This document shows, piece after piece, positions 1 through 64,000 of a stretch of DNA of 64,000 nucleotides. A program made the position numbers and the translations under genes. The stretch lies in the NCBI RefSeq assembly GCF_001644605.1, contig NZ_CP011388.1:4383501-4447500 (forward strand). Reading direction: 5' to 3'. Within the stretch, counting starts at the first letter, position 1. Every line of letters starts with the position of its first letter. Under the pieces are notes generated by a model, which had not been told where the DNA came from, made no database searches, and saw nothing but the letters and a program-made list of their open reading frames with translations. Source of the stretch: Paenibacillus swuensis. GTDB lineage: Bacteria; Bacillota; Bacilli; Paenibacillales; DY6.

Positions 1-587
1 TCAAGATCAAGAATGACAGACCTCGTGTCGTTTTTCCTGATGAAGATACTTTCCCCATCCGCATTTATGGCATAAGCAATCGGTATTGAGACATCGCCGC
101 CACCGAAAGAACCATCCGCATGACTTGTTCCGATGATGATCGTATGGTGTGCCATAGCTAACTCCTTAGCTGCTTGAATCCATACATCGAATTGATTTTC
201 ACTGAACATGCCTACACCGATCGGATGAGCTACGAAATCCACCTTGTCGTTGTCCCGCTCCCCTAATCCCTGAAGCACCAACTCATCGCACAAAAGGTGA
301 CCCATCCTCAGCCCTTCTTGCTCAATGTAAACAGCTGGTTCATATTTGGCTTTATCCAGCACGACTTGTCCCATGTGATTGATCATGATGGCTCTGTCCT
401 TAGGTTTTTTGTAACCTGATATGATCATCGTGCCGCATTTGCGTGCCCACTCACAGGCTTCAGCGACGTTTTCATTTAGGTATCCCTCTGGGTAAATCAT
501 GATGTCCACTTCCGGATATGCTTGAATTTCATTGATTAGTTGCAAAATCGTTTTTTCCAGTTTCGGTTGACCGATCAAGATTTTCAC
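1..587 (-). CDS. carbon-nitrogen hydrolase (nitrilase superfamily), 3' part cut by window edge
   Basis: About 195 residues of a protein whose C-terminus lies outside the window. The three residues typical of the C-N hydrolase catalytic triad can be placed: Glu34 in IYPEG, Lys81 in the DKAKYEP stretch and Cys100 in LLCDEL. The family hydrolyses non-peptide C-N bonds such as amides and nitriles; the substrate cannot be told. The start is GTG at 587 with AGGAG eight bases upstream. It begins only 3 bases after the stop of the GNAT gene before it, so the two GNAT genes and this one look like one operon. The family call is fairly safe; the specific role is unknown. Confidence 0.75.
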   Translation of the reverse strand, partial: MKILIGQPKLEKTILQLINEIQAYPEVDIMIYPEGYLNENVAEACEWARKCGTMIISGYKKPKDRAIMINHMGQVVLDKAKYEPAVYIEQEGLRMGHLLCDELVLQGLGERDNDKVDFVAHPIGVGMFSENQFDVWIQAAKELAMAHHTIIIGTSHADGSFGGGDVSIPIAYAINADGESIFIRKNDTRSVILDL

Positions 588-589
588 AG

Positions 590-1150
590 TTAACTCTCCT
601 CCAAACCTAGATTTGTCCGTTCTTCCTTTAACAAACCATAAACGAAATGATCATGGTAGACACCATTGAGAAGTTGATACTGCCGCAGGATGCCTTCTTG
701 CGTAAAGCCCAGCCTTTGCGGAATCGTCTGGCTTTTGACATTCCCGGCACATGCCTGAATATGGATTTTATTCAGATCCAGTTCATCAAATATATAGTTG
801 TGGATGGCCTTGTTTGCCTTGGTCATGATGCCTTTGCCTTGAAAATCTTCCCCCAACCAATAACCAATGGAAACATGACGATCGTTCCAGTTGATAGGGT
901 GAATCCCAATACAACCGCAAAACTGATTTTCGATAAAAATTCCGCTTGTAAATCCGTTGTTTTTGGCAAATCTGTGGAGCTCCGTCTCGATAAAACCTTC
1001 CATATGTTCTACCTTTGTTGTGGTTTCCGCCCAAGGCAGCCACTCGGCAAGATAGGATCTGTTCTTCTCAATCATATTCAAAACTTCTTGCGCATGGCGC
1101 TTTTCTAATATTTGCAAGTGAAGTCCCGGTTCAATGATGTGTTTAAACAT
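590..1150 (-). CDS. RimL/YdaF-like GNAT N-acetyltransferase
   Basis: A 186-residue protein of the GNAT fold resembling ribosomal-protein-serine acetyltransferases of the RimJ/RimL/YdaF group, which move an acetyl group from acetyl-CoA to a protein N-terminus or small amine. Family-like stretches are IGYWLGEDFQGKGI (acetyl-CoA pyrophosphate loop) and IQACAGNVKSQTIPQRLGF near the C-terminus. The open frame extends to 1222, but the ATG at 1150 has a perfect AAAGGAGG ribosome site and gives the usual family length. It overlaps the upstream GNAT gene by 8 bases, which implies translational coupling. The real acceptor is not known. Confidence 0.85.
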   Translation of the reverse strand: MFKHIIEPGLHLQILEKRHAQEVLNMIEKNRSYLAEWLPWAETTTKVEHMEGFIETELHRFAKNNGFTSGIFIENQFCGCIGIHPINWNDRHVSIGYWLGEDFQGKGIMTKANKAIHNYIFDELDLNKIHIQACAGNVKSQTIPQRLGFTQEGILRQYQLLNGVYHDHFVYGLLKEERTNLGLEES

Positions 1151-1655
1151 GCGCTGATCCTCCTTTTTGCTCATAACAAACCAAGCTCGTTTCGTACGTA
1201 CCGAATCGCTCAATCTTCTCATTAATCATCCGGAACCCCATCTTTTCATAAAACATTCGGCCAGAGGAATTAGCTGCCTCAACCCATGCGGTCAAAGTGT
1301 CCATATCGTTTATCCGACTTCGGAACTCCGTAATAAAAGCTCTGCCGATTCCGTTTCCTTGATGGGTAGTCAGAATATAGATTCTGGCTAACTCGTGGGT
1401 TTTGTTTTCACCCAATGTCACCTGAGCATATCCAACTATATTTCCTGTGGAATCTTCAGCAACCAAAAACTGCCTCTCAGAGCGTTCCAGGTCACGCTTT
1501 ACAGCTTGCTCCAGTCTCTCGGTCGAATATGCTCTCCCCAAAAAGTCCATAATGAACTCCAACGGATAACTCTCCTTATAGGTGTTCATCCAACTCTCAC
1601 GAGCCACCAGCTGAATTCCGCTAACGTCATCCATCTCCACAGGTCTGATCCACAT
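1143..1655 (-). CDS. GNAT N-acetyltransferase
   Basis: A 170-residue single-domain GNAT acetyltransferase. The acetyl-CoA loop is seen as ARIYILTTHQGNGIGRAF, followed by the typical C-terminal block AANSSGRMFYEKMGFRMIN. The layout resembles PaiA-like small-molecule acetyltransferases, but the substrate cannot be deduced. It is the first gene of a likely three-gene operon with the YdaF-like enzyme and the C-N hydrolase downstream. A GGAGTG site precedes the ATG at 1655 at a somewhat long spacing. Confidence 0.82.
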   Translation of the reverse strand: MWIRPVEMDDVSGIQLVARESWMNTYKESYPLEFIMDFLGRAYSTERLEQAVKRDLERSERQFLVAEDSTGNIVGYAQVTLGENKTHELARIYILTTHQGNGIGRAFITEFRSRINDMDTLTAWVEAANSSGRMFYEKMGFRMINEKIERFGTYETSLVCYEQKGGSAHV

Positions 1656-1786
1656 TAAAGACTATCACTCCAACCTCATTTTCCTATATACTATTAATTC
1701 GCTATGTGAACCACGTTCCCTTTTTATCCCAAAAGTGAAACTATTCACGACTAACCGCCGTAACTTTAACCGAGGTGAAACGAGAT

Positions 1787-2110
1787 ATGAAAGAAATCAA
1801 TTGCCAACACTGTTTACTGCCTATTCAAGACCGTGAAGATTTAGTTGTCTCTTTTAGCTTACTTTCGCTCAGACCCTACCACTCGAGTTGCTACTCTCAG
1901 GTGCTCAAGGGTTTTGGCAATCTGATCACCAACAATCAGCCGGTGAACGGCCCATACAGCGCGTTTGTGATAGGCTTCTCGGTCATTTTCGCGATTATTC
2001 TCGCCGTCATTCAACCGGGCTTGATCTTGTTATCTTTGCTTTTGATCGCATACACCTTTGGGCCGAGGCTTCTCTCCTACTACCGTTATGAGCAACACTT
2101 GCCAAAGTGA
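1787..2110 (+). CDS. small zinc-ribbon-like membrane protein
   Basis: A 107-residue protein of unknown function. The N-terminus has a CQHC pair and, about 25 residues later, an HSSC pair, which together could bind one zinc ion. The second half holds two hydrophobic segments (AFVIGFSVIFAIILAVI and LILLSLLLIAYTF) separated by a proline-glycine turn, so it is probably anchored in the membrane with the metal site on one side. The frame is open from a GTG at 1775, but that codon is part of the GAGGTG ribosome site for the ATG at 1787, so the ATG is preferred. It lies alone upstream of helD. Confidence 0.7.
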   Translation: MKEINCQHCLLPIQDREDLVVSFSLLSLRPYHSSCYSQVLKGFGNLITNNQPVNGPYSAFVIGFSVIFAIILAVIQPGLILLSLLLIAYTFGPRLLSYYRYEQHLPK

Positions 2111-2113
2111 GGA

Positions 2114-2143
2114 TTGCTCTGAACCTCAGGCTTATGGTATATT
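2114..2143 (+). promoter_or_regulatory. candidate sigma-A promoter of helD
   Basis: TTGCTC at 2114-2119 and TATATT at 2138-2143 are separated by 18 bases and lie about 55 bases before the helD start. This is inferred from sequence only. Confidence 0.45.
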
Positions 2144-2197
2144 GGAAATCCTTTGTAAGTAAAAGGGAAATCTGATCACACATGGAGGTAACTGATC

Positions 2198-4321
2198 TTG
2201 GAAGGAAAGACTCAAAGTGCCTTTGCCGAAGAGCGGCTGCAGCTCACGAAAACCGCAGCGGTGATGGAAGAACAACTGGAGCTGCTGGAGCAGATGCATC
2301 GGTATACCGGCCATGACTTCACGGAGCAACTGTTGGAAGAAACCCGTGAGATCCGGCGGCAGAATCTGAAGAGTTCGCGGCAGGAGCCTTATTTTGCGAG
2401 ACTGGATTTCGAGGAAAATGGCACCACTGCAACCGGACCGCTCTACATTGGCAAAAAAGGTATCGAACACGAGGCGACAAACAAGCCCCTTGTCATTGAC
2501 TGGAGGGCACCGGTAGCCAGCTTGTTCTACTCTTTCACCGGCGGTGACGCGCCCGCGACCTACGAATGCCCCGAAGGAACCATTGAGGGCAAGGTCCATC
2601 TCAAACGCAACATCGTCATTCGCAAGCAAGAGCTCGAACGTGTCGTAGACACCTACTCCGACGAGGATGAAGGGGCGGCGGCCACGGACGAGTTCTTGTT
2701 GTATCGATTGGGCGAGAACAAGGATAACAAGCTTCGGGATATCGTTTCGACCATCCAGGCGGAACAGGATCGGATTATCCGTTCGCCGCGGGATAAAGCG
2801 CTGATTATTCAAGGGGTAGCCGGATCCGGTAAAACCACGGTAGCGCTCCACCGCCTTGCTTTTCTCTTATATCAATACAGGGAGCAGATGCGGGCGGAAC
2901 GTATGATCATTTTTGCGCCTAACCGTATGTTTCTGGATTATATCTCTGGCGTACTGCCGGAGCTTGGCGTAGGCGATATTCAACAAACGACGTTCAACGA
3001 CTGGGCTCTTGAGGTGTTGGAGAACGAAGTGAAGCTGGTCGATGCCAGCAAGGAACTGGAGCATTGGTTCGCCGTGAAGGATGAAAGCTGGGATGAGCAG
3101 GCATTGACGCCCGGCCGGTTCAAAGGTTCGGTCGCTTTTATGCAGTATTTAGAGGCTTGCCTGGCCGGTTTGGCTGATCATGTGTTGCCTGATACGGATT
3201 ATGAGGCATGGGAAATGGCGATTCTCCCGGCTGCGACCATTCGGGAATGGTTCGATAAAGAATATGCGCATTATCCGCTGATGAAGCGCAAGGAACGCGT
3301 GACGGCAAGGATTGAGCGCTGGTTGACGATGGAATTGGAACAGGTCCGGGATCCGAATCGGCGTAAGGAATTCAAGAAGAAAGCGAACGCCCGGCTGAAA
3401 GCGTATCTGAAGACTTGGGCGGAGACAAGAACTTATGAGGTTTATCTGGAAATTACCGCGCGGGCGAAAGAAAGCGACTTGGTTCCCGCCGAGCTGAAGG
3501 AATTCGTGCCCGCGCAGTTTGCCCAAGAACTGACAGATGGCGCCAAATCCCGCAAAGTTCGCGAGGAAGACCTCCCTGCGCTCGCTTACCTACGATATAT
3601 TTTGTACGGGGATGAGGGACGGACGCGGTTTGATCATGTCGTGATCGATGAAGCGCAGGATTTTTCCCCGTTTCAGGTGGCGTTACTGCGGAAGTTTACG
3701 AGGGAAGGCTCCTTCTCCATCCTCGGTGATCTGTCCCAAGGCATTCACGCTTATAAGGGGATTCGCCAGTGGCAAGAATTTACGAGTCTGTTCGGCGAGA
3801 ACGAAACCGGCTACTTTCAGCTCGAGCAGAGCTATCGTTCGACGATGGAAATCATCGAATTCGCGAACGAAGTGCTCGTGCGCGGAGGCGGGGCGCCGCT
3901 GCTGGCCGTTCCGGTCTTCCGGAGCGGCCGGCAGGTCGGCGTCTACCCCGCCGAGCGCCAATCCGCGGAGATTGCCCGCATTCTCCGCGGATTGGATCCG
4001 GCGGCGGTGAAGACAACCGCCGTCATCGGCCGCACGGCGGCCTCTTGCCGCGAGCTGGCGCGCGAGCTCGCGAAGGAAGGCATCGAGGCGTCGCTCCTCG
4101 ATGCGAAGCAGGCCACGTACGGCGGCGGATTGTCCGTCGTACCGGCGTACTTGGCCAAGGGGCTGGAGTTCGACGCGGTCATCGTCGCAGACGCGGACGC
4201 GCGGAGCTATCGGGCCGCCCCGGCCGAGGCGAAGCTGCTCTATGTCGCGTGTACGCGCGCGCTGCATGAGCTGCACTTGGTTTACAGCGGCGGCGAGGTT
4301 TCGCCGTTGGTCCGGTTGTAA
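2198..4321 (+). CDS. helD: HelD-like RNA polymerase-associated motor ATPase (UvrD/Rep-type helicase fold)
   Basis: A 707-residue superfamily 1 ATPase. It has an N-terminal coiled-coil-prone arm (residues about 8-60), a Walker A motif GVAGSGKTT near residue 205, a Walker B-like VVIDEAQDFSPFQ near residue 480, a QSYRST motif and a C-terminal YVACTRALHELHLVY block near residue 681. This arrangement fits HelD, which in Firmicutes removes stalled RNA polymerase from nucleic acids, rather than UvrD or PcrA. It is a little shorter than the B. subtilis protein. The start is TTG at 2198 with GGAGGT eight bases upstream. The 3' third is clearly more GC-rich than the 5' part. A strong terminator follows directly. 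Confidence 0.88.
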   Translation: MEGKTQSAFAEERLQLTKTAAVMEEQLELLEQMHRYTGHDFTEQLLEETREIRRQNLKSSRQEPYFARLDFEENGTTATGPLYIGKKGIEHEATNKPLVIDWRAPVASLFYSFTGGDAPATYECPEGTIEGKVHLKRNIVIRKQELERVVDTYSDEDEGAAATDEFLLYRLGENKDNKLRDIVSTIQAEQDRIIRSPRDKALIIQGVAGSGKTTVALHRLAFLLYQYREQMRAERMIIFAPNRMFLDYISGVLPELGVGDIQQTTFNDWALEVLENEVKLVDASKELEHWFAVKDESWDEQALTPGRFKGSVAFMQYLEACLAGLADHVLPDTDYEAWEMAILPAATIREWFDKEYAHYPLMKRKERVTARIERWLTMELEQVRDPNRRKEFKKKANARLKAYLKTWAETRTYEVYLEITARAKESDLVPAELKEFVPAQFAQELTDGAKSRKVREEDLPALAYLRYILYGDEGRTRFDHVVIDEAQDFSPFQVALLRKFTREGSFSILGDLSQGIHAYKGIRQWQEFTSLFGENETGYFQLEQSYRSTMEIIEFANEVLVRGGGAPLLAVPVFRSGRQVGVYPAERQSAEIARILRGLDPAAVKTTAVIGRTAASCRELARELAKEGIEASLLDAKQATYGGGLSVVPAYLAKGLEFDAVIVADADARSYRAAPAEAKLLYVACTRALHELHLVYSGGEVSPLVRL

Positions 4322-4326
4322 GGCAC

Positions 4327-4367
4327 AAAGGAGCCATCCGGGTGTTCACCCGGTTTGGCTCCTTTTT
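4327..4367 (+). terminator. rho-independent terminator after helD
   Basis: A long near-perfect hairpin whose arms are AAAGGAGCCA and TGGCTCCTTT around a CCGGGTG/CACCCGG core, followed by a T run, six bases after the helD stop codon. Confidence 0.9.
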
Positions 4368-4436
4368 ATCTCTTACGTCGGTTATCCCGTTCGCTCAGCA
4401 AACGTAATCATTCCTGACGTTGCTGCGAGTCTCGGT

Positions 4437-5327
4437 TCACTTCCCATATTCATCCTTGGCCATCTGGATAAAAGCCGCCAACGCCGGTGAAAGCCACTTA
4501 TCTTTATGTGTGACGATCTGCGTTAAGACGGGAAAATCGCAGCCTTTCCATTGAAGCTCCCTAACTTTGCCCTGCTCTAAATCCTGAAGTACGGACATGG
4601 TAGGCAACACCCCGATCCCCATATTGGATATGACACATTGTTTAATGGCTTCCAGACTTGTAAATTCATTCAAGCTTACCGGCACAACGCCAACCGATGT
4701 AAGCGAATCTTCGAATATACTGCGGTAACTGCAGCCTTCATTCGTCAAGAGTAAAGATTCTTGAGTGAGGTCCGCGGCCAGGACCGCAACTTTCCCGGCT
4801 AAGGGGTGCGATGGGTGCGCAATAACACTCACAGGTTCCTCTATCAATGGTTCAATTAACAATGTATCTGAGGTCCACAGGCGATCCAGGATAAATGCGG
4901 CGTCCAGCGTGCCGTTAGCCAGCAGAGGCCGTACACCCGGATCGGAGTTAACCGGATAGAACCGGAGCTGCACTTTAGGATAGCTTTCTTTAAATTTGGT
5001 CAAAATGCGCGGCAATCTGTACGTACATAAGCTCTCCGCGGCGCCGATCACCAAGATGCCTCCTGGTTCTTCCCCGCCTTGAACGACTGACTTCGCTTCC
5101 TCTGCCAACATAAGAATTTGGTCAGCGTACACCTGGAATTTCGTCCCGGCTTCAGTCAGACGCAATCGCTTACCGATTCGTTCAAACAACGGAACTTTTA
5201 ATTCTGCCTCAAGCGCTTGTATATGACTGGTCACACTGGACTGCGCGTAGTTCAAATCTTCTGCCGTTCGGGAAAAATTCAACGTTTGCGCCGCCATCCG
5301 GAACGTGTGGAGCTGCTTTAATTCCAA
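4437..5327 (-). CDS. LysR-family transcriptional regulator
   Basis: A 296-residue LysR regulator. The winged helix-turn-helix covers residues 1-60 (LNFSRTAEDLNYAQSSVTSH is the recognition region) and the effector-binding periplasmic-protein-like domain runs from about residue 90 to the end. The start is TTG at 5327 behind AGGGGGTGA. The gene is divergent from the deoxynucleoside kinase with about 250 bases between the starts, so that gene is a possible target. The co-inducer is unknown. No terminator is evident in the short gap to helD. Confidence 0.9.
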   Translation of the reverse strand: MELKQLHTFRMAAQTLNFSRTAEDLNYAQSSVTSHIQALEAELKVPLFERIGKRLRLTEAGTKFQVYADQILMLAEEAKSVVQGGEEPGGILVIGAAESLCTYRLPRILTKFKESYPKVQLRFYPVNSDPGVRPLLANGTLDAAFILDRLWTSDTLLIEPLIEEPVSVIAHPSHPLAGKVAVLAADLTQESLLLTNEGCSYRSIFEDSLTSVGVVPVSLNEFTSLEAIKQCVISNMGIGVLPTMSVLQDLEQGKVRELQWKGCDFPVLTQIVTHKDKWLSPALAAFIQMAKDEYGK

Positions 5328-5510
5328 CCCGTCACCCCCTAATCAATACTTCCGATGATTTGGTTCTGTACGATCATTTATAAGAATAATTAAGTTCATT
5401 ATATGATGAGAGAATCTGAATTCACAACAGCAAATCAACATCATGCAAGGTCATGTCTCCACGAATACTTGAAATTTACGGTTGAACACACATCCTCCTA
5501 AATTTCAGCA

Positions 5511-5539
5511 TTGTCACCCTTTGATCCTCATGTTAGAAT
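5511..5539 (+). promoter_or_regulatory. sigma-A promoter of the deoxynucleoside kinase gene
   Basis: TTGTCA at 5511-5516 and TAGAAT at 5534-5539 with an ideal 17-base spacer, about 40 bases before the ATG at 5580. The -35 overlaps the far-upstream TTG of the open frame, which argues that translation really starts at 5580. Confidence 0.6.
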
Positions 5540-5579
5540 ACTAAAGCCAAATTGGTTTTTCAGAGGGGAAAGGGGCATA

Positions 5580-6239
5580 ATGGCTGTGATTGTTGTAGGC
5601 GGTATGATTGGATTAGGCAAGACGTCCGTAGCTCAGTTACTTGGGCAAAGGTTGGGTTCGGATGTGTTTTTTGAGGAGGTAGACGATAACCCGATACTTC
5701 CGTTGTTCTACACGGCCTCACCTGAAGAAATTGAGAGAAAGAGATATCCGTTTCTTCTGCAGTTATATTTTCTGGACAAGCGATTTCGCGCGATTAAACA
5801 GGCGTTAGTCAGCCCCCGCAACGTGTTGGATCGGAGTATTTACGAAGACTGGTATTTTGCCAAAATCAATCAGAATCTCGGTCGCATCAGCGATCTTGAA
5901 TTTTCTGTATATGAGAGTCTCGCGGATAACATGATGGCTGAACTTCAGGAATTGCCGAAGAAATCGCCGGATTTGATGGTATATCTGAAAGCTTCGTTCG
6001 ACACCGTTATTTACCGAATCGGTCTTCGTGGACGTGAGTTTGAACAAGATGAGCAACTGCTGGATTATTATCACAAGTTGTGGTCGGGTTACGATGACTG
6101 GGTGTTAAACCACTACAAGGCATCCGATGTGCTGATTGTGGATATGGATCAAACCGATATTGTCAACAATCCGGAAGACGCGGAGTTGTTGGTCACGGAA
6201 ATTCAAGCGAAGTTACTCGAGATGGGCTTGGAATCATAA
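5580..6239 (+). CDS. deoxynucleoside kinase (dAK/dGK type)
   Basis: A 219-residue P-loop kinase that phosphorylates deoxynucleosides for salvage into dNTPs. Visible features are the P-loop GGMIGLGKTS at residues about 7-16, the EEVDDNP acceptor-side stretch, the DRS motif (NVLDRSIYEDWYF) and an arginine-rich lid (RIGLRGREFEQ). These match the deoxyadenosine/deoxyguanosine kinase family common in Firmicutes. The open frame extends further upstream, but the ATG at 5580 has AAAGGGG before it and a promoter just upstream. It stands alone with its own terminator. The preferred base cannot be read from the sequence. Confidence 0.88.
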   Translation: MAVIVVGGMIGLGKTSVAQLLGQRLGSDVFFEEVDDNPILPLFYTASPEEIERKRYPFLLQLYFLDKRFRAIKQALVSPRNVLDRSIYEDWYFAKINQNLGRISDLEFSVYESLADNMMAELQELPKKSPDLMVYLKASFDTVIYRIGLRGREFEQDEQLLDYYHKLWSGYDDWVLNHYKASDVLIVDMDQTDIVNNPEDAELLVTEIQAKLLEMGLES

Positions 6240-6252
6240 GAGAATTTAACAG

Positions 6253-6290
6253 GAAAGGAGCTTCCACGGCCGTGGAAGCTCCTTTCTTTT
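6253..6290 (+). terminator. rho-independent terminator after the deoxynucleoside kinase
   Basis: A perfect 34-base palindrome (arms GAAAGGAGCTTCCACGG and its complement) followed by CTTTT, located 13 bases after the stop codon. Confidence 0.92.
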
Positions 6291-6304
6291 GATGGGGACA
6301 TATT

Positions 6305-6934
6305 TTAGGTATTCAATATTGTGGGGGAAAACTGAAATGGATGGAGCCCCCCTTTATAAGCAAATGAAGTATGACCGGTTTCCTCGGATACGACCAAAAT
6401 CAGCGCATCGCTGGCCTCTGATAAACCGATTGCCGCCCTGTGCCTGGTGCCTAACTTTGTATCCAAGGAACCCTTCTGTGAAACGGGAAGAATATTGGCT
6501 GCAGACACAATGATGTCCGCATCTATCAACACGGCTCCATCATGGAGTGGATTTCCTGGATAGAAGATGGACTCCAACAAAGGAGAAGTAAGCATTGCCA
6601 TTACCTCAATACCTGAATGAAGTATGTTACCGACGTGCTGCTCCCTTTTAATTACGATAAGACCGCCATGTCGGCGCTCGGAGAGATGTTTAACTGTTAA
6701 GGCCAGATCGCCCACACGTGAGGAATAACCAGATAAATAACACTGCAGGTAAAAGGAAGATGCAAGGGCCACGACTTTATTCATAGCACCCGTCATCTGA
6801 TCGAGTTCACTCATAATGCAGTGATCTTCATTATGTAGATTCTGGATGCTTTTTTCAATTGTGCTTTGAATCGTTTGAAGGTGAATTTTTATTGTTTCGT
6901 TTAAAGGAAATTCATCACAAACAATGTCGTTCAC
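6305..6934 (-). CDS. cdaS: CdaS-type diadenylate cyclase
   Basis: A 209-residue protein with a C-terminal DAC (DisA_N) domain that joins two ATP into cyclic di-AMP. The two signature motifs are present: DGA at residues 132-134 (LHDGAVLID) and RHR at residues 164-166 (TRHRAAIGLSE). The first 60 residues are helical and match the N-terminal inhibitory region of the soluble CdaS/YojJ class, not the membrane part of CdaA or the DNA-binding part of DisA. Length equals B. subtilis CdaS, which is sporulation-specific. The start is GTG at 6934 behind GGAGGTG. It begins 38 bases after an aldehyde dehydrogenase with no terminator between, so cotranscription is possible. Confidence 0.88.
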   Translation of the reverse strand: MNDIVCDEFPLNETIKIHLQTIQSTIEKSIQNLHNEDHCIMSELDQMTGAMNKVVALASSFYLQCYLSGYSSRVGDLALTVKHLSERRHGGLIVIKREQHVGNILHSGIEVMAMLTSPLLESIFYPGNPLHDGAVLIDADIIVSAANILPVSQKGSLDTKLGTRHRAAIGLSEASDALILVVSEETGHTSFAYKGGLHPFQFSPTILNT

Positions 6935-6972
6935 AACCTACACCTCCAGCGTTTATTGTATATTCCGTCCAT

Positions 6973-8400
6973 TTATTCTTCGTAACCTAATATCGCTTTC
7001 GGTTCGACATGTTCTTCCAGACCGTATATGCCGGAATCCCTGCCGATACCGGATTGTTTAAATCCACCGAATGGCGCATATGGATCATCGTGTACACCTT
7101 TGTTGATAAGAACTCTGCCCGCTACAAGCTTTGAAGCAACGTTCCTAGCCCTCTCTAAGTTAGTAGAGCTAATGTATGCGGCTAATCCGTATATGCTGTC
7201 GTTGGCTATCTCTACCGCCTCATCTTCCGTTTTATAGCTAATAACGGCTAGAACAGGACCAAATATTTCTTGTTGAGCAATTGACATATCGTTCGTGACA
7301 TTGGCGAAAACAGTTGGTTTTGCAAAATAACCATTTTCAAACCCTTCCGGATGTCCTAACCCTCCGGTGATCAATTCTCCACCCTCTTGAAGCCCTAATT
7401 GAATGTAGTGCTGGACGGTATCGTATTGCTTTTGATTCACCAACGGACCCAGTACAGTATCCATTTCCATTGGATTACCTAGTTTGGTTGCTGCGACTGT
7501 ATCTTTAATTATTTTCTTTACCTCTGCTAACCGTTTCTCCGGAACGATTAATCTTGTTCCGGCATGGCAGGCTTGTCCCGTATTACTGAAAGCGATCATG
7601 ACAGCCATCGGAATGGCTTTATCAAAATCCGCATCTTCAAGAATAACATTTGGCGATTTGCCTCCAAGTTCAAGAGCCAATCTCTTTAAGGTATCGGCAG
7701 CCCCTTTACTAATAAGCTTGCCAACAGTGGTGGAGCCCGTAAATGAGATTTTCGCCACATCAGGATGACGGGTAATTTCAGCGCCAACGACCGCTCCGGT
7801 TCCGTTCACAATATTAATAACACCGTTGGGAACACCTGCTTCGTGAAAGCATTCAATTAACAATTTCGTCTGAAGCGCGCTAATCTCGCTTGGTTTGACA
7901 ACGATTGTGCAACCGGTTGCGATAGCTGGAGCTATTTTTCCGCAGATATGCGTGTAATTTGCATTCCATGGTGTGATAGCCCCGATAACGCCCAATGGTT
8001 CCATAACAATTTTGGTTTTTCCTTGTTGGCTTTCAAACTTAAAGCTTTTCAAAGCTTCTTTCGCGTGCAAAAACGTTTGCGCCGCGAATACGGCACGTCC
8101 CCTCGATGGACCTATAGGCGATCCGTACTCCTCCGCAGAAGCACTTGCTAAGAGATCAACTTTAGCCAAGACGGAATCATGAAGCCGTTGGAGCAATTGA
8201 CTGCGTTCTTCCACTGTCGTCTTCGAGAATGTAACGAATGCGTTTTTGGCTGCTGAAATAGCTCTTTGCGTATCCGATTCGGTACTAAGCGTAACATGGC
8301 CTATTAGTTGTTTTGTAGTGGGATTAATCAATTCTTGCGTTTCAGTTCCGCTGGATTTTACATATTCGCCGTTAATGTAGTTTTGATCGATTTTGATCAT
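6973..8400 (-). CDS. aldehyde dehydrogenase (NAD(P)-dependent), paralogue 1
   Basis: A 475-residue member of the ALDH superfamily that oxidises an aldehyde to a carboxylate with NAD(P)+. Catalytic glutamate lies in LELGGKSP (about residue 240) and the nucleophilic cysteine in GQACHAG (about residue 278); ITPWNANYTH and IFGPVLAVI are further family blocks. It is closely related to the second ALDH at 9809-11239, so a local duplication around the MFS gene is likely. It sits in the operon ALDH-MFS-ALDH-(cdaS) under an AdhR-type promoter, which points to detoxification of reactive aldehydes. The substrate is unknown. The ribosome site (GGGGG) is weakly placed. Confidence 0.9.
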   Translation of the reverse strand: MIKIDQNYINGEYVKSSGTETQELINPTTKQLIGHVTLSTESDTQRAISAAKNAFVTFSKTTVEERSQLLQRLHDSVLAKVDLLASASAEEYGSPIGPSRGRAVFAAQTFLHAKEALKSFKFESQQGKTKIVMEPLGVIGAITPWNANYTHICGKIAPAIATGCTIVVKPSEISALQTKLLIECFHEAGVPNGVINIVNGTGAVVGAEITRHPDVAKISFTGSTTVGKLISKGAADTLKRLALELGGKSPNVILEDADFDKAIPMAVMIAFSNTGQACHAGTRLIVPEKRLAEVKKIIKDTVAATKLGNPMEMDTVLGPLVNQKQYDTVQHYIQLGLQEGGELITGGLGHPEGFENGYFAKPTVFANVTNDMSIAQQEIFGPVLAVISYKTEDEAVEIANDSIYGLAAYISSTNLERARNVASKLVAGRVLINKGVHDDPYAPFGGFKQSGIGRDSGIYGLEEHVEPKAILGYEE

Positions 8401-8464
8401 GTTAGAAGATAACCCCCAATTTAGTATAGCTCTGTGTATTTTGATAAATTAAGCACTTTTTCAT

Positions 8465-9640
8465 TCACTGTATGGTTTTTAAAAGTTCTAACCTCTTAAC
8501 CCTACTGGTATGAACAATGGAGATAAGCAAGCATATACCGATTAAAATCATGAATACGATAAATACGGATCGAATGGATTCCAAGTGCAATAAAGATTGA
8601 ATACCGTTTGTAATTAATGGAGATATAAATTGACCCATATTCGCGAATGCGGTCATCAGCATGATTGCCAACGTCATATGCTCCATCGGAGCCACCTCCG
8701 CCATCTTGTTTAAAAGAAACGGATAAGCCAAACCGAAGCCATAACCGACTAAGCCAACCCCTAATGCAATCATCCATAACCCATTCGCTTGGCTCATGAG
8801 AAGTAAAGCCATTCCCAGCAGTAATAAAATAAAAGAAACGATACTTTTTTTGAAAACATGCCTCATTTTTGTACCTGTAATGCCAGCAACAAACACAAAT
8901 ATAAATGATAATGAGGTCAGATATCCCGCCATAGCCGAGTTGCCAAACCCGTTATCAACGACAAAGGAGGCTAGATTTGTTGGAATCAAGTAGTACAAAA
9001 CCATGAGTCCCGTTGTCATCAAACCAATCCAATATACTCTAAAAGGTATTTTCTTGTTAGAAATAGGCATGTCATTCTTCACGACAGAAATTGGTTTATC
9101 GCGCGGGACAAACAGGAGTACTAGGATTAGCAATACAATTCCAAAGGAGTATGTCCAAAAAACGCCTCTCCACCCCAATACGGTAATCGCTCCGCCGATG
9201 AAGAGGAAGAAGGCACCGCCCAGACCATTAACGCCGACTGTTAGTCCGTTCATTTTAGATCGCTCATCCCCCTTGTAATTCTCTGCAACTAGTGCATTCA
9301 TAAGTGGCGTAATAAAACCGATACCGATCCCAAGAATGGCACGCATGACAAGAATTCCGGCGATGGAATTCATAAATGCAGGCCCAACACCTCCTATAAC
9401 ATATAGAATTAACCCCAGCGTTATTATGGATTTCTTGGATACCCTTTTGGACAAAAAACTTCCGATTAACAAACTAGGTAAAATAAAAAATGAAGAGAAA
9501 GTTACAACTAGCTGTATAAGTACTGGATTCGTATCCTTGAAATCAAGCATGAGCAACTTGACGGCAGGCGCAGCCAGCATGGGTGCTAAAGTCGATGTGA
9601 TTGCCAATGCCAGTAAGGTCATCTTAAAACTCGCTCTCAT
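8465..9640 (-). CDS. MFS transporter, probable drug/organic compound efflux
   Basis: A 391-residue integral membrane protein with about 12 hydrophobic segments and the MFS motif-A-like stretch GSFLSKRVSKKS between helices 2 and 3. It resembles small-molecule efflux permeases. Placed between two aldehyde dehydrogenases, it may export a toxic aldehyde, its precursor or its product; that is inference. AGGAGG precedes the ATG at 9640. The gap to the upstream ALDH is 168 bases and carries a GC-rich hairpin. Confidence 0.85.
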   Translation of the reverse strand: MRASFKMTLLALAITSTLAPMLAAPAVKLLMLDFKDTNPVLIQLVVTFSSFFILPSLLIGSFLSKRVSKKSIITLGLILYVIGGVGPAFMNSIAGILVMRAILGIGIGFITPLMNALVAENYKGDERSKMNGLTVGVNGLGGAFFLFIGGAITVLGWRGVFWTYSFGIVLLILVLLFVPRDKPISVVKNDMPISNKKIPFRVYWIGLMTTGLMVLYYLIPTNLASFVVDNGFGNSAMAGYLTSLSFIFVFVAGITGTKMRHVFKKSIVSFILLLLGMALLLMSQANGLWMIALGVGLVGYGFGLAYPFLLNKMAEVAPMEHMTLAIMLMTAFANMGQFISPLITNGIQSLLHLESIRSVFIVFMILIGICLLISIVHTSRVKRLELLKTIQ

Positions 9641-9658
9641 GATCCGCCTCCTATTAAA

Positions 9659-9689
9659 GCGGCCGAGCCTGACTCCAGGCTGCGGCCGC
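9659..9689 (-). other. GC-rich intra-operon hairpin before the MFS gene
   Basis: An inverted repeat with arms GCGGCCGAGCCT and AGGCTGCGGCCGC, 12 paired bases with a single bulged base, ends just upstream of the MFS ribosome site. The tail is only TTTAAT, so it may act as an attenuator or RNA-processing/stability element rather than a full terminator. Confidence 0.5.
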
Positions 9690-9808
9690 AGATAAGCTTT
9701 CTGTTATTTTTCAGGTGAACCATTTTGTCAATTACAACGACAATCCTTGGATTACTATTCTGCTCCTCGTTCCTTAAAATATCCTGTATCGACTCGGGCT
9801 GTTCATTG

Positions 9809-11239
9809 TTACAGAACGACGTCGTGACCCAGGATGGTTTTTGGCTCTACATACTCTTGCAGTCCGTATGCTCCAAATTCCCTGCCGATTCCGGATTGTT
9901 TGAACCCTCCAAACGGAGCTGTCGGCTCGTCGTGCAATCCATTGATCAACACACGACCCGAGACAATTTTCGAAGCAACCCGATTAGCTGCTTCTAAGTT
10001 CGAAGAACTGACATAAGCGGATAGGCCATAGATCGTATTGTTCGCGATTTCGATGGCTTCCTCTTCGGTTTTAAATGTAAGAATGGACAATACCGGTCCG
10101 AATATTTCTTCTATGGCGATTGTCATATCCATAGTTACATTGACAAATACGGTAGGTTTAACAAAATAGCCTTGTTCTAACCCTTCCGGATGCCCCTCAC
10201 CCCCAACGATTATTTCAGCACCTTCGTCAACGCCTAGTTTAATATAACGCTGAACCGTCTCATATTGCTTTTGATTAACCATTGGTCCAATATAAACACC
10301 GGTCTCTCTCGGGCTTCCTACTTTGATTCCATCAACCGTCGTTATCACAAGCCGTTTCACTTCTTCCAATCGATGTTCTGGCACGATCAACCGGGAACCG
10401 ACATGGCAAGCTTGTCCGCTGTTGCTGAACGCGGTCATCACGGACAATGGGATTGCTTTGTTAAAATCGGCATCGTCAAGAATGACGTTAGGCGATTTGC
10501 CGCCAAGCTCCAGCACCAATCTCTTCATTGTGTTGGCGGCATCTCTACCGATGATTCTTCCTACTTGGGTAGAACCCGTGAATGAAATCATCGCGACATC
10601 CGGGTGACGGGTTAATTCTGCTCCGACCACATCGCCTCTGCCATTGACGAAGTTGATAACACCGTCAGGAATACCGGCTTCATGGAAGCATTCCGTAATA
10701 ACTTGCGTTTGTATAGCACTAAGCTCACTTGCCTTAATGACGACAGTACATCCAGCGGCAATTGCAGGTGCTAATTTCGTTGAGATATGCGTATAGTTCG
10801 CGTTCCAGGGAGTAATCAGTCCGATGACGCCAAGAGGTTCAAGGACGACCTTTGCTTTACCAATACGTTTTTCGAATTGAAATTCAGCCATAGCTACTTT
10901 ATTATGAAGAAAGTTTTTTGCGGCATACTGAGTACGTGCGGCTGTCGCGCCTTCTGGTGCCCCATATTCGTCTACGGCTGCTTGATTGAGGGCTTCGAAA
11001 TTGTCCATCATTACGTCATGCAACCTTTGGAGCATCTCACTACGTTCCTCGACGGTTGTTTTTGAAAATGTTTTGAAAGCTTCTTTCGCTGCCGCGATGG
11101 CATCGCGTGTATCCTGCTCATTTCCTAAAGTCACGCTTCCGATGATTTCTTTTGTCGAGGGATTGATCAAGTCATGAACTTCGGTCCCGTTAGGTTTGAC
11201 GAACCGGCCATTGATATAAATTTGATTTATCTTTTTCAT
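9809..11239 (-). CDS. aldehyde dehydrogenase (NAD(P)-dependent), paralogue 2
   Basis: A 476-residue ALDH, first gene of the operon. The catalytic glutamate is in LELGGKSP (about residue 241) and the cysteine in GQACHVG (about residue 276). It is collinear with the ALDH at 6973-8400 from the N-terminal INQIYINGRFV block to the C-terminal FGGFKQSGIGRE block. AAGGGAGAG precedes the ATG at 11239. An 18-bp AdhR-type operator lies within the promoter about 70 bases upstream, so expression is probably switched on by aldehydes or other electrophiles. Substrate preference cannot be read. Confidence 0.9.
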   Translation of the reverse strand: MKKINQIYINGRFVKPNGTEVHDLINPSTKEIIGSVTLGNEQDTRDAIAAAKEAFKTFSKTTVEERSEMLQRLHDVMMDNFEALNQAAVDEYGAPEGATAARTQYAAKNFLHNKVAMAEFQFEKRIGKAKVVLEPLGVIGLITPWNANYTHISTKLAPAIAAGCTVVIKASELSAIQTQVITECFHEAGIPDGVINFVNGRGDVVGAELTRHPDVAMISFTGSTQVGRIIGRDAANTMKRLVLELGGKSPNVILDDADFNKAIPLSVMTAFSNSGQACHVGSRLIVPEHRLEEVKRLVITTVDGIKVGSPRETGVYIGPMVNQKQYETVQRYIKLGVDEGAEIIVGGEGHPEGLEQGYFVKPTVFVNVTMDMTIAIEEIFGPVLSILTFKTEEEAIEIANNTIYGLSAYVSSSNLEAANRVASKIVSGRVLINGLHDEPTAPFGGFKQSGIGREFGAYGLQEYVEPKTILGHDVVL

Positions 11240-11273
11240 TTAATATTCTCTCCCTTGCAATGGTGTTATTGTG

Positions 11274-11300
11274 TTACTTCTGCTACTTCTGCTACTTCTA
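11274..11300 (+). repeat. three tandem 9-bp units in the 5' leader of the ALDH operon
   Basis: The unit TACTTCTGC is repeated three times, the last with one change, between the operon promoter and the first ALDH gene. No role can be inferred. Confidence 0.5.
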
Positions 11301-11301
11301 C

Positions 11302-11332
11302 ACCTTAAACCTTAAAGTGCACTTTAAGTCAA
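11302..11332 (-). promoter_or_regulatory. MerR/AdhR-type promoter-operator of the ALDH-MFS-ALDH operon
   Basis: Read on the minus strand: -35 TTGACT (11327-11332), a 19-base spacer and -10 TAAGGT (11302-11307). Spacers of 19 bases are the hallmark of promoters activated by MerR-family proteins. The spacer holds the perfect 18-bp palindrome CTTAAAGTGCACTTTAAG (11311-11328), which fits the CTTAAAG-N4-CTTTAAG site known for B. subtilis AdhR. Confidence 0.8.
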
Positions 11333-11420
11333 GTAGTTAAAAAATTGAAAAAATAGGGCGATAAGGCATTTTTTGAGGAAATCGGTAATGATACTATATG
11401 GTGTCTTTCAGAGGCTGAAA

Positions 11421-11460
11421 TGTGAAACAAGGCTACCGAAGCCGGTAGCCTTGTTTCACA
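11421..11460 (-). terminator. hairpin terminator after the MerR gene
   Basis: An 18-bp perfect stem with arms TGTGAAACAAGGCTACCG and its complement around a four-base loop, 14 bases after the regulator's stop. The T-rich tract is short, so termination strength is uncertain. Confidence 0.65.
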
Positions 11461-11474
11461 TATTAAATCCCCAA

Positions 11475-11885
11475 TTACTGGAGCTTGCCCTCGTCCATTC
11501 CTAAGTCTCGGCCTGGAACGACTGTACCTTTCTGTATTCCATCATATATAGACAATTTATGATTGACCGCATAGAAGGCTTCATTCAATTCAAGTTGCTG
11601 CCTATGGAGCTCTTTTTGATGTTCCTCGAGAATGGCTCTTCTCTGCGGAATCGTCGAATCTCCTTGCATGGCGAGATCCACGATCTGTTTCAATGCGGCC
11701 ACTTTCATTCCCGTGCGTCTAAAGCAGGTCATAAGCTTAATCCAGTTCAAATCCTTTTGTTCAAAAATACGGTTTCCATGCTCGTCTCGCGTGATATTCG
11801 GTAGTAATCCCTCTTTTTCGTAATAACGAATAGTGTGCGCAGGACATCCGAGCTTATCTGAAGCCTGCTTGATAGAGAATGGCAT
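11475..11885 (-). CDS. MerR-family regulator, AdhR/NmlR-like
   Basis: A 136-residue MerR regulator: winged helix-turn-helix at residues 3-70 (SIKQASDKLGCPAHTIRYYE, then GLLPNITRDEHGNRIF) and a dimerisation coiled coil at about 80-120. Cys54 in LMTCFRRTGM matches the position of the conserved redox/electrophile-sensing cysteine of AdhR; Cys14 is an extra one. Two AdhR-type operators are nearby, one in its own promoter and one in that of the ALDH operon. It most likely activates both when its cysteine is alkylated by aldehydes or quinones. Start ATG at 11885 follows AAGGAG at good spacing; six codons upstream in the open frame are dismissed. Confidence 0.85.
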   Translation of the reverse strand: MPFSIKQASDKLGCPAHTIRYYEKEGLLPNITRDEHGNRIFEQKDLNWIKLMTCFRRTGMKVAALKQIVDLAMQGDSTIPQRRAILEEHQKELHRQQLELNEAFYAVNHKLSIYDGIQKGTVVPGRDLGMDEGKLQ

Positions 11886-11914
11886 GATTTCAACTCCTTG
11901 CAAAGTTTAAACTT

Positions 11915-11945
11915 ATCTTAAGCATTAAAGTATACTTTAAGTCAA
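11915..11945 (-). promoter_or_regulatory. autoregulatory MerR/AdhR-type promoter-operator
   Basis: On the minus strand: -35 TTGACT (11940-11945), a 19-base spacer and -10 TAAGAT (11915-11920). The spacer contains the palindrome TTAAAGTATACTTTAA (11925-11940). The geometry is the same as that of the ALDH operon promoter, 30 bases before the regulator's start. Confidence 0.8.
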
Positions 11946-11998
11946 ATGTAAATTTCCTCAAGCTGATTTTATTCATATACATTTAATTATCACTTTTT

Positions 11999-12030
11999 GG
12001 TTACTATATAACATAAAAGTGGGTACTTTT
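11999..12030 (+). promoter_or_regulatory. 32-bp element shared by both ABM monooxygenase promoters (copy 1)
   Basis: Matches the element at 21526-21557 (opposite strand) at 24 of 32 positions, in the same orientation relative to the gene. It includes ACTATAT and the inverted repeat AAAAGT-N4-ACTTTT at 12015-12030. It lies about 107 bases before the start codon at 12137. Likely a regulator site; which protein binds is unknown, with the HxlR regulator at 21593 a candidate. Confidence 0.5.
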
Positions 12031-12136
12031 CATTTCATTGCAGTTAACCCATAATAACACTTGTGGAATCCATATATTCAAGAAATAAAATTACAGAATA
12101 AGTTTTCCATAAATAAAACTTAAGGGGTGTAAGACA

Positions 12137-12472
12137 ATGTCCACTAATCAAGTTATTCTAAACATTCGCTTCAAAATAAAACCGGGTATGAAAGAGAGTT
12201 TCCGCGACAGTCTCTTTGCAATGATAGATAATTTCCGAGAAGAGCCTACCTTCGTAACTGCCATTGTCTCTGATGATATCGATAGTCCGAATGATCTAGT
12301 CATTTATGAAATTTGGCAAGGTACTAGAGACAGCTGGGTACAGGAGGAGTTTCCAAAGCCTTATCGCAAAGAATATGAGGAGACACTTGCAAACTTAATT
12401 GATGACAGAATTGTAAGCTGGCTTGAACCAATTGGAGAATGGGGAAGCCAACTAACGAATGTAACTCGCTAA
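12137..12472 (+). CDS. ABM-domain protein, putative quinol monooxygenase (paralogue 1)
   Basis: A 111-residue ferredoxin-like alpha+beta barrel protein of the antibiotic biosynthesis monooxygenase/YgiN group. Family-like features are the N-terminal strand VILNIRFKIKPGMKESF, VIYEIWQ and the C-terminal block. Such proteins oxidise or handle quinols and similar aromatic electrophiles, usually without cofactor. It is a paralogue of the protein at 21108-21449, sharing IVxDDIDxPxDxVxYEIW and EWGSxLT. AAGGGGTG lies before the ATG. A 32-bp element upstream is shared with the paralogue. Confidence 0.75.
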   Translation: MSTNQVILNIRFKIKPGMKESFRDSLFAMIDNFREEPTFVTAIVSDDIDSPNDLVIYEIWQGTRDSWVQEEFPKPYRKEYEETLANLIDDRIVSWLEPIGEWGSQLTNVTR

Positions 12473-12493
12473 AATGTTACGATAACATTTCAC

Positions 12494-12518
12494 AACCCGC
12501 CAACAGATATGGCGGGTT
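12494..12518. terminator. hairpin between the ABM gene and the convergent GNAT gene
   Basis: Arms AACCCGCCA and TGGCGGGTT around a 7-base loop, 22 bases after the ABM stop. The T run is poor, so it is a moderate candidate that could serve both strands. Confidence 0.6.
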
Positions 12519-12569
12519 AAATCTGTCTCTATTCGTCGAGATAAATGCATTGGCAGAGCGAATACCAGA

Positions 12570-13058
12570 TCAATTATCGGATAAGTCTAATTTAAAAATA
12601 AGTGAATCCCTGTCAGGGTAATCATATTGTATTGGCAAATCCTCTTTAGCAATTTCTTTAAAACCAACCTTTTTGTAAAAGTTGTGTGACCTGCTGGCTA
12701 TGGATGGAGTATCCAGAATCAACTTAGAAAACCCATGCTTTTGCGCAAAATCAAGCGAAGCTTCGTAAAGTCCTCTTCCTATCGCAAGCTCTTTACCACG
12801 ATACTCGTTGTAAACAAAAAATTTCTTTAGTATGGCAACCTCGTCAGTTTGTTTTTGCAAACCGATAGAACCTACAACCTCACCGTTATCATTTAACGCT
12901 ACCCAAAAATTACCCCCATCCTGAATATAATTCGAATGAATATCTAGTATATCTGGTTGTTCCTTGACACTAATTCCTACACCATATTCAACATTCTGTA
13001 CATGCAATATTAGTTTGATGATTTCTTCTTTATATTTTTCAGTATATATCGTAATCAT
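12570..13058 (-). CDS. GNAT N-acetyltransferase
   Basis: A 162-residue GNAT protein. The core runs from NFWVALNDNGEVVGSIGL through KKFFVYNEYRGKELAIGRGLY (acetyl-CoA loop) to SIASRSHNFYKKVGF. It resembles small putative acetyltransferases of unknown substrate. The open frame extends to 13118, but the ATG at 13058 sits right behind AAGGAG and gives the normal family length. Convergent with the ABM gene. Confidence 0.82.
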   Translation of the reverse strand: MITIYTEKYKEEIIKLILHVQNVEYGVGISVKEQPDILDIHSNYIQDGGNFWVALNDNGEVVGSIGLQKQTDEVAILKKFFVYNEYRGKELAIGRGLYEASLDFAQKHGFSKLILDTPSIASRSHNFYKKVGFKEIAKEDLPIQYDYPDRDSLIFKLDLSDN

Positions 13059-13189
13059 TTTAATCTCCTTCTGGCTATTCTTTATCATGCAGTCGATTAA
13101 TAAATTTGTTAAATTCATATGATCTTAAATTTAACATATATTTATATAATATTCTGTTGGCCATGCGCTTATCTTAGGGAGATGATATC

Positions 13190-14065
13190 GTGCAATACAA
13201 GACAATGAATGTGGATGGATTGAGCATTTTCTATCGAGAAGCTGGCTGCCCAAGCAACCCGACTATAATCCTTCTACATGGATTCCCCAGCTCATCTCAC
13301 ATGTTTAGAGAGTTGATACCGCTTTTAAGCGATTGCTATTATGTCATCGCACCAGATTATCCCGGGTATGGGTACAGCAGTATGCCTTCAACAACAGAAT
13401 ATATATATTCATTCGAGAACTTGTCATTAATTGTAGAGAAACTAATTAATCAATTAGGAATCTCTATGTTCATTCTTTATGTCCACGATTATGGAGGTCC
13501 AATTGGGCTCCGAATTGCCATACGGAATCCAAACCGAATTCTCGGATTTGTCATTCAGAATGCAGTAGCGAGTGTGGAAGGTTTAGGGGAACCGTTTGAC
13601 CTTTTCAAGGCATTATGGTTACAGCGTAATTCTGCGACAGAGTCTGCATTTGCTGAGCTTGTTACCTTTGACTTTACCAAGAAGCAGTATCTCTATGGTG
13701 CCTGTCAGCCCTATTCCATAAACCCCGATGCATATATTTTTGACCAATTGTTCCTAGATCGTCCCGGTAACAATAACATTCAATTGGAATTAGGTTACGA
13801 TTACCGTAACAATGTAGATCAATATCCGCTCTGGCAGCAATATCTTAGAACTTACCAACCTCCCGTACTTATCACTTGGGGCAAAAATGATTTTATATTC
13901 ACCATACAAGGAGCCATTGATATCGCAAGCCAGTTAAACTGTGTGGAAATCTATTGGTTGTGCGGCGGGCATTTTGTATTGGAGGAACAAAGTGTGCAAG
14001 TATCCCTTCTCATCAAAAATTTCTTTGGACGTGTATATCCTGAGATGCCTTGGTACCAATGCTAA
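13190..14065 (+). CDS. alpha/beta-fold hydrolase, haloalkane dehalogenase/epoxide hydrolase-like
   Basis: A 291-residue alpha/beta hydrolase. The oxyanion motif HGFPSSSHMF is at about residue 30, the nucleophile is Asp100 in VHDYGG rather than serine, and the catalytic histidine is His261 in GGHFVLEE. An aspartate nucleophile with an HDYGG elbow is typical of haloalkane dehalogenases and epoxide hydrolases, which open a C-halide or epoxide bond through an ester intermediate. Epoxides are electrophiles, which suits the surrounding genes, but the substrate is not known. Start is GTG at 13190 after TTAGGGAGATG. Confidence 0.82.
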   Translation: MQYKTMNVDGLSIFYREAGCPSNPTIILLHGFPSSSHMFRELIPLLSDCYYVIAPDYPGYGYSSMPSTTEYIYSFENLSLIVEKLINQLGISMFILYVHDYGGPIGLRIAIRNPNRILGFVIQNAVASVEGLGEPFDLFKALWLQRNSATESAFAELVTFDFTKKQYLYGACQPYSINPDAYIFDQLFLDRPGNNNIQLELGYDYRNNVDQYPLWQQYLRTYQPPVLITWGKNDFIFTIQGAIDIASQLNCVEIYWLCGGHFVLEEQSVQVSLLIKNFFGRVYPEMPWYQC

Positions 14066-14120
14066 GGCTTTATTCCCTATAAGCACAGGTTGACATGCGA
14101 AAAATATGCTTCCGCAATTA

Positions 14121-14148
14121 AAAAGGCCGCCTTGAAGGCGGCTTTTTT
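14121..14148. terminator. bidirectional rho-independent terminator
   Basis: Stem GCCGCCT/AGGCGGC with an A tract on one side and a T tract on the other, between the convergent hydrolase and YjgB-like genes. It works on paper for both strands. Confidence 0.88.
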
Positions 14149-14175
14149 AGCATATATTCTTTGGCACTCCACTAG

Positions 14176-14763
14176 TTATCCATTTTTCTTGACGAGGTTC
14201 ACATGGTCTAGACCTGTTCCGCACGTACCATTGAAAATAAACTCAAGCTTGTAATTACCTCGGATATAAGTGATTTTTTTCTGCACCATCTCACCGGACT
14301 TGATTAGAACGGAATCTTTCGGTGCTCCCCAGTGCTGAATGAGCATGCGTGTGGAAATACCGCCGAGGTTCGTCTGACGCTCGACGTTTGTTCCGAGGTA
14401 ACGCATCTCCCGAATTTTATCTAACTTATAATTAATTGCGTATCCGGGATGTCCCATCTCCGCATGATAAACATCAAATCCATCGGCGTCTGTAGCAGGA
14501 GAATACGCTTTGCCAATGGTGTTAATGACAGTCTTATGGGAAGTTGAACCAATTGTGAAATTATGAAAATTAGGAAACTGGCCTTTAAGAGATGGTTTGT
14601 AGAAGCTCATAAGAGTCTGATAAGCCTTCTGATGTGCGTCGACAGATGCAATGGCTGTGGTGGCAACTACATTATTTGGAATGAGACTTGCCGCAGAAAT
14701 GGCCAAGATTCCGGCCACTAAGACGTATACCGCCTTTTTTTTCATGGATGTGTAAAAATTCAT
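14176..14763 (-). CDS. YjgB-like exported protein (DUF4309 type)
   Basis: A 195-residue protein with an N-terminal signal sequence (MKKKAVYVLVAGILAISAAS, residues about 7-26) and no lipobox. The rest resembles B. subtilis YjgB: repeated short units with GKAYSPATDADGFDVYHAEMG and HWGAPKDSVLIKSGEMV, a pattern seen in exported proteins that compare two related segments. Function is unknown. GGAGGAAG precedes the ATG at 14763; a second ATG at 14745 is also possible. It follows the germination operon in the same direction but with its own upstream region. Confidence 0.65.
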   Translation of the reverse strand: MNFYTSMKKKAVYVLVAGILAISAASLIPNNVVATTAIASVDAHQKAYQTLMSFYKPSLKGQFPNFHNFTIGSTSHKTVINTIGKAYSPATDADGFDVYHAEMGHPGYAINYKLDKIREMRYLGTNVERQTNLGGISTRMLIQHWGAPKDSVLIKSGEMVQKKITYIRGNYKLEFIFNGTCGTGLDHVNLVKKNG

Positions 14764-14855
14764 GTATACTTCCTCCTTATGGTTTTAGTTAACCTGATAT
14801 AAATACTACCTGTCTTTTGACGAAGGTAATCCGGTATTTGCAGAATTGTTGTCCC

Positions 14856-14905
14856 AAAAACAATTATAATTATTATTGTTTCAAAGATCTGTAATCTACA
14901 TTACA
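14856..14905 (-). terminator. tandem AT-rich hairpins after the germinant receptor operon
   Basis: Read on the minus strand, a TGTAAT/ATTACA hairpin (14890-14905) is followed by an AAACAAT/ATTGTTT hairpin ending in a T run (14856-14882), 20-70 bases after the gerAB-like stop. Moderate support. Confidence 0.5.
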
Positions 14906-14925
14906 AACCATTCAGCTAGAAAAAC

Positions 14926-16029
14926 TTACGCAGTTGCCTTCTTTGACTTTATTCTTTTGAATAGAAATGCAGTCAACAGGGAGAAAGGAACGAGAATTAT
15001 GAATGGTATGGAATAATACATCCAAATTTCTTTAATGAAGGCGATAAGATCGAGTTGATTGGGGTGAATAAACAACGATAGCTGTATAATCAATAAGCTT
15101 AATGGAATTAAGAAGAACCGATAATTCCTGCTTCCTAATGTCTGCGATAATGCAAGTGCCGTTGTAAGGTGGATTACCGTCAGCTTTAAGAACTCCTCGA
15201 AAATCCAAATCACAAAGAAGAGGGGTTCTATTCTCTCAAAGAAGTCGCCGATTGAAATATACATCACAGCAGTATAGGAAGGGAAGACCTGTTGACTCGT
15301 AATTTCCCCAAGTACAAAAATATCTGTCAGAAAAGTAATCATAATTAGAACACCGGATACAGCAATAGCTGTTGTTACGGTTTTTATTACGGGTGCAGTT
15401 CGATTCAAAAAAGGAATAAGCATGGCAAACAGCATTGTTTCCCCGAACTGGATTGTAGCAATTTGCCCTGCACCTTCAAGAACAGGAGTCCATCCACTCT
15501 CCATAATCGGTAATATATTCTCCACCTCCATGTTCGGAACCAAAAGTAAAGTGGCTAGTACCCAAGACAATAATGCAAACGGTAGCAAAAAAAACGCACA
15601 TCTGCAAATAACTTCAATTCCGCACCACGCTGTCCAAGCGACAATGCCTATAAGAACCGTCCCTACAACAATGGTCGGGGTGCGTGGAAGTAAGGCGGTA
15701 TTAGTGAAGTCTGTAAAATTCCGTAGTACATAGGATTCTAGAGTCAAACCATACCAGACGTACATGAGTCCAATGGTTTTACCAAGCCAAGAACCAAGGA
15801 GCATATGGGCAATTTCAATTATGGATTTATGAGGGTATTGGCGACACAGATATGCGTAGACTGCGTTTAGCCCTATACCCGCGAACGTACCTAATACGGG
15901 GGAGAGCCAAGAATCATGTCCGGCATCGAATCCAATAGGTAGCGTATAGATGCTACCCATAATATATAAGAACATGAGGACAAAAAGCCCAGTGTTTGAA
16001 ATTTCTCCATTATTCTGAAAACTTTTCAT
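14926..16029 (-). CDS. spore germination endospore permease, GerAB type (B subunit)
   Basis: A 367-residue membrane protein with about ten hydrophobic segments, of the GerAB/APC-like endospore permease family. In germinant receptors the B subunit binds the germinant in the spore inner membrane. Family-like stretches include LMFLYIMGSIYTLPIGFDAG near the N-terminus and PFIILVPFSLLTAFLFKR near the end. AAAGGAG lies before the ATG at 16029. It is last in the operon, after a C subunit and a small membrane protein, unlike the common A-B-C order. The germinant cannot be predicted. Confidence 0.9.
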   Translation of the reverse strand: MKSFQNNGEISNTGLFVLMFLYIMGSIYTLPIGFDAGHDSWLSPVLGTFAGIGLNAVYAYLCRQYPHKSIIEIAHMLLGSWLGKTIGLMYVWYGLTLESYVLRNFTDFTNTALLPRTPTIVVGTVLIGIVAWTAWCGIEVICRCAFFLLPFALLSWVLATLLLVPNMEVENILPIMESGWTPVLEGAGQIATIQFGETMLFAMLIPFLNRTAPVIKTVTTAIAVSGVLIMITFLTDIFVLGEITSQQVFPSYTAVMYISIGDFFERIEPLFFVIWIFEEFLKLTVIHLTTALALSQTLGSRNYRFFLIPLSLLIIQLSLFIHPNQLDLIAFIKEIWMYYSIPFIILVPFSLLTAFLFKRIKSKKATA

Positions 16030-16041
16030 TAGAATTCTCCT

Positions 16042-16266
16042 TTATTTCACGCTTGGAATGATGAATTCAATCCATTTTCGTACCCAAGCAGCGGGACCAA
16101 TGAGAGGGAACTCCCAGATAAGCAATATCCCAAGTACGGTTGAAACGCATAGCATGAATGCTACACATATTCGCTCTGATAAATTCGTCTTCTCGCGCAT
16201 GAAATGGAAATGGACTCCCGTCAGCAGGGACATCCCCGTTAGGAACAGTGTAGTATAGATAATCAT
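16042..16266 (-). CDS. small two-helix membrane protein, candidate germinant receptor D subunit
   Basis: A 74-residue protein with two hydrophobic segments (residues about 2-21 and 33-53), joined by a short charged loop (REKTNLSER). It sits between the C and B genes of a GerA-type operon, 1 base after the C stop and 12 bases before the B start. Small two-helix D-subunit proteins are encoded with several Bacillus receptors and tune germination. Size, topology and position all fit; sequence similarity alone would not prove it. Confidence 0.7.
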   Translation of the reverse strand: MIIYTTLFLTGMSLLTGVHFHFMREKTNLSERICVAFMLCVSTVLGILLIWEFPLIGPAAWVRKWIEFIIPSVK

Positions 16267-16267
16267 G

Positions 16268-17431
16268 TCACCTTTTGTCTGCCTCTCTGATTGAATTCGA
16301 TACGACTCCCGCTCTCTTCAAATGGATTTTTACGTTTACTATAATTTCGGCATTCGCATAAATATCATCCCAATTTGCCTCGATTCGTTTCCATGTTTCA
16401 TAGTTGTGCCGGTGCAACTGCAACCCAATACCGAATACATCGGATTTCAATTGAGATTGAGTTTTTCTAACAGTACGAAATGTCTCATCTTTTAGGAAAT
16501 GCCCAAGCTCTTTCTCGATGATTCCAATAGTGTTCCGGCTTATGTTCATGTCGACATTGGCCTCATGCAGGACACCACTCGCATCCAGATCAATTCGTAC
16601 AGTTGCTTTATTGCCCTTGATGTTGGTGACAAATTTGCTTTTCATATCGTTCAGAATCACGCCGACATTACCGCCTATATGAGGAAGTGTCGTTCCTATA
16701 AATTCCTGTTTGGTTTCTTCCTTTATCCACCTCAAGCTTCTGGTTTCGTTGTTGTTCAAGTATCCGACCAGCTTATAATCTTTAAAAACAGCCGTCGATG
16801 AAAGGCTGAAAACGGTAAAGTTCGACTGGCCGGTCGGAGGCACCAATTCAATAGCACCCGTTACGGGCACGATGCCTTCCTCGGCTTGCATCATCATGAA
16901 GTCACGCATTGTGACGGATGTTCCGACTCCGGCACGCTCCAACTCACGGACTTCCTCGGAGGGTATACGCTCAATTGGATGGTCAGTCTTGAGGAGTTTG
17001 GAAGCTTCATTGCCTTTGGCCACGACGATAAAAGTCCTTAGTCTGCTTCCCGGATCACGAGCGTAATAATCAAGAATATCCTTGATGCCTTTTCGGGCCA
17101 GACCTTCGCCAATGAATACAACTCGCCGATGACCTTTGAAGAAGTGTCTCGACATCTTTTCCTGCACTTTTCTTTCGGTATCATGAAGGTTTGTTCCGGT
17201 TGCAGAAAAGACGACATAGGTTTTTCCAAGTGTTCCGTTGGTTGAGGTACTGCTGCTCTCGCCTCCTCCTGCTCCAGCGGCAATAGGGACGAGAATGGAC
17301 GTCTTAAGCTCACCCTTATTCGTCAAATCAAGCGCGGAAGCCATAAAAAAAGCCATATCGTTCATCTCAATTCGATCCCAGCATCCACTTAGCAGCATAA
17401 GTCCAATAAACAGAAAGAACATCTTTTTCAT
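16268..17431 (-). CDS. germinant receptor lipoprotein, GerAC type (C subunit)
   Basis: A 387-residue Ger(x)C lipoprotein. The signal peptide MKKMFFLFIGLMLLSGC ends in a lipobox with the lipidated cysteine at residue 17, followed by WDRIEMND, typical of the family. The rest shows GerAC features such as EKMSRHFFKGHRRVVFIGEG. The ATG overlaps the stop of the A gene (ATGA), so the longer open frame starting at 17491 is not used. It works with the A and B subunits on the outer face of the inner spore membrane. Confidence 0.92.
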   Translation of the reverse strand: MKKMFFLFIGLMLLSGCWDRIEMNDMAFFMASALDLTNKGELKTSILVPIAAGAGGGESSSTSTNGTLGKTYVVFSATGTNLHDTERKVQEKMSRHFFKGHRRVVFIGEGLARKGIKDILDYYARDPGSRLRTFIVVAKGNEASKLLKTDHPIERIPSEEVRELERAGVGTSVTMRDFMMMQAEEGIVPVTGAIELVPPTGQSNFTVFSLSSTAVFKDYKLVGYLNNNETRSLRWIKEETKQEFIGTTLPHIGGNVGVILNDMKSKFVTNIKGNKATVRIDLDASGVLHEANVDMNISRNTIGIIEKELGHFLKDETFRTVRKTQSQLKSDVFGIGLQLHRHNYETWKRIEANWDDIYANAEIIVNVKIHLKRAGVVSNSIREADKR

Positions 17432-18966
17432 TTGCTTCCCTCCTTGCGCAGGGTCCTTTTGTTTGGCTGGGATGTAAAGAATAGAGTCCATAAAGGGGCA
17501 CGGAAAAATGTATCTTTAAGAACGCGGAAGCTGTAAGGAGCTGTAGGAAACAAATACGGAACACCGAAAGAGCTGAGTCCGCTTAGATGAACGAGAATTA
17601 TTAACAATCCAACGGCAATGCCATAAAGCCCGAACATACCCGCGAATAGAATTAAAGGAAATCTGAGTAATCGAAATGCAAGACCGAAGTTGTAACGAGG
17701 AATAGTAAATGAAGCAATACCTGTCAAGGAAACGACAATAACCATAGGAGCTGAAACAATCCCCGCTTCTACGGCTGCTTGACCGACCACGAGTCCACCT
17801 ACGATACTGACTGCCTGCCCGATTTGTTTAGGCAATCTTTCTCCGGCCTCTCGTAACCCCTCGAAAGTAATTTCCATAATAATGGCTTCTACCAAAGCAG
17901 GAAAAGGAACTCCCTCCCGTGCAGCAGCAATGCTCAGTAAGAGATTAGTCGGTATCATCTGTTGATGAAACGTGGTGAGTGCAACGTAAAGGGAAGGCAA
18001 CAAGAGTGAAATCATGGCGAACAAAAGTCGAATTAATCGGATAAAGTTAGCATACACGACGCGTTCATAATAATCTTCGCCAGTTTGGAGGAATCCCCAG
18101 AACGTCATCGGAGCACAGATGACAAAGGGAGAACCGTCTGTCACGATGGCTACTTGACCTTGTAATAGGCCCGAGACAACATAATCGGGTCTCTCCGTTA
18201 CAAGAAATTGGGGAAAGGGGGAGAAGGTTCTCTCTTCAATAAGTTGTTCAATATAGCCCGATTCGAGGATTGCTTCCGTCTTAATCTTTTCGATTCTCAT
18301 TTTTATTTCTTGCAGAGTAAACTCATCCACGATACCACTGATATAAGCGATTGCGACATCGGTTTGAGCCAAGTCGCCTACTGTGGTCATATCAAATTTT
18401 AGACGGGATGACCTAATTCTTCTGCGTATCAGGCTCGTATTTGTCCGAAGAATCTCGGTAAATGAATCCCTAGCTCCACGGACCGTATTCTCGGTAGATG
18501 GTTGTTCGACGGATCGGGTTTTCCCTCCCGATACTCCTACAAGCAGGGCATCTTTTTGACCCTCAATGCAGATGGCGGCATGTCCTTTCAATATTGTTTG
18601 CTCCAACTTGCTGAATTCGGCAGCGCTATTCACTTGACCGTTGGCAATCAATTGATTTTTAAGAAAATCGAGTATATTTTCTTTGCTAGTTTGGTGGGAA
18701 GGAAGGCAAGCCATTAATGGTTTTATCACACATTCGTCTAGCATAATATCATCGACCAGACCATCGATATAGATTAAGAGGGCTTTTTCCCTGCCTCCGA
18801 TTTCCAAAGGGCGGAATACAACGTCCGAGCAGCCAGCGAAAATTATTCGTAAGAGATGATCGTTTTTTTGCAGGTCCATATGAAGTTTTTCGGCCGGCAA
18901 AGCAGGGTGTTTATCCTGGATGATTTTTTCTGCTTTAGTTTTGCTCCAATATCGATTCCTTAGCAT
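17428..18966 (-). CDS. germinant receptor A subunit, GerAA type
   Basis: A 512-residue protein: a soluble N-terminal half (about residues 1-280) and a C-terminal half with five or so hydrophobic segments. The hallmark REGVPFPALVEAIIMEITFEG is cut here to GVPFPALVEA, followed by LREAGERLPKQIGQAVSIVG. It is the first gene of the receptor operon and may form part of an ion channel in the spore inner membrane. AAAGGAGGT lies before the ATG at 18966; the upstream ATG at 18987 sits inside that ribosome site and is dismissed. A sigma-G-like promoter precedes it. Confidence 0.92.
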   Translation of the reverse strand: MLRNRYWSKTKAEKIIQDKHPALPAEKLHMDLQKNDHLLRIIFAGCSDVVFRPLEIGGREKALLIYIDGLVDDIMLDECVIKPLMACLPSHQTSKENILDFLKNQLIANGQVNSAAEFSKLEQTILKGHAAICIEGQKDALLVGVSGGKTRSVEQPSTENTVRGARDSFTEILRTNTSLIRRRIRSSRLKFDMTTVGDLAQTDVAIAYISGIVDEFTLQEIKMRIEKIKTEAILESGYIEQLIEERTFSPFPQFLVTERPDYVVSGLLQGQVAIVTDGSPFVICAPMTFWGFLQTGEDYYERVVYANFIRLIRLLFAMISLLLPSLYVALTTFHQQMIPTNLLLSIAAAREGVPFPALVEAIIMEITFEGLREAGERLPKQIGQAVSIVGGLVVGQAAVEAGIVSAPMVIVVSLTGIASFTIPRYNFGLAFRLLRFPLILFAGMFGLYGIAVGLLIILVHLSGLSSFGVPYLFPTAPYSFRVLKDTFFRAPLWTLFFTSQPNKRTLRKEGSK

Positions 18967-19010
18967 CCGCTTACCTCCTTTGAACATTAATACGACCTTA
19001 ATTGTTTTCG

Positions 19011-19040
19011 TAGTTTGACCGTAAGAACGGCTTAATATTC
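19011..19040 (-). promoter_or_regulatory. sigma-G-like promoter of the germinant receptor operon
   Basis: On the minus strand GAATA (19036-19040), an 18-base gap and CAAACTA (19011-19017). The forespore sigma-G consensus is GHATR-N18-CATNHTA, so only one position differs. It lies about 45 bases before the gerAA-like start, which is the expected place. Confidence 0.6.
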
Positions 19041-19050
19041 CAAAAGGTGG

Positions 19051-19758
19051 TTAGCTGAACTTCCCTTCCATGCATTTTTCGACCTGTTCGAGGTGAATCA
19101 TAATTTCCTTTCTTCCCGTGCGGATCAGCCCAAGGTTAATCATTCGTTTCAGAACAATGGTCACAGCCTCGCGAGTCGCTGCGACCATATTCGCGACGTC
19201 TTGGTGCGTGATGTGAATATCAATGAGTACAAACCCTTCTTCCTTAGGTATCCCGTATTTCACAGCCAATTTCAGCAATAGATATAGGATCCGATCTTGA
19301 AGGCTACCGAGAGCTAGCGCCTCCAACATTTCATCCCGTTCCTTTATTCTTGCGCTGAGTTCCTTTAGAAATTTCATTCCCAGTTCTGGTCGCTGTATTA
19401 AGAATTGCTCAAATGGCTCTTTTTTTACGCCACATATGAATGTATCAATCATCGTCTCCATATATAAATTGTCTGTATTAAAAGAGAGCATATTTAGTGA
19501 CCCATACATACTCCCATTGCCCAAGATTCCGATAGTGTACTGCTTACCTTCTGGACTAATCTTGTAAAGTCTAATCTTTCCCTGCTTAAGGAAAAATAGG
19601 CCTTCCTTGGCGCTTCCGGGCGTTTGAATTACTGTGTTAATGGGGATCATCTCGTAGTGATTAAATAATGCGATTTGATCTAATTCATTTAAATCCTTCT
19701 CCGATAAATCCTTGAACATGCTGTGTTGGGACAAAGCCCAATTTTTATTATCATTCAT
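19051..19758 (-). CDS. Crp/Fnr-family transcriptional regulator
   Basis: A 235-residue Crp/Fnr regulator. The cyclic-nucleotide-binding-like beta barrel spans residues about 15-125, the long dimer helix about 125-155, and the winged helix-turn-helix about 175-230 (THQDVANMVAATREAVTIVL is the recognition region). There is no cysteine cluster for an iron-sulfur site, so it is not a classical Fnr. Effector and targets are unknown. It precedes the germination operon on the same strand with a short gap, but that operon seems to have its own sporulation promoter. Confidence 0.88.
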   Translation of the reverse strand: MNDNKNWALSQHSMFKDLSEKDLNELDQIALFNHYEMIPINTVIQTPGSAKEGLFFLKQGKIRLYKISPEGKQYTIGILGNGSMYGSLNMLSFNTDNLYMETMIDTFICGVKKEPFEQFLIQRPELGMKFLKELSARIKERDEMLEALALGSLQDRILYLLLKLAVKYGIPKEEGFVLIDIHITHQDVANMVAATREAVTIVLKRMINLGLIRTGRKEIMIHLEQVEKCMEGKFS

Positions 19759-19825
19759 TTAGTTAAAACTCCTGTCTCATGGGTTTGCAACTGACGCTAC
19801 ATGGTAATGAGCAGAAATCTAAAAT

Positions 19826-19871
19826 AAGAACAATACAAGCGGGTTCCAATGTCGGAGCCCGCTTGTTCTTT
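19826..19871 (-). terminator. terminator hairpin after the SnoaL-like gene
   Basis: Stem with arms ACAAGCGGGTTCC and GGAGCCCGCTTGT (one wobble pair), flanked by AAGAA and TTCTT. Nearly the same hairpin recurs at 21972-22010. Confidence 0.75.
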
Positions 19872-19905
19872 GATTCTGCAGAGTATCTCTATCCCTAATT
19901 TATTC

Positions 19906-20280
19906 TTAATCTGTAGTTGGTTCGTCCACAAATACAGTTAAGGATTGAATTAAACCATTCTCCACAGTAATGAAATCTTGCCCAGTAATCACGACTGGAT
20001 TATCAGGGGATTCATAGTTCCAACTAAATCTCGCTTGATCATGGTGTTCGTCTATTGAACCGGGAGTAACCGTGAACACTCTTCCGGGATTTTTGGCTTG
20101 TACTTCATCAATAAGGTCAGATAGAGCTTCATGTCCAACAACGATATCGGAGAAGAACGGATCAAATATTCGGCAGTTTGACTTGTAAACCTCTTGAATT
20201 TTGATTCTTCTTTTTTGAGAATCTGTTTCACTCCAAATTTCAATGTGTTTATTTATTAACAGCTCAATTGTTATGCCCAA
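19906..20280 (-). CDS. SnoaL/NTF2-like small protein
   Basis: A 124-residue protein with an NTF2-like cone fold pattern: N-terminal helix with HIEIWSETDSQKRRIKIQEVY, CRIFDPFFSDIVVGHEALSDLI and alternating strands to the end. Members act as polyketide cyclases, isomerases or simple binding proteins. It starts at TTG 20280 behind GGAGGT, 61 bases after an SDR enzyme, so an ABM-SDR-SnoaL operon is likely. The substrate is not known. Confidence 0.75.
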   Translation of the reverse strand: MGITIELLINKHIEIWSETDSQKRRIKIQEVYKSNCRIFDPFFSDIVVGHEALSDLIDEVQAKNPGRVFTVTPGSIDEHHDQARFSWNYESPDNPVVITGQDFITVENGLIQSLTVFVDEPTTD

Positions 20281-20341
20281 TATCTTTTTACCTCCTGGTG
20301 CATTACTTAACTATAGAGCAGTCTTTATTATTAATAATTTA

Positions 20342-21091
20342 TTAATACTGTCCTGCTCCGCCATCCACCGGTAATTCAATTCCTGTAATATAGTTACTGT
20401 CATCGGAAGAAAGGAATTTAACAGCTTTTGCAATATCTTCAGGTGTTCCTATTCTGTCCAATGGAATTTGAGTTTGCAAGTATTCAAGTGTTCCAGGCAG
20501 CGCTTCTTTTCCAAACAAAGACTCGTAAGCTGGCGTATTAATGTACCCCGGGTGCACAACGTTTACACGTATCTGTGTTCCCTTAAGATCTAAAATCCAA
20601 CTCCGTACGAGTTGACGGATCGCTGCTTTCGTAGCTCCATAAACGCTGAATGCAGGGTCTCCCTGGGTTGCTACCAGAGAACCATTCAAGATAATGGAGC
20701 CAACCTTATCGGGGAAGAGAGGCAGCGCTTTTTGTACTGTAAATATGGTTCCCTTCACATTCACATCAAACGTCTTGTAATAATGCTCTTCGCTAATTTC
20801 CCCAAGAGGAACCAGACTTCCAAGCCCTGCGTTAGCAAAAAGAAAATCCAAATGGCCCTTTTCGCGTTTAACGGTTTCATACAGCTTGTCGATATCGTCC
20901 AGGTTAGAAACGTCTCCTTGCACACCGGTTGCATTAGCCCCAATCAGCTTTACAGCGGTGTCTAGTTCGTTCTGTCTCCGTCCTGTGACAAACACATGTG
21001 CCCCTTCCTGGGCATACATCATTGCAGCTCCCAGACCAATTCCGCTTGTCCCACCAGTGACAACCGCTACTTTCCCATCAAATAATCCCAT
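20342..21091 (-). CDS. short-chain dehydrogenase/reductase (SDR)
   Basis: A 249-residue classical SDR. The cofactor motif TGGTSGIG is near residue 12, NAG follows near residue 88, and the catalytic Ser...YGATK (Tyr-x-x-x-Lys) is near residue 150. GRR after the second strand suggests that NADP(H) is accepted. It oxidises an alcohol or reduces a carbonyl. It lies 16 bases after the ABM monooxygenase and before the SnoaL-like gene, so the three may act on one quinone- or ketone-like compound. The substrate is unknown. Confidence 0.9.
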
Positions 21092-21107
21092 AATTGCATG
21101 CCTCCTT

Positions 21108-21449
21108 TTAGTGCCGTTTCCCGGCTGTTAAATTACTTCCCCATTCACCTGTTGAAACAAGCCAATTCATGGTTCTGCCGATCATGATACTAGCAGCCTG
21201 TTGATTAGGAGTTTCTCGATATGGCTTTGTCGCTTCTTCGGCAAGCCATGTTTCTTTGGAACAATTCCAGATTTCATAAAAAACAACATCATCTGGGTTG
21301 TCGATATCTTCATGAACGATGGCGTTCACAAACGTGGCTTCCTGTGACATTCTATCGAAAAGAGGCACCAATAACTGCATGAACTTCTCTTTCATATTTG
21401 GCTTTAAAGTAAACCTTGCAACAATAATGATTTGTTCTGTGTTAGCCAT
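21108..21449 (-). CDS. ABM-domain protein, putative quinol monooxygenase (paralogue 2)
   Basis: A 113-residue ABM/YgiN-like protein, first gene of the operon with the SDR and SnoaL-like genes. It shares [23 protein letters not shown] and WGSNLT with the paralogue at 12137. The open frame extends to 21521, but the ATG at 21449 directly follows GGAGGT. A 32-bp element also found before the paralogue lies about 80 bases upstream, and an HxlR regulator follows in the next gene upstream. A role in quinone or other electrophile stress is inferred. Confidence 0.75.
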
Positions 21450-21525
21450 GTTTCTCAACCTCCATCTCTTGGTCTTGGTGATGCCGTTTGCACAAGTGCT
21501 ATTATGCCCCTTTATATCCAAAAAA

Positions 21526-21557
21526 AATAGTACGTACTTTCAAGTGATATAGTTACT
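21526..21557 (-). promoter_or_regulatory. 32-bp element shared by both ABM monooxygenase promoters (copy 2)
   Basis: Read on the minus strand it matches 11999-12030 at 24 of 32 positions. It contains the palindrome AGTACGTACT (21529-21538) and overlaps a second one, ATATAGTTACTATAT (21547-21561). These are plausible operator halves for the HxlR regulator encoded next to it, but no binding data exist here. Confidence 0.5.
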
Positions 21558-21592
21558 ATATGGTTACAATTGCGGTTTAACTAGGATTCTTA

Positions 21593-21940
21593 TTAGTCTA
21601 AGTTCATAATTTGAAATTCACCTTCAATAAAATGTTGATTGGCATATGACCCTCCCCATTTGCAAAGTTCCCTCATAATTGGCTCAAGAGATTTCCCTAA
21701 TTCAGTCGCAGAGTATTCCACTTTTGGCGGAACCTGGTTGTAGGATTTTCGGTTGATCATTCCGTCAGTCTCCAGCTCCCTCAATGTTTGCACAAGCATT
21801 TTTTGAGTAATGGAAGGGATTAGCCTTTTCAACTCGCCCGTTCGTTTCGGATCTTTGAGCAAATAATACAAAATTAAGGACTTCCACTTACCCCCTATAA
21901 TGTCCAGAGTGATTTCTAGATCACAATGATAAATTTTCAT
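21593..21940 (-). CDS. HxlR/DUF24-family regulator with N-terminal cysteine
   Basis: A 115-residue winged helix-turn-helix regulator. Family blocks are GGKWKSLILYYLL, FKELKR-like GELKRLIPSITQKMLVQTLRELE and YSATELGKSLEPIM. Cys6 sits at the place of the single reactive cysteine of YodB, CatR and HypR, which sense quinones, diamide or aldehydes. A second cysteine lies in RELCKWGG. It most likely represses nearby electrophile-handling genes such as the ABM operon, whose promoter lies just downstream of its stop. Start at 21940 behind AGAGGTG. Confidence 0.85.
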   Translation of the reverse strand: MKIYHCDLEITLDIIGGKWKSLILYYLLKDPKRTGELKRLIPSITQKMLVQTLRELETDGMINRKSYNQVPPKVEYSATELGKSLEPIMRELCKWGGSYANQHFIEGEFQIMNLD

Positions 21941-21971
21941 AGTTCACCTCTTCTGACATATTATTAGTCCA

Positions 21972-22010
21972 AGACAAGCGAGCGAGTTCCATGTCGGAAC
22001 CCGCTTGTCT
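21972..22010 (-). terminator. terminator-like hairpin after the cupin gene
   Basis: Arms AGACAAGCG and CGCTTGTCT with an inner GTTCC/GGAAC pair, 38 bases after the cupin stop. It is nearly the same as the hairpin at 19826-19871 over 23 bases. No clear T tract. Confidence 0.55.
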
Positions 22011-22047
22011 ATGGTTATTAACAAAAGTATAATTTACCATTGTAACT

Positions 22048-22542
22048 TTAAGATTTTTTGATGAATTGATCGAGTGGTCCGAGAGTGATTGCTTTATATT
22101 TTTCTGAAAGTTCCATAACCTTATCCATATCAAAGGAAATAAATGGTGGTAAATCACTATTTAATGCTGGCTCAGCCATTTCAAGGAAAATCCCTAAAAA
22201 TTCTGCACGACTAAAAAAGTTCAGCAAGCGAACAGGTTCATTGCCCACGGCACGGACACCGTGCGGAACATTTTTAGGTAGAAAAACAAATGAACCAGGC
22301 TTCGCCTCTATTTTCTCCCCATCGAGGTAAAATTCCATTTCACCTTCAAGGATGTAGAATGCTTCGTCCTCTTCAGTATGGATATGGTAAGGAGGTTCGA
22401 ATCCTGCCGGAACGAGACATTCAAACATGGCAAATTTGCCGTCCGTAGAAATAGCATCAGCCTTGATTGTCAAATGAGTACCTACATACCAAAATTCTTT
22501 TCCAACTTGACTTTCTTTCGGATTGTAATCATAATACTTCAT
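22048..22542 (-). CDS. cupin-domain protein, quercetinase-like
   Basis: A 164-residue single-cupin protein. Motif 1 is PYHIHTEEDEAFYILEGE (two His and a Glu as metal ligands) and motif 2 is FLPKNVPHGVRA (third His). This metal site is typical of quercetin 2,3-dioxygenase-like and related enzymes acting on aromatic compounds. GGAGG precedes the ATG. It sits upstream of the HxlR gene on the same strand, with its own terminator between. Enzymatic role is unproven. Confidence 0.82.
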   Translation of the reverse strand: MKYYDYNPKESQVGKEFWYVGTHLTIKADAISTDGKFAMFECLVPAGFEPPYHIHTEEDEAFYILEGEMEFYLDGEKIEAKPGSFVFLPKNVPHGVRAVGNEPVRLLNFFSRAEFLGIFLEMAEPALNSDLPPFISFDMDKVMELSEKYKAITLGPLDQFIKKS

Positions 22543-22677
22543 CTATTAAACCTCCATAAATTATAACTATTACATGTAAGTTTTCCATGAACATTTATAA
22601 TCATACTGAAGATCTTGAAATTTAACTGTAATTTAAATTACAATTATAGTTTCCAATCTATATCTATATTCCAGGAA

Positions 22678-23577
22678 CTAAGGGTTAAATGGAGACATGT
22701 CTGCCTCACTCCAACGCATGCCGCCAACCTCAAACAACTCTAACGTCTCTTTTATTGAGAAACGCACGCACCTATTAGCTCCACGAAACCGGATTAACTC
22801 TTTCTCATCCCATACGATTTCCGCCTCTCCGGACACATGCAAAGAGCTAGCATTGCTGTAATTTAAGAAGAGCAATCCTGCGGATGGTTCTATAAGAAGG
22901 TTACCTAGCGTGTTGAACATAGAGTTTCCAGCATAATCAGGAAATAGTAGAGTCTTCTCATCTTGAACAAGTACGAATCCTGGATTCCCTCCTCGGTGAG
23001 AAGCGTCCATGGCTCCATCGGGGCTTGTTGTTCCAATATAGAATGTGTCTGCTTCGTTAATCCATCTCTGCTGCCTGATTGTTAGGCTGACTCCTCTGTT
23101 ACTATCTACAATTCTCCGTCCGTATCCTTCAGATGCGAGCATTGTTCTCTGTTGAATGTATTTAGGGCAATTTCCGTACACTTGGTCAGCATTTAGCAGT
23201 AAAGAACCGCCTTGCCTGCGGATGTTGCCATTTACACGTATCCTAACGCGAATGTTCGTGTCAATTACTATAAGCCCAGCATTTTGAATAAGCGCTTCCC
23301 CGATACGTATGGGATCTTCATTGGGGATGACGGTTTCAATGCGAAGCATGCTTTCATCGACGACTTCAATAAACCCAGGTTCGCCGACAAGAAAGGTAGT
23401 CCAGACCCGCCCGGCATTATCTTTTGAAGCCAGTACAGCAAAAGTCTGCGACTTGAAAAAAGTAGCGATTCCTTTGGAAAAACGGTCGCTGATGATCTTC
23501 GCATTCTGCTCTGCAAACTGCACTTCCCCGGCCCGAGCTTGAACCGTCCTTTCTCCGATATGATAGATGTTTTTCAT
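22678..23577 (-). CDS. PNPOx-fold flavin-nucleotide-binding protein
   Basis: A 299-residue protein with two split-barrel modules of the pyridoxamine-phosphate oxidase type. The second shows FYIGTTSPDGAMDASHRGGNPG, then LLFPDYAGNSMFNTLGNLL, a pattern of FMN-binding proteins. Members include flavin reductase-like and poorly described detoxifying proteins. GGGAG lies before the ATG at 23577. Standing in a neighbourhood of electrophile-related genes, it may be an FMN-dependent reductase; that is inference. Confidence 0.78.
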   Translation of the reverse strand: MKNIYHIGERTVQARAGEVQFAEQNAKIISDRFSKGIATFFKSQTFAVLASKDNAGRVWTTFLVGEPGFIEVVDESMLRIETVIPNEDPIRIGEALIQNAGLIVIDTNIRVRIRVNGNIRRQGGSLLLNADQVYGNCPKYIQQRTMLASEGYGRRIVDSNRGVSLTIRQQRWINEADTFYIGTTSPDGAMDASHRGGNPGFVLVQDEKTLLFPDYAGNSMFNTLGNLLIEPSAGLLFLNYSNASSLHVSGEAEIVWDEKELIRFRGANRCVRFSIKETLELFEVGGMRWSEADMSPFNP

Positions 23578-23802
23578 TTATGTTCGTTCTCCCAACAGTT
23601 CCAGATCACCGGATTTCGGAGCTTTGAATAAAAGAAGGTTATGAGCCATTTTATCTTTCAAATATTATTTTATCCTATCACTAAACTTTCATTCAAAGGT
23701 TGCAAATTCATGGAATTATCATTGAATATATTATGTTAACCAATGAGACTGGCCAGATTATCAAGACATACGCAATTAGCAAATTTATTTCTGGTAATCA
23801 TC

Positions 23803-24093
23803 CTAATTTAATTTACGGCGAATAAACATTCGAACCCCATAGTACGCAATTGCAAATATAAGAAGACTTAACACTCCTGCCGAAATGCCCAACACGGTCG
23901 GAGTGTACATCACACCAAAGGCAACTTTAGATTGTAACTGATCTACCGTTGCGTACTCGTTGATGATATCCGGTTCGTTTTTTCTCGTTAACCACATTCC
24001 TTGTATGACAGGCCAGATTATCATTACAAGCGCGATTAACAATGTCATGCCCACGGATTCCACCATCACACGTTTGTTCAGTTTCATATTCAA
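23803..24093 (-). CDS. small membrane protein, unknown function
   Basis: A 96-residue protein with two hydrophobic segments (VGMTLLIALVMIIWPVIQG and VLGISAGVLSLLIFAIAYYG) and basic ends. It starts 10 bases after the lipoprotein gene, so the two are one unit. A TTG at 24093 lies six bases from AAGGAG; the ATG at 24087 is the other option. No family is recognised. Confidence 0.65.
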   Translation of the reverse strand: MNMKLNKRVMVESVGMTLLIALVMIIWPVIQGMWLTRKNEPDIINEYATVDQLQSKVAFGVMYTPTVLGISAGVLSLLIFAIAYYGVRMFIRRKLN

Positions 24094-24103
24094 TATCTAC
24101 TCC

Positions 24104-24550
24104 TTACTTTTTATTATTTTCATTCCTCAATTCAAACGTTTCCACCTTGTCATCCGTCTTTACGGTTACTTTAACGGACTCATCTTCAGCGGGAATGGCG
24201 CCGTTCCCCTTTTGATCTGCCATAACTAAATCATCTATCGTTGGCGGTTGGTCCATGGAACGCTTTCGAGAACCTGAACTATCTTCATATCCATATTCAA
24301 AGTGTTTCACATCAGCCAAATCCGATAATGAACCTTTATATGTCAGTTTGAATTTACTTATGTGTTCCCCTTTATAATCTTTCCCTGAGAATTCGCTGGT
24401 TCCATTCACCTCATACTTTGCAGACCAGTTAGTGTTCTCTCCGACGTAAACATAATCATGAACATACACTTCTTTATCTGAACAGCCTGTCAAAAAGGAG
24501 AACGCCGAGACGAGTACTACGAATAACGCCTTACTGTACGTGTTTTTCAT
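24104..24550 (-). CDS. lipoprotein, unknown function
   Basis: A 148-residue lipoprotein: signal sequence with lipobox FLTGC (Cys at residue 23), then a soluble acidic domain with SGKDYKGEHISKFKLTYKG. The pattern resembles small secreted proteins with an Ig-like or beta-sandwich fold. AAGGAG lies before the ATG at 24550. The neighbour downstream is a small membrane protein; a joint function is likely but not known. Confidence 0.72.
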   Translation of the reverse strand: MKNTYSKALFVVLVSAFSFLTGCSDKEVYVHDYVYVGENTNWSAKYEVNGTSEFSGKDYKGEHISKFKLTYKGSLSDLADVKHFEYGYEDSSGSRKRSMDQPPTIDDLVMADQKGNGAIPAEDESVKVTVKTDDKVETFELRNENNKK

Positions 24551-24640
24551 ATCAGACTCCTTCCATGTCCAATGGGTCGAATTTTTATTTTACTTATATT
24601 ATGACGAATTGGAAGGGAATTAGTTGCGTCTCAGCAATAC

Positions 24641-24683
24641 AACAAGAAGAAGCTCCCCAGGTTCCTGGAAGCTTCTTCTTGTT
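24641..24683. terminator. hairpin terminator after lacZ
   Basis: Long stem with arms AACAAGAAGAAGCT and AGCTTCTTCTTGTT around a CCCAGG/CCTGG core, 18 bases after the lacZ stop and upstream of the lipoprotein gene. Confidence 0.8.
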
Positions 24684-24700
24684 TATACTATATACATATT

Positions 24701-27856
<3,156 letters not shown>

Positions 27857-27868
27857 TCAAAATCAATC

Positions 27869-27889
27869 ATTATAATGTAAGCGTAACCG
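27869..27889 (-). promoter_or_regulatory. lacZ promoter -10 with overlapping cre-like site
   Basis: TATAAT on the minus strand (27869-27874) directly abuts ATGTAAGCGTAACCG (27875-27889, plus strand), which fits the CcpA consensus WTGNAANCGNWNNCW at all fixed positions but the last. This suggests glucose repression of lacZ. Confidence 0.5.
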
Positions 27890-27981
27890 CCGGAGCACGG
27901 AGCCGTCTATATAAAATAAGAAAACAGATGATATAAGAAAACGGAAGTCGGGATGACCTTGGTAACGTTCGTGTAAACGGC

Positions 27982-28007
27982 AAAAAACCGGGGCATCTTC
28001 CCCGGTT
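27982..28007 (-). terminator. rho-independent terminator after the PhyH gene
   Basis: Stem AACCGGGG/CCCCGGTT with a six-base loop, followed on the minus strand by a T6 tract, 17 bases after the stop codon. Confidence 0.9.
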
Positions 28008-28024
28008 CATGATATCCAAGTTGA

Positions 28025-28834
28025 TTAATGATAATACGGAACGTCGAATTCCAGGCCGCAAGGGCCGCCGTCCGGATTCGCTTCCGGCATAATTTCCTTA
28101 CCGTGAACGTCGTATAGGGGCCGATAGTGTTCACCGATGCTCGTAGCCGAGGAATTTGCATAATGGCAGATGAAGGCTCTGCGAAATTCGTCCTTGGTCT
28201 TATTGCGATAAGAGCCGTGAATTAAATTTCCGTTGAAGAATAACACGTCCCCTTTATCCATCACGACCGGAATCGCTTTCTGATCCTTGGGCGGTTTCAC
28301 GTAGTGGGTCGTGAACGACTCTTTGCTGTCCGCTTCTTCGGGACAAGAAATATCATGGTCATGCGTCTTTGGCACGACAAGAAGCCCGCCGTTCTCTTCA
28401 TGCGCCGCATCAATGGACGTCCAGGCCGCGATACAGTTACCCGGCTCCACCTTCAAGTAGAAGTTATCCTGATGCAACGCCTGTCCGCGGGAACCCGGGG
28501 GCTTGTAATAGAACATGCTTTGTGCCGCGTAAGCCTCTTCCCCGTAAAGATCCTCAAGGACAGCCAATACCGGCTTGTGCAGCATGTATCTCATGGCAGT
28601 CTCGTTATAACGGTGCGGGTGCATGACACGGGGATACCGTTTCAGCGGATCTTCCGTCTCTCCGTCCAGAACAGGTTCAAAGTAACCTGGAACCACTTGA
28701 TGACTGATTTCCTCGAACGTGCGCTCGATCGTAGCCACATCTTCTTGGCTAAACAATCCTTTCACAATCAGATAGCCTTCCTTATCAAAATGCTCTTTCT
28801 GTTCTTGCGTAAGCGTTCGTAGAGCAGCTTCCAT
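28025..28834 (-). CDS. phytanoyl-CoA dioxygenase (PhyH) family protein
   Basis: A 269-residue Fe(II)/2-oxoglutarate dioxygenase. Metal ligands are His and Asp of ALHQDNFYL (about residue 120) and the distal His in LIHGSYRN (about 205); the arginine in FRRAFIC (about 220) would hold 2-oxoglutarate. Family members hydroxylate diverse small molecules. It stands alone between araA and lacZ with its own terminator. Its substrate and why it sits among sugar genes are unknown; a sugar-linked or plant-derived substrate is conceivable. Confidence 0.85.
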   Translation of the reverse strand: MEAALRTLTQEQKEHFDKEGYLIVKGLFSQEDVATIERTFEEISHQVVPGYFEPVLDGETEDPLKRYPRVMHPHRYNETAMRYMLHKPVLAVLEDLYGEEAYAAQSMFYYKPPGSRGQALHQDNFYLKVEPGNCIAAWTSIDAAHEENGGLLVVPKTHDHDISCPEEADSKESFTTHYVKPPKDQKAIPVVMDKGDVLFFNGNLIHGSYRNKTKDEFRRAFICHYANSSATSIGEHYRPLYDVHGKEIMPEANPDGGPCGLEFDVPYYH

Positions 28835-29003
28835 AAGAATCCGCCTTTCTCCATCGTAAGCGATTGTAGTTTATACTGCTATTTTAATGGGATACAGCGA
28901 TAAGTTGAAGTAACAATGATGCTGAAAACCTACAGGATCCTGCTGCGGCAAGGTGAAACGGCTTGCGCCGTCCTAACAGGCGCACAGTTCGTTTCATGCC
29001 GGA

Positions 29004-29053
29004 GAAATATCAGAATAGGGTATGAGCAAAAAACTTATACTTTCTGATATTTC
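29004..29053. other. long imperfect stem-loop between araA and the PhyH gene
   Basis: Arms GAAATATCAGAA and TTCTGATATTTC are perfect complements, with an inner GTATGAG/CTTATAC pair and an AAAAAA loop, giving a stem of about 20 pairs. It sits immediately beyond the araA terminator. It could be a protein-binding site, a second terminator or a small RNA part. Confidence 0.45.
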
Positions 29054-29056
29054 AAA

Positions 29057-29098
29057 AAAACTGCCTCATTGCATTAAAAAATGCAATGAGGCAGTTTT
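29057..29098 (-). terminator. rho-independent terminator after araA
   Basis: A perfect 19-bp stem (arms AAAACTGCCTCATTGCATT and complement) with an A4 loop and a T-rich side on the minus strand, 14 bases after the araA stop. Confidence 0.93.
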
Positions 29099-29111
29099 CA
29101 TTTAAACGATG

Positions 29112-30611
29112 TTACTTGCTCAGACGCCACGCTATGTCGTTCAATCGCAGTTCATTTCGGAACGCATGCGGTGTCGTGCTGTTATCGATATGCACACACT
29201 CGATGCCTGCCATTTCGGCAAAGTCATTCAACTGCTCGGCCGTCACCACATACGAGAAGCCCGTATGGTGCGCGCCGCCCGCCAGAATCCAGGCTTCAAC
29301 CCCGTCCTTCAAGCTGGGCTGCACCTTCCACAGGACGCGGGCGACCGGCAGATTCGGCATCGCTTCGGTCGGCTGAACCGCGTCCACTTGATTTACGATC
29401 AGACGGAATCGATTACCCATATCAATGATCGATGCGTTCAGCGCGCTGCCCGATCGGCCGTCGAATACCATGCGCGCCGGATCTTCTTTGCCGCCGATGC
29501 CGAGCGGGTGTACTTCAATCTTTGGCTTGCCTGCCGAGATGGTAGGACAAATCTCCAGCATATGCGCGCCAAGAACGAGTTCATTCTCGGGATCCAGATG
29601 GTACGTATAATCTTCCATAAAGGACGTTCCTTCATTGCCTGCCATAATTTTCATTAACCTCACCAAAGCCGAGGTTTTCCAGTCGCCTTCACCGCCGAAC
29701 CCGTACCCGTCCGCCATGAGGCGTTGAACGGCAAGTCCCGGGAGTTGTTTCAGGCCGTGAAGATCCTCAAACGTCGTAGTGAACGCTGTAAAGCCCCCTT
29801 CTTCAAGGAAGGCGCGCATGCCGAGTTCCAATCTCGCCTGGTATCGGATGGACTCGCGAACCGCCCCTTCCGTACGGGCTTCAGGAGTCAAATCGTAGGC
29901 GGAATCATACTCGTCCATCAGACGGTTCAGCTCATCATCCGTTACAGCATTCACCTTGGCAACGAGGTCGCCGACGCCATAACCGTTCACTTCCCAGCCA
30001 AACTTGATTTGAGCCTCCACCTTATCCCCTTCGGTAACCGCGACCTGTCGCATATTATCGCCAAACCGGGCCACTTTCAACGTACGGCTTTCGGCAAAAG
30101 CAACGGCCGTACGCATCCAGCTGCCAAGGCGCCCGCGTACCGCTCCATCTTCCCAATAACCGACAACGACCTTGCGGGAGATGCCCATACGCGCGCCGAT
30201 AAAGCCGTATTCACGATCGCCGTGCGCCGCCTGATTCAGGTTCATGAAATCCATGTCGATGGAGGCCCATGGAATATCCCGGTTATACTGTGTGTGCAGG
30301 TGAAGCAGCGGTTTGTTGAGTTGGGAGAGTCCGGCGATCCACATTTTGGCAGGTGAAAAGGTGTGCATCCACGTAATGATTCCCGCGCAAGTATCGTCCG
30401 AGTTGGCTTCAATACATAGCTTGCGGATGGCGTCCGGTGTGGTTAACACAGGTTTGAATACAAGTTCGAAAGCAAGGGCCGGATCTTTGTGCAGCCCTTC
30501 AGTAATGGTGCGGGAATGGGCTTCCACTTCTTTCAGGGTCTCAGGACCGTACAGATGTTGGCTTCCTGTGACGAACCAGAACTGGTAAGGCTTAACTTGT
30601 AACATTGACAT
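29112..30611 (-). CDS. araA: L-arabinose isomerase
   Basis: A 499-residue enzyme that converts L-arabinose to L-ribulose with a Mn2+ ion. Visible family stretches are [16 protein letters not shown] at the N-terminus, [22 protein letters not shown] and HMLEICPTI with metal ligands Glu and His. The length equals the B. subtilis protein. Start at 30611 follows AAGGAGG; the 24 extra codons of the open frame are dismissed. Last gene of araD-araB-araA. Confidence 0.96.
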
Positions 30612-30648
30612 GTATAAATCCTCCTTAATATGGGGCTGTGCCTTATTT

Positions 30649-32355
30649 TTAAGCGGTTGTGAGGGCAGGTGTTTCCTGTGCATTCTCTTTGAGCGCCTTC
30701 AGACGCTTCATCACATCGTTCTCTCCGCGGCCGAAATAGTCATGCAGCTTGCTATACTCCTGATAGAGTGCTTCGTATACAGCCACATTCTCCGGGATTG
30801 GGCGATAGCTCTCTTCACGGACACGCGCCATGCGCTCTGCCGCATCGACAATTGTGTCATAGCCGCCCGCTTCCGCTCCCGCCGCAACCGCCGCGAACAT
30901 AGCGGCACCCAACGCCGGTGTCTGCTTGGAAGCTGCTACCTTGATCTCCCGGTTGGTTACATCGGCATAGATTTGCATAAGCAGCTGATTCTTCTGCGGG
31001 AGACCTCCGCATGCGTACAATTCTTCCACCGGAACGCCGTTTTCGTGGAACGCGTCGACGATTTTGCGTGTGCCGAAAGCTGTGGCTTCCAGTAACGTAC
31101 GGTAAATTTCTTCAGGCTTCGTCAACAATGTGCATCCGACCAGCAATCCGGTTAAGTCGGTATCCACTAACACCGAACGGTTGCCGTTCCACCAATCGAG
31201 CGCCAGCAATCCGGTTTGGCCAGGTTTGTAAGCCGAAGCTTTCTTCTCCAGCCATACATGTACATTGACGTCTTCGGCAGCGGCCGCTTCTTTCACATAA
31301 GCGGGAACCGCTTCCTCCACGTACCATTCAAAAATATCGCCTACCGCCGACTGACCCGCCTCATAGCCCATGTAGCCCGGGATGATGCCGTCTTCTACCA
31401 CGCCGCACATGCCTTCCACTTCGCGCTCTTCGGTGCCGAGCAGCATATGGCAGATCGAAGTGCCCATCGCCATCACAAGCTTGCCGGGTGTAACAACGCC
31501 TACCGCCGGCACGGCCGCATGCGCATCCACATTGCCTACCGCGACTGCGATGCCGGGGTTCAAGCCCATGAGCTGCGCCATCTCCTCAGTCAGCTCGCCC
31601 GCCTTGGTGCCCAGCGGTACGATACTTCCGCGCAGCTTCGTGTCCGTAAGGTGCTCTAACCGGGGATCTAACGCCTTGAAGAACGCTTTGTCCGGGTAAC
31701 CGTCGCCTTTGTGCCAGATCGATTTGTAGCCGGCCGTACAGGAATTCCGCAGAACGCTGCCGGTCATCCGCGAGACGACCCAGTCCGTCGCTTCCAGGAA
31801 CAGGTCGGTCTGCTCATAGATATCCGGAGCTTCGTTCAAAATCTGCCAAACTTTCGCCATCATCCATTCGGACGAAATTTTGCCGCCGTATCTTGGCAGA
31901 AAGGCTTCGCCGCGGGAGGCCGCAATCTCGTTGATGCGGTTAGCCTCTTCCTGAGCGGCGTGATGCTTCCACAGCTTGACCCAGCTATGCGGATTATCTT
32001 TATACTGGGGCAGCAAGCACAAGGGCTCGCCTTGGTTGTTGACAGGCAGCATCGTGCATGCCGTGAAATCGATGCCGAGTCCGATGACATCTTCCGCCGC
32101 CACACCGGAAGCTTTCATGACTTCTGGAACGGAACGGGTGAGCACTTCGATATAATCCGCAGGATGCTGCAAAGCCCAATCATGCTCGAGCTTGATGCCG
32201 GAGCCGGGTAACACTTCATCGATGACGCCGTGTGTGTAAGGTGTTACATGATCCGCGATTTCCGTACCGTCAGCGAGATCTACGAGTACCGCTCGGCCCG
32301 ATTGTGTGCCGTAGTCAACGCCGATGGCGTATTTTTTGGAACCTTGAAAACCCAT
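30649..32355 (-). CDS. araB: L-ribulokinase
   Basis: A 568-residue FGGY-family kinase that phosphorylates L-ribulose to L-ribulose-5-phosphate. The N-terminal phosphate motif is [14 protein letters not shown], then GIDFTACTM; the C-terminal domain has [12 protein letters not shown] and [19 protein letters not shown] before the ATG at 32355. It lies 55 bases after araD and 37 before araA, all under one AraR-type promoter. Confidence 0.95.
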
Positions 32356-32410
32356 GAATGAACACTCCTTCTTATATTAAAGTTATAGGGTATGAAGAGC
32401 TTTGGTCAGG

Positions 32411-33115
32411 TTAACCTTGTCCGTAGTAAGCATTCGCCCCGTGTTTGCGCAAAAAGTGGCGGTCCAGCAAATGCTGATCCATCGCCTGAACGTCCGCCTT
32501 CAGATTTAAAGTCCGTGAAGCGATTTTGGCTACTTCCTCCAAGACAACGGCATTATGTACGGCGGCATGCGCGTCTTTCCCCCAAGTAAAAGGCGCGTGG
32601 CAATTCACTAAAACCCCGGGCATCTGGTCAGGATTTAGGTTATGGAACGCTTCAACTATGACATTGCCTGTCTCCAGCTCGTAAGCTCCTTTAATTTCGG
32701 CTTCCGTCATCAGTCGGGTACATGGAACTTCACCGTAGAAGTAATCCGCATGGGTCGTACCGAGTGCCGGGATCCCTTTCCCAGCCTGCGCCCAGCTTGT
32801 GGCCCAAGGGGAGTGCGTATGCACGATGCCGCCAATGTTGGCGAATGCTTTGTACAGCACCAAGTGTGTGGCGGTATCCGAAGAGGGTTTCAACTTTCCG
32901 TCCACCACATTCCCGTCCATATCCACCACCACCATCTGCTCCGCCTGAAGTTCCTCGTATGGCACGCCGCTGGGTTTAATGACGACGAGTTCCAGTTCAC
33001 GGTCAATACCGCTTACATTCCCCCATGTAAACGTTACCAACTTATGCCGGGGCAGCTCCATGTTCGCTTCCCAAACCTGATGCTTCAATTGTTCCAGACT
33101 TAATGTTTGTTGCAT
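32411..33115 (-). CDS. araD: L-ribulose-5-phosphate 4-epimerase
   Basis: A 234-residue class II aldolase-like epimerase that makes D-xylulose-5-phosphate. Zinc ligands are in [14 protein letters not shown] and further His in the C-terminal CHAPFTWG block; GNVSG and [10 protein letters not shown] bind phosphate. First gene of the araDBA operon. The ATG at 33115 follows a GAGAGAGGA site; the upstream ATG at 33136 is less well placed. Confidence 0.95.
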
Positions 33116-33163
33116 TCGTCCTCTCTCTCCCTTCATCCGTTGCTTCGGTGTTCTCTCTCTTGC

Positions 33164-33193
33164 ATCATATCACTTGTACGTACATGTTGGCTA
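33164..33193 (-). promoter_or_regulatory. araDBA promoter with AraR operator
   Basis: The plus-strand sequence ACTTGTACGTACATGT (33172-33187) is a near-perfect AraR box. On the minus strand it fills the 18-base spacer between TAGCCA (33188-33193) and TATGAT (33164-33169), so binding would block transcription of araD until arabinose is present. Confidence 0.8.
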
Positions 33194-33205
33194 TAGTGAA
33201 ATAAC

Positions 33206-33232
33206 AAAAAGACACCTGTATGTACAGGCGTC
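33206..33232 (-). terminator. terminator after araM
   Basis: On the minus-strand RNA GACGCCUG pairs with CAGGUGUC through one G-U pair, followed by U5. The plus strand shows a C-A mismatch at that place, so it is built for minus transcripts. The central CCTGTATGTACAGG also looks like a weak AraR half-site pair. Confidence 0.75.
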
Positions 33233-33324
33233 CCGTTAGGAAACATGTGATGTTTATTACACGAGGTCTTAGACTACCGACTTGTGACCCGCACCCGGAC
33301 TGAAAGTCGCGCGAGGTAAGTTAA

Positions 33325-34521
33325 TTAATGCAGCGTTGACAACCGTTGCTCATTGAAGGCCTTCAGCAACGTGTGCCGGTTCGGGCGCACGTGTTGCGCT
33401 TCCTGCAAGCTGCGGTGCAGCAGCTCTTCGTCCACGCCGAGTTCATCCGGCGAAACGGGCGCGCCCACCGTCCGCAGCAGCTCGCGCAGCCGGGACGGCT
33501 CGGGTACGTCCGCGGCGATTCGCGCCAGCAGCTCCGCCCGCACAGGCTCCGGGAACAGGGCGGGATCGCCCTCGGCCGCCAGTTCCCGGTACATGCGCGC
33601 GACTTCCGCGCAGGCCACGGCGACTTTGGCGCCGTGCAGCAGCTGGCGCTTCCCGCGGCGCAAATACGCCATCTCCCAGTAATGGGATAGATGATGTTCA
33701 GCGCCCGACGCGGGATGCGACTGCCCGAACAGCAGCATCGCGAGTCCCGATGCGATCAGCGCTTCCGTCAGCGTGCGGATGCCCTGTTCCGTGCGAGCGC
33801 CGATGGCTTCGGCTTGCGAAACGCAGGCGACCAGGGCATCGCGCGTGATCCGGTACGCGGCTTCGCAGTAGGGCTCGCCGGCCGTGTGCCGGCCGTACTG
33901 CCAGTCGAGCAGCGACGTGTACTTGCCGAGCATATCGCCGAAGCCGGCGGCGATGAGCTCCTGCGGCGCTTGCGTCAGCACGCCGCTGTCGGCAAAAATC
34001 GCGATCGGGCCGCTGGCCGGGATCGTGATTTTGCTGCCGCGGAGCAGCACGGGCGCTCCCTTGGACGTGAAGCCGTCCACGGAGGGGGCCGTCGGCACGG
34101 AGATGAACGGAACATGCATATGATACGCGGCGAAGCGTGTAATGTCATGGATCGTTCCCGCGCCGACGGCGATGATGACGTCCGTGATGCCGGGCTCAAC
34201 GGACAGCATCAATTGCACGATGGAGGCTTCATCGGCTACTACATCACCGGAGGCATTGGGATCAATGGTGCATAGCGTAATGATTGCTTCTGCCTCGCTG
34301 CTTAACAGTTGCTGGAGCCTCTCTCCTGCCGCTTCAAAAGTGTTGTTATCCACAACAAGCACCATCCGTTGAAATTGACGCCTTTCTGTGTACTGGGCCA
34401 CCTGCTCCAAAGCGTCATTTCCGATTTCCACCGTTTCAAGCGTAATTTTCTCATGGTGACCGCAATTACAGGTTGAAGCTTGCTCCTGAAGGTTTTGCAA
34501 CAAATGATGAAGTGCCTTCAT
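33325..34521 (-). CDS. araM: sn-glycerol-1-phosphate dehydrogenase (AraM/EgsA)
   Basis: A 398-residue NAD(P)-dependent dehydrogenase of the iron-containing alcohol dehydrogenase superfamily, which reduces dihydroxyacetone phosphate to sn-glycerol-1-phosphate. Key stretches are VGAGTIHDITRF, PTAPSVDGFTSKGAPVL, GFGDMLGKYTSLLDW (metal-binding Asp) and GAEHHLSHYWEM (His ligands). Same family as B. subtilis AraM, encoded in its ara operon. GGGAGGT precedes the ATG at 34521. The 3' half is strongly GC-rich. Next to araR here, but not in the araDBA transcript because a terminator intervenes. Confidence 0.9.
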   Translation of the reverse strand: MKALHHLLQNLQEQASTCNCGHHEKITLETVEIGNDALEQVAQYTERRQFQRMVLVVDNNTFEAAGERLQQLLSSEAEAIITLCTIDPNASGDVVADEASIVQLMLSVEPGITDVIIAVGAGTIHDITRFAAYHMHVPFISVPTAPSVDGFTSKGAPVLLRGSKITIPASGPIAIFADSGVLTQAPQELIAAGFGDMLGKYTSLLDWQYGRHTAGEPYCEAAYRITRDALVACVSQAEAIGARTEQGIRTLTEALIASGLAMLLFGQSHPASGAEHHLSHYWEMAYLRRGKRQLLHGAKVAVACAEVARMYRELAAEGDPALFPEPVRAELLARIAADVPEPSRLRELLRTVGAPVSPDELGVDEELLHRSLQEAQHVRPNRHTLLKAFNEQRLSTLH

Positions 34522-34645
34522 TGCCGGTACCTCCCTTAGATTCATATGATTTTATGTCGCTTCAGGCGTTATCCCATTCACTCAGTAGCAGGAGACTACT
34601 AATATATCCACAGCACAAACTACTGGCAAAATGTCGATCCGTTCT

Positions 34646-34732
34646 CAATTAATGCTCCCTGGCACACTATTCCTCAACATGATGCCGGTTCTACACCAAT
34701 TAATGCTCCTAGGTACATTATTCCTCAACATG
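34646..34732. repeat. two direct repeats of 36 bp, period 51
   Basis: Copies at 34646-34681 and 34697-34732 agree at 32 of 36 positions, beginning CAATTAATGCTCC and ending ATTCCTCAACATG. Confidence 0.8.
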
Positions 34733-34752
34733 TGCAGGTTTTTCGCTATAGC

Positions 34753-34907
34753 TGAGTCTTAGGGATAACCCGTATTTTGCCAGTAAGCAGGTACCCTGAA
34801 CACATCCACTAAAAGCTACTGAGTCAACGGGATATCCCCTATTTGGCACCCGAGAAGTTACTGAGTTCCCTATCCAGCCAAGAAGCTGCTGAGTCAATGG
34901 GATAACC
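34753..34907. repeat. three to four copies of a degenerate repeat with TGAGTC and GGGATA boxes
   Basis: Copies start at 34753, 34820 and 34890 and read TGAGTC, two or three variable bases, GGGATAWCC; a shorter, diverged one is at 34862. Two copies are preceded by AGCTRC. Spacing is 67-70 bases. Confidence 0.7.
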
Positions 34908-34910
34908 ACC

Positions 34911-36035
34911 CTACACCGGACGCGTAGACTCCCGAACAACTAACCGAGGCGGGAACACGACATCCGCTGGAGATTGGCCAACGGCACCGGAGCTGCCTCG
35001 TTCCATCATTTCGATCAGCAACTCGGCCGCGCGCACGCCTAACTCCTGCTTCGGATGCGCGATGGTGGTCAGCTTCACCTCCGTCGCTGTCGCAAGAGTC
35101 GAATCGTCGAATCCGACCACCGACAAATCCTCCGGGACACTCAAGCCCGCCTGACGCACGGCATCCAGCAACCGAACCGCCAGCTCGTCGTTGTAACACA
35201 CGAACGCGGTTGGACGATTCTCCCCGGTCAGCATGGCCAGAGCTCGTTCAAACGGCTTCGCTCCTTTCTCCCCGCTGCTATAATGAACAACGCGCGCAGG
35301 AGGCACAGCCATGCCCCGTTGCGTAAAAGCTCGAATGAATCCCCGCAGGCGATGAACCCCTTGCAAATCATCTGTTTTGAAAAAACCGGCAATTTCCGTA
35401 TGTCCCAGTTCCATCAAATGCTCCGCCGCCATGTACCCTCCCGCTTCGTCATCCGTCTTCACGCATGGACACTGAAGCTCCGGGTAGCGTTCATTAATCA
35501 TGACATAGGGAATACCGTGGTAATCCAGGGACAGATAGTAGTTCAGATTCGGATTCCCCTGCGCGCTCTTCGTCGGCTCAATAATCAGTCCCTTTAGCGG
35601 CCTCCCCAGCATCATGCGCAAATTATCCTGCTCCCGCTCCTTATCCTGATCCGTGCTGGACAAGAGCATGCCGTAGCCTTTACCCCGCAATGTCGCCTCC
35701 GCTCCCCGAACAATATGCGGAAAGATGTAATCCGAAATATGCGTAGTCACCATCCCCACCGTCGGTTGCTCCTCGTATACCCGTGTCTTAGGCTCCTTGA
35801 CGAAAGTGCCTTTCCCCTGAATCCGGTAGAGCCATCCCTCCTGCTCCAGTTCCCCCAAGGTTTGACGCACCGTCTGCCGGCTCATGCCAAAGCGCCCCGC
35901 AATTTCATTCTCTGACGGCATCTGCTCGTTAGCGGTTATTTGCCCCGTGTGGAGCCAGTTCAACATTTCTTTTTTTAATATCAAGTATTTCGGTAAAGCC
36001 TTTTCTGGATCCCGTTCCTGATCTTTATCTTTCAT
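34911..36035 (-). CDS. araR: AraR-like arabinose repressor (GntR DNA-binding, LacI-type sensor)
   Basis: A 374-residue repressor: GntR-type winged helix at residues 15-85 (MPSENEIAGRFGMSRQTVRQ) and a LacI/GalR-type sugar-binding domain from about 92 (VGMVTTHISDYIFPHIVRGA) to the end. This hybrid build is that of AraR, which releases DNA upon L-arabinose binding. AraR-type boxes lie in its own promoter and in that of araDBA. No other GntR candidate is near. Start ATG at 36035. Confidence 0.93.
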   Translation of the reverse strand: MKDKDQERDPEKALPKYLILKKEMLNWLHTGQITANEQMPSENEIAGRFGMSRQTVRQTLGELEQEGWLYRIQGKGTFVKEPKTRVYEEQPTVGMVTTHISDYIFPHIVRGAEATLRGKGYGMLLSSTDQDKEREQDNLRMMLGRPLKGLIIEPTKSAQGNPNLNYYLSLDYHGIPYVMINERYPELQCPCVKTDDEAGGYMAAEHLMELGHTEIAGFFKTDDLQGVHRLRGFIRAFTQRGMAVPPARVVHYSSGEKGAKPFERALAMLTGENRPTAFVCYNDELAVRLLDAVRQAGLSVPEDLSVVGFDDSTLATATEVKLTTIAHPKQELGVRAAELLIEMMERGSSGAVGQSPADVVFPPRLVVRESTRPV

Positions 36036-36076
36036 CGTGCACGCACCTCTGAGGCTAATCCCGCCATTTTTCGCTC

Positions 36077-36106
36077 ATTATATCACAACTTGTATGTACA
36101 TGTTAG
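36077..36106 (-). promoter_or_regulatory. araR promoter with AraR operator
   Basis: ACTTGTATGTACATGT (36088-36103) overlaps the spacer and -35 region of a promoter with TATAAT at 36077-36082 and CTAACA at 36101-36106 on the minus strand. The same layout as the araDBA promoter points to autoregulation. Confidence 0.78.
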
Positions 36107-36163
36107 CTGTCTGCCGTCAAACTATAAAGAAGTAAGTGGAAACTTTGATAAATAAAAAAAGAC

Positions 36164-36205
36164 AGCCCCTGCAAAGCTAGATACTCTCCAAGGGGCATAT
36201 CTGTT
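36164..36205 (-). terminator. candidate terminator after the membrane-anchored hydrolase
   Basis: On the minus strand GCCCCT and AGGGGC are separated by about 20 bases and followed by a T7 tract right after the stop codon. The loop is long, so support is moderate. Confidence 0.5.
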
Positions 36206-38538
36206 TATTTGTCAAAATAGAGTCCCAGATCGTCCAGCATGATGCTCCCGGGGCCATTTTGAAATTGAAATTGGATGTGTTCTATCGGAACAACTTGCGC
36301 TGTACCTTCATGAAATTGAAAGGCGTACAAGGGAATTCGGAAGGTTTGAAACACCGGTTCAGAAGATTCCTTGTATTTCGCGTCTTTCATGCGTTGTTCA
36401 AGCCACGGCACGCGAGTGAACGTCGTTGGTCGGAGGTTGGGTACCGGCATCAAGGACGACAAAGGGATGGAAAACTTGCTGCCTTTCTCGCTCATAAGCT
36501 GAATCGTTACATCCGGTGCGGATCGATATCCGTTTTGGTTTCTGTACAGGTTGGCCAGTGAAAATGTAATGGACTGGGGTCCGGGTAATCCGCTGTAATG
36601 CCACTGTAACTTCGTCCTCTCTGAAAGCTCAACAGTATAGGAACCTGCCGATTTCCATTCCAGAACAACGCCGCGCGTACCTTTGGATTTGCGATCACGG
36701 TTCAACGCTTCTTCTTCCTGCCATTTCATTCCCGGATCGGCTGAAGCGCTGGCTTGTCCTCCGGCTAACATCGTGGTCTTGTTCCGATCCTCGTCGTATC
36801 TGGCCAAAGCCTGTATGCCTCCGTCTTCATAACGATTCACATACGTGGCTTTCGGCAGCCAATGCAACGCATGTCGGTAATCTTGAAACATGGACTTATA
36901 GACCGTGTTATCCAACAAAGTATGCTCGAGAAAAGCGCTGACATACACCTTCGCCACATGCTGTTGGTCTTGCGCTTTCAGCATCCCTTTCCGGCTTAGC
37001 AGGATCCCGTCGGGCATACTGTTGTCCATGGAACCCCATGCCGTGTTAAATTGGCTGTGGTTAGCTTCGGCGATGTACAGAGAGCTTTTGAAAGAACCGG
37101 AACCGGAACTGTAACTGCTCCTGTTATATTGCTCGTCCCCGTTAAAGTTGTTGACGTCGCCGTCCATCGCCCCCTGCAAAGTTAAGTAGGATGTGTTATG
37201 AAGCCTCGCAGCCGTATGATCTACGGTGGTGTCGGTAGGAGCAATGGCAACAACAGATTGTATATTTATTTCTTGCAACAAGTCCTTCAAACTCTCATCT
37301 TTAGCAAACCACCGCGACGCATCCGCCGCCATCGCAGCCGCCTGACCGCCTCGGGAATGTCCCAGGAGAGCGATTCGATTCATATCCACTTTGTTCTGCA
37401 GAACCGAACCTTCGGTACGATCTTGCTCACGGATCATCTGAAGATGCTTCAGAAGCATCCACGCGCGAACTTTCATATCCTGCTTCGGTATACCGGACCA
37501 CACGGAATAGTTGAGGAAATTCTCATCAACGGAGATGGCCATGATTCCTCTGGAAGCCAGAAGCTCGCCTAAATAGCCGTAGCCCCCGTCGGAAAACTGC
37601 TCCATTAAATGGTTGCCGTGCACCATAAGCACTAAAGGAAATGGCCCTTCCCCCTCAGGCAGCCAGACCCGGCCGTTCACGGGCAGAGCCCGCTGGTCGA
37701 AGCCCCAAAACCATTGCTTCCACCGGTTCCACTTGGCAATGTAGGCCGAGGCATCGACCGAGGAGGTCACGAAATCGGCATCTTGCGCGAACGCGTCGCG
37801 ATGCCGGTCATGGCCGCTGCCGTACGTATAGTACCGGTAGCGGAACGGCCCCGGCGCCGCCGGGTCGGCGGCCGTCAGCTGGCCGGGCGCGCCGATGCCG
37901 TTGGCGGTGTCCGCATCGGCATTGGCATCGGCGCTGGCGTCGGCGCGATCGGCCGCGGGCGCGTCTCCGCCGGCGCGCCCCGTGATACCGGCCTGCGCCA
38001 GCCAGGCCGGCACAGCCGCTGACGGCGCCAGCCACGCCGTCAGCACCAGCGCCGCCGAAAGCGCGGCTGCCGCCGCTTTCGCGGGCGCGGGCAGGCGGCG
38101 GCTGAGCAGAAGCGCCGCCCCCAGCCCCAGCAGCTCGCCGGCCAGCGTGACGGCGAGCGCTACGACCGCGGCCTCGAGCTCGCCGAGGTCCGCGACCTGG
38201 AACACGGTATACGTGACCGCGGCCGTATACAGCAGGAACCCCGTGTGAAACCGGGGCACGGGGATATAGAGAATCGACAGCAGAAAGGCGATGACATAGG
38301 CGGCAAGTACGCTGGCTAAGCCGTTTAATACAAGAATGACTGCAACATCAATACCTGCGCCAAAGCCTGTCGGCATGCCCAAGACAGCGCACCCCATGAC
38401 AACACAGCTGACTAACCAGAGCACAACGGAAACTACCCGCCACAGCCGGTAATCATAAGCAGGCATCTTCTCCGTACGGGAGAACAACCAGTCCGCAAAG
38501 CGGGTCAACGGCTTGCGTTCAAGCTGAAATAATTGCAT
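36205..38538 (-). CDS. membrane-anchored alpha/beta hydrolase with C-terminal beta domain
   Basis: A 777-residue protein not matched to a named enzyme. Residues about 30-175 hold five hydrophobic helices. A low-complexity Ala/Asp linker follows (ADRADASADANADADT, about 200-215). The hydrolase core has the oxyanion-side VHGNHLMEQ, nucleophile elbow GHSRGGQAA, an acid in GAMDGDVN and the histidine in EANHSQFN. The last 170 residues look like a beta-sandwich with SYTVELSERTKLQWHY and IMLDDLGLYF. It would act on the outer face if the helices place it there. The 5' third is markedly GC-rich. Esterase or lipase-like activity is inferred. AGGAG before the ATG. Confidence 0.75.
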   Translation of the reverse strand: MQLFQLERKPLTRFADWLFSRTEKMPAYDYRLWRVVSVVLWLVSCVVMGCAVLGMPTGFGAGIDVAVILVLNGLASVLAAYVIAFLLSILYIPVPRFHTGFLLYTAAVTYTVFQVADLGELEAAVVALAVTLAGELLGLGAALLLSRRLPAPAKAAAAALSAALVLTAWLAPSAAVPAWLAQAGITGRAGGDAPAADRADASADANADADTANGIGAPGQLTAADPAAPGPFRYRYYTYGSGHDRHRDAFAQDADFVTSSVDASAYIAKWNRWKQWFWGFDQRALPVNGRVWLPEGEGPFPLVLMVHGNHLMEQFSDGGYGYLGELLASRGIMAISVDENFLNYSVWSGIPKQDMKVRAWMLLKHLQMIREQDRTEGSVLQNKVDMNRIALLGHSRGGQAAAMAADASRWFAKDESLKDLLQEINIQSVVAIAPTDTTVDHTAARLHNTSYLTLQGAMDGDVNNFNGDEQYNRSSYSSGSGSFKSSLYIAEANHSQFNTAWGSMDNSMPDGILLSRKGMLKAQDQQHVAKVYVSAFLEHTLLDNTVYKSMFQDYRHALHWLPKATYVNRYEDGGIQALARYDEDRNKTTMLAGGQASASADPGMKWQEEEALNRDRKSKGTRGVVLEWKSAGSYTVELSERTKLQWHYSGLPGPQSITFSLANLYRNQNGYRSAPDVTIQLMSEKGSKFSIPLSSLMPVPNLRPTTFTRVPWLEQRMKDAKYKESSEPVFQTFRIPLYAFQFHEGTAQVVPIEHIQFQFQNGPGSIMLDDLGLYFDK

Positions 38539-38692
38539 CTATGTTCGCTCCTAATATGGATGTATGACCAAGTAAGTTAACCTCTTTTCATTATAGGGAT
38601 GGGGACCGTGTTAATAAAGACCAAATGTTGTAAACTAGGAATATGAGCCTTCAGGCAAGAACCACTATGTACACCAGATGAAAGGTAAGACT

Positions 38693-39535
38693 ATGCATAA
38701 ACCCACTGCTCGTTTTCTGTTACCTGTTCCGGAACAGCCCATTCCTTTATATTTAGACAGCGCCGGATTCAATGAATTCCAGGAAAGCATCTCCCGTCCG
38801 GACGGTTATCCGTGCTACCACTGGCTGCAAACGGTCGCAGGGGCGGGACGCATCCGCATGGAGTCCAACCAGTACATCCTGCCTCCTCAACATGGTTTAT
38901 TACTGTTGCCGGGCGTTCCGCATCGTTATGAAGCGGTGGACACCGAATGGTCCACCTATTACCTCACCTTTGACGGAGCCATGGTAAACGAAATTGCTAA
39001 CACAATCGGTCTCAGGTTCTCTTCCATTTATCACTGGCCCGAGGACAGCAGCTTCCGCACCCTGCTTGCATCCGTTGTGGAAAATTGCTCCAAGAATCAG
39101 GACATTACCGGCCTTGATCATTCCATGGATGTGTACCGGTTTCTGATTGAACTCAAGAAGCATGGCAAAGTGGACAACCAGCCCTCCCTTCACAGTCTGA
39201 AGGAACGCTTGTTGCCTTTGTTGCAATACCTGGATTCCGAATATCGCGACCCGGATGTGGAAATGAGCGACATGGCTCATGTCATGCAGCTTTCCTCAAG
39301 ACAGCTCAATACGCTGTTTCGCAAAGCGTTCGGGTACACGCCTTACCAATACTTGATCTCATTGCGCCTGCTGAAAGCTAAACAGTTCCTCATTATGGAT
39401 CGCAATCTTACCGTTGCCAATATTTCGTCAATGGTCGGGTTTCGCGAACCGAGTCATTTCATCTCCACTTTTCGTAAATCCGAAGGGATGACACCGGAAA
39501 AATTCAGAGCGATGCACGGAAGCCCGGGGTTATAA
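38693..39535 (+). CDS. AraC-family transcriptional regulator
   Basis: A 280-residue regulator: N-terminal cupin-like sugar-sensing domain (PGVPHRYEAVDTEWSTYYLTFDG) and a C-terminal double helix-turn-helix (DMAHVMQLSSRQLNTLFRKAF and ANISSMVGFREPSHFISTFRK). Such regulators usually activate sugar genes. It is divergent from the membrane-anchored hydrolase and convergent with the response regulator gene. The ATG at 38693 follows AAAGGT; the ATG at 38678 is less likely. Ligand unknown. Confidence 0.88.
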   Translation: MHKPTARFLLPVPEQPIPLYLDSAGFNEFQESISRPDGYPCYHWLQTVAGAGRIRMESNQYILPPQHGLLLLPGVPHRYEAVDTEWSTYYLTFDGAMVNEIANTIGLRFSSIYHWPEDSSFRTLLASVVENCSKNQDITGLDHSMDVYRFLIELKKHGKVDNQPSLHSLKERLLPLLQYLDSEYRDPDVEMSDMAHVMQLSSRQLNTLFRKAFGYTPYQYLISLRLLKAKQFLIMDRNLTVANISSMVGFREPSHFISTFRKSEGMTPEKFRAMHGSPGL

Positions 39536-39548
39536 ACTCCCGGGCTTC
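39519..39548. terminator. hairpin holding both stop codons of two convergent genes
   Basis: Stem GAAGCCCGGG/CCCGGGCTTC with a 10-base loop (39529-39538) that contains the overlapping stop codons. There is no T tract, so its efficiency as a terminator is unclear. Confidence 0.55.
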
Positions 39549-41191
39549 TCTGTTATGGCTCTTACATGGTCGCGGTAATGATTCGGCGTCGTGCCTGTTA
39601 TATTCTTGAACACGCGATTGAAATGCCGGATGTTGCTGAAGCCGGTTCGTTCCGCAATAACGGCAATCTTCTCATTCGAATAAGCTAGCCTCTTCTTGGC
39701 ATCATCCACACGCATGTCGGTCCAGTATTCCACGAATGATTTCCCCGTGCGTTGTTTAAACAGCGTGCTGAAGTATGCCGGATTCAAATATACTTGGTCC
39801 GCCACTTCTTTAAGGGTTACCGGTTCCTGGTAGTGCCGGGCCAAATATTCAATCGCTTTATGAATCGGATCGTTATCGGTTTTTCCGTGACTCTCCGCCA
39901 CACAGCGGGTCAACTGACCGAGCGTTTCTCTGCATGCGTCAATCAGCTCTGATCTGGCGGTAATCGCACAGATCTCGAACAGTAAAGCTTGAATATTCTT
40001 CTCGCCCAACCACTGCTTCCCGATACCCAGTTTCTCGGCAAGTTCATAATAATACAACAACAATTTACAAATTTGTTGTTGTATGACCTCGGGATTTTTC
40101 GCGTGTTGACATAATTCCGTGATGACCTGTTGGACTCTTCTTTCCGTTTCTTCCGTTTTCCCTTCATGAATGGACGCTTCTAATGATTCCCAGGACCACG
40201 GTTTCACTTCCGGTGCCAGCTCCTCCTTCATCGCCGTAGAATCATAACGCAGAACCCGGTCGCCTCCCAGAATCAGTCGGTATAACAGCGCGATCTTGGC
40301 TTCATTAAACGACCTTGAAATGTCATGGATTCCCTGAACCGTCCGTCCGATGCCGATCGTTACTGTCAGACTGGACAAGGAAATCATTCGCCTGCGAATT
40401 CCCTCGGCCAGTTCCGAGACCATGTCCTCCGATGAATGAATCTCTTGCAGGTTCAGCAGGGCGACAACTTCCGTCTCCGACAGGATAAAGCAGAACCCCG
40501 TCGTTCGTTGGTTTAGCAGTTCCTGCACAACCTGTTGAATATACAGCTGAAATAAGGAGGGATCCGCTTGGTTGTAGCGGTCTTGATGCACCGAGTCTTT
40601 ATCCAGTTTAATGATCATGCAGGAGAAGAAAGGAAGATCCAAGTGGACTCCGATACGATCCAATAGTTCCATATCGCGTTCTGTGACATATCCGCGGAGC
40701 AAGCCTGTCACCAGATGCTCGCTTGCATGCTGACGCATCTGCTTCTCGTCTTTAGGCTGGGCTTGCGTTTCCGGATCAATACCCGCATGCCTTGTCCCGG
40801 ACGTTCTCGTCTCCTGCAACAATTCCTGCTTTAACTTCCCCAAGGTATTAAACAATTCTTCCCGTTCCACCGGTTTCATTAAATAGTCCCGCACACCGTT
40901 GCGCAATGACTGTTGCATATAGCTGAAGTCATCATATCCGCTCAGAACAATGATTAACACTTCAGGAAATCGTTCTTTTACGATTTGCTGAAGCTGTACG
41001 CCGTCCATTCTAGGCATACGAATATCGGTTAATACCACGTCCGGCCGACGTTCCTCCACCATCTGCAGCGCTTCATACCCGTCGGCGGCTTCGCCAACGA
41101 TTTCCCATTCGAGGCCCAGAGAAGAGTTAATCATTAAGCTCAACCCTTTACGAAATATAGCCTCATCATCAACGATCAGAATGCGATGCAT
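39530..41191 (-). CDS. YesN/AraT-like response regulator (REC plus AraC output)
   Basis: A 553-residue response regulator. The receiver domain (residues 1-120) has ILIVDDEA, the phosphorylated Asp in VVLTDIRMPRMDG and the switch Lys in YLMKP. A middle dimerisation region of about 300 residues follows, then an AraC-type double helix-turn-helix at the C-terminus (TLKEVADQVYLNPAYFSTLFK). It overlaps the kinase gene by 23 bases. AAAGGAGGTG precedes the ATG. It likely activates the upstream sugar importer operon. Confidence 0.92.
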   Translation of the reverse strand: MHRILIVDDEAIFRKGLSLMINSSLGLEWEIVGEAADGYEALQMVEERRPDVVLTDIRMPRMDGVQLQQIVKERFPEVLIIVLSGYDDFSYMQQSLRNGVRDYLMKPVEREELFNTLGKLKQELLQETRTSGTRHAGIDPETQAQPKDEKQMRQHASEHLVTGLLRGYVTERDMELLDRIGVHLDLPFFSCMIIKLDKDSVHQDRYNQADPSLFQLYIQQVVQELLNQRTTGFCFILSETEVVALLNLQEIHSSEDMVSELAEGIRRRMISLSSLTVTIGIGRTVQGIHDISRSFNEAKIALLYRLILGGDRVLRYDSTAMKEELAPEVKPWSWESLEASIHEGKTEETERRVQQVITELCQHAKNPEVIQQQICKLLLYYYELAEKLGIGKQWLGEKNIQALLFEICAITARSELIDACRETLGQLTRCVAESHGKTDNDPIHKAIEYLARHYQEPVTLKEVADQVYLNPAYFSTLFKQRTGKSFVEYWTDMRVDDAKKRLAYSNEKIAVIAERTGFSNIRHFNRVFKNITGTTPNHYRDHVRAITEKPGSL

Positions 41192-42998
41192 CTGTCGGCA
41201 CCTCCTTTCTATCCCTGTATGGATGCTTAGCAGGCATAGTAACCGTCACTTTCATGCCCTGATAAGGCATGCTCTCAAACGTAAGCCCGTACGGTTCACC
41301 ATAATGCAGCCGGATCCGGCGGTGAACGTTTAACAGTCCGTTTCCTGTCGTTTCGCCCAGTTCCTTCTGTGTCAAACGCATGCGCAACTGTTCCAGCTCC
41401 TGAATAGGCATCCCTATGCCGTCATCCGCCACAGTTATAATGAGTCTTTCGTCAATTTCCTGGCAGGTTAAGCGGATGGCACCGATGCCAACACCCTTAT
41501 CCAGTCCGTGATTAATCGCATTCTCGACGAGAGGCTGGATCATCAGCGGGATGACCTGGCAGTCCAACACTTGATCGCCGGCTTCAAGCTCGAAGGAAAT
41601 CCGATCTTGGTACCTCATCTTCTGAATGGTCATATACCCTTTCACATGCCCGATTTCGTCCTTTAACGTTACGATTTCTTTACGCCCGCTAAGCGAATAT
41701 CTTAACAGCCGGCTTAGGTTATTGGCCATCGTGACAATTTCACGGTTCCCTTCCACTTCGGCGTACATGGATATAGATCCTAACGTGTTATAGAGAAAAT
41801 GAGGGTTAATTTTGCTTTGCAACGCCGCAATCTGCGCATCTTTTTCCCTGATTTCGGTTTCGTACAACAGATAGCCGAGCTCGTTCAATTGAGATACCAT
41901 TAGATTAAAAGCATTTCCCAGCTGGCCTACCTCGTCCCCGCTTTTTACCGGAAAGGATACTTTTAACTCCCCGTGCTCCACCTTCCGCATCAACGAACGC
42001 AATTTTCGTAAGGGCATCGTAATCCGGAAAGCGATTACCACCGTTAAGAGCACGGCCAGACTTATACATAACGTTCCGATCAAAAGAATAAAGTTACGTA
42101 CGACAACACTGTCTTTCGTCAACTCCGTAACCGGGACTACCCCCACCGTTGTCCATTCCGTTACTTCTGAGTTGATATGCGCCACTAACAAGCTTTGACC
42201 GCCGATGTTTTTGTGAGCAACCCCTTCACCCCGGGTATCTTTCAGCGCAAGCTCCGGGTAGACCTCGGTCCTCTCTTTGCGTATGACCAAATCACCGGCA
42301 CGGTCCGCGATATATAGAGATTCTTTACTGCCCAGACTCACTTGAGAGAGGATGTTCCTTACAGCCGTCGGATCAATATCAATGACGATATAACCCAGAG
42401 TCTTTCCGCTGTCAAAATTACGCAATTCTCTCGCAATCGAGAATACTTTATAGACGGAACCGCTGGTCGATTTCACTTCATGTGTCGTGATGAACGTCGG
42501 CTTGCCGAATCGGCCTTTAGCCTGCTCCAACCACTCGGTATTGTCATCCAGCTTATAGGTTGTAATGTATTGACTTTCGGGCAAAACCACGTAAGAGGCT
42601 CCCCGTTCTCCATAAAGAGACACCCCCATAATATCGACGCGACCGTTCAGAAACACCTTGGAAACAAAGTTGTTTAACTGCTCAATCTCCTCTAGAGCCA
42701 ATGGTTCTCCTTCCTTGCGGTCCGAACCCAGGTATTCCAGAATTTCTTGATATTGGTAAGGCATCAGCGACAACCGGTTCAGTTCATTCATATACGTATC
42801 AATATTTAAAGTGACTTGCTTTAACGCCTGCAATTGATAACGCCCAACCTGCGCTTCCAACTTATCCGAGAAAGAGGAGAAGGCGACTACGCCGGTTATA
42901 CCAAGCGGCAGCACAATCAACGCGATATTAATGACAATGAGCTTGCGGGCCAGCTCCAGATCTTTAAACCATTGGCGTAATCCGCCCCTTCGTCTCAT
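41169..42998 (-). CDS. YesM/AraS-like sensor histidine kinase
   Basis: A 609-residue membrane kinase. Two transmembrane helices (residues about 18-38 and 285-310) flank an extracellular dCache-like sensor; then HAMP, the His-kinase domain with the phosphorylated histidine in INPHFLYNTL, QPLVENAINHGLD and the ATP-lid DDGIGM. Start ATG at 42998 behind AAGGTGG; the GTG at 43007 lies within that site. A sugar-binding lipoprotein gene directly precedes it with its stop 11 bases before the ATG, suggesting a three-component sensor like AraPST of Geobacillus. Confidence 0.9.
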   Translation of the reverse strand: MRRRGGLRQWFKDLELARKLIVINIALIVLPLGITGVVAFSSFSDKLEAQVGRYQLQALKQVTLNIDTYMNELNRLSLMPYQYQEILEYLGSDRKEGEPLALEEIEQLNNFVSKVFLNGRVDIMGVSLYGERGASYVVLPESQYITTYKLDDNTEWLEQAKGRFGKPTFITTHEVKSTSGSVYKVFSIARELRNFDSGKTLGYIVIDIDPTAVRNILSQVSLGSKESLYIADRAGDLVIRKERTEVYPELALKDTRGEGVAHKNIGGQSLLVAHINSEVTEWTTVGVVPVTELTKDSVVVRNFILLIGTLCISLAVLLTVVIAFRITMPLRKLRSLMRKVEHGELKVSFPVKSGDEVGQLGNAFNLMVSQLNELGYLLYETEIREKDAQIAALQSKINPHFLYNTLGSISMYAEVEGNREIVTMANNLSRLLRYSLSGRKEIVTLKDEIGHVKGYMTIQKMRYQDRISFELEAGDQVLDCQVIPLMIQPLVENAINHGLDKGVGIGAIRLTCQEIDERLIITVADDGIGMPIQELEQLRMRLTQKELGETTGNGLLNVHRRIRLHYGEPYGLTFESMPYQGMKVTVTMPAKHPYRDRKEVPTDASHSDR

Positions 42999-43008
42999 AG
43001 TAACCACC

Positions 43009-44328
43009 TTACTTCAAGAGCTCCAAATTGATGAGTTTTACCGCTTTCTGCAACGTCTCTTCCGGCGTCTGCTGTGCGTAGATCATCTTCTCGAATTGTC
43101 GGATCATCAGCTCAACCAGCGCCCACTGTTTCGTGTGTTTAGGCCAGTACGCGACCGTATTGGCTGCTGCGGCGTAATCGCTCCGATATTTCAGTTCCTG
43201 AAAGGATGCTTCTTGCAACACCGAAGTTCGGCTCGGAACATGGCCCGCTTCTGACCATTTGGCGCCGTGATCAATCATCCAACGTGTAAAAATCATCGAA
43301 GCATCTCGTTTGGCCTCAGATATTTCATGACGCGCGGGCAAAGCCAACGTATGAGAATCCCCCCATGAAGCAGGCTTATCATATAGTGTCGGTAAGGGAA
43401 CCACACCGAAATCCAGCTCTTCCACATGTTCCAGCGCGCCTGTAGCCCACATTCCGGTTATAAACACCGCTGCCTTGCCGTCATAAAACTGCTTGAACGC
43501 ATCATTAATCCCTGCTGGAACCAAGCCTGTTCTGTACAAGTCATTCACATAATGCAGCGCGGTTTCAGCAGCTTTGTTATCGATGATCGCTTTCGTTCCT
43601 TCCGGATTAAAGAATACTCCCCCGCCTTGAATCTGATTGTACAGACTCCACCACAGCCAGACGGAATCGATCCGAGTGCTCGGTTGCGTTAATGGCGCCA
43701 CGTCGGCCGGAACGTTTTGCTTAATCTTCTTCAAAAAAGCTGTGAATCCCTGAGTACCGGGGGCAATCACAGGTTTACCCCCGGCGTCCAGTACTCCCGC
43801 TTGTTTTAGATACGATTTGTTATAATACATGACTAACGCATGGGTATCCAGTGGAACGGCATAGGGCTTACCGTTAAATTCAGTTGATTTGCGAACCGCT
43901 TGGCCAAACTGATCCCAGCTTAACCCGACCTGCCTAGCGGGTTCGGTCAGTTCCTCTATATATCCGTTCTGAACAAATTGCGGCAAACTGGAAGCGTGGA
44001 TCACGGCCACATCCGGGGCATTGCCCGACAAGATGGCGGTCCGCAGCCTGGAATAATAATCGTCCAACCGCGAATTCCGTTGCACCACCTGAATTCCCTG
44101 ATGCTCTTTGTTAAATTGATCCACCATCTGCGTCATGAATAAATTGTCTCCGCCACTGAAGGGTGTCCAGTAGTCCAGACGCACTTCTTGTTGCGGTTCG
44201 GGCAGAGAATCCCGGGGCTCTCCGTCTTGTTGTTCACATCCTGCCAGAACCGTTACTGAAACACACAACACAAACAACATTATTTTGACACTATACTTCA
44301 TATGATTTAATCCCGATAAGGCAATCAT
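43009..44328 (-). CDS. sugar-binding lipoprotein, AraP-like sensor component
   Basis: A 439-residue CUT1-type solute-binding protein. The signal sequence ends at a lipobox VLAGC (Cys near residue 30). The mature part begins with acidic and proline-rich residues, then RLDYWTPFSGGDNLFM. It is related to the importer's binding protein at 47994 (both have YWTPFSG or FWTPFSG and PLDVHPLVMYYNK-like blocks), but it sits with the kinase and response regulator instead of permeases. The parallel with Geobacillus AraP suggests it hands a bound sugar signal to the kinase. ATG at 44328 behind GGGAGG; the ATG at 44301 is another option. Confidence 0.82.
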   Translation of the reverse strand: MIALSGLNHMKYSVKIMLFVLCVSVTVLAGCEQQDGEPRDSLPEPQQEVRLDYWTPFSGGDNLFMTQMVDQFNKEHQGIQVVQRNSRLDDYYSRLRTAILSGNAPDVAVIHASSLPQFVQNGYIEELTEPARQVGLSWDQFGQAVRKSTEFNGKPYAVPLDTHALVMYYNKSYLKQAGVLDAGGKPVIAPGTQGFTAFLKKIKQNVPADVAPLTQPSTRIDSVWLWWSLYNQIQGGGVFFNPEGTKAIIDNKAAETALHYVNDLYRTGLVPAGINDAFKQFYDGKAAVFITGMWATGALEHVEELDFGVVPLPTLYDKPASWGDSHTLALPARHEISEAKRDASMIFTRWMIDHGAKWSEAGHVPSRTSVLQEASFQELKYRSDYAAAANTVAYWPKHTKQWALVELMIRQFEKMIYAQQTPEETLQKAVKLINLELLK

Positions 44329-44347
44329 ACCCGCGCCTCCCTCGGCT

Positions 44348-46087
44348 TTATTTACTCACATCCATATAATCCATATGAACGGAGTGTTTGGCATGTTCAA
44401 GTATAATCTCGTTCGGACCGGAGTTCAATTCAACTTCCAATTCATGGATAAGGTGCTGGTTCCGCTTTGTACTCTGCAAATTAAGTTCATAGTCTTTACC
44501 GTTAACTGAAACCTGCACATTAGCTTTCCCTCCGGAACTATTGGCGGCTGCAATGCGGAGTACATATGTCCCTGCAACAGGTACGCATACGTTGCTGAAG
44601 TTTATAGATGATGCTTTATCTGCCGGCAAGACCGCAATACCCGTGCCCGAAGCATAAGGATTTTCCTCCGTCTCCGCGTCTCCCTTGCCTTGAGCATCCT
44701 CGGCTTCGTACCTTGGAAATTCGACAGCTTCAACCTTTACGCCGGCAGGCAATCCATCCAGTATGAGGTCATTCAAACCATTGCCCATCTTCACCGAGAC
44801 ATAAGCGAAGCCCTTACCGTCCGTCTCAACGGAAGGTAACGACACTTGGGCAAAAGGCTGATCTTGAATACCAACATTCAATAAGGCATCTTTGCCCGTG
44901 TTGTTCGTGTAATGGATCAGCGTGGATATATTCGTTTCCACGGACGAAGGAACAGATTCGATTACAAGGGTTTCAGGCGATTCCTCTTGCGCAACCGGAC
45001 GATACAAGCCTGTGCCGGATGGTACATGAATCGCGGTACGCAGTGACAAAGGTTCTCCAAATAAAGGATTCCCATTCTCATCCCATGTTACTTTCGCCGC
45101 TCTCGCTTTACGGTTGTTCCAGCCGTCGTCCTCCCTGCTTGTAGCGTGATACACGATCCATAGCTCCCTCCCGTCAGGAGATGACGTGAATGAATTATGG
45201 CCGGGTCCGTACACGCTTGCTTTCGCATTCATGGTCATCAGCGGCTTCTCTGCCTTGACCCAATCGGCGGCTGACAGCGGATCGCCGTTTTCTTTCAGGC
45301 TGAGCATACCCAAGCTGTAATAGGGGGTCCAACTGCCTGCACCGGAATAGACGATATGCACCCGGTCTTCATGATGAAGAATGGATTGCCCTTCCTGGAT
45401 AAACGGCGGTCCTCCTGCCTGTTCCCAATCCATATCAGGCGTTGATAAGCGCACCCGCTCGCCGCTGATGGTTAAAGGATCGCTCATAGGCGCGATATAG
45501 GTGTTCTGTCGCTCATTCACGTCACCCTCCCATCCAGACCATACAAAATACAGCTTCTCCTTATATTCCATCACCAACCCGTCAATGGCCCATTTATCGC
45601 TGGCATCCCCAATCTGACCTTTAAACGTGTAAGCTCCCATCGGATCTTCGGTGTCGGCTTGCAGCGCGAACATGCGGTGATTTTCATTTAATCCGTCGTC
45701 GGCAGCGAAGTAAATATACCATTTCCCTTGAATCCATTGAATTTCCGGCGCCCAAAGCTCAGCAGAATAGGCTGTTCCCACATCGGGGAGCCAGACGATT
45801 TTCCGCTGTGCCTGCTTAAAGTCGATCGTTCTTGATTTCAGCACCATAATGTCCGTTCCGTTATGCGTGAAGGTCATATAATAATAGCCGTCTTTATAAA
45901 CCACACTCGGATCCGGCGTATCCATGGGGCTGAGCGTATTCTTGAACGTCCCTCCGTGTCCGTTATACTCGCTTTGTGCAGCACCGGTCTCTTGATTGTT
46001 CATATATGAAAACCCCCAGATTATAATAGAAATTAACAATGCGGCACCAAGCGTAATCATTACTATTTTGCGTACAGAAGATGTCAT
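44348..46087 (-). CDS. GH43 family glycoside hydrolase with C-terminal CBM6-like domain
   Basis: A 579-residue enzyme. Residues about 8-28 form a single transmembrane anchor, so the enzyme is probably displayed outside. The five-bladed propeller begins at MDTPDPSVVYKDGYYY (catalytic base Asp), then WAPEIQWI, the middle Asp in WAIDGLVM and a likely acid Glu in FIQEGQSIL, where most relatives have NEGP. The C-terminal about 125 residues (YEAEDAQ at its start) look like a CBM6/35 module. Such enzymes release arabinose or xylose. ATG at 46087 follows AAGGAG. It stands after two permease genes and before the sensor lipoprotein gene. Confidence 0.85.
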   Translation of the reverse strand: MTSSVRKIVMITLGAALLISIIIWGFSYMNNQETGAAQSEYNGHGGTFKNTLSPMDTPDPSVVYKDGYYYMTFTHNGTDIMVLKSRTIDFKQAQRKIVWLPDVGTAYSAELWAPEIQWIQGKWYIYFAADDGLNENHRMFALQADTEDPMGAYTFKGQIGDASDKWAIDGLVMEYKEKLYFVWSGWEGDVNERQNTYIAPMSDPLTISGERVRLSTPDMDWEQAGGPPFIQEGQSILHHEDRVHIVYSGAGSWTPYYSLGMLSLKENGDPLSAADWVKAEKPLMTMNAKASVYGPGHNSFTSSPDGRELWIVYHATSREDDGWNNRKARAAKVTWDENGNPLFGEPLSLRTAIHVPSGTGLYRPVAQEESPETLVIESVPSSVETNISTLIHYTNNTGKDALLNVGIQDQPFAQVSLPSVETDGKGFAYVSVKMGNGLNDLILDGLPAGVKVEAVEFPRYEAEDAQGKGDAETEENPYASGTGIAVLPADKASSINFSNVCVPVAGTYVLRIAAANSSGGKANVQVSVNGKDYELNLQSTKRNQHLIHELEVELNSGPNEIILEHAKHSVHMDYMDVSK

Positions 46088-46124
46088 GGCAGGCTCCTTA
46101 ATCGTTCCTTTGGAATACGGCAGA

Positions 46125-46144
46125 AAGAGACCCAAAGGTCTCTT
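46125..46144 (-). other. small hairpin between permease and GH43 genes
   Basis: Stem AAGAGACC/GGTCTCTT with a four-base loop and no strong T tract; perhaps a partial terminator or processing site. Confidence 0.45.
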
Positions 46145-46170
46145 CAAGGCAACATATACGAATACAGAAA

Positions 46171-46995
46171 TTACTTCACACCGGCTTGCGTAATCGCTTT
46201 AACGAAGGAGCGCTGCCCCACGATGAACACGATCATAACCGGTAACGTAGCAATCACAGTCATCGACATCAACTTACCATAGGCTTGCGTATAACTTCCT
46301 TGGGCCATCATGGCGATCCCCGCTGTAATCGTCCGCATCTCGGGAGATGTAGTTGCATAGAGCGGCCACACGAAATCGTTATAAATACTCATAAATGTGA
46401 AGATTCCCAAAGTAACCATGATGGAAACGGATGCGGGCAACAGAATTCGGGAATAAATATGCCACTTGTTCGCACCGTCGATCCGCGCGGCTTCCTCAAT
46501 CTCTTTTGGAAACGAGGAGAAGAACTGATAAAGCAGGAACACGCCGAAAGCCCCCGCCGAATAGGGCAAAATCAAAGCATAATACGTATTGATCCAACCG
46601 AGCGAGTTAAACTCCATATACATGGGCAAGAAAGTTAGAATTCCAGGGATCATCATAGATCCGACGAAAACAGAGAACAGCACTTTGCGTAAAGGCAAAT
46701 CATGAAGTCTGGCTAAAGCATAGGACGCCATGGAGCTGAACAGCAGAACGATACCGGTCCCCGCCAAACCTACAAACAGCGAGTTGGTAATCCAGCGCAC
46801 AATCGGCACGTTCATTAACTCTCCGTTTAAACCTTCAATATAGTTATCCAGCGTCGGCTTCTTCGGGATGAAATTCATCTGTCCGGCCAGGGCTTCAAAG
46901 TCATTCTTGAAGGAGGTCGAGAGCATCCAGATCAACGGCATCAAAAACAGGATGGCAATAAACACCGCCAGGAGTGTAAGCACGAACTTTCTCAT
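46171..46995 (-). CDS. CUT1 ABC sugar importer permease (AraQ/MalG type)
   Basis: A 274-residue permease with six hydrophobic helices. The EAA loop EEAARIDGANKWHIYSRIL contacts the ATPase. It partners with the permease whose stop is immediately upstream. No ATPase gene is here; a shared MsmX-like ATPase encoded elsewhere is typical of such importers. GGAGGG precedes the ATG. Confidence 0.92.
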   Translation of the reverse strand: MRKFVLTLLAVFIAILFLMPLIWMLSTSFKNDFEALAGQMNFIPKKPTLDNYIEGLNGELMNVPIVRWITNSLFVGLAGTGIVLLFSSMASYALARLHDLPLRKVLFSVFVGSMMIPGILTFLPMYMEFNSLGWINTYYALILPYSAGAFGVFLLYQFFSSFPKEIEEAARIDGANKWHIYSRILLPASVSIMVTLGIFTFMSIYNDFVWPLYATTSPEMRTITAGIAMMAQGSYTQAYGKLMSMTVIATLPVMIVFIVGQRSFVKAITQAGVK

Positions 46996-47895
46996 TTAAG
47001 CACCCTCCTTCCGGCCGTAAGCCAACCGATATTGAATGACAGAAACAATCATAATCAAGATCGCCATCAGAATCGCCATCGCTGAAGCGGAACCGATTTC
47101 CTTGCCTTTAAACGCCTGATCAAGGACATTCATCAACAGCACCTTCGTGCTGTCTCCCGGCCCGCCGCGGGTCAACAGAAACGGCTGCGCATAAACATTA
47201 AATGAAGCAATCGTGGATGTAATGAGAATGAACAGCATGACCGGACGAATCGAGGGCAAGGTGATGCTTGTGAATTTATGCCAAGCGTTCGCTCCGTCGA
47301 TTGAGGCCGCTTCATAATAATCCTCTGGCACTTCATTTAATGCGTTGATGAAGATAACCATATTAAAACCGATGGTCCACCACAGGGTGGTCATGACAAG
47401 AGATACCCACACCCATGGCAATCCCGTCAGCCACGGCACGGGGTCCATGCCCCATTTGGCCAGTAAAGTATTAAGGAATCCCGCATTTGTATCGAACATC
47501 ATCAACCAGATGACAGCCATAACGGAACCGGAGATCGCGTAAGGCATGAAGTAAAAGGTTCTGAACAAACCGCGAACGCGGCCCGGAAGCTGATTAACCA
47601 GCATCGCCAGCGCTAATCCGACCAATACCAGCAGGGGAACTGAATATAAGACGAATTGAATAGTGGTCCATAAGCCTTTGAAAAACTGTTGGTTTAAGTA
47701 GGAGCCGGGCGTGAAAATTTTGACATAATGAGCCAAGCCTACAAACTCGTGGTTTTCCGACAGGAGTTCAAAATTATGAAGGGATATATACACACCGTAC
47801 AGAATCGGGAACAACAAGAATGCGCAAAAACAGATGAAATACGGAAGAACGAATAAGGAAGAAGTCAATTTGGATTGCCATGTGCTCTTTAACAT
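46996..47895 (-). CDS. CUT1 ABC sugar importer permease (AraP/MalF type)
   Basis: A 299-residue permease with six helices and the EAA loop EAASIDGANAWHKFTSI. The ATG at 47895 follows GGAGGT; the open frame from 47955 is not used. It follows the binding-protein gene after about 100 bases containing small inverted repeats that may lower permease expression. The imported sugar is probably an arabino-oligosaccharide. Confidence 0.92.
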   Translation of the reverse strand: MLKSTWQSKLTSSLFVLPYFICFCAFLLFPILYGVYISLHNFELLSENHEFVGLAHYVKIFTPGSYLNQQFFKGLWTTIQFVLYSVPLLVLVGLALAMLVNQLPGRVRGLFRTFYFMPYAISGSVMAVIWLMMFDTNAGFLNTLLAKWGMDPVPWLTGLPWVWVSLVMTTLWWTIGFNMVIFINALNEVPEDYYEAASIDGANAWHKFTSITLPSIRPVMLFILITSTIASFNVYAQPFLLTRGGPGDSTKVLLMNVLDQAFKGKEIGSASAMAILMAILIMIVSVIQYRLAYGRKEGA

Positions 47896-47993
47896 CGGAA
47901 ACCTCCATTCTTTATGAAAAATGCAGAAGAACGGAAAGCCGTTCCCGGCCTCCACGTTCTTCCCTTGATCATGCTGCCGTCAGGAGGCGGCTT

Positions 47994-49289
47994 TTACTTC
48001 TTCATCGCCTGTCTGGATTTCGCTGCCGCGTCGTCCATCGCCTTTTGAGCATCCTTCTTACCCAGTAACGCGCTGCTCAGCTCGCCCCAGATCGGATCGG
48101 AGATCGTAGCCCAGTTCAATACATTCGGAGCGAACTGAACGTGGTCGAACGACTTGGCTACATTGCTCTGTATTTCCAACGCTTTGAATTCTTCGCTTTC
48201 CAGCATCGCTTTGGAAGCTACCGCTTGACCGGAAGCTGCCCAATCCATCGAATTGGAAGCCACATATTTCAGGAAGTCGCCGATACCCGCAACCACATTA
48301 GCGTCCGTTACAGTCTTCGGCACGACAAAGTTATGCGAACCTGCGAAAACCGCTTGCTTGGCTTTACCGATTTGCGGAACCGGCGCCACACCGTAGTTTA
48401 AGCCCGCTTCGTCAAATTGGCCTTTCATCCAAGGGCCGTTGAACTGAATCGCGTTCTTGCCTTGCAGGAAGAGTGTGTTTTCGCCGTCTTGCTGAACATC
48501 TCCCGGGGATACGCCTTTCTCGACCAATCCGCGCAACCACTGCACCATCTCCACAGCTTCAGGAGAATTGTAAGCTACATCTGTGCCGTTCCAAAGCTCT
48601 CCGCCATTCTGCCACACCAGTGTCGGGAAGATGAATTGTTGCGGCCACAGTGTCGGCAATACATAACCGTAAACGCCTTTGCTTTTGTCCGTTAATTTTT
48701 CTACGGCTGCTTCAAATTCCGCACGGTTCGTCGGCGCCGCCGTAATGCCGGCTTTCTCAAACAAATCTTTGTTGTAGTACATCACCAGCGGATGGACATC
48801 CAGCGGAATACCGTACCACTTACCCTCGATTGTTGCGTATTTCACCGGAGCATCTACATAATCTTCTTTCTTCACGCCTGCGGTCGCGGCCAATTCATCC
48901 ATCGGATTCAGCTGACCTTTGTTAACGTAAGTAGGAATCTGATCGACGTGCATAACCGCTAATTCCGGACTTTCTTTACCTGTGCTCAGCGCTACGTCCA
49001 ATTGCTTGTAGTACTCGCCGTTTGGTTGCACGACCATCTTCAGCTTGTATTGATCTTGTGATGAGTTGTACTTTTCCACAATCTTCTTCATGAACTCGCC
49101 GTCCGCACCAGAGAACGGAGTCCAGAACAAGATATCGGTTTTGCCTTTACCTCCGCTTGCGGCTGTATTTCCTGAAGCCTCATTGCCTCCGTTGTTGCCG
49201 CCGTTCGCGTTTCCGCAACCTGTGACGATCACCAGACATAACACAATGAAAGCCATTGCTACACTTTTGAACCCTTTGCTCATGCGCAT
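47994..49289 (-). CDS. CUT1 sugar-binding lipoprotein of the importer
   Basis: A 432-residue solute-binding protein. Signal peptide with lipobox IVTGC (Cys near residue 25), a Gly/Asn-rich linker, then the binding domain from DILFWTPFSGADGEFM to the end. ATG at 49289 sits six bases after GGGGGA; the extra 52 codons of the open frame have no ribosome site. First gene of an operon with two permeases, a GH43 enzyme and the three-part sensor. Confidence 0.92.
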   Translation of the reverse strand: MRMSKGFKSVAMAFIVLCLVIVTGCGNANGGNNGGNEASGNTAASGGKGKTDILFWTPFSGADGEFMKKIVEKYNSSQDQYKLKMVVQPNGEYYKQLDVALSTGKESPELAVMHVDQIPTYVNKGQLNPMDELAATAGVKKEDYVDAPVKYATIEGKWYGIPLDVHPLVMYYNKDLFEKAGITAAPTNRAEFEAAVEKLTDKSKGVYGYVLPTLWPQQFIFPTLVWQNGGELWNGTDVAYNSPEAVEMVQWLRGLVEKGVSPGDVQQDGENTLFLQGKNAIQFNGPWMKGQFDEAGLNYGVAPVPQIGKAKQAVFAGSHNFVVPKTVTDANVVAGIGDFLKYVASNSMDWAASGQAVASKAMLESEEFKALEIQSNVAKSFDHVQFAPNVLNWATISDPIWGELSSALLGKKDAQKAMDDAAAKSRQAMKK

Positions 49290-49310
49290 GTACAATCCCC
49301 CGTTTGTTTC

Positions 49311-49339
49311 ATTATAGTTAGAATAAGAAGGTTGCCTTC
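49311..49339 (-). promoter_or_regulatory. candidate promoter region of the sugar importer operon
   Basis: TATAAT on the minus strand (49311-49316) has no good -35, and an inverted repeat GAAGG-N3-CCTTC (49327-49339) lies at the -35 position. A weak -35 fits activation by a response regulator such as the one at 39530. Confidence 0.4.
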
Positions 49340-49443
49340 TGTTTATTATTCTAGCGGGGCGCAAGCTTCCATCCCATGTCGCTTTTTTGGATGAGATGGA
49401 CATATTTTTGGATATGCCAAACTTATACGTTCCGCTGCTTCCC

Positions 49444-49474
49444 AAAAAAATAGCGATGCACCTAAGTGCACCGC
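49444..49474 (-). terminator. rho-independent terminator after the GH2 gene
   Basis: Stem GCGATGCAC/GTGCACCGC (one wobble on the minus RNA), four-base loop and TATTTTTTT on the minus strand, 14 bases after the stop. Confidence 0.9.
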
Positions 49475-49487
49475 TGCCTCTCGAACT

Positions 49488-51269
49488 TTATTTCCCTTCG
49501 TTAATCGCTTTGATCACTTCTAACGGAATCTTCGGCTGTCTGTCGTACGTCAGCAACCCGTTGATCTCCTGTTCCACATCCGTAAGTTGTGTGTAGCAAT
49601 AACCTTGCACGACACCGGAGTAAATCATCGGGTGAATGACATTTCGCAGCTTCTCTTCAAAGTCTTCATCGCTGGAAGCTCCGGAGTAGCCCCAGCCTTC
49701 CCAATCGCTTTTCTTGTAGGCGATACCGCCGAATTCGGTAACCATCACAGGCTGACCGTCATAATCATAACCTTCCACGCTTAATCTTCGATTCGCGGGC
49801 ATTGCGGATACAGCTTTCTCTACCGTGCTATAGCGATCTTCCAACACTTCTTTTCTCCACTCATAATCATGAATATTGAACAAGTCCGTCTTGACCATCT
49901 CCCAGCCGTCATTCGATACGACCAGACGGGTAGGATCCAATGATTTAGTCAGATGATACATGGCAAGCGCATGTTGCTGCTGCTCCTGATCGACTTGTAT
50001 ATTCGGTACGCCCCAGCTCTCGTTTAACGGTACCCAAACCGCGATACAAGGATGATTGAAATCCCGGTCCATCGCTTCCTGCCATTCCTTCGTAAATCTG
50101 CGGACATATTCCTGCGAATAATCATAAGCATTTGCCGCTTCCCCCCACACAAGCAAGCCGAGCTTGTCACACCAGTACATAAAGCGAGGGTCCTCCACCT
50201 TCTGATGCTTTCTCGCGCCGTTAAAGCCCATTTCCTTCATCAGTTCAACATCCCGCTTGATAGCTTCGTCACTTGGAGGCGTCAGGTTCCCATCGGGGAA
50301 ATAACCTTGATCCAGCACCATTTTCAACAGATAAGGACGGTTATTCAAGTTAAATTTTCCGCTCTCCAACGAAATCTTCCGCATGCCGAAGTAACTTGTC
50401 ACACGATCCGTTTCTTGTCCGTCAACGGTCACTACGTACTCTACATCATATAAATTCGGACGCTCCGGCGACCAGAAACGATCCATAGAATGGTCGTTTA
50501 AGCCCACCAAGGATACGGTACGGGATTGTTCAGGAACATTCACCCGGTAGGTATCTTGCGTAATTTCTTTCCCTGCAAATGAGATGGTAACCCGCAGTTG
50601 AACATTCCTTGTTGTTCGTTCTTCCAACCCGTTCATAAACGTGCGGATCGAAATTTCATTCTTATCGATATCCGAAATGTACTTTACTTTGCCCAAATGA
50701 ACCGGAGACACCGCCTCGAGCCACACCGATTGCCAAATGCCTGTGGTTCGGGTATAGAAGATGGAACGGGATTTCTCTTCCCAGAACTGCTTGCCTCGAG
50801 GCAGAAAGACATCCTTGCCGTAATCTACCGCTTTAACAACAATCGTATTGTCTCCTTCGACAAGCGCGTTTGTAATATCCGCTTGAAACGGCGTATGCCC
50901 GCCTTCGTGCGCGGCCACAAGCTCCCCGTTAACCCAGACGCTCGCTTCGTAATCCACCGCACCGAAGTGAATGATGGTTCTCTTCCCGTTAAAGGTCTCA
51001 GGCAGATTCACTTGCCGACGGTACCAAACCACATCATGAAAGGATGGATCGGCAATGCCGCTTAGTTCACTCTCAAATGTAAACGGCACCTGAATCTTCT
51101 TCGTGAAAGCTTTATCGCGCTTATGCCATTTCTCGGCATCGCCTGTACGTTGGTCGTCGAATTCAAATTCCCACTCCCCGTTCAGGCACAACCAGGCATC
51201 CCGGTGTAATTGGGGACGGGGGTATTCACTTCGGGGTAATGTTGCTGTTTCTGGTAAAATAACTGACAT
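49488..51269 (-). CDS. GH2 glycoside hydrolase (short beta-galactosidase/glucuronidase type)
   Basis: A 593-residue three-domain GH2 enzyme without the extra C-terminal part of LacZ. Jelly roll domain about 1-180, Ig-like domain to about 275, then the barrel with acid/base Glu in VPLNESWG and nucleophile Glu in MVTEFGG. No signal peptide. The ATG at 51269 follows GGAGGT. It is divergent from an ArsR-type regulator that probably represses it. Substrate could be a beta-galactoside, glucuronide or arabinoside; the sequence cannot tell. Confidence 0.9.
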   Translation of the reverse strand: MSVILPETATLPRSEYPRPQLHRDAWLCLNGEWEFEFDDQRTGDAEKWHKRDKAFTKKIQVPFTFESELSGIADPSFHDVVWYRRQVNLPETFNGKRTIIHFGAVDYEASVWVNGELVAAHEGGHTPFQADITNALVEGDNTIVVKAVDYGKDVFLPRGKQFWEEKSRSIFYTRTTGIWQSVWLEAVSPVHLGKVKYISDIDKNEISIRTFMNGLEERTTRNVQLRVTISFAGKEITQDTYRVNVPEQSRTVSLVGLNDHSMDRFWSPERPNLYDVEYVVTVDGQETDRVTSYFGMRKISLESGKFNLNNRPYLLKMVLDQGYFPDGNLTPPSDEAIKRDVELMKEMGFNGARKHQKVEDPRFMYWCDKLGLLVWGEAANAYDYSQEYVRRFTKEWQEAMDRDFNHPCIAVWVPLNESWGVPNIQVDQEQQQHALAMYHLTKSLDPTRLVVSNDGWEMVKTDLFNIHDYEWRKEVLEDRYSTVEKAVSAMPANRRLSVEGYDYDGQPVMVTEFGGIAYKKSDWEGWGYSGASSDEDFEEKLRNVIHPMIYSGVVQGYCYTQLTDVEQEINGLLTYDRQPKIPLEVIKAINEGK

Positions 51270-51282
51270 GAGTATAACCTCC

Positions 51283-51308
51283 ATTAGTTAACTTATAAAT
51301 TTATTATA
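51283..51308 (-). promoter_or_regulatory. GH2 gene promoter -10 and operator
   Basis: TATAAT on the minus strand (51303-51308) is followed by ATTAGTTAACT (51283-51293 on the plus strand), repeated in the regulator's promoter. Its place just downstream of the -10 suits repression. Confidence 0.5.
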
Positions 51309-51371
51309 TAACGTCATGATTACTTTATGGCCTTATTTTAAGTGTATAACACAAAAACGTCAACAACTAAG

Positions 51372-51400
51372 TTGATTAGTTAACCTTTAGGTTATATAAT
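51372..51400 (+). promoter_or_regulatory. promoter and operator of the ArsR-type regulator gene
   Basis: TTGATT (51372-51377), 17-base spacer and TATAAT (51395-51400). The spacer contains ATTAGTTAACCT (51375-51386), and AACTAA-N5-TTAGTT forms an inverted repeat over the -35. The same ATTAGTTAAC core appears before the GH2 gene. Confidence 0.6.
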
Positions 51401-51430
51401 GGATATACGATGAGAAGGTGAGGTCTAATT

Positions 51431-52369
51431 TTGAACATACAAGTCAGTACTAAGCATATGTCTCTGCTCGAATGTTTTTCATCCGAAACGCGGGTGCGTA
51501 TTATAGAGTTGTTAAATTCCAAATCCATGAATATTAAGGAGCTGGCGGAACAACTGAATGTCTCCTCGGCCATCATTACCAAACATATACAGAAGCTCGA
51601 AGAGGCAGGCATTCTGCGAACACATAACGCGGCAGGTGTCCGCGGGACCCAGAAAATCTGTTCATTGGCACTGGATTCGCTGACTTTACAGCTTCGCACA
51701 TCAGCCGCCGTTCCCGAACCATTGAAATATACAGTTGAAATACCCATCGGCCAATACGCGGATTACCTCGTACAGCCCACTTGCGGCCTGGTCTCAGAGT
51801 CTAAAGTCATCGGTATGTTCGATGATCCCCGTTATTTTTCTGATCCTGAGCGGATGACGGCGGCTCATTTATGGTTCGGCAGCGGATACGTGGAGTACCG
51901 TGTTCCCAACTATCTGCACAGCGGGCAAAAGCCGCGTCATCTGGAGTTTTCATTCGAGATTTGTTCCGAAGCGCCTAGTTATAATGAAAATTGGCCGTCA
52001 GACATCACCTTTTATGTAAATGAAGTGGAACTTGGCATGTGGACATGTCCCGGCGACTTCGGCAGCAAACGAGGTATATTTACGCCAAGATGGTGGGATA
52101 TCGGGACCCAACACGGGTTGTTGAAGACCTTGTCCGTTCAGCAAGACGGCACTTACCTCGACGGCGTGAAGCTTTCGGAGAAAGGGTTGAATCACTTGCC
52201 CCTGCGTTACGGGGAGGATATCCGTTTACGGTTGGCGTCACTGGAATCTTCGCGCCATTGCGGGGGCATGAACCTCTTCGGCAAAGGTTTTGGCAATTAC
52301 GATCAAGATATCGTCGTCACTATACATTATGAGGAAACCGACGGAGTATCCCGACCTATTGTTTCCTAA
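51431..52369 (+). CDS. ArsR-type regulator with large C-terminal domain
   Basis: A 312-residue protein. Residues about 8-85 form an ArsR winged helix (ELAEQLNVSSAIITKHIQKLEEAGIL), but the remaining 225 residues are unusual for ArsR proteins, which are normally about 100 residues. The large part is rich in aromatic and beta-strand residues (YVEYRVPNYLHSG, ITFYVNEVELGMWTCPGDFG) and could bind a sugar. It lacks metal-binding cysteine clusters. TTG start at 51431 behind GGTGAGG. Divergent from and probably controlling the GH2 gene and itself. Confidence 0.8.
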   Translation: MNIQVSTKHMSLLECFSSETRVRIIELLNSKSMNIKELAEQLNVSSAIITKHIQKLEEAGILRTHNAAGVRGTQKICSLALDSLTLQLRTSAAVPEPLKYTVEIPIGQYADYLVQPTCGLVSESKVIGMFDDPRYFSDPERMTAAHLWFGSGYVEYRVPNYLHSGQKPRHLEFSFEICSEAPSYNENWPSDITFYVNEVELGMWTCPGDFGSKRGIFTPRWWDIGTQHGLLKTLSVQQDGTYLDGVKLSEKGLNHLPLRYGEDIRLRLASLESSRHCGGMNLFGKGFGNYDQDIVVTIHYEETDGVSRPIVS

Positions 52370-52436
52370 TGCCCGGTTAGGTGTATATCCTTTGTAGAAC
52401 AACTATAAGTTTAGTCTATACAAAGGAGCGGTCATC

Positions 52437-52703
52437 ATGAAGATTACAGGAAAGCTTTCAACTGTCGCGTTAACGGTTGCTCTTGCTATTGGTCTAGCCG
52501 GCTGCGGCAGTAACGACGAGAATGTAGTGGACACGCCTCAAGGCAATGCAAGTGAACCGGGCAGTAACCCTGGTGTGAATTCCGGAGGAACGGATGACAA
52601 AGGCTTGCAATCGGGAACTGACGGCAAGACAGATGCCAATTCGGGTAAATCAACGGACCAAAAATCAGACAGTGCGGATCGCACAGGCGATACTGCCAAC
52701 TAA
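52437..52703 (+). CDS. small lipoprotein with low-complexity tail
   Basis: An 88-residue lipoprotein: signal peptide with lipobox GLAGC (Cys at residue 23) and a mature part of about 65 residues made mainly of Gly, Ser, Asp, Asn, Lys and Thr. No fold is evident. AAAGGAG lies before the ATG. Such proteins are common on Gram-positive surfaces; function is unknown. Confidence 0.75.
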   Translation: MKITGKLSTVALTVALAIGLAGCGSNDENVVDTPQGNASEPGSNPGVNSGGTDDKGLQSGTDGKTDANSGKSTDQKSDSADRTGDTAN

Positions 52704-52708
52704 CATAA

Positions 52709-52748
52709 ACAAACATCCCGCTCATCGAAATGAGCGGGATGTTTGTTG
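52709..52748. terminator. bidirectional rho-independent terminator
   Basis: Perfect 18-bp stem (arms AACAAACATCCCGCTCAT and complement) with a CGAA loop between convergent genes. Confidence 0.92.
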
Positions 52749-52754
52749 TTAAGA

Positions 52755-53729
52755 CTATATTTGAATGGGTTTCCCGGTTCTTGCCGATTCCGTCGCGGCC
52801 ACGGTAATCTCCTGAGAACGCAAAGCGTCTTCGTAGCTTGAGCAAATGCCGGATGGATCACCTGTGCGCACGGCGTGAATAAATATTTCATTTTCAAGTT
52901 CATATGGATTCGCTTCATCTTTGGAAACCTGCACGTCATTCCCGCTGGTGATGGTTTTTAACTCCGACATCGTCCAATCCAACACACCGTCGGCTGTGTA
53001 AAATTTCAAGCCGGTATCAAACATTCCATCAGGTAGTATACAAGTATTGGACAGATTCGCGATCGCGCCGCTTGCAAGCTTGAGTGTTACCGTTCCGACA
53101 TCCGCCACACTGACATCATCATACTTGCGATGCATTTCCCGCTGAGCGAACGAAGCGTACACTTCCGTCGCCTCACCCGCCACATACCGCATCAAATCAA
53201 CCAAATGAGTCGTTTGCTCCACAAATTGTCCGCCCGAGAGTTCCTGCTTGGGCCACCAGGCATTATTAACAAACGAGCCCATCCAAGCTCCTGTAACCAT
53301 GCCTAATCCTGACTGTTCAATGGATTCTCGCATCTGCTTCACGGTTTCCCGATACCTCAAATGATATCCTACGGAAGTGATGACCGGTCGCAGCTTTAGT
53401 TGTTCAACGATGGACCGAGGCGTTTCAATTCCGGTATGCAAAGGCTTCTCCACCAGAAAAGGGATGCCGCGTTCAATCAATAGAGATTCCATATCGCCAT
53501 GCGCATAAGGCGGTACACACAGATAGACCGCATCCAGCTTTTCGGCATCCAACATGTCCAGGAACGAATCGTAGGTGCGCATACCTGAGAATTGTGCCGC
53601 GAACGCCTCAGCTTTCGCTGCGGAGGTACCGCATACCGCTGCAACGGAAACGCCGTCCATCTTCGAAAGAATTTCAGCATGCACCTTACCGAACCAACCC
53701 GTTCCAGCCAATCCTACCTTCATGCTCAT
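52755..53729 (-). CDS. Gfo/Idh/MocA-family oxidoreductase
   Basis: A 324-residue NAD(P)-dependent oxidoreductase. The Rossmann motif GLAGTGWFGKVHA is at the N-terminus, EKPL (catalytic Lys) near residue 95 and GGQFVEQTTHLVDLMRYV carries the conserved His. Members act on sugars, inositols or their derivatives. GGGGGG precedes the ATG. It lies 125 bases after glcF; no terminator was seen between, so it may be the last gene of the recycling operon. Substrate unknown. Confidence 0.88.
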   Translation of the reverse strand: MSMKVGLAGTGWFGKVHAEILSKMDGVSVAAVCGTSAAKAEAFAAQFSGMRTYDSFLDMLDAEKLDAVYLCVPPYAHGDMESLLIERGIPFLVEKPLHTGIETPRSIVEQLKLRPVITSVGYHLRYRETVKQMRESIEQSGLGMVTGAWMGSFVNNAWWPKQELSGGQFVEQTTHLVDLMRYVAGEATEVYASFAQREMHRKYDDVSVADVGTVTLKLASGAIANLSNTCILPDGMFDTGLKFYTADGVLDWTMSELKTITSGNDVQVSKDEANPYELENEIFIHAVRTGDPSGICSSYEDALRSQEITVAATESARTGKPIQI

Positions 53730-53854
53730 AACTATATCCCCCCATATTAAACCTGTTAATTACAAATGAATTCCATGGTTAAGAGTATAGTATATTTACG
53801 ACGGCTCTTAAAGCGAAACTTATTTCACTAAATCCCCATTTCTTCGCTAACCCT

Positions 53855-55186
53855 TCACCGCACCAAGCGGTCATACAGAAAATCGGCGATATGTAAGGCC
53901 TCCATTTGGCCGCTGCAGCCATGCTTCTCAATCCCGAGCTTCATTTGCAGATGGCAGCCCGGGTTGCTGGTGACCACATACCTGACGCCGGCCGCGTTCA
54001 CGTTCTCCATCTTATGCTCCAGGATTTGATTCGACATCTCCGGCTGGGTCATGTTATAGATGCCTGCCGAACCGCAGCAGGAGCCGGCATCCTTCATTTC
54101 TACATAAGCGCCGCCGGCTGCTTGCTGCAACAGCTGACGCGGCGCTTGTCCGCCTTTCATGACGTTGCGCAGGTGGCAGGAATCCTGATAGGTGACACGA
54201 GCCGTCCCTTGGTCTTGCGGTAAAGCCGCGTATTGCAGCGGCCGCCCCTTTTCCGCCAGGATTGTGCTGATATCTTTCACCCGTTTGGCGAACCAGATCG
54301 CCTGATCATGCCATTCCGGCTCCTCATGAAGCAGGTGGTCGTATTCCACCAGAATCGCCCCGCAGCCTCCCGCATTCGAGACGATGAAATCCACACCGGC
54401 CTCCTGAAATGCACGAATGTTGTGCTTGGCCAGTTCCTTCGCCTGCTCCTTCTCCCCGCTGTGCGCATGGAGAGCGCCGCAGCAGTTCTGGGCTTCGGGA
54501 ATAACGACATCGAAACCCGCTTCGGACAACAACTCCACTGTTTTCCGGTTCGTTTCCGTGAACATCACATCCATTAAACAGCCCCGGAACATACCAACCG
54601 TTCCATGCTTCTCTCCTTTGGCAGCAACCCGCGTCCCCATTATTTCGACAATTCCTTTGCCCGAAGCGTCGGGCAGGATTCTCTCCATGGAAGCGAGCTG
54701 ACTGGAAAACATCCCGACCGCATTGGTCTTCCGAATCAACGTCTGGACGCCCGATTTCTTATACACGTTCATTGCCGCACCCAGCAGGCGCATCCGGTGT
54801 TGATGGGGGAACAGCTGTTTGAACACAGCTTTTCGCACGCCTTTCACCCACCAGCGGTGCTGCGTCGTATGCAGCTCCACCGCCTCGCGGGCCTGTTCGA
54901 TCAGCTGGCCGTACTTGACGTCCGCCGGACAGGCCGGTTCGCATGCACGGCAGCCCAGGCAGTGATTCATCTGCTCTTCGAACATGACGTTCGGCTCCAT
55001 CAGACCGTCCACCGCCGCCTTCATCAGCGAAATCCGCCCGCGCGGCGACTCAGCCTCCACTCCCGTTTCTTTGAAGGTCGGGCAGGCGGGCAGGCAGAAC
55101 CCGCACCGCATGCAGTTGGTCAGCTGCTCGTAATCGAGCTTAGCCTGCAGAGTCTCCCGAAGTGCCGCCGTTCCTCCTTTAGCCAC
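53855..55186 (-). CDS. glcF: GlcF-like iron-sulfur subunit of a glycolate/D-lactate oxidase
   Basis: About 443 residues. Two 4Fe-4S motifs, CMRCGFCLPACP and CLGCRACEPACP, lie in the first 90 residues; two CCG domains follow (NCCGALHAHSG, SCCGSAGIYN). It passes electrons from the FAD subunit to the membrane chain. Start is GTG at 55186 behind GGTGGTGA, overlapping glcD by 8 bases; TTG at 55192 is the other option. With a muropeptide-recycling operon before it, D-lactate is a likelier substrate than glycolate. Confidence 0.88.
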   Translation of the reverse strand: MAKGGTAALRETLQAKLDYEQLTNCMRCGFCLPACPTFKETGVEAESPRGRISLMKAAVDGLMEPNVMFEEQMNHCLGCRACEPACPADVKYGQLIEQAREAVELHTTQHRWWVKGVRKAVFKQLFPHQHRMRLLGAAMNVYKKSGVQTLIRKTNAVGMFSSQLASMERILPDASGKGIVEIMGTRVAAKGEKHGTVGMFRGCLMDVMFTETNRKTVELLSEAGFDVVIPEAQNCCGALHAHSGEKEQAKELAKHNIRAFQEAGVDFIVSNAGGCGAILVEYDHLLHEEPEWHDQAIWFAKRVKDISTILAEKGRPLQYAALPQDQGTARVTYQDSCHLRNVMKGGQAPRQLLQQAAGGAYVEMKDAGSCCGSAGIYNMTQPEMSNQILEHKMENVNAAGVRYVVTSNPGCHLQMKLGIEKHGCSGQMEALHIADFLYDRLVR

Positions 55187-56591
55187 GCTCAATCACCACC
55201 CTGCGCCTGGACTCTTTCGCAAACATTTTGCCCGGATTCAGCAGATTGTGCGGGTCGAACGCCTCTTTAATGGCCTCCATCACTTGAATGCCGGGACCGC
55301 CCACTTTCCATTCCAGGTAAGGAGCCTTCACCATGCCTACACCATGCTCACCCGTAATCGTACCGCCCAGCCGGATTGCGGCTTCGAAAATATCCTCAAA
55401 AGCCGCCTCCACCCGGTGTACCTCTTCCAGATCCCTCGCATCGGTCGTGGCTGTCGGATGCAGGTTTCCGTCGCCCGCATGGCCGAACGTACAAATCTGT
55501 ACGTTGTGCTTTTCAGCGATCCGGTTGATCTCCAGCACCATCTCGGCGATTTTGGAGCGCGGCACCGTTGCATCCTCCAGTATCGTAGTTGGACGCAGCC
55601 TGGCCAGTGCCGTAAACGCGCTCCGTCTTGCCGTCAGCAGCTTAAGCGCTTCCTCCGGCGTCTCCGCGATGCTGATCCTTGCAGCCTGTTCTTCCCGGCA
55701 AATCCCGGAAATCTTCGCGATATCCCGCTCGACCATTTCCGGTTCGCCGTCCTGCTCGATCAGCAGGATAGCCGCCATATCCAGCGGCAGTCCGAGCTTC
55801 GCGAAATCATCCACGACCCGGATCGTCGGATTGTCCATAATCTCCAGCGTCGCCGGAATGATCCGGTTTTCGATAATGCTGGATACCGTCCGGGCGGCTC
55901 CGTAAATGTCCGTGTACATGGCGAGCATCGTCTTTTTGGCCTTAGGAGGGGGAATCAGCTTTAACGTCGCTTCGGTAATGACCGCCAATGTCCCTTCGGA
56001 GCCTATTAACAGCTTTGTCAGGTCATAGCCCGCCACATCCTTCATCAGCTTCCCGCCCGTCCGCAGAATCTGCCCATCAGCGAGCACGCACTCCAGCCCC
56101 AGCACGTAATCTTTGGTCGTTCCGTATTTCAAGCCGCGGAGTCCGCCGGAGCATTCCGCGATATTTCCGCCGATTGTGGAGATCGCCATACTGCTAGGAT
56201 CCGGAGGGTAGAACAGCCCTAGCCCCTCGATATGCTCAATAAACTGCTTTGTGATGATTCCCGGCTGAACGGTGGCAGTTAAATTCTGCGTATCCACTTC
56301 CACAATCGCATTCATCCGGTGCATCACCATCACGACACCGCCGTGAACAGGCACCGTGCCGCCGCATAAATTCGTTCCTGACCCCCGGCTGACGAGCGGA
56401 ATCCGGTGCTCGTGAAGCACTTTCATGATAGCGGATACCTCAGCCGTATTCCGGGGATAGATTACCCCGTCAGGCAGCGACTGCAGCATGGGCGTCCCGT
56501 CGTAAGAATGCGTCACCAGCGACTGCGCATCGTCTTTGAAATAAGCATCGCCCACGATCCCGCGGAGCAAATGTTTCACATTACTGTCCAT
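55179..56591 (-). CDS. glcD: GlcD-like FAD-linked oxidase (glycolate or D-lactate)
   Basis: A 470-residue flavoprotein of the VAO/GlcD family. The FAD-binding part has PLVSRGSGTNLCGG (about residue 65), IGGNIAECSGG and GLKYGTTKDYV; the C-terminal FAD-linked oxidase domain ends with HNLLNPGKMF. It oxidises a 2-hydroxy acid. GGAGAAGGA precedes the ATG. It begins 42 bases after anmK and overlaps glcF. In E. coli the partner GlcE is separate; here only D and F are present, as in several D-lactate oxidases. Confidence 0.9.
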   Translation of the reverse strand: MDSNVKHLLRGIVGDAYFKDDAQSLVTHSYDGTPMLQSLPDGVIYPRNTAEVSAIMKVLHEHRIPLVSRGSGTNLCGGTVPVHGGVVMVMHRMNAIVEVDTQNLTATVQPGIITKQFIEHIEGLGLFYPPDPSSMAISTIGGNIAECSGGLRGLKYGTTKDYVLGLECVLADGQILRTGGKLMKDVAGYDLTKLLIGSEGTLAVITEATLKLIPPPKAKKTMLAMYTDIYGAARTVSSIIENRIIPATLEIMDNPTIRVVDDFAKLGLPLDMAAILLIEQDGEPEMVERDIAKISGICREEQAARISIAETPEEALKLLTARRSAFTALARLRPTTILEDATVPRSKIAEMVLEINRIAEKHNVQICTFGHAGDGNLHPTATTDARDLEEVHRVEAAFEDIFEAAIRLGGTITGEHGVGMVKAPYLEWKVGGPGIQVMEAIKEAFDPHNLLNPGKMFAKESRRRVVIERG

Positions 56592-56633
56592 CTTGGTCCT
56601 TCTCCTTTATGCCAAAGGTTCCTGCTGCAACTC

Positions 56634-57824
56634 CTACCACGGCAAAGCCAGCTTTCCCATCACCGTCGGCCGTTGCGCCCCTGTCGCGGAGGTCAGGTTG
56701 TTAGGCACACCTTGAATATAATGATCCGCAAAGATAGCGAAAGCGACCGCTTCCTTCCCATCCGCACTTATGCCCGCCTGATCCGAGGTCATCACCCTCA
56801 GCTCGGGGAGCTCGTCGGCCAGCATGTTCATCAACGTTTCGTTATGAGCGCCTCCGCCGGAAACCAGCACTTCCTCAATCCTTGTATCAGGCAAAATAAA
56901 GTCGCGGTAACTCCGGGCAATCGTTCGTGCCGTAAAAGCAGTAAATGTAGCCATGATATCGGCCGCAGGCAAACTGTCCGAAAGCGCACGCAGGATCCAC
57001 CCGGATGCGTAATCCTTGCCGAACTCCTCACGGCCGGTCGTTTTTACAGGATGCTTGGACAGGTATGGATGCTCCATCATTTCAGCCAGCAGACGTTCGT
57101 CCACTCGGCCTTCGGATGCCCACGCGCCTCCCTGGTCATAGGCCAGCTGTCCCCCGCTTAACTCATAGGCCGCCTGATCAATGATCATATTGCCAGGTCC
57201 CGTGTCAAAAGCGATCATTCGCTCCGGACCGGCGCCTGCCGGGATCGACGCGCAATTGCTGATGCCGCCTATATTTTGCAGTATTCTGCCCTTGTCCTTG
57301 TGCCGGAACATAATGTAATCGGCATACGGCGTAAGCGGGGCCCCCTGACCGCCGACCGCCATATCCGCCGGGCGGAAATCCCCCACGGTCAGCACCCCTG
57401 TCGCCTTGGCCAGCACAGACAAATCCCCGATTTGCAGCGTGGATTTCGGACGGAAGGAATCCTGCGGGTCCGCGTACGGCATATGCCAGATCGTCTGCCC
57501 GTGCGAGCTGACCAGATCAATATCAGCCATGGACAGTCCCGCCTGCCGGACAGCCTCTTTCACCGCATTCGCCCAATTTTGAGCCAAGTAAAAACTCATC
57601 CCGCTGATCGCAGGTGAGCTGGAATGCTGCTCCGAGCACAGTTCTTTCAACTTCTCCCGGAGCTCTTCTGTGTAAGGAAGAGACAAGAAATGAAGCAATT
57701 CCACTCTGGAGTCAATGCCTTGCCCTTCGATGCGGACTACAGCGGCGTCGATACCGTCAAGGGAAGTGCCGGACATCAGCCCGACGATGACCCTGGACGG
57801 CTTCTGAAGCAGGTTATCGAACAA
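56634..57824 (-). CDS. anmK: anhydro-N-acetylmuramic acid kinase
   Basis: A 396-residue kinase that opens 1,6-anhydro-MurNAc and phosphorylates it to MurNAc-6-phosphate. Motifs are GLMSGTSLDGIDAAVV (N-terminal), SSHGQTIWH, DTGPGNMIID and VSGGGAHN. Start is TTG at 57824 behind GGGGAGTGA, overlapping nagZ by 11 bases. 1,6-anhydro sugars arise from lytic transglycosylases, so the cell should face such products. Confidence 0.95.
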   Translation of the reverse strand: MFDNLLQKPSRVIVGLMSGTSLDGIDAAVVRIEGQGIDSRVELLHFLSLPYTEELREKLKELCSEQHSSSPAISGMSFYLAQNWANAVKEAVRQAGLSMADIDLVSSHGQTIWHMPYADPQDSFRPKSTLQIGDLSVLAKATGVLTVGDFRPADMAVGGQGAPLTPYADYIMFRHKDKGRILQNIGGISNCASIPAGAGPERMIAFDTGPGNMIIDQAAYELSGGQLAYDQGGAWASEGRVDERLLAEMMEHPYLSKHPVKTTGREEFGKDYASGWILRALSDSLPAADIMATFTAFTARTIARSYRDFILPDTRIEEVLVSGGGAHNETLMNMLADELPELRVMTSDQAGISADGKEAVAFAIFADHYIQGVPNNLTSATGAQRPTVMGKLALPW

Positions 57825-59427
57825 AGGAAGTCACTCCCCACCCTGCAGGATACGACTCGCCAATCGTAACAGGCAGCTTCCCTTGAGGGACCAATGCGCC
57901 TGACATCAGCTTGGCTGCGCTCTGTAAAGCCAGCGGGCGGCTTTCATACAGGCATACATACGCAGGCACGTCCGCATAAGCCTGCAAATCGTAAGGATTC
58001 CGCAGTGCGGCTACGACAGGCTGTTTGCCCAGAGCCAGCAATGCGCGGACGAGCGAAACCTGATCCGGGTGCAAATGGGCATTGTAAGTCCCCACAACGA
58101 TTTGCTCATACCAGCCAGCTTCTTTAAGCATTTCTTGGGTCAGCTCGCCGGCCTTCGTCAGCGGAATTACCCTCTCCCGCACATCAATTCCTTCTGCAGC
58201 CAGGGCGCTTCCCAGTGTGGCGCGTTCCCCATAGGACTCATCTACCAGCGAAACCGCCGCAGGCTCTACGGTAAGAACGAGCGTTGGCTTAGCAGCGAGC
58301 GGCAGCAGTCCTGCCGTATCCTTCACAAGCGTGATGCTAGCTTCGCTGAAGCGTTCCGCCGCGGAGCGGTGTTCCGGCGTGTTCACGATCCGGCTGAAAT
58401 CACCCGGCTCCGCAGCGAGGGCCCGTTTGGCCTTCAAAGCCAGCAGCCGCTCTACCGATTGGTCGATGCGCTCCTCGCTGATGCGACCGCTGCGAACAGC
58501 CTCGACGAGCGCGGCGGCCGCCCCCGCCTGAAGCTCAAGCGAATGGCTGATCAGTACGAGATCCGCCCCGGCTTCCACAGCCATGACCGCCGCATGCACG
58601 GTTCCGTAATGATCCGCAATGGCCTTCATCTCCATGCAATCCGTCATAATAACGCCGGCAAAACCAAGTTCCTCGCGCAGCAAACCGGTCAGCACCCGGT
58701 GCGACAAGGTCACCGGAACGCCGCTGTCATCAAAGGCCGGGAACCGGATATGCGCCGACATCACGGAGTCGACACCCGCTTCGACAGCCTTTATAAACGG
58801 AACCAGCTCAACCGAACGGATCCGCTCGCTGCTGTGTGTGATCACAGGCAAATCCAGGTGTGAATCAATATGCGTGTCTCCATGTCCAGGGAAATGTTTG
58901 GCCGTAGCCACAACATTCGCATCTTGATATCCGCGCAGTGTCTGCACTCCCAGCTCCGCTACCCGGTCAGGCTGTTCCCCGAATGAGCGTACCCCGATAA
59001 CCGGGTTCATCGCATTGACGTTAATGTCCAGGTCCGGCGCAAAATTCAAGTTGATTCCAAGCGCGCGAAGCTCGGTTCCGCTGATCTTGGCCGATTCGTA
59101 CGCCGCTTCCGCGGACCCGCCCGCCGCCAGCGCCATCGCGCCCGGCATAAGCGCAACTCCCTCCGTAATTCGGGCAACCATACCGCCCTCCTGGTCGATG
59201 GAAATCCACAGGGGCGGCTGTCCCGCTTCGGCGGCCATCAGCTGCAAATCCCGGCTTAAAGCCGCAACTTGTGCAGGGTGCCGCACATTGCGGGCAAAGT
59301 AAATGACCCCGCCCATATGATGATCCTTAATCATCGTCCGCACATGTTCCGCGGGTTCCGTTCCTTCAAAACCGCCGAGAATCATCTGCCCGATTTTTTG
59401 TTCCAACGTCCAACGGCTAAACTCCAT
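57814..59427 (-). CDS. nagZ: beta-N-acetylglucosaminidase NagZ (GH3)
   Basis: A 537-residue GH3 enzyme. KHFPGHGDTHIDSH carries the His/Asp dyad of NagZ enzymes and VIMTDCMEMKAI the nucleophilic Asp. It removes GlcNAc from GlcNAc-MurNAc fragments. Its C-terminal second domain resembles B. subtilis NagZ, but there is no signal peptide, so it should act in the cytoplasm. GGGAGG before the ATG. It overlaps both neighbours by 11 bases. Confidence 0.92.
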   Translation of the reverse strand: MEFSRWTLEQKIGQMILGGFEGTEPAEHVRTMIKDHHMGGVIYFARNVRHPAQVAALSRDLQLMAAEAGQPPLWISIDQEGGMVARITEGVALMPGAMALAAGGSAEAAYESAKISGTELRALGINLNFAPDLDINVNAMNPVIGVRSFGEQPDRVAELGVQTLRGYQDANVVATAKHFPGHGDTHIDSHLDLPVITHSSERIRSVELVPFIKAVEAGVDSVMSAHIRFPAFDDSGVPVTLSHRVLTGLLREELGFAGVIMTDCMEMKAIADHYGTVHAAVMAVEAGADLVLISHSLELQAGAAAALVEAVRSGRISEERIDQSVERLLALKAKRALAAEPGDFSRIVNTPEHRSAAERFSEASITLVKDTAGLLPLAAKPTLVLTVEPAAVSLVDESYGERATLGSALAAEGIDVRERVIPLTKAGELTQEMLKEAGWYEQIVVGTYNAHLHPDQVSLVRALLALGKQPVVAALRNPYDLQAYADVPAYVCLYESRPLALQSAAKLMSGALVPQGKLPVTIGESYPAGWGVTSFVR

Positions 59428-60349
59428 CTGTCATTCCTCCCTGTCTTGTCCAGGCCATGAGCGCTGCACCGCCGGAAGCATCCTTCGCCGGCATGCCGCA
59501 ATGCAGATGCGGATAATGACGGCTTAACAGCTGAACAAATGTTTCCCTGATATATGAATTGTTCAACAGCACACTTCCGGTCATTGCTAAGCGCCCCTGT
59601 TGCAAAGTAAGCTTCTCCGTTACGGGTACGGTCAACTCATACAATGACTGTGCGCTTCTTGCTGCAATCCCCAGCGCCGTTTCATCCCCCGAATCGCAGG
59701 CGGTCGTCAAGAGCGGTGCCAACGCAGCTATATCTTTCTTATGCCTGTGCTTGTCATATACAAAGCCGATGACCTCTTTAACCGTATTCAGCTCAAGCTG
59801 TTCATAAACGAGCCGGCTGATCGCGGTAGCCTGGATACGTCCGTCTTCATGCCTAACCAGCGCGGACAGCAATTCCCTCCCGATGCTGTATCCGCTTCCC
59901 TCATCGTCGATAAGATGCCCGAATCCGCCGGACCGGTGCGACACACCGGCTCCGTTCCGGCCGTAACAGATCGAACCGGTTCCTGCGACCAGAATGATGC
60001 CGGGTCTCCCCTCATGCGCGCCGTACAAGGCGGCTTCCTGATCGCCGACGATCAGCAGCTTCCCTGGATAGCCGCAAGCTCGCACGTCCTCTTCCAATCG
60101 GGGAATAACGTCCGGATTGCTGACGCCGGCCGCCCCGATAACTACCTGCGCACAATGCTCGAGACCGCCGGTACATTCCGCCATGACGGCGAAAAGCTCC
60201 CCAAGGTTTCCGCGGACCGTTTCCGCATCCATTCCGTTATAATTAATACCCCCGGACGTAATCGTCCGGACGATATTCCCATTATCATCCATAAGGGTTA
60301 CCGCGGTTTTCGTTCCCCCGCCGTCCAGACCTGCCACATAGCTGCTCAT
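59417..60349 (-). CDS. murK: amino-sugar kinase, MurK/N-acetylglucosamine kinase type (BadF/BcrA family)
   Basis: A 310-residue ASKHA-fold kinase. AGLDGGGTKTAVTLMD (phosphate 1), LVAGTGSICYGRN and GGFGHLIDDEGSGYSIGRE are hallmarks of the GlcNAc/MurNAc kinase family. It likely phosphorylates free GlcNAc and MurNAc made by NagZ and NamZ. AAAGGATG lies before the ATG. Strict choice between GlcNAc and MurNAc cannot be made. Confidence 0.85.
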   Translation of the reverse strand: MSSYVAGLDGGGTKTAVTLMDDNGNIVRTITSGGINYNGMDAETVRGNLGELFAVMAECTGGLEHCAQVVIGAAGVSNPDVIPRLEEDVRACGYPGKLLIVGDQEAALYGAHEGRPGIILVAGTGSICYGRNGAGVSHRSGGFGHLIDDEGSGYSIGRELLSALVRHEDGRIQATAISRLVYEQLELNTVKEVIGFVYDKHRHKKDIAALAPLLTTACDSGDETALGIAARSAQSLYELTVPVTEKLTLQQGRLAMTGSVLLNNSYIRETFVQLLSRHYPHLHCGMPAKDASGGAALMAWTRQGGMTDGV

Positions 60350-60363
60350 AAGCGCACATCCTT

Positions 60364-61509
60364 TTAATACATATGATACTGCTCTTTCATCACTGCGAAC
60401 GTCCGGCTCTCGTCCCGAAACCGCTCCAACAACCCGGACACATCTACATCAGGCTCCCTCAACATCCGATCCCCTGCAAGTAAATCGATGAAATGCCTTG
60501 AGCCTTCTTTCACCGGCGGAAGGAAGGCAAACTCCTCATAATTCCGCTTCACCGTAAGCAGCAGCTCCACCCCGGTCTCCACCGGCCGGAACAACCGCCG
60601 GTCCAGTACATGCAGCTGCACCCCGCGGCACAGCTCCCCTTGAAACTTGGAGAAAGAAGGACGGAAATACACAGGGCGGAACACCACGCCCGGCAATTCC
60701 TTCCGATTCATCTCCCTTGCCAGTTTCTCCGCATCCAGGAACGGCGCGCCGATCATTTCGAATGGCGCCGTCGTGCCTCTTCCTTCGGACAGATTCGTCC
60801 CTTCAAACAGACAAGTTCCGGGGTACACTAAAGCCGTATCGAACCTGGGAATGCCCATAGACGGCATAATCCAGTGCAGGCCCGTATCCGGGAACTGCAT
60901 CGTCCTCTCCCAACCTTGGCAGCGGACAATATTCAGGTTCGCCCGCCAGTTCATTCGGTCGTTGACCAAGCAGGCGATTTCGCCCGCTGTCAGGCCGTAC
61001 CGCATAGTGAGCGGATATCCGCCTAAAAACGACTTATATTCCGGCTTCAGCAAGTTCCCCTCCACCGTCACCCCGCCCAGCGGATTAATCCGGTCCAGCA
61101 CGACAAACTCCTTACCCGCCGAAGCGCAGTCCTCCAACGCGTTCAGCATCGTATAAATAAACGTATAATACCGGGTCCCTACATCCTGGATGTCATATAC
61201 GACCATATCCACTTCATCCAACATCTGCGCCGTCAGCCGCTTGGAGTCCTTGCGGTATAAACTGTGCACAGGCACGCCGGTCATGGGATCCAGATACGAA
61301 TCTATAACTGCCCCGGCGCCTTGATCCCCGCGCACCCCATGCTCCGGAGAGAATAGGGCCGCCAAATGAAATCTCTCATTCAGGATGTCAATCGTGGATA
61401 CAAACTCCCTGTTCAACCCGGTTGGCACGGTAATTAAGCCCAGACGCTTCCCCTTGAACAAATGGGTATACTGCCCGATATGATCGACTCCGTTGCTGAC
61501 TTTACCCAT
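60364..61509 (-). CDS. namZ: exo-beta-N-acetylmuramidase NamZ (DUF1343)
   Basis: A 381-residue DUF1343 protein related to B. subtilis NamZ/YbbC, which cuts MurNAc from the non-reducing end of peptidoglycan fragments. Family features are LFSPEHGVRGDQGAGA, VVYDIQDVGTRYYTFI and GTNLSEGRGTTAPFEMIGAPF. Unlike the secreted B. subtilis protein, it lacks a signal peptide. GGGAGG before the ATG. It follows the importer genes after a hairpin. Confidence 0.92.
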   Translation of the reverse strand: MGKVSNGVDHIGQYTHLFKGKRLGLITVPTGLNREFVSTIDILNERFHLAALFSPEHGVRGDQGAGAVIDSYLDPMTGVPVHSLYRKDSKRLTAQMLDEVDMVVYDIQDVGTRYYTFIYTMLNALEDCASAGKEFVVLDRINPLGGVTVEGNLLKPEYKSFLGGYPLTMRYGLTAGEIACLVNDRMNWRANLNIVRCQGWERTMQFPDTGLHWIMPSMGIPRFDTALVYPGTCLFEGTNLSEGRGTTAPFEMIGAPFLDAEKLAREMNRKELPGVVFRPVYFRPSFSKFQGELCRGVQLHVLDRRLFRPVETGVELLLTVKRNYEEFAFLPPVKEGSRHFIDLLAGDRMLREPDVDVSGLLERFRDESRTFAVMKEQYHMY

Positions 61510-61530
61510 GGCTGCCTCCCGCCTCTTGCC

Positions 61531-61565
61531 AAAATGACTGCGACAAGCCCCTTGTCACAGTCATT
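61531..61565 (-). terminator. intra-operon hairpin between importer and namZ
   Basis: Arms AATGACTG-C-GACAAG and CTTGTC-A-CAGTCATT pair fully on the minus RNA (U-G at the odd place), followed by T4. Probably a partial terminator that lowers expression of downstream enzymes. Confidence 0.6.
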
Positions 61566-61602
61566 CCTATTTTGCAACTATTCAATTGCTTCATCTAAAC
61601 GC

Positions 61603-62463
61603 TTAGCCTTTAACCGCTCCTACCGTCACACCCTCAAGGAAGTACTTCTGCAGGCTGAAGAACAGAATGAACATCGGCAAAGCTGAAATCGCAGCGCCCG
61701 CCATCATCGGAGCGATGTACGTGGTGTTGGCGAAGCGGAAGTTTTTCAATCCGACCTGAATCGTCTGCATTTCCATAGAGTTCGTGATCAGAAGCGGCCA
61801 GAAGAACGTATTCCAGCTGTCCATGAACGTCAGAATTGCCATAACGGCCAGCACGGTTTTGGATAACGGAAGAATGATTTTCATATAAATGGTGAACTGA
61901 TTGCACCCTTCCATCTTGGCGCTTTCCAGAATTTCATTCGGAATACTGCTCATAAATTGTTTGGCAAGGAAGATGTTATACACCGTAACAATCCCCGGCA
62001 ATATAAGAGCTCTGTACGTATTTTGAAGTTCAAAAATATTGACCATCAGAATATACAGCGGAACCTGTGTTACCTGATACGGAATCATCATGGAGACAAG
62101 CAGGATGCCGAACAGCACATTTTTGCCCCGAAACTTCAATTTGGAAAACGCAAACCCCGCCATGCTCGCGAACACTACGTTGGAAACCGTAACCGCAACC
62201 GCTACGACTAACGAGTTCAGAATCCAACGGTATGAATACTCACTGTATTCAAAGAAGAATTTGAACGAAGCCAGCGTAAACTTACTGGGAAAAATGGAGT
62301 AACTGACCGCGCCGGCTTCCACCGGATCGCCGAGAGCCGAGACAACCATGAAATAAATCGGAAAGATCGTGGCCAGAGCGAATAAAAGCAATGCAGTGAA
62401 AATAATCGCATTCCGTGTAAAGCGGACCCGGGGTCTTCCGGTGTGATTGCTGTATAATGCCAT
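61603..62463 (-). CDS. CUT1 ABC importer permease (MalG type)
   Basis: A 286-residue six-helix permease with EAA loop ILESAKMEGCNQFTIYMKI. Second permease of the importer for cell-wall sugars. No ATPase gene is present. Start ATG at 62463. Confidence 0.9.
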   Translation of the reverse strand: MALYSNHTGRPRVRFTRNAIIFTALLLFALATIFPIYFMVVSALGDPVEAGAVSYSIFPSKFTLASFKFFFEYSEYSYRWILNSLVVAVAVTVSNVVFASMAGFAFSKLKFRGKNVLFGILLVSMMIPYQVTQVPLYILMVNIFELQNTYRALILPGIVTVYNIFLAKQFMSSIPNEILESAKMEGCNQFTIYMKIILPLSKTVLAVMAILTFMDSWNTFFWPLLITNSMEMQTIQVGLKNFRFANTTYIAPMMAGAAISALPMFILFFSLQKYFLEGVTVGAVKG

Positions 62464-62478
62464 ATGGAATCCCCCTTC

Positions 62479-63384
62479 TTAATACTCGACGTTCTTACCG
62501 GCGTATTTAAACTGGATAAACGAAATGATGGCGATCACGAATGCCAGAACGAGCGACTGGGCCGCGGCTTTACCGAACTCGAAATAAGTAAACGCATTGT
62601 TGAAAATCAGCAAACCTACCATCGTCGTTGCATTGTCCGGTCCGCCGCCCGTCATAAGGTAAGCGTTCTGGAACACCTGGAATGATCCGATGACACCGGT
62701 TACCAACAGGAACAGCGTTGCCGGTCTCAAGCTTGGAATGACGATATGCCACACCTTCTGCACAAAGTTCGCGCCGTCCAGCTCCGCCGCCTCATAGTAG
62801 GTCTCGTCGATGCCCAGCAAGCCCGCGAGGTAAATGATGATGCTGGTGCCGTGGCTGGAAAGCCAGGACATCAACACCAGAGAGAACATGGACGTACTGC
62901 TGGAACCAAGCCAGTTCTGGCTCGGAATTCCGAAAAACTGAAAAACCTGATTAAGAATCCCTCCTGGTAGAGCGTCAAAAATCCACAGCCATACGACGGA
63001 CAGAGCGACACCCGACGCCACAACAGGCAAATAGTAAACGGCTTTAAAAAACGATTGTGTTTTCTTGCTGAACGGCAGCACCATAATGGCGATCGCAAAC
63101 GAGATGAACAGGTTTACGGGTACTGTGAGTATCGTATAAACGACCGTGTTCTTCATGGATTTCCAAAAGAGGGCGTCCTTTAACGTAGCCGTGTAATTGT
63201 CCAATCCGATATACGTGGAACCAAGAGGCTTATATTTCTGCAAACTGATAATAAATGCACTCACAAAAGGGTAGGCGGTAAACATGGCGAAAGTGGTCAG
63301 CGCCACTGCAATAAACAGATAACCCCAGACACCGTCCGATTCCAGCTTGTTTCTCTTCCTTACTTTACTAAGCGTATTCATCAT
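62479..63384 (-). CDS. CUT1 ABC importer permease (MalF type)
   Basis: A 301-residue permease; EAA loop YEAAELDGANFVQKVWHIV. GGGGTAAG precedes the ATG at 63384. It pairs with the next gene 15 bases downstream. The cargo is inferred from the neighbours to be GlcNAc/MurNAc disaccharides or monomers. Confidence 0.9.
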   Translation of the reverse strand: MMNTLSKVRKRNKLESDGVWGYLFIAVALTTFAMFTAYPFVSAFIISLQKYKPLGSTYIGLDNYTATLKDALFWKSMKNTVVYTILTVPVNLFISFAIAIMVLPFSKKTQSFFKAVYYLPVVASGVALSVVWLWIFDALPGGILNQVFQFFGIPSQNWLGSSSTSMFSLVLMSWLSSHGTSIIIYLAGLLGIDETYYEAAELDGANFVQKVWHIVIPSLRPATLFLLVTGVIGSFQVFQNAYLMTGGGPDNATTMVGLLIFNNAFTYFEFGKAAAQSLVLAFVIAIISFIQFKYAGKNVEY

Positions 63385-63419
63385 GTCTTACCCCGTTTCG
63401 ATCACTCGGTATTGTGAGG

Positions 63420-63461
63420 TAAAAAGTTCGGATAGCCGCTCAGCGTACAGGGCTATCCGAA
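63420..63461 (-). terminator. intra-operon attenuator between binding protein and permeases
   Basis: Perfect 11-bp stem TTCGGATAGCC/GGCTATCCGAA with 13-base loop, then CTTTTTA on the minus strand. Such partial terminators let the binding protein be made in excess over permeases. Confidence 0.75.
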
Positions 63462-63490
63462 GGATTACCGTATGATTATGCGTTCGATTG

Positions 63491-64000
63491 TCAATCTTTC
63501 ACGATTCCGTCTTCGCCGAAGGCTGCTACAGCTGCTTTCTTAACTGCTTCATACATTTCTTCCGCTTTAATCTCGCCCGCAATCAATGCCTGGAATTTAG
63601 GAATGATGACTTCGGTCTCCAGCTTAATCGCTTTAGCGCTCAGCTCGGTAGGGATATCTTTACGCGCCGGTGTTGCGTTCTTCACCATAAACTCTACTGC
63701 GGCCACGTTATCCGGGTTGCGTTCCAAGGTCATACTTTGGGCCGCTTCTTTACCGCTTGCCGTAATTTGTTGAACCATCAGTTCGCTGTTCGCCGTTGCC
63801 GCTACGCTGCCGCTTGCCAGGAAGTAAGCCGCTTTAACAACGTTTGCTTTGTGCTCGGCGGTCGGCTCTTTTTTGCCTCGGAACGTTACGTATCCGTCTA
63901 CAACAGCAGCTGTAGAGATCTTCGCGCCTTGGAATGTCGGAGCGGGCAGAACGATGTAATCGGCAGGAATGCTCTCTTTAACAGCGCTCGCATCTTTAGC
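63491..64000 (-). CDS. CUT1 solute-binding protein, 5' part beyond window
   Basis: The last 169 residues of a sugar-binding protein continue to the window edge; no start is inside. Features such as TFQGAKISTAAVVDGYV, AAYFLASGS and a C-terminal YEAVKKAAVAAFG match the C-terminal lobe of these proteins. The ATG at 63778 is internal, not the start. It lies upstream of the two permeases. Confidence 0.82.
   Translation of the reverse strand, partial: AKDASAVKESIPADYIVLPAPTFQGAKISTAAVVDGYVTFRGKKEPTAEHKANVVKAAYFLASGSVAATANSELMVQQITASGKEAAQSMTLERNPDNVAAVEFMVKNATPARKDIPTELSAKAIKLETEVIIPKFQALIAGEIKAEEMYEAVKKAAVAAFGEDGIVKD

Follow-up and report, generated by a model that had tools for sequence, protein, structure and literature searches.

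A predicted aldehyde-responsive MerR-type regulatory unit with two operator-bearing promoters in Paenibacillus swuensis

The stretch of DNA analysed here, 64,000 nucleotides of the Paenibacillus swuensis genome (the window), carries on its minus strand a gene for a 136-aa MerR-family regulator (11475..11885; Pfam MerR_1, E 1.8e-17). The same strand encodes an aldehyde dehydrogenase of 476 aa (ALDH1, 9809..11239; PF00171, E 1.6e-150), an MFS transporter of 391 aa (8465..9640; PF07690, E 2.6e-41) and a second aldehyde dehydrogenase of 475 aa (ALDH2, 6973..8400), which is 66% identical to ALDH1. Translation of the regulator would begin at the ATG at 11885, with AAGGAG 8 bases ahead of it, and counting from this start the cysteine discussed below is residue 54. 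On the other side of the regulator, a spore germinant-receptor-like cluster was recognized by eye from the translations at about 14926-18987 (minus strand).

The regulator gene and ALDH1 are each preceded by a promoter-like sequence of the same design, read on the minus strand. P1 (11915..11945), the predicted promoter of the regulator gene itself, consists of TTGACT (11945-11940), a 19-bp spacer (11939-11921) and TAAGAT (11920-11915), i.e. TTGACT-N19-TAAGAT; P2 (11302..11332), the predicted ALDH1 promoter, reads TTGACT-N19-TAAGGT, with the respective parts at 11332-11327, 11326-11308 and 11307-11302. The first-pass annotation of this DNA had described both promoters as TTGACT-N19-TAAGRT with TTAAAG-N4-CTTTAA palindromes in the spacers, and we found the promoter elements exactly at these bases and both palindromes present without mismatch. 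Each palindrome is a perfect one of 16 bp, whose outermost base (1 base) is shared with the -35 hexamer: candidate operator 1 (TTAAAGTATACTTTAA) occupies 11925..11940 in P1, and candidate operator 2 (TTAAAGTGCACTTTAA) occupies 11312..11327 in P2. The AdhR box of Bacillus subtilis, reportedly described by Nguyen et al. in 2009, is said to read CTTAAAG-N4-CTTTAAG and to lie between the -35 and -10 elements. P2 contains this consensus as a full 18-bp dyad (CTTAAAGTGCACTTTAAG) and P1 contains all of it but the last G (CTTTAAT); the earlier designation of the dyads as AdhR-type is well supported. An ABM-domain monooxygenase-like gene (12137-12472, plus strand) is divergent from the regulator; its control by P1 was considered and is unsupported, as there is no promoter geometry facing it and the gene was not recognized at the corresponding P. 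sacheonensis and P. endophyticus loci (L021 and L022).

To ask how often such sites arise by chance, we counted them in the complete 5.01-Mb genome. Taken by itself, the 12-base core does not stand out from a reversed control (4 sites versus 3, not significant), as would be expected if P1 and P2 were functionless, promoter-like sequences. In contrast, the strict 17-base site (TTGACTTAAAG-N4-CTTTAA) occurs exactly twice, at P1 and at P2, and the reversed pattern has no exact match in this genome. No other strict-site match with fewer than three mismatches was found in the 5.01 Mb, and the near-matches, 14 in number, all have three mismatches, versus 34 matches of the reversed control at up to three mismatches. 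Two further core sites lie within a 735-aa ORF and between two ORFs that we take by eye to encode IF-3 and L20, where rpmI (likewise named by eye) would be expected. Both sites were rejected as regulon members, being located inside or amid coding sequence and lacking promoter geometry. The genome search for further boxes suggested in the first-pass annotation found none in this genome besides P1 and P2. Across the order, the strict site is present in 71 of 392 genomes and the reversed pattern has one match.

The spacing of the promoter elements was then compared across 61 regulator loci, i.e. the window and 60 others, six duplicates having been removed. The loci were chosen by regulator similarity, seven of them (L209-L211 and L216-L219) being picked once box positions were known; the box sites were selected solely by the core (≤ 1 mismatch) and by a gene start ≤ 230 bases away. 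These loci yielded 93 gene-facing core boxes, at which pairings of TTG... with TA...T elements were 19 bp apart in 63 cases and fell on all remaining spacers of 14-22 bp in 12. Twenty-four permuted half-sites that received identical treatment gave 0-6 gene-facing sites each, without a single 19-bp pairing. In 54 of the 60 other loci (47 of 53 without the seven late picks), a gene close to the regulator could be assigned a box with promoter geometry; of the six loci counted as lacking one, L030 and L196 do have such a box, but no ORF was assigned to it. The regulator's own promoter carries the box in 38 of the 60 (36 of 53 without the late picks), consistent with the autoregulation that had been predicted. 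Likewise, the presence of the dyad within a 19-bp spacer at both P1 and P2, together with the clade-wide peak at 19 bp, agrees with the proposed MerR-type promoter architecture. The strict site, the 19-bp spacing and the conservation of the box far exceed the controls, and we regard a chance origin of P1 and P2 as very unlikely.

The same box is found at the same position as that of P1 in P. endophyticus (L022) and P. sacheonensis (L021). Among these two genomes and the window, the box-containing stretch 5′ of the regulator is conserved, while the sequence farther upstream has diverged. Where the box differs between loci, both arms of the dyad covary: several aldo/keto-reductase loci have TTAATG/CATTAA, L029 has TTAGAG/CTCTAA, and L176 and L177 have TTAAAC/GTTTAA. 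With arms that vary together, the dyad behaves as a protein-binding site would. At one locus (L235), a related regulator is separated from its target box by an ORF that by eye looks like that of a TnpB-type transposon protein; at the near-identical locus L234, the target box is beside the regulator.

The regulator has an N-terminal MerR winged-helix domain (PF13411, 63.6 bits versus a cut-off of 21.6). Its best solved relatives are the Haemophilus influenzae NmlR structures 5e01, 5d8c and 5d90 (E about 2e-26), to which it is similar over residues 4-115; Cys54 is present and aligned to the NmlR Cys54, as expected from the cysteine noted previously. With 101.7 bits, the protein falls short of the cut-off of the NCBIfam NmlR equivalog (NF041849, 175 bits), which no protein of the control genomes, B. 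subtilis included, reached either. In its own genome it is the sole clear NmlR-type protein (101 bits, the next one scoring 47). Overall, its sequence makes it a well-supported MerR protein near the NmlR/AdhR clade. When B. subtilis AdhR was sought by its neighbours among the class-wide regulator matches, none was recognized.

The fate of Cys54 was followed in the 57 regulators, the window's included, whose reading frame is clean; the remaining four of the 61 loci yielded no such frame. The cysteine is kept in 53 of the 57 and replaced by Trp in L174, L176 and L177 and by Arg in L175. Because the box still precedes an aldo/keto reductase in L174 and L175, Cys54 cannot be indispensable throughout the group, provided that regulation persists in those four; L176 and L177 combine their altered dyad with a HIBDH-like neighbour. 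Nor does the box belong to a single regulator, as it or a similar one also occurs near regulators that are just 36-47% identical to that of the window.

In the loci compared, genes that follow the box or adjoin the regulator encode mainly carbonyl enzymes, namely aldehyde dehydrogenases, aldo/keto reductases (24 proteins in one cluster), two kinds of SDR and a zinc alcohol dehydrogenase. MBL-fold hydrolases and MFS proteins also occur, and the MBL-fold hydrolase and HIBDH-like proteins, as classified from Pfam matches of representatives, would be non-aldehyde members of the regulon. A carbonyl-enzyme regulon across the relatives is well supported by these gene neighbourhoods. As to ALDH1 itself, its best solved relatives are 6x9l and SAV2122 (3ty7), and a mismatch-free box precedes its orthologues (82-93% identity) in L022, L183, L187, L196 and L197. 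In P. sacheonensis, the aldehyde dehydrogenase persists only as fragments (10547-10750 of L021) behind a box 2 that has lost one arm base.

The full set of ALDH1, MFS, ALDH2 and regulator recurs, rearranged, in two other genomes. In L183 the order is box, ALDH, ALDH, MFS and regulator, all in the same direction, and in L197 the regulator is divergent, with two boxes in between. The MFS orthologues (74% identical in L197, 72% in L183) adjoin ALDH1, and the ALDH2 orthologues are likewise 74% and 72% identical respectively; L187 and L196 have ALDH1 plus MFS pieces. That the four genes keep turning up side by side while their order changes is the best indication of a joint function.

The regulator gene is followed by a terminator-like hairpin with a 19-bp stem (11420..11461, minus strand), which lies ahead of P2 and recurs in L021 and L022; regulator and ALDH1 are therefore probably on separate transcripts. 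The 86-nt stretch folds with -37.8 kcal/mol (z -6.9, none of 200 shuffles equally stable), although the hairpin has no long T run and is not listed by a terminator scan. A second, GC-rich hairpin followed by TTTAAT (9653..9689, minus strand) lies in the 168-nt gap between ALDH1 and MFS, just 5′ of the MFS ribosome site. Its 169-nt stretch has a z of -2.6, with 1 of 200 shuffles equally stable. The hairpin, which has too few T for the terminator scan to list it, is a possible attenuator or weak terminator. Of the ALDH-MFS-ALDH operon proposed previously, the gene set is borne out by its conservation elsewhere, while the single transcript is put in question by this strong hairpin with its TTTAAT. 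It is conceivable, if on balance doubtful, that P2 drives ALDH1 only and that MFS and ALDH2 form a separate transcription unit, the two being mere neighbours; the 168-nt gap with its hairpin would fit, as would the lack of intact MFS and ALDH2 genes in L022 and L021. However, orthologues of all three genes accompany such a regulator in L183, where they run in one direction with one box ahead, and in L197, and the gap itself contains neither a box nor, by scan, a minus-strand promoter-like site. Expression of MFS and ALDH2 from P2, at least in part, is what our preferred reading predicts.

Comparison with P. endophyticus bears on the origin of the cassette. The stretch from the regulator through P2 to ALDH1 is 88.8% identical in DNA over 2158 bases, and the proteins are 89% (regulator) and 93% (ALDH1) identical. 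In contrast, IF-3 (again as named by eye, and the single gene compared) is 72% identical between the window genome and the genome taken as P. endophyticus, and the two are placed in different families; the same-genus and same-family genome sets contained the source genome alone. The excess of the 89-93% identity over that of IF-3 suggests recent horizontal transfer of the regulator-ALDH1 stretch as the simplest reading. After ALDH1, P. endophyticus retains a remnant of the start of ALDH2; the longer gene set was therefore probably the ancestral one and was shortened in that genome. The regulator tree places the protein of the window with L021 and L022 (support 100/96), apart from L183, L187 and L197, despite an identity of 83-88% between the ALDH1 of the window and those of the latter three loci.

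The gene set is followed, 38 nt past ALDH2 and with no evident terminator between, by a cdaS-type diadenylate cyclase gene (6305-6934, minus strand; PF02457 and PF10372). The cassette might have landed upstream of cdaS in such a way that transcripts reading through from P2 would tie c-di-AMP synthesis to aldehyde stress, a link made by horizontal transfer and specific to this lineage; we consider this scenario very improbable. The best cdaS relatives are 55-58% identical; matches were obtained in 73 of 198 genomes, and in none of the 29 other loci examined was an aldehyde dehydrogenase like that of the window found within about 1.5 kb of the cdaS relative. A conserved link between the ALDH operon and cdaS was rejected on the basis of these loci.

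Our preferred reading, to which we give a probability of roughly 80%, is that the locus is an autoregulated unit of the MerR/NmlR-AdhR kind that responds to carbonyl electrophiles. Members of the MerR family are described as acting on promoters with 19-20 bp spacers through DNA distortion (PMC9909328; PMC5045206), and by this described mechanism the regulator should hold and then realign P1 and P2. Specifically, we infer that a dimer of the 136-aa protein would sit on the dyads in the over-long 19-bp spacers and keep both promoters inactive or low before the trigger. The trigger, most likely a reactive aldehyde or related electrophile, would act through Cys54, directly or indirectly; the activated regulator would kink and untwist the spacer and so realign the promoter elements, allowing RNA polymerase to engage. 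Regulator and ALDH1, and at least in part the downstream MFS and ALDH2, would then be expressed, whereupon the dehydrogenases would oxidize the aldehyde and the MFS protein would export the aldehyde or its product.

The inducer is most likely a carbonyl electrophile, with a wider thiol-stress signal as the main rival. With the same promoter mechanism, the unit could answer to quinones, to disulfide or chlorine stress, or to some other thiol-reactive signal, the dehydrogenases clearing secondary aldehydes. The B. subtilis AdhR regulon is indeed reported to be induced by allicin and diallyl polysulfanes as well (PMC6943732), and the SDRs, aldo/keto reductases and MBL-fold hydrolases of the relatives would suit other substrates. 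Yet the immediate and most conserved target of the cassette is an aldehyde dehydrogenase, and for the characterized relatives NmlR and AdhR a review describes a response to formaldehyde or methylglyoxal that requires the conserved cysteine (PMC4776306). On this evidence a non-aldehyde inducer appears unlikely, though by no means far-fetched.

Alternatively, the circuit might be catabolic, the regulator binding a specific aldehyde or precursor to switch on MFS-mediated uptake and oxidation as a carbon source, with Cys54 not the sensor. The two dehydrogenases, being 66% alike, may differ in substrate; the family models that score highest for them, HpaE and betaine aldehyde dehydrogenase, stay below cut-off. 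None of the best 25 NCBIfam families listed exceeds its cut-off for either protein. Moreover, the MFS protein is part of the set in L183 and L197, and the four relatives without Cys54 would be accounted for. Against this, no further catabolic genes were recognized in the unit, and related regulators keep a wide mix of reductases and dehydrogenases, which fits detoxification better. We therefore think a catabolic role rather improbable and retain the carbonyl-electrophile response as the preferred reading.

Among characterized systems, B. subtilis AdhR (YraB) is likewise described as a MerR-family activator with carbonyl-detoxification targets, and its conserved cysteine, Cys52, as being needed for the formaldehyde response (PMC4776306; PMC11577753). 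The AdhR targets are adhA, yraA and yraC, whereas the window has an ALDH-MFS-ALDH set, and the two systems are likened here by features other than the AdhR sequence. NmlR, described as a formaldehyde-responsive MerR regulator (PMC4776306), differs in controlling adhC-estD. Also comparable are the Paenibacillales regulators beside aldo/keto reductase, SDR or aldehyde dehydrogenase genes (such as L025, L027, L183 and L197), with the same box and 19-bp geometry; in most loci these relatives are 58-89% identical to the regulator of the window, while target enzymes and gene order differ. Our literature searches found neither an experimental record on these regulators nor a description of the cassette of the window.

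The unit extends known AdhR/NmlR biology and does not change it. It provides an operator rule, TTGMCTTAAAG-N4-CTTTAA within a 19-bp spacer, that is testable across the carbonyl-stress regulators of Paenibacillales, a large and uncharacterized group, and it points to their likely targets. Within this group, the relatives that keep the box without Cys54 would offer a natural test of the cysteine as sensor.

Follow-up and report, generated by a model that had tools for sequence, protein, structure and literature searches.

A MurNAc catabolic operon of Paenibacillus swuensis with a candidate D-lactate oxidation step encoded by glcDF

The right end of the window (the whole 64,000-nucleotide stretch of Paenibacillus swuensis DNA analyzed here) holds a run of MurNAc-sugar genes, all on the minus strand and with identities backed by profile searches. 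The gene order is murQ-SBP-perm-perm-namZ-murK-nagZ-anmK-glcD-glcF, with murR just upstream. Because the run continues past the window edge, its first genes are described from L007, an extended read of the same genome, which is a single contig of 5.01 Mb. From the 3' end of the run, the features are:

52708..52747, minus strand: strong terminator-like hairpin after the Gfo/Idh gene 3' of glcF; could end the transcript
53855..55192, minus strand: glcF, iron-sulfur subunit (4Fe-4S dicluster and two CCG domains; Pfam CCG and Fer4_8), final gene of the run
55179..56591, minus strand: glcD, FAD-linked D-2-hydroxyacid dehydrogenase subunit (Pfam FAD_binding_4 and FAD-oxidase_C)
56592..56633, minus strand: anmK-glcD gap of 42 bases, with ribosome-binding site aaaggagaagg and no terminator
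56634..57824, minus strand: anmK, 1,6-anhydro-MurNAc kinase (Pfam AnmK; NF007148 at 490 bits, above the cutoff of 387)
57814..59427, minus strand: nagZ, beta-N-acetylhexosaminidase of family GH3 (Glyco_hydro_3; NF003740 at 212.9 bits, above the cutoff of 207)
59417..60349, minus strand: predicted murK-like sugar kinase, BadF/BcrAD family (Pfam BcrAD_BadFG)
60364..61509, minus strand: namZ, exo-beta-N-acetylmuramidase with both domains present (Pfam NamZ_N and NamZ_C)
61603..62463, minus strand: ABC importer permease, CUT1-like (Pfam BPD_transp_1)
62479..63384, minus strand: second ABC importer permease (Pfam BPD_transp_1)
63491..64000, minus strand, continuing past the edge to 64933 in extended coordinates: importer sugar-binding lipoprotein (complete open reading frame at L007 491-1933; Pfam SBP_bac_1)
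64963-65877 (L007 1963-2877), same orientation as the run: murQ (TIGR00274 at 376 bits, above the cutoff of 302)
66181-67050 (L007 3181-4050), same orientation as the run: murR, RpiR-type regulator (HTH_6 and SIS domains)

The first-pass annotation had described the importer, NamZ, kinase, NagZ, and AnmK as one minus-strand run with overlapping genes, and both the profile matches and the 11-base overlaps of murK/nagZ and nagZ/anmK bear this out. It had also placed glcD/glcF 42 bases after anmK, which is the gap measured here. The term "fused," which it applied to the operon and the oxidase, is apt for their adjacency but not for the genes, none of which is fused; glcD and glcF themselves overlap by 14 bases. 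The best solved relative of the BcrAD-family kinase is the MurNAc/GlcNAc kinase 8zo3 (177.5 bits), and we predict a MurK-like enzyme that is a candidate for MurNAc phosphorylation. By eye, neither NamZ nor NagZ has an obvious signal peptide. Also by eye, three relatives (L008, L011, and L020) carry a GNAT-like and PIG-L-deacetylase-like gene pair between the permease and namZ that is absent from the window operon; other relatives have a gap at that place.

MurQ had been reported as missing from the window, which is correct; a search beyond the upstream edge located murQ ∼1 kb away, in the same orientation, at the head of the minus-strand run and behind murR. The step that produces D-lactate is therefore part of the operon. 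With MurQ in the cluster and a MurR-type regulator beside murQ, the locus has what is expected of a MurQ-dependent MurNAc catabolic operon; the murR product matched the MurR equivalog model, but below its cutoff. Divergent from murR lie a GH4-like glycosidase gene and a second BadF-type kinase gene (L007 4242-6570, plus strand), with three box-like sites between murR and this pair. A GH4-like glycosidase gene is similarly placed in several relatives.

Signals at the head of the run comprise a hairpin followed by T's at the end of murR and a promoter-like TTGACC-N17-TACGAT ahead of murQ. Of 19 murQ promoters, most have a box close to TRAAATTTTATTTCA directly before the −35 element; the copy in the window's operon, past the window edge, is degenerate (TAAAATTTTATTTTA). 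At extended position 65982 of the window's genome (L007 about 2982) and in related murQ promoters, the conserved box is near TRAAATTTTATTTCAAAA-N2-TATTGAC. We regard the murQ-promoter box as a candidate MurR operator, and its conservation suggests that MurR may control the whole run. Upstream of glcD at 120 loci, MurR-like boxes occurred about as often as in shuffled sequence or only slightly more often: six sites matching 10 of 12 box positions were found versus 2.6 expected, five of them from one near-identical clade. As the box is not clearly enriched there, MurR coregulation of glcDF would come via read-through from murQ, and stand-alone glcDF loci give no sign of direct MurR control. The run is predicted to be a single transcript, and there may be internal promoter-like sites inside anmK. 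After glcF lies a gene for a Gfo/Idh oxidoreductase (52755-53729, minus strand), with no terminator in between; a promoter-like site occupies 53811-53784. In relatives, a close homolog of this gene was not seen adjoining glcF.

Catabolism of MurNAc via MurQ releases one D-lactate per sugar. In the pathway we propose, the ABC importer would take up wall sugars or disaccharides, which NamZ and NagZ, both apparently cytoplasmic, would cleave. The MurK-like kinase and AnmK would then convert MurNAc and anhydro-MurNAc, respectively, to MurNAc-6-phosphate, from which MurQ would yield D-lactate for oxidation to pyruvate by GlcDF. MurR would govern the whole run from the murQ promoter.

The last step of this pathway depends on the substrate of GlcDF, which, like its respiratory electron acceptor, we infer. 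GlcD scores highest against glycolate oxidase models, with a near miss for TIGR00387 (558.9 bits versus a cutoff of 567.9) and a much lower score for NF008408 (353.5 versus 897); GlcF reaches 236.7 bits with the NCBIfam GlcF model, under the cutoff of 333. GlcD and GlcF being the closest curated models, the pair could be an ordinary glycolate oxidase whose place behind anmK is incidental. The E. coli glycolate operon glcDEFGBA (NC_000913.3) does encode subunits homologous to both proteins, but the window locus differs from it in having no GlcE, no malate synthase, and no divergent GlcC-like regulator; the overlap of glcD and glcF leaves no third gene between them. A further argument against an ordinary glycolate oxidase comes from the window's own genome, where malate synthase was not found and the only glyoxylate carboligase matches fell below the cutoff and are probably acetolactate synthases; glyoxylate from glycolate oxidation would thus be without its usual outlet. 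GlcD is the only strong GlcD homolog of this genome, with weak FAD-domain paralogs elsewhere. The genes for L-lactate are separate: lutABC is accompanied by an FCD-GntR regulator, and a gene for L-lactate dehydrogenase adjoins one for a lactate permease. A possibly broken GntR-family gene, whose sequence contains a single internal TGA, was also seen in this genome (G000:C1:3056735-3057412).

The E. coli enzyme oxidizes both D-lactate and glycolate, with higher affinity for glycolate, a preference for which one study holds Tyr351 responsible (PMC10589216). At this position, all 119 GlcD sequences compared, including that of the window, have Thr, and conservation extends to the residues binding the metal and the carboxyl-hydroxyl moiety. 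These features permit D-lactate use and are not proof of it. Pocket residues are identical in MurNAc-linked and unlinked homologs, with no visible specialization, and were rejected as a marker of linked GlcD because they do not separate the two groups. Among solved structures, GlcD is closest to LctD of a lactate dehydrogenase, to a "glycolate oxidase," and to a mitochondrial D-lactate dehydrogenase. In addition, the window has the two-gene architecture of Desulfovibrio vulgaris DVU3027-3028 (an FAD_binding_4 and FAD-oxidase_C subunit adjoining a 4Fe-4S/CCG subunit), a GlcD/iron-sulfur unit that mutant and activity gel identified as a D-lactate dehydrogenase; the two share their Pfam domains and the annotation "glycolate oxidase" (PMC4481167). 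The D. vulgaris pair sits in a lactate utilization operon, whereas the pair described here sits in a wall-sugar operon and has a predicted D-lactate role. A GlcD homolog of Mycobacterium tuberculosis is required for growth on D-lactate (PMC13102306).

GlcDF might also act, possibly along with D-lactate, on another 2-hydroxy acid from wall sugars, e.g., glycolate from the N-glycolylated muramic acid of soil actinobacteria. Glycolate would be a plausible product of de-acylating N-glycolyl sugars, and GlcD enzymes accept both acids (PMC10589216). Given that the genome yielded none of the usual enzymes for glyoxylate use and that the operon contains MurQ, whose known product is D-lactate, we consider this reading highly improbable. 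The best reading is that GlcDF here would be a D-lactate dehydrogenase finishing MurNAc catabolism.

Searches of the genus and the family covered only the window's own genome. Linkage was surveyed in glcDF neighborhoods across the order. Among 392 genomes, a close GlcD was found in 178 and MurQ in 270, and the neighborhoods of 120 glcDF loci of the order were examined. The first-pass annotation had proposed surveying anmK-glcD synteny, and the outcome was divided: recurrent linkage to MurNAc genes was found, but a conserved gene order was not. Among the genomes with the closest AnmK, nine Paenibacillus have an otherwise similar murQ-importer-namZ-murK-anmK operon without glcDF after anmK, and inherited anmK-glcD synteny was rejected on this basis. 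In eight of these nine, glcD lies elsewhere in the genome. Across the order, glcF follows glcD at all 120 loci, and a divergent FCD-GntR regulator stands directly upstream of glcD at 102, that of the window not among them. MurQ, NamZ, or AnmK lies near glcDF at 26 of 120 loci versus about 2 expected, a lower bound because some stretches stop early at contig ends; for MurQ alone, the figures are 16 of 120 versus 0.7. The expectation is a generous null in which six marker genes per genome, an assumed number, are placed at random. In our reading of the clusters, MurQ and AnmK are the commonest specific neighbors of glcDF after GntR. At the remaining 94 loci, the examined stretch holds no MurNAc gene.

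As tail probabilities for linkage ignore relatedness, changes were counted on GlcD trees, in which gain and loss are indistinguishable. Linkage of any kind required 12 changes on the tree of 119 sequences. Linkage without GntR required at least six on FastTree and IQ-TREE trees alike, all forced by well-supported branches, for which the simplest reading would be six separate placements of glcDF into MurNAc operons. Within this order, the link thus appears to have been repeatedly re-made rather than conserved by descent, which suggests that the usual "glycolate oxidase" label is wrong for the window's pair. The GntR-less linked loci span three types of MurNAc operon:

ABC/NamZ/AnmK operons with glcDF: the window, L109, L199, L152, and L200 (with anmK)
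PTS operons murQ-murP-mupG-murR with glcDF: L089, L090, and L159 (murP and mupG confirmed in L090)
ABC operon ending murK-murQ with glcDF: L098

At nine further loci, glcDF lies directly before a tandem murR-murQ. Spacing varies: murK and glcD overlap in L152, a terminator-like sequence precedes glcD in L098, and gaps of up to a few hundred bases precede it in L159 and L199. Upstream of glcD in L089, after murQ-murP-mupG-murR, amidohydrolase-, PLP enzyme-, aldolase-, and kinase-like genes and a PTS IIA-like gene were seen by eye. The linked operon types share a MurNAc-6-phosphate intermediate and, as such, have D-lactate in common.

These results bear on two of the alternatives. The glcDF-less operons of the nearest Paenibacillus and the 94 unlinked loci are what an ordinary glycolate oxidase would lead one to expect, but linkage far above chance, with at least six changes on the GlcD tree, argues against incidental placement, and we judge that explanation very unlikely. 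Alternatively, GlcDF could be a housekeeping D-lactate dehydrogenase serving all D-lactate sources, brought here by chance rearrangement and without MurNAc-specific regulation. The eight Paenibacillus genomes with glcD elsewhere and the GntR regulator at most loci agree with such a role, but the window copy lacks this regulator and is spaced as an operon member, and repeated GntR-less placement beside MurNAc genes argues for selected coregulation; we regard this alternative as unlikely. The first-pass proposal, in which the oxidase converts D-lactate from MurQ to pyruvate, is supported, with murQ heading the run and glcDF repeatedly and independently found beside MurNAc genes. Overall, we put at roughly 80% the probability that the locus is a complete operon for MurNAc and anhydro-MurNAc uptake and catabolism that includes a D-lactate oxidation step of its own.

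The operon is a variant of known MurNAc catabolic operons. Compared with E. coli murQP-yfeW and B. subtilis murQ-murR-murP, as presented in the portion of PMC5061867 consulted, it has an ABC importer in place of the PTS transporter MurP, includes NamZ, NagZ, a kinase, and AnmK, and has an appended D-lactate oxidase not described there for those operons. The first-pass annotation knew of no well-described operon with this link; in searches of the open literature, no paper was found that ties GlcD, glycolate oxidase, or D-lactate dehydrogenase to MurQ or N-acetylmuramic acid in this way. An engineered Corynebacterium glutamicum supplied with MurNAc accumulates lactate (PMC6165865).

In the literature found, the fate of MurQ-derived D-lactate is seldom assigned to a gene; here, the step receives named candidate genes, and a large number of "glycolate oxidase" annotations in Paenibacillales become doubtful. 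More broadly, we give even odds to the view that the whole Paenibacillales GlcDF family is a D-lactate dehydrogenase that MurNAc operons have repeatedly and independently taken in, its own GntR regulator being lost and MurR assuming control. On this view, wall-sugar catabolism would have a built-in step for capturing the carbon and electrons of the lactyl group.
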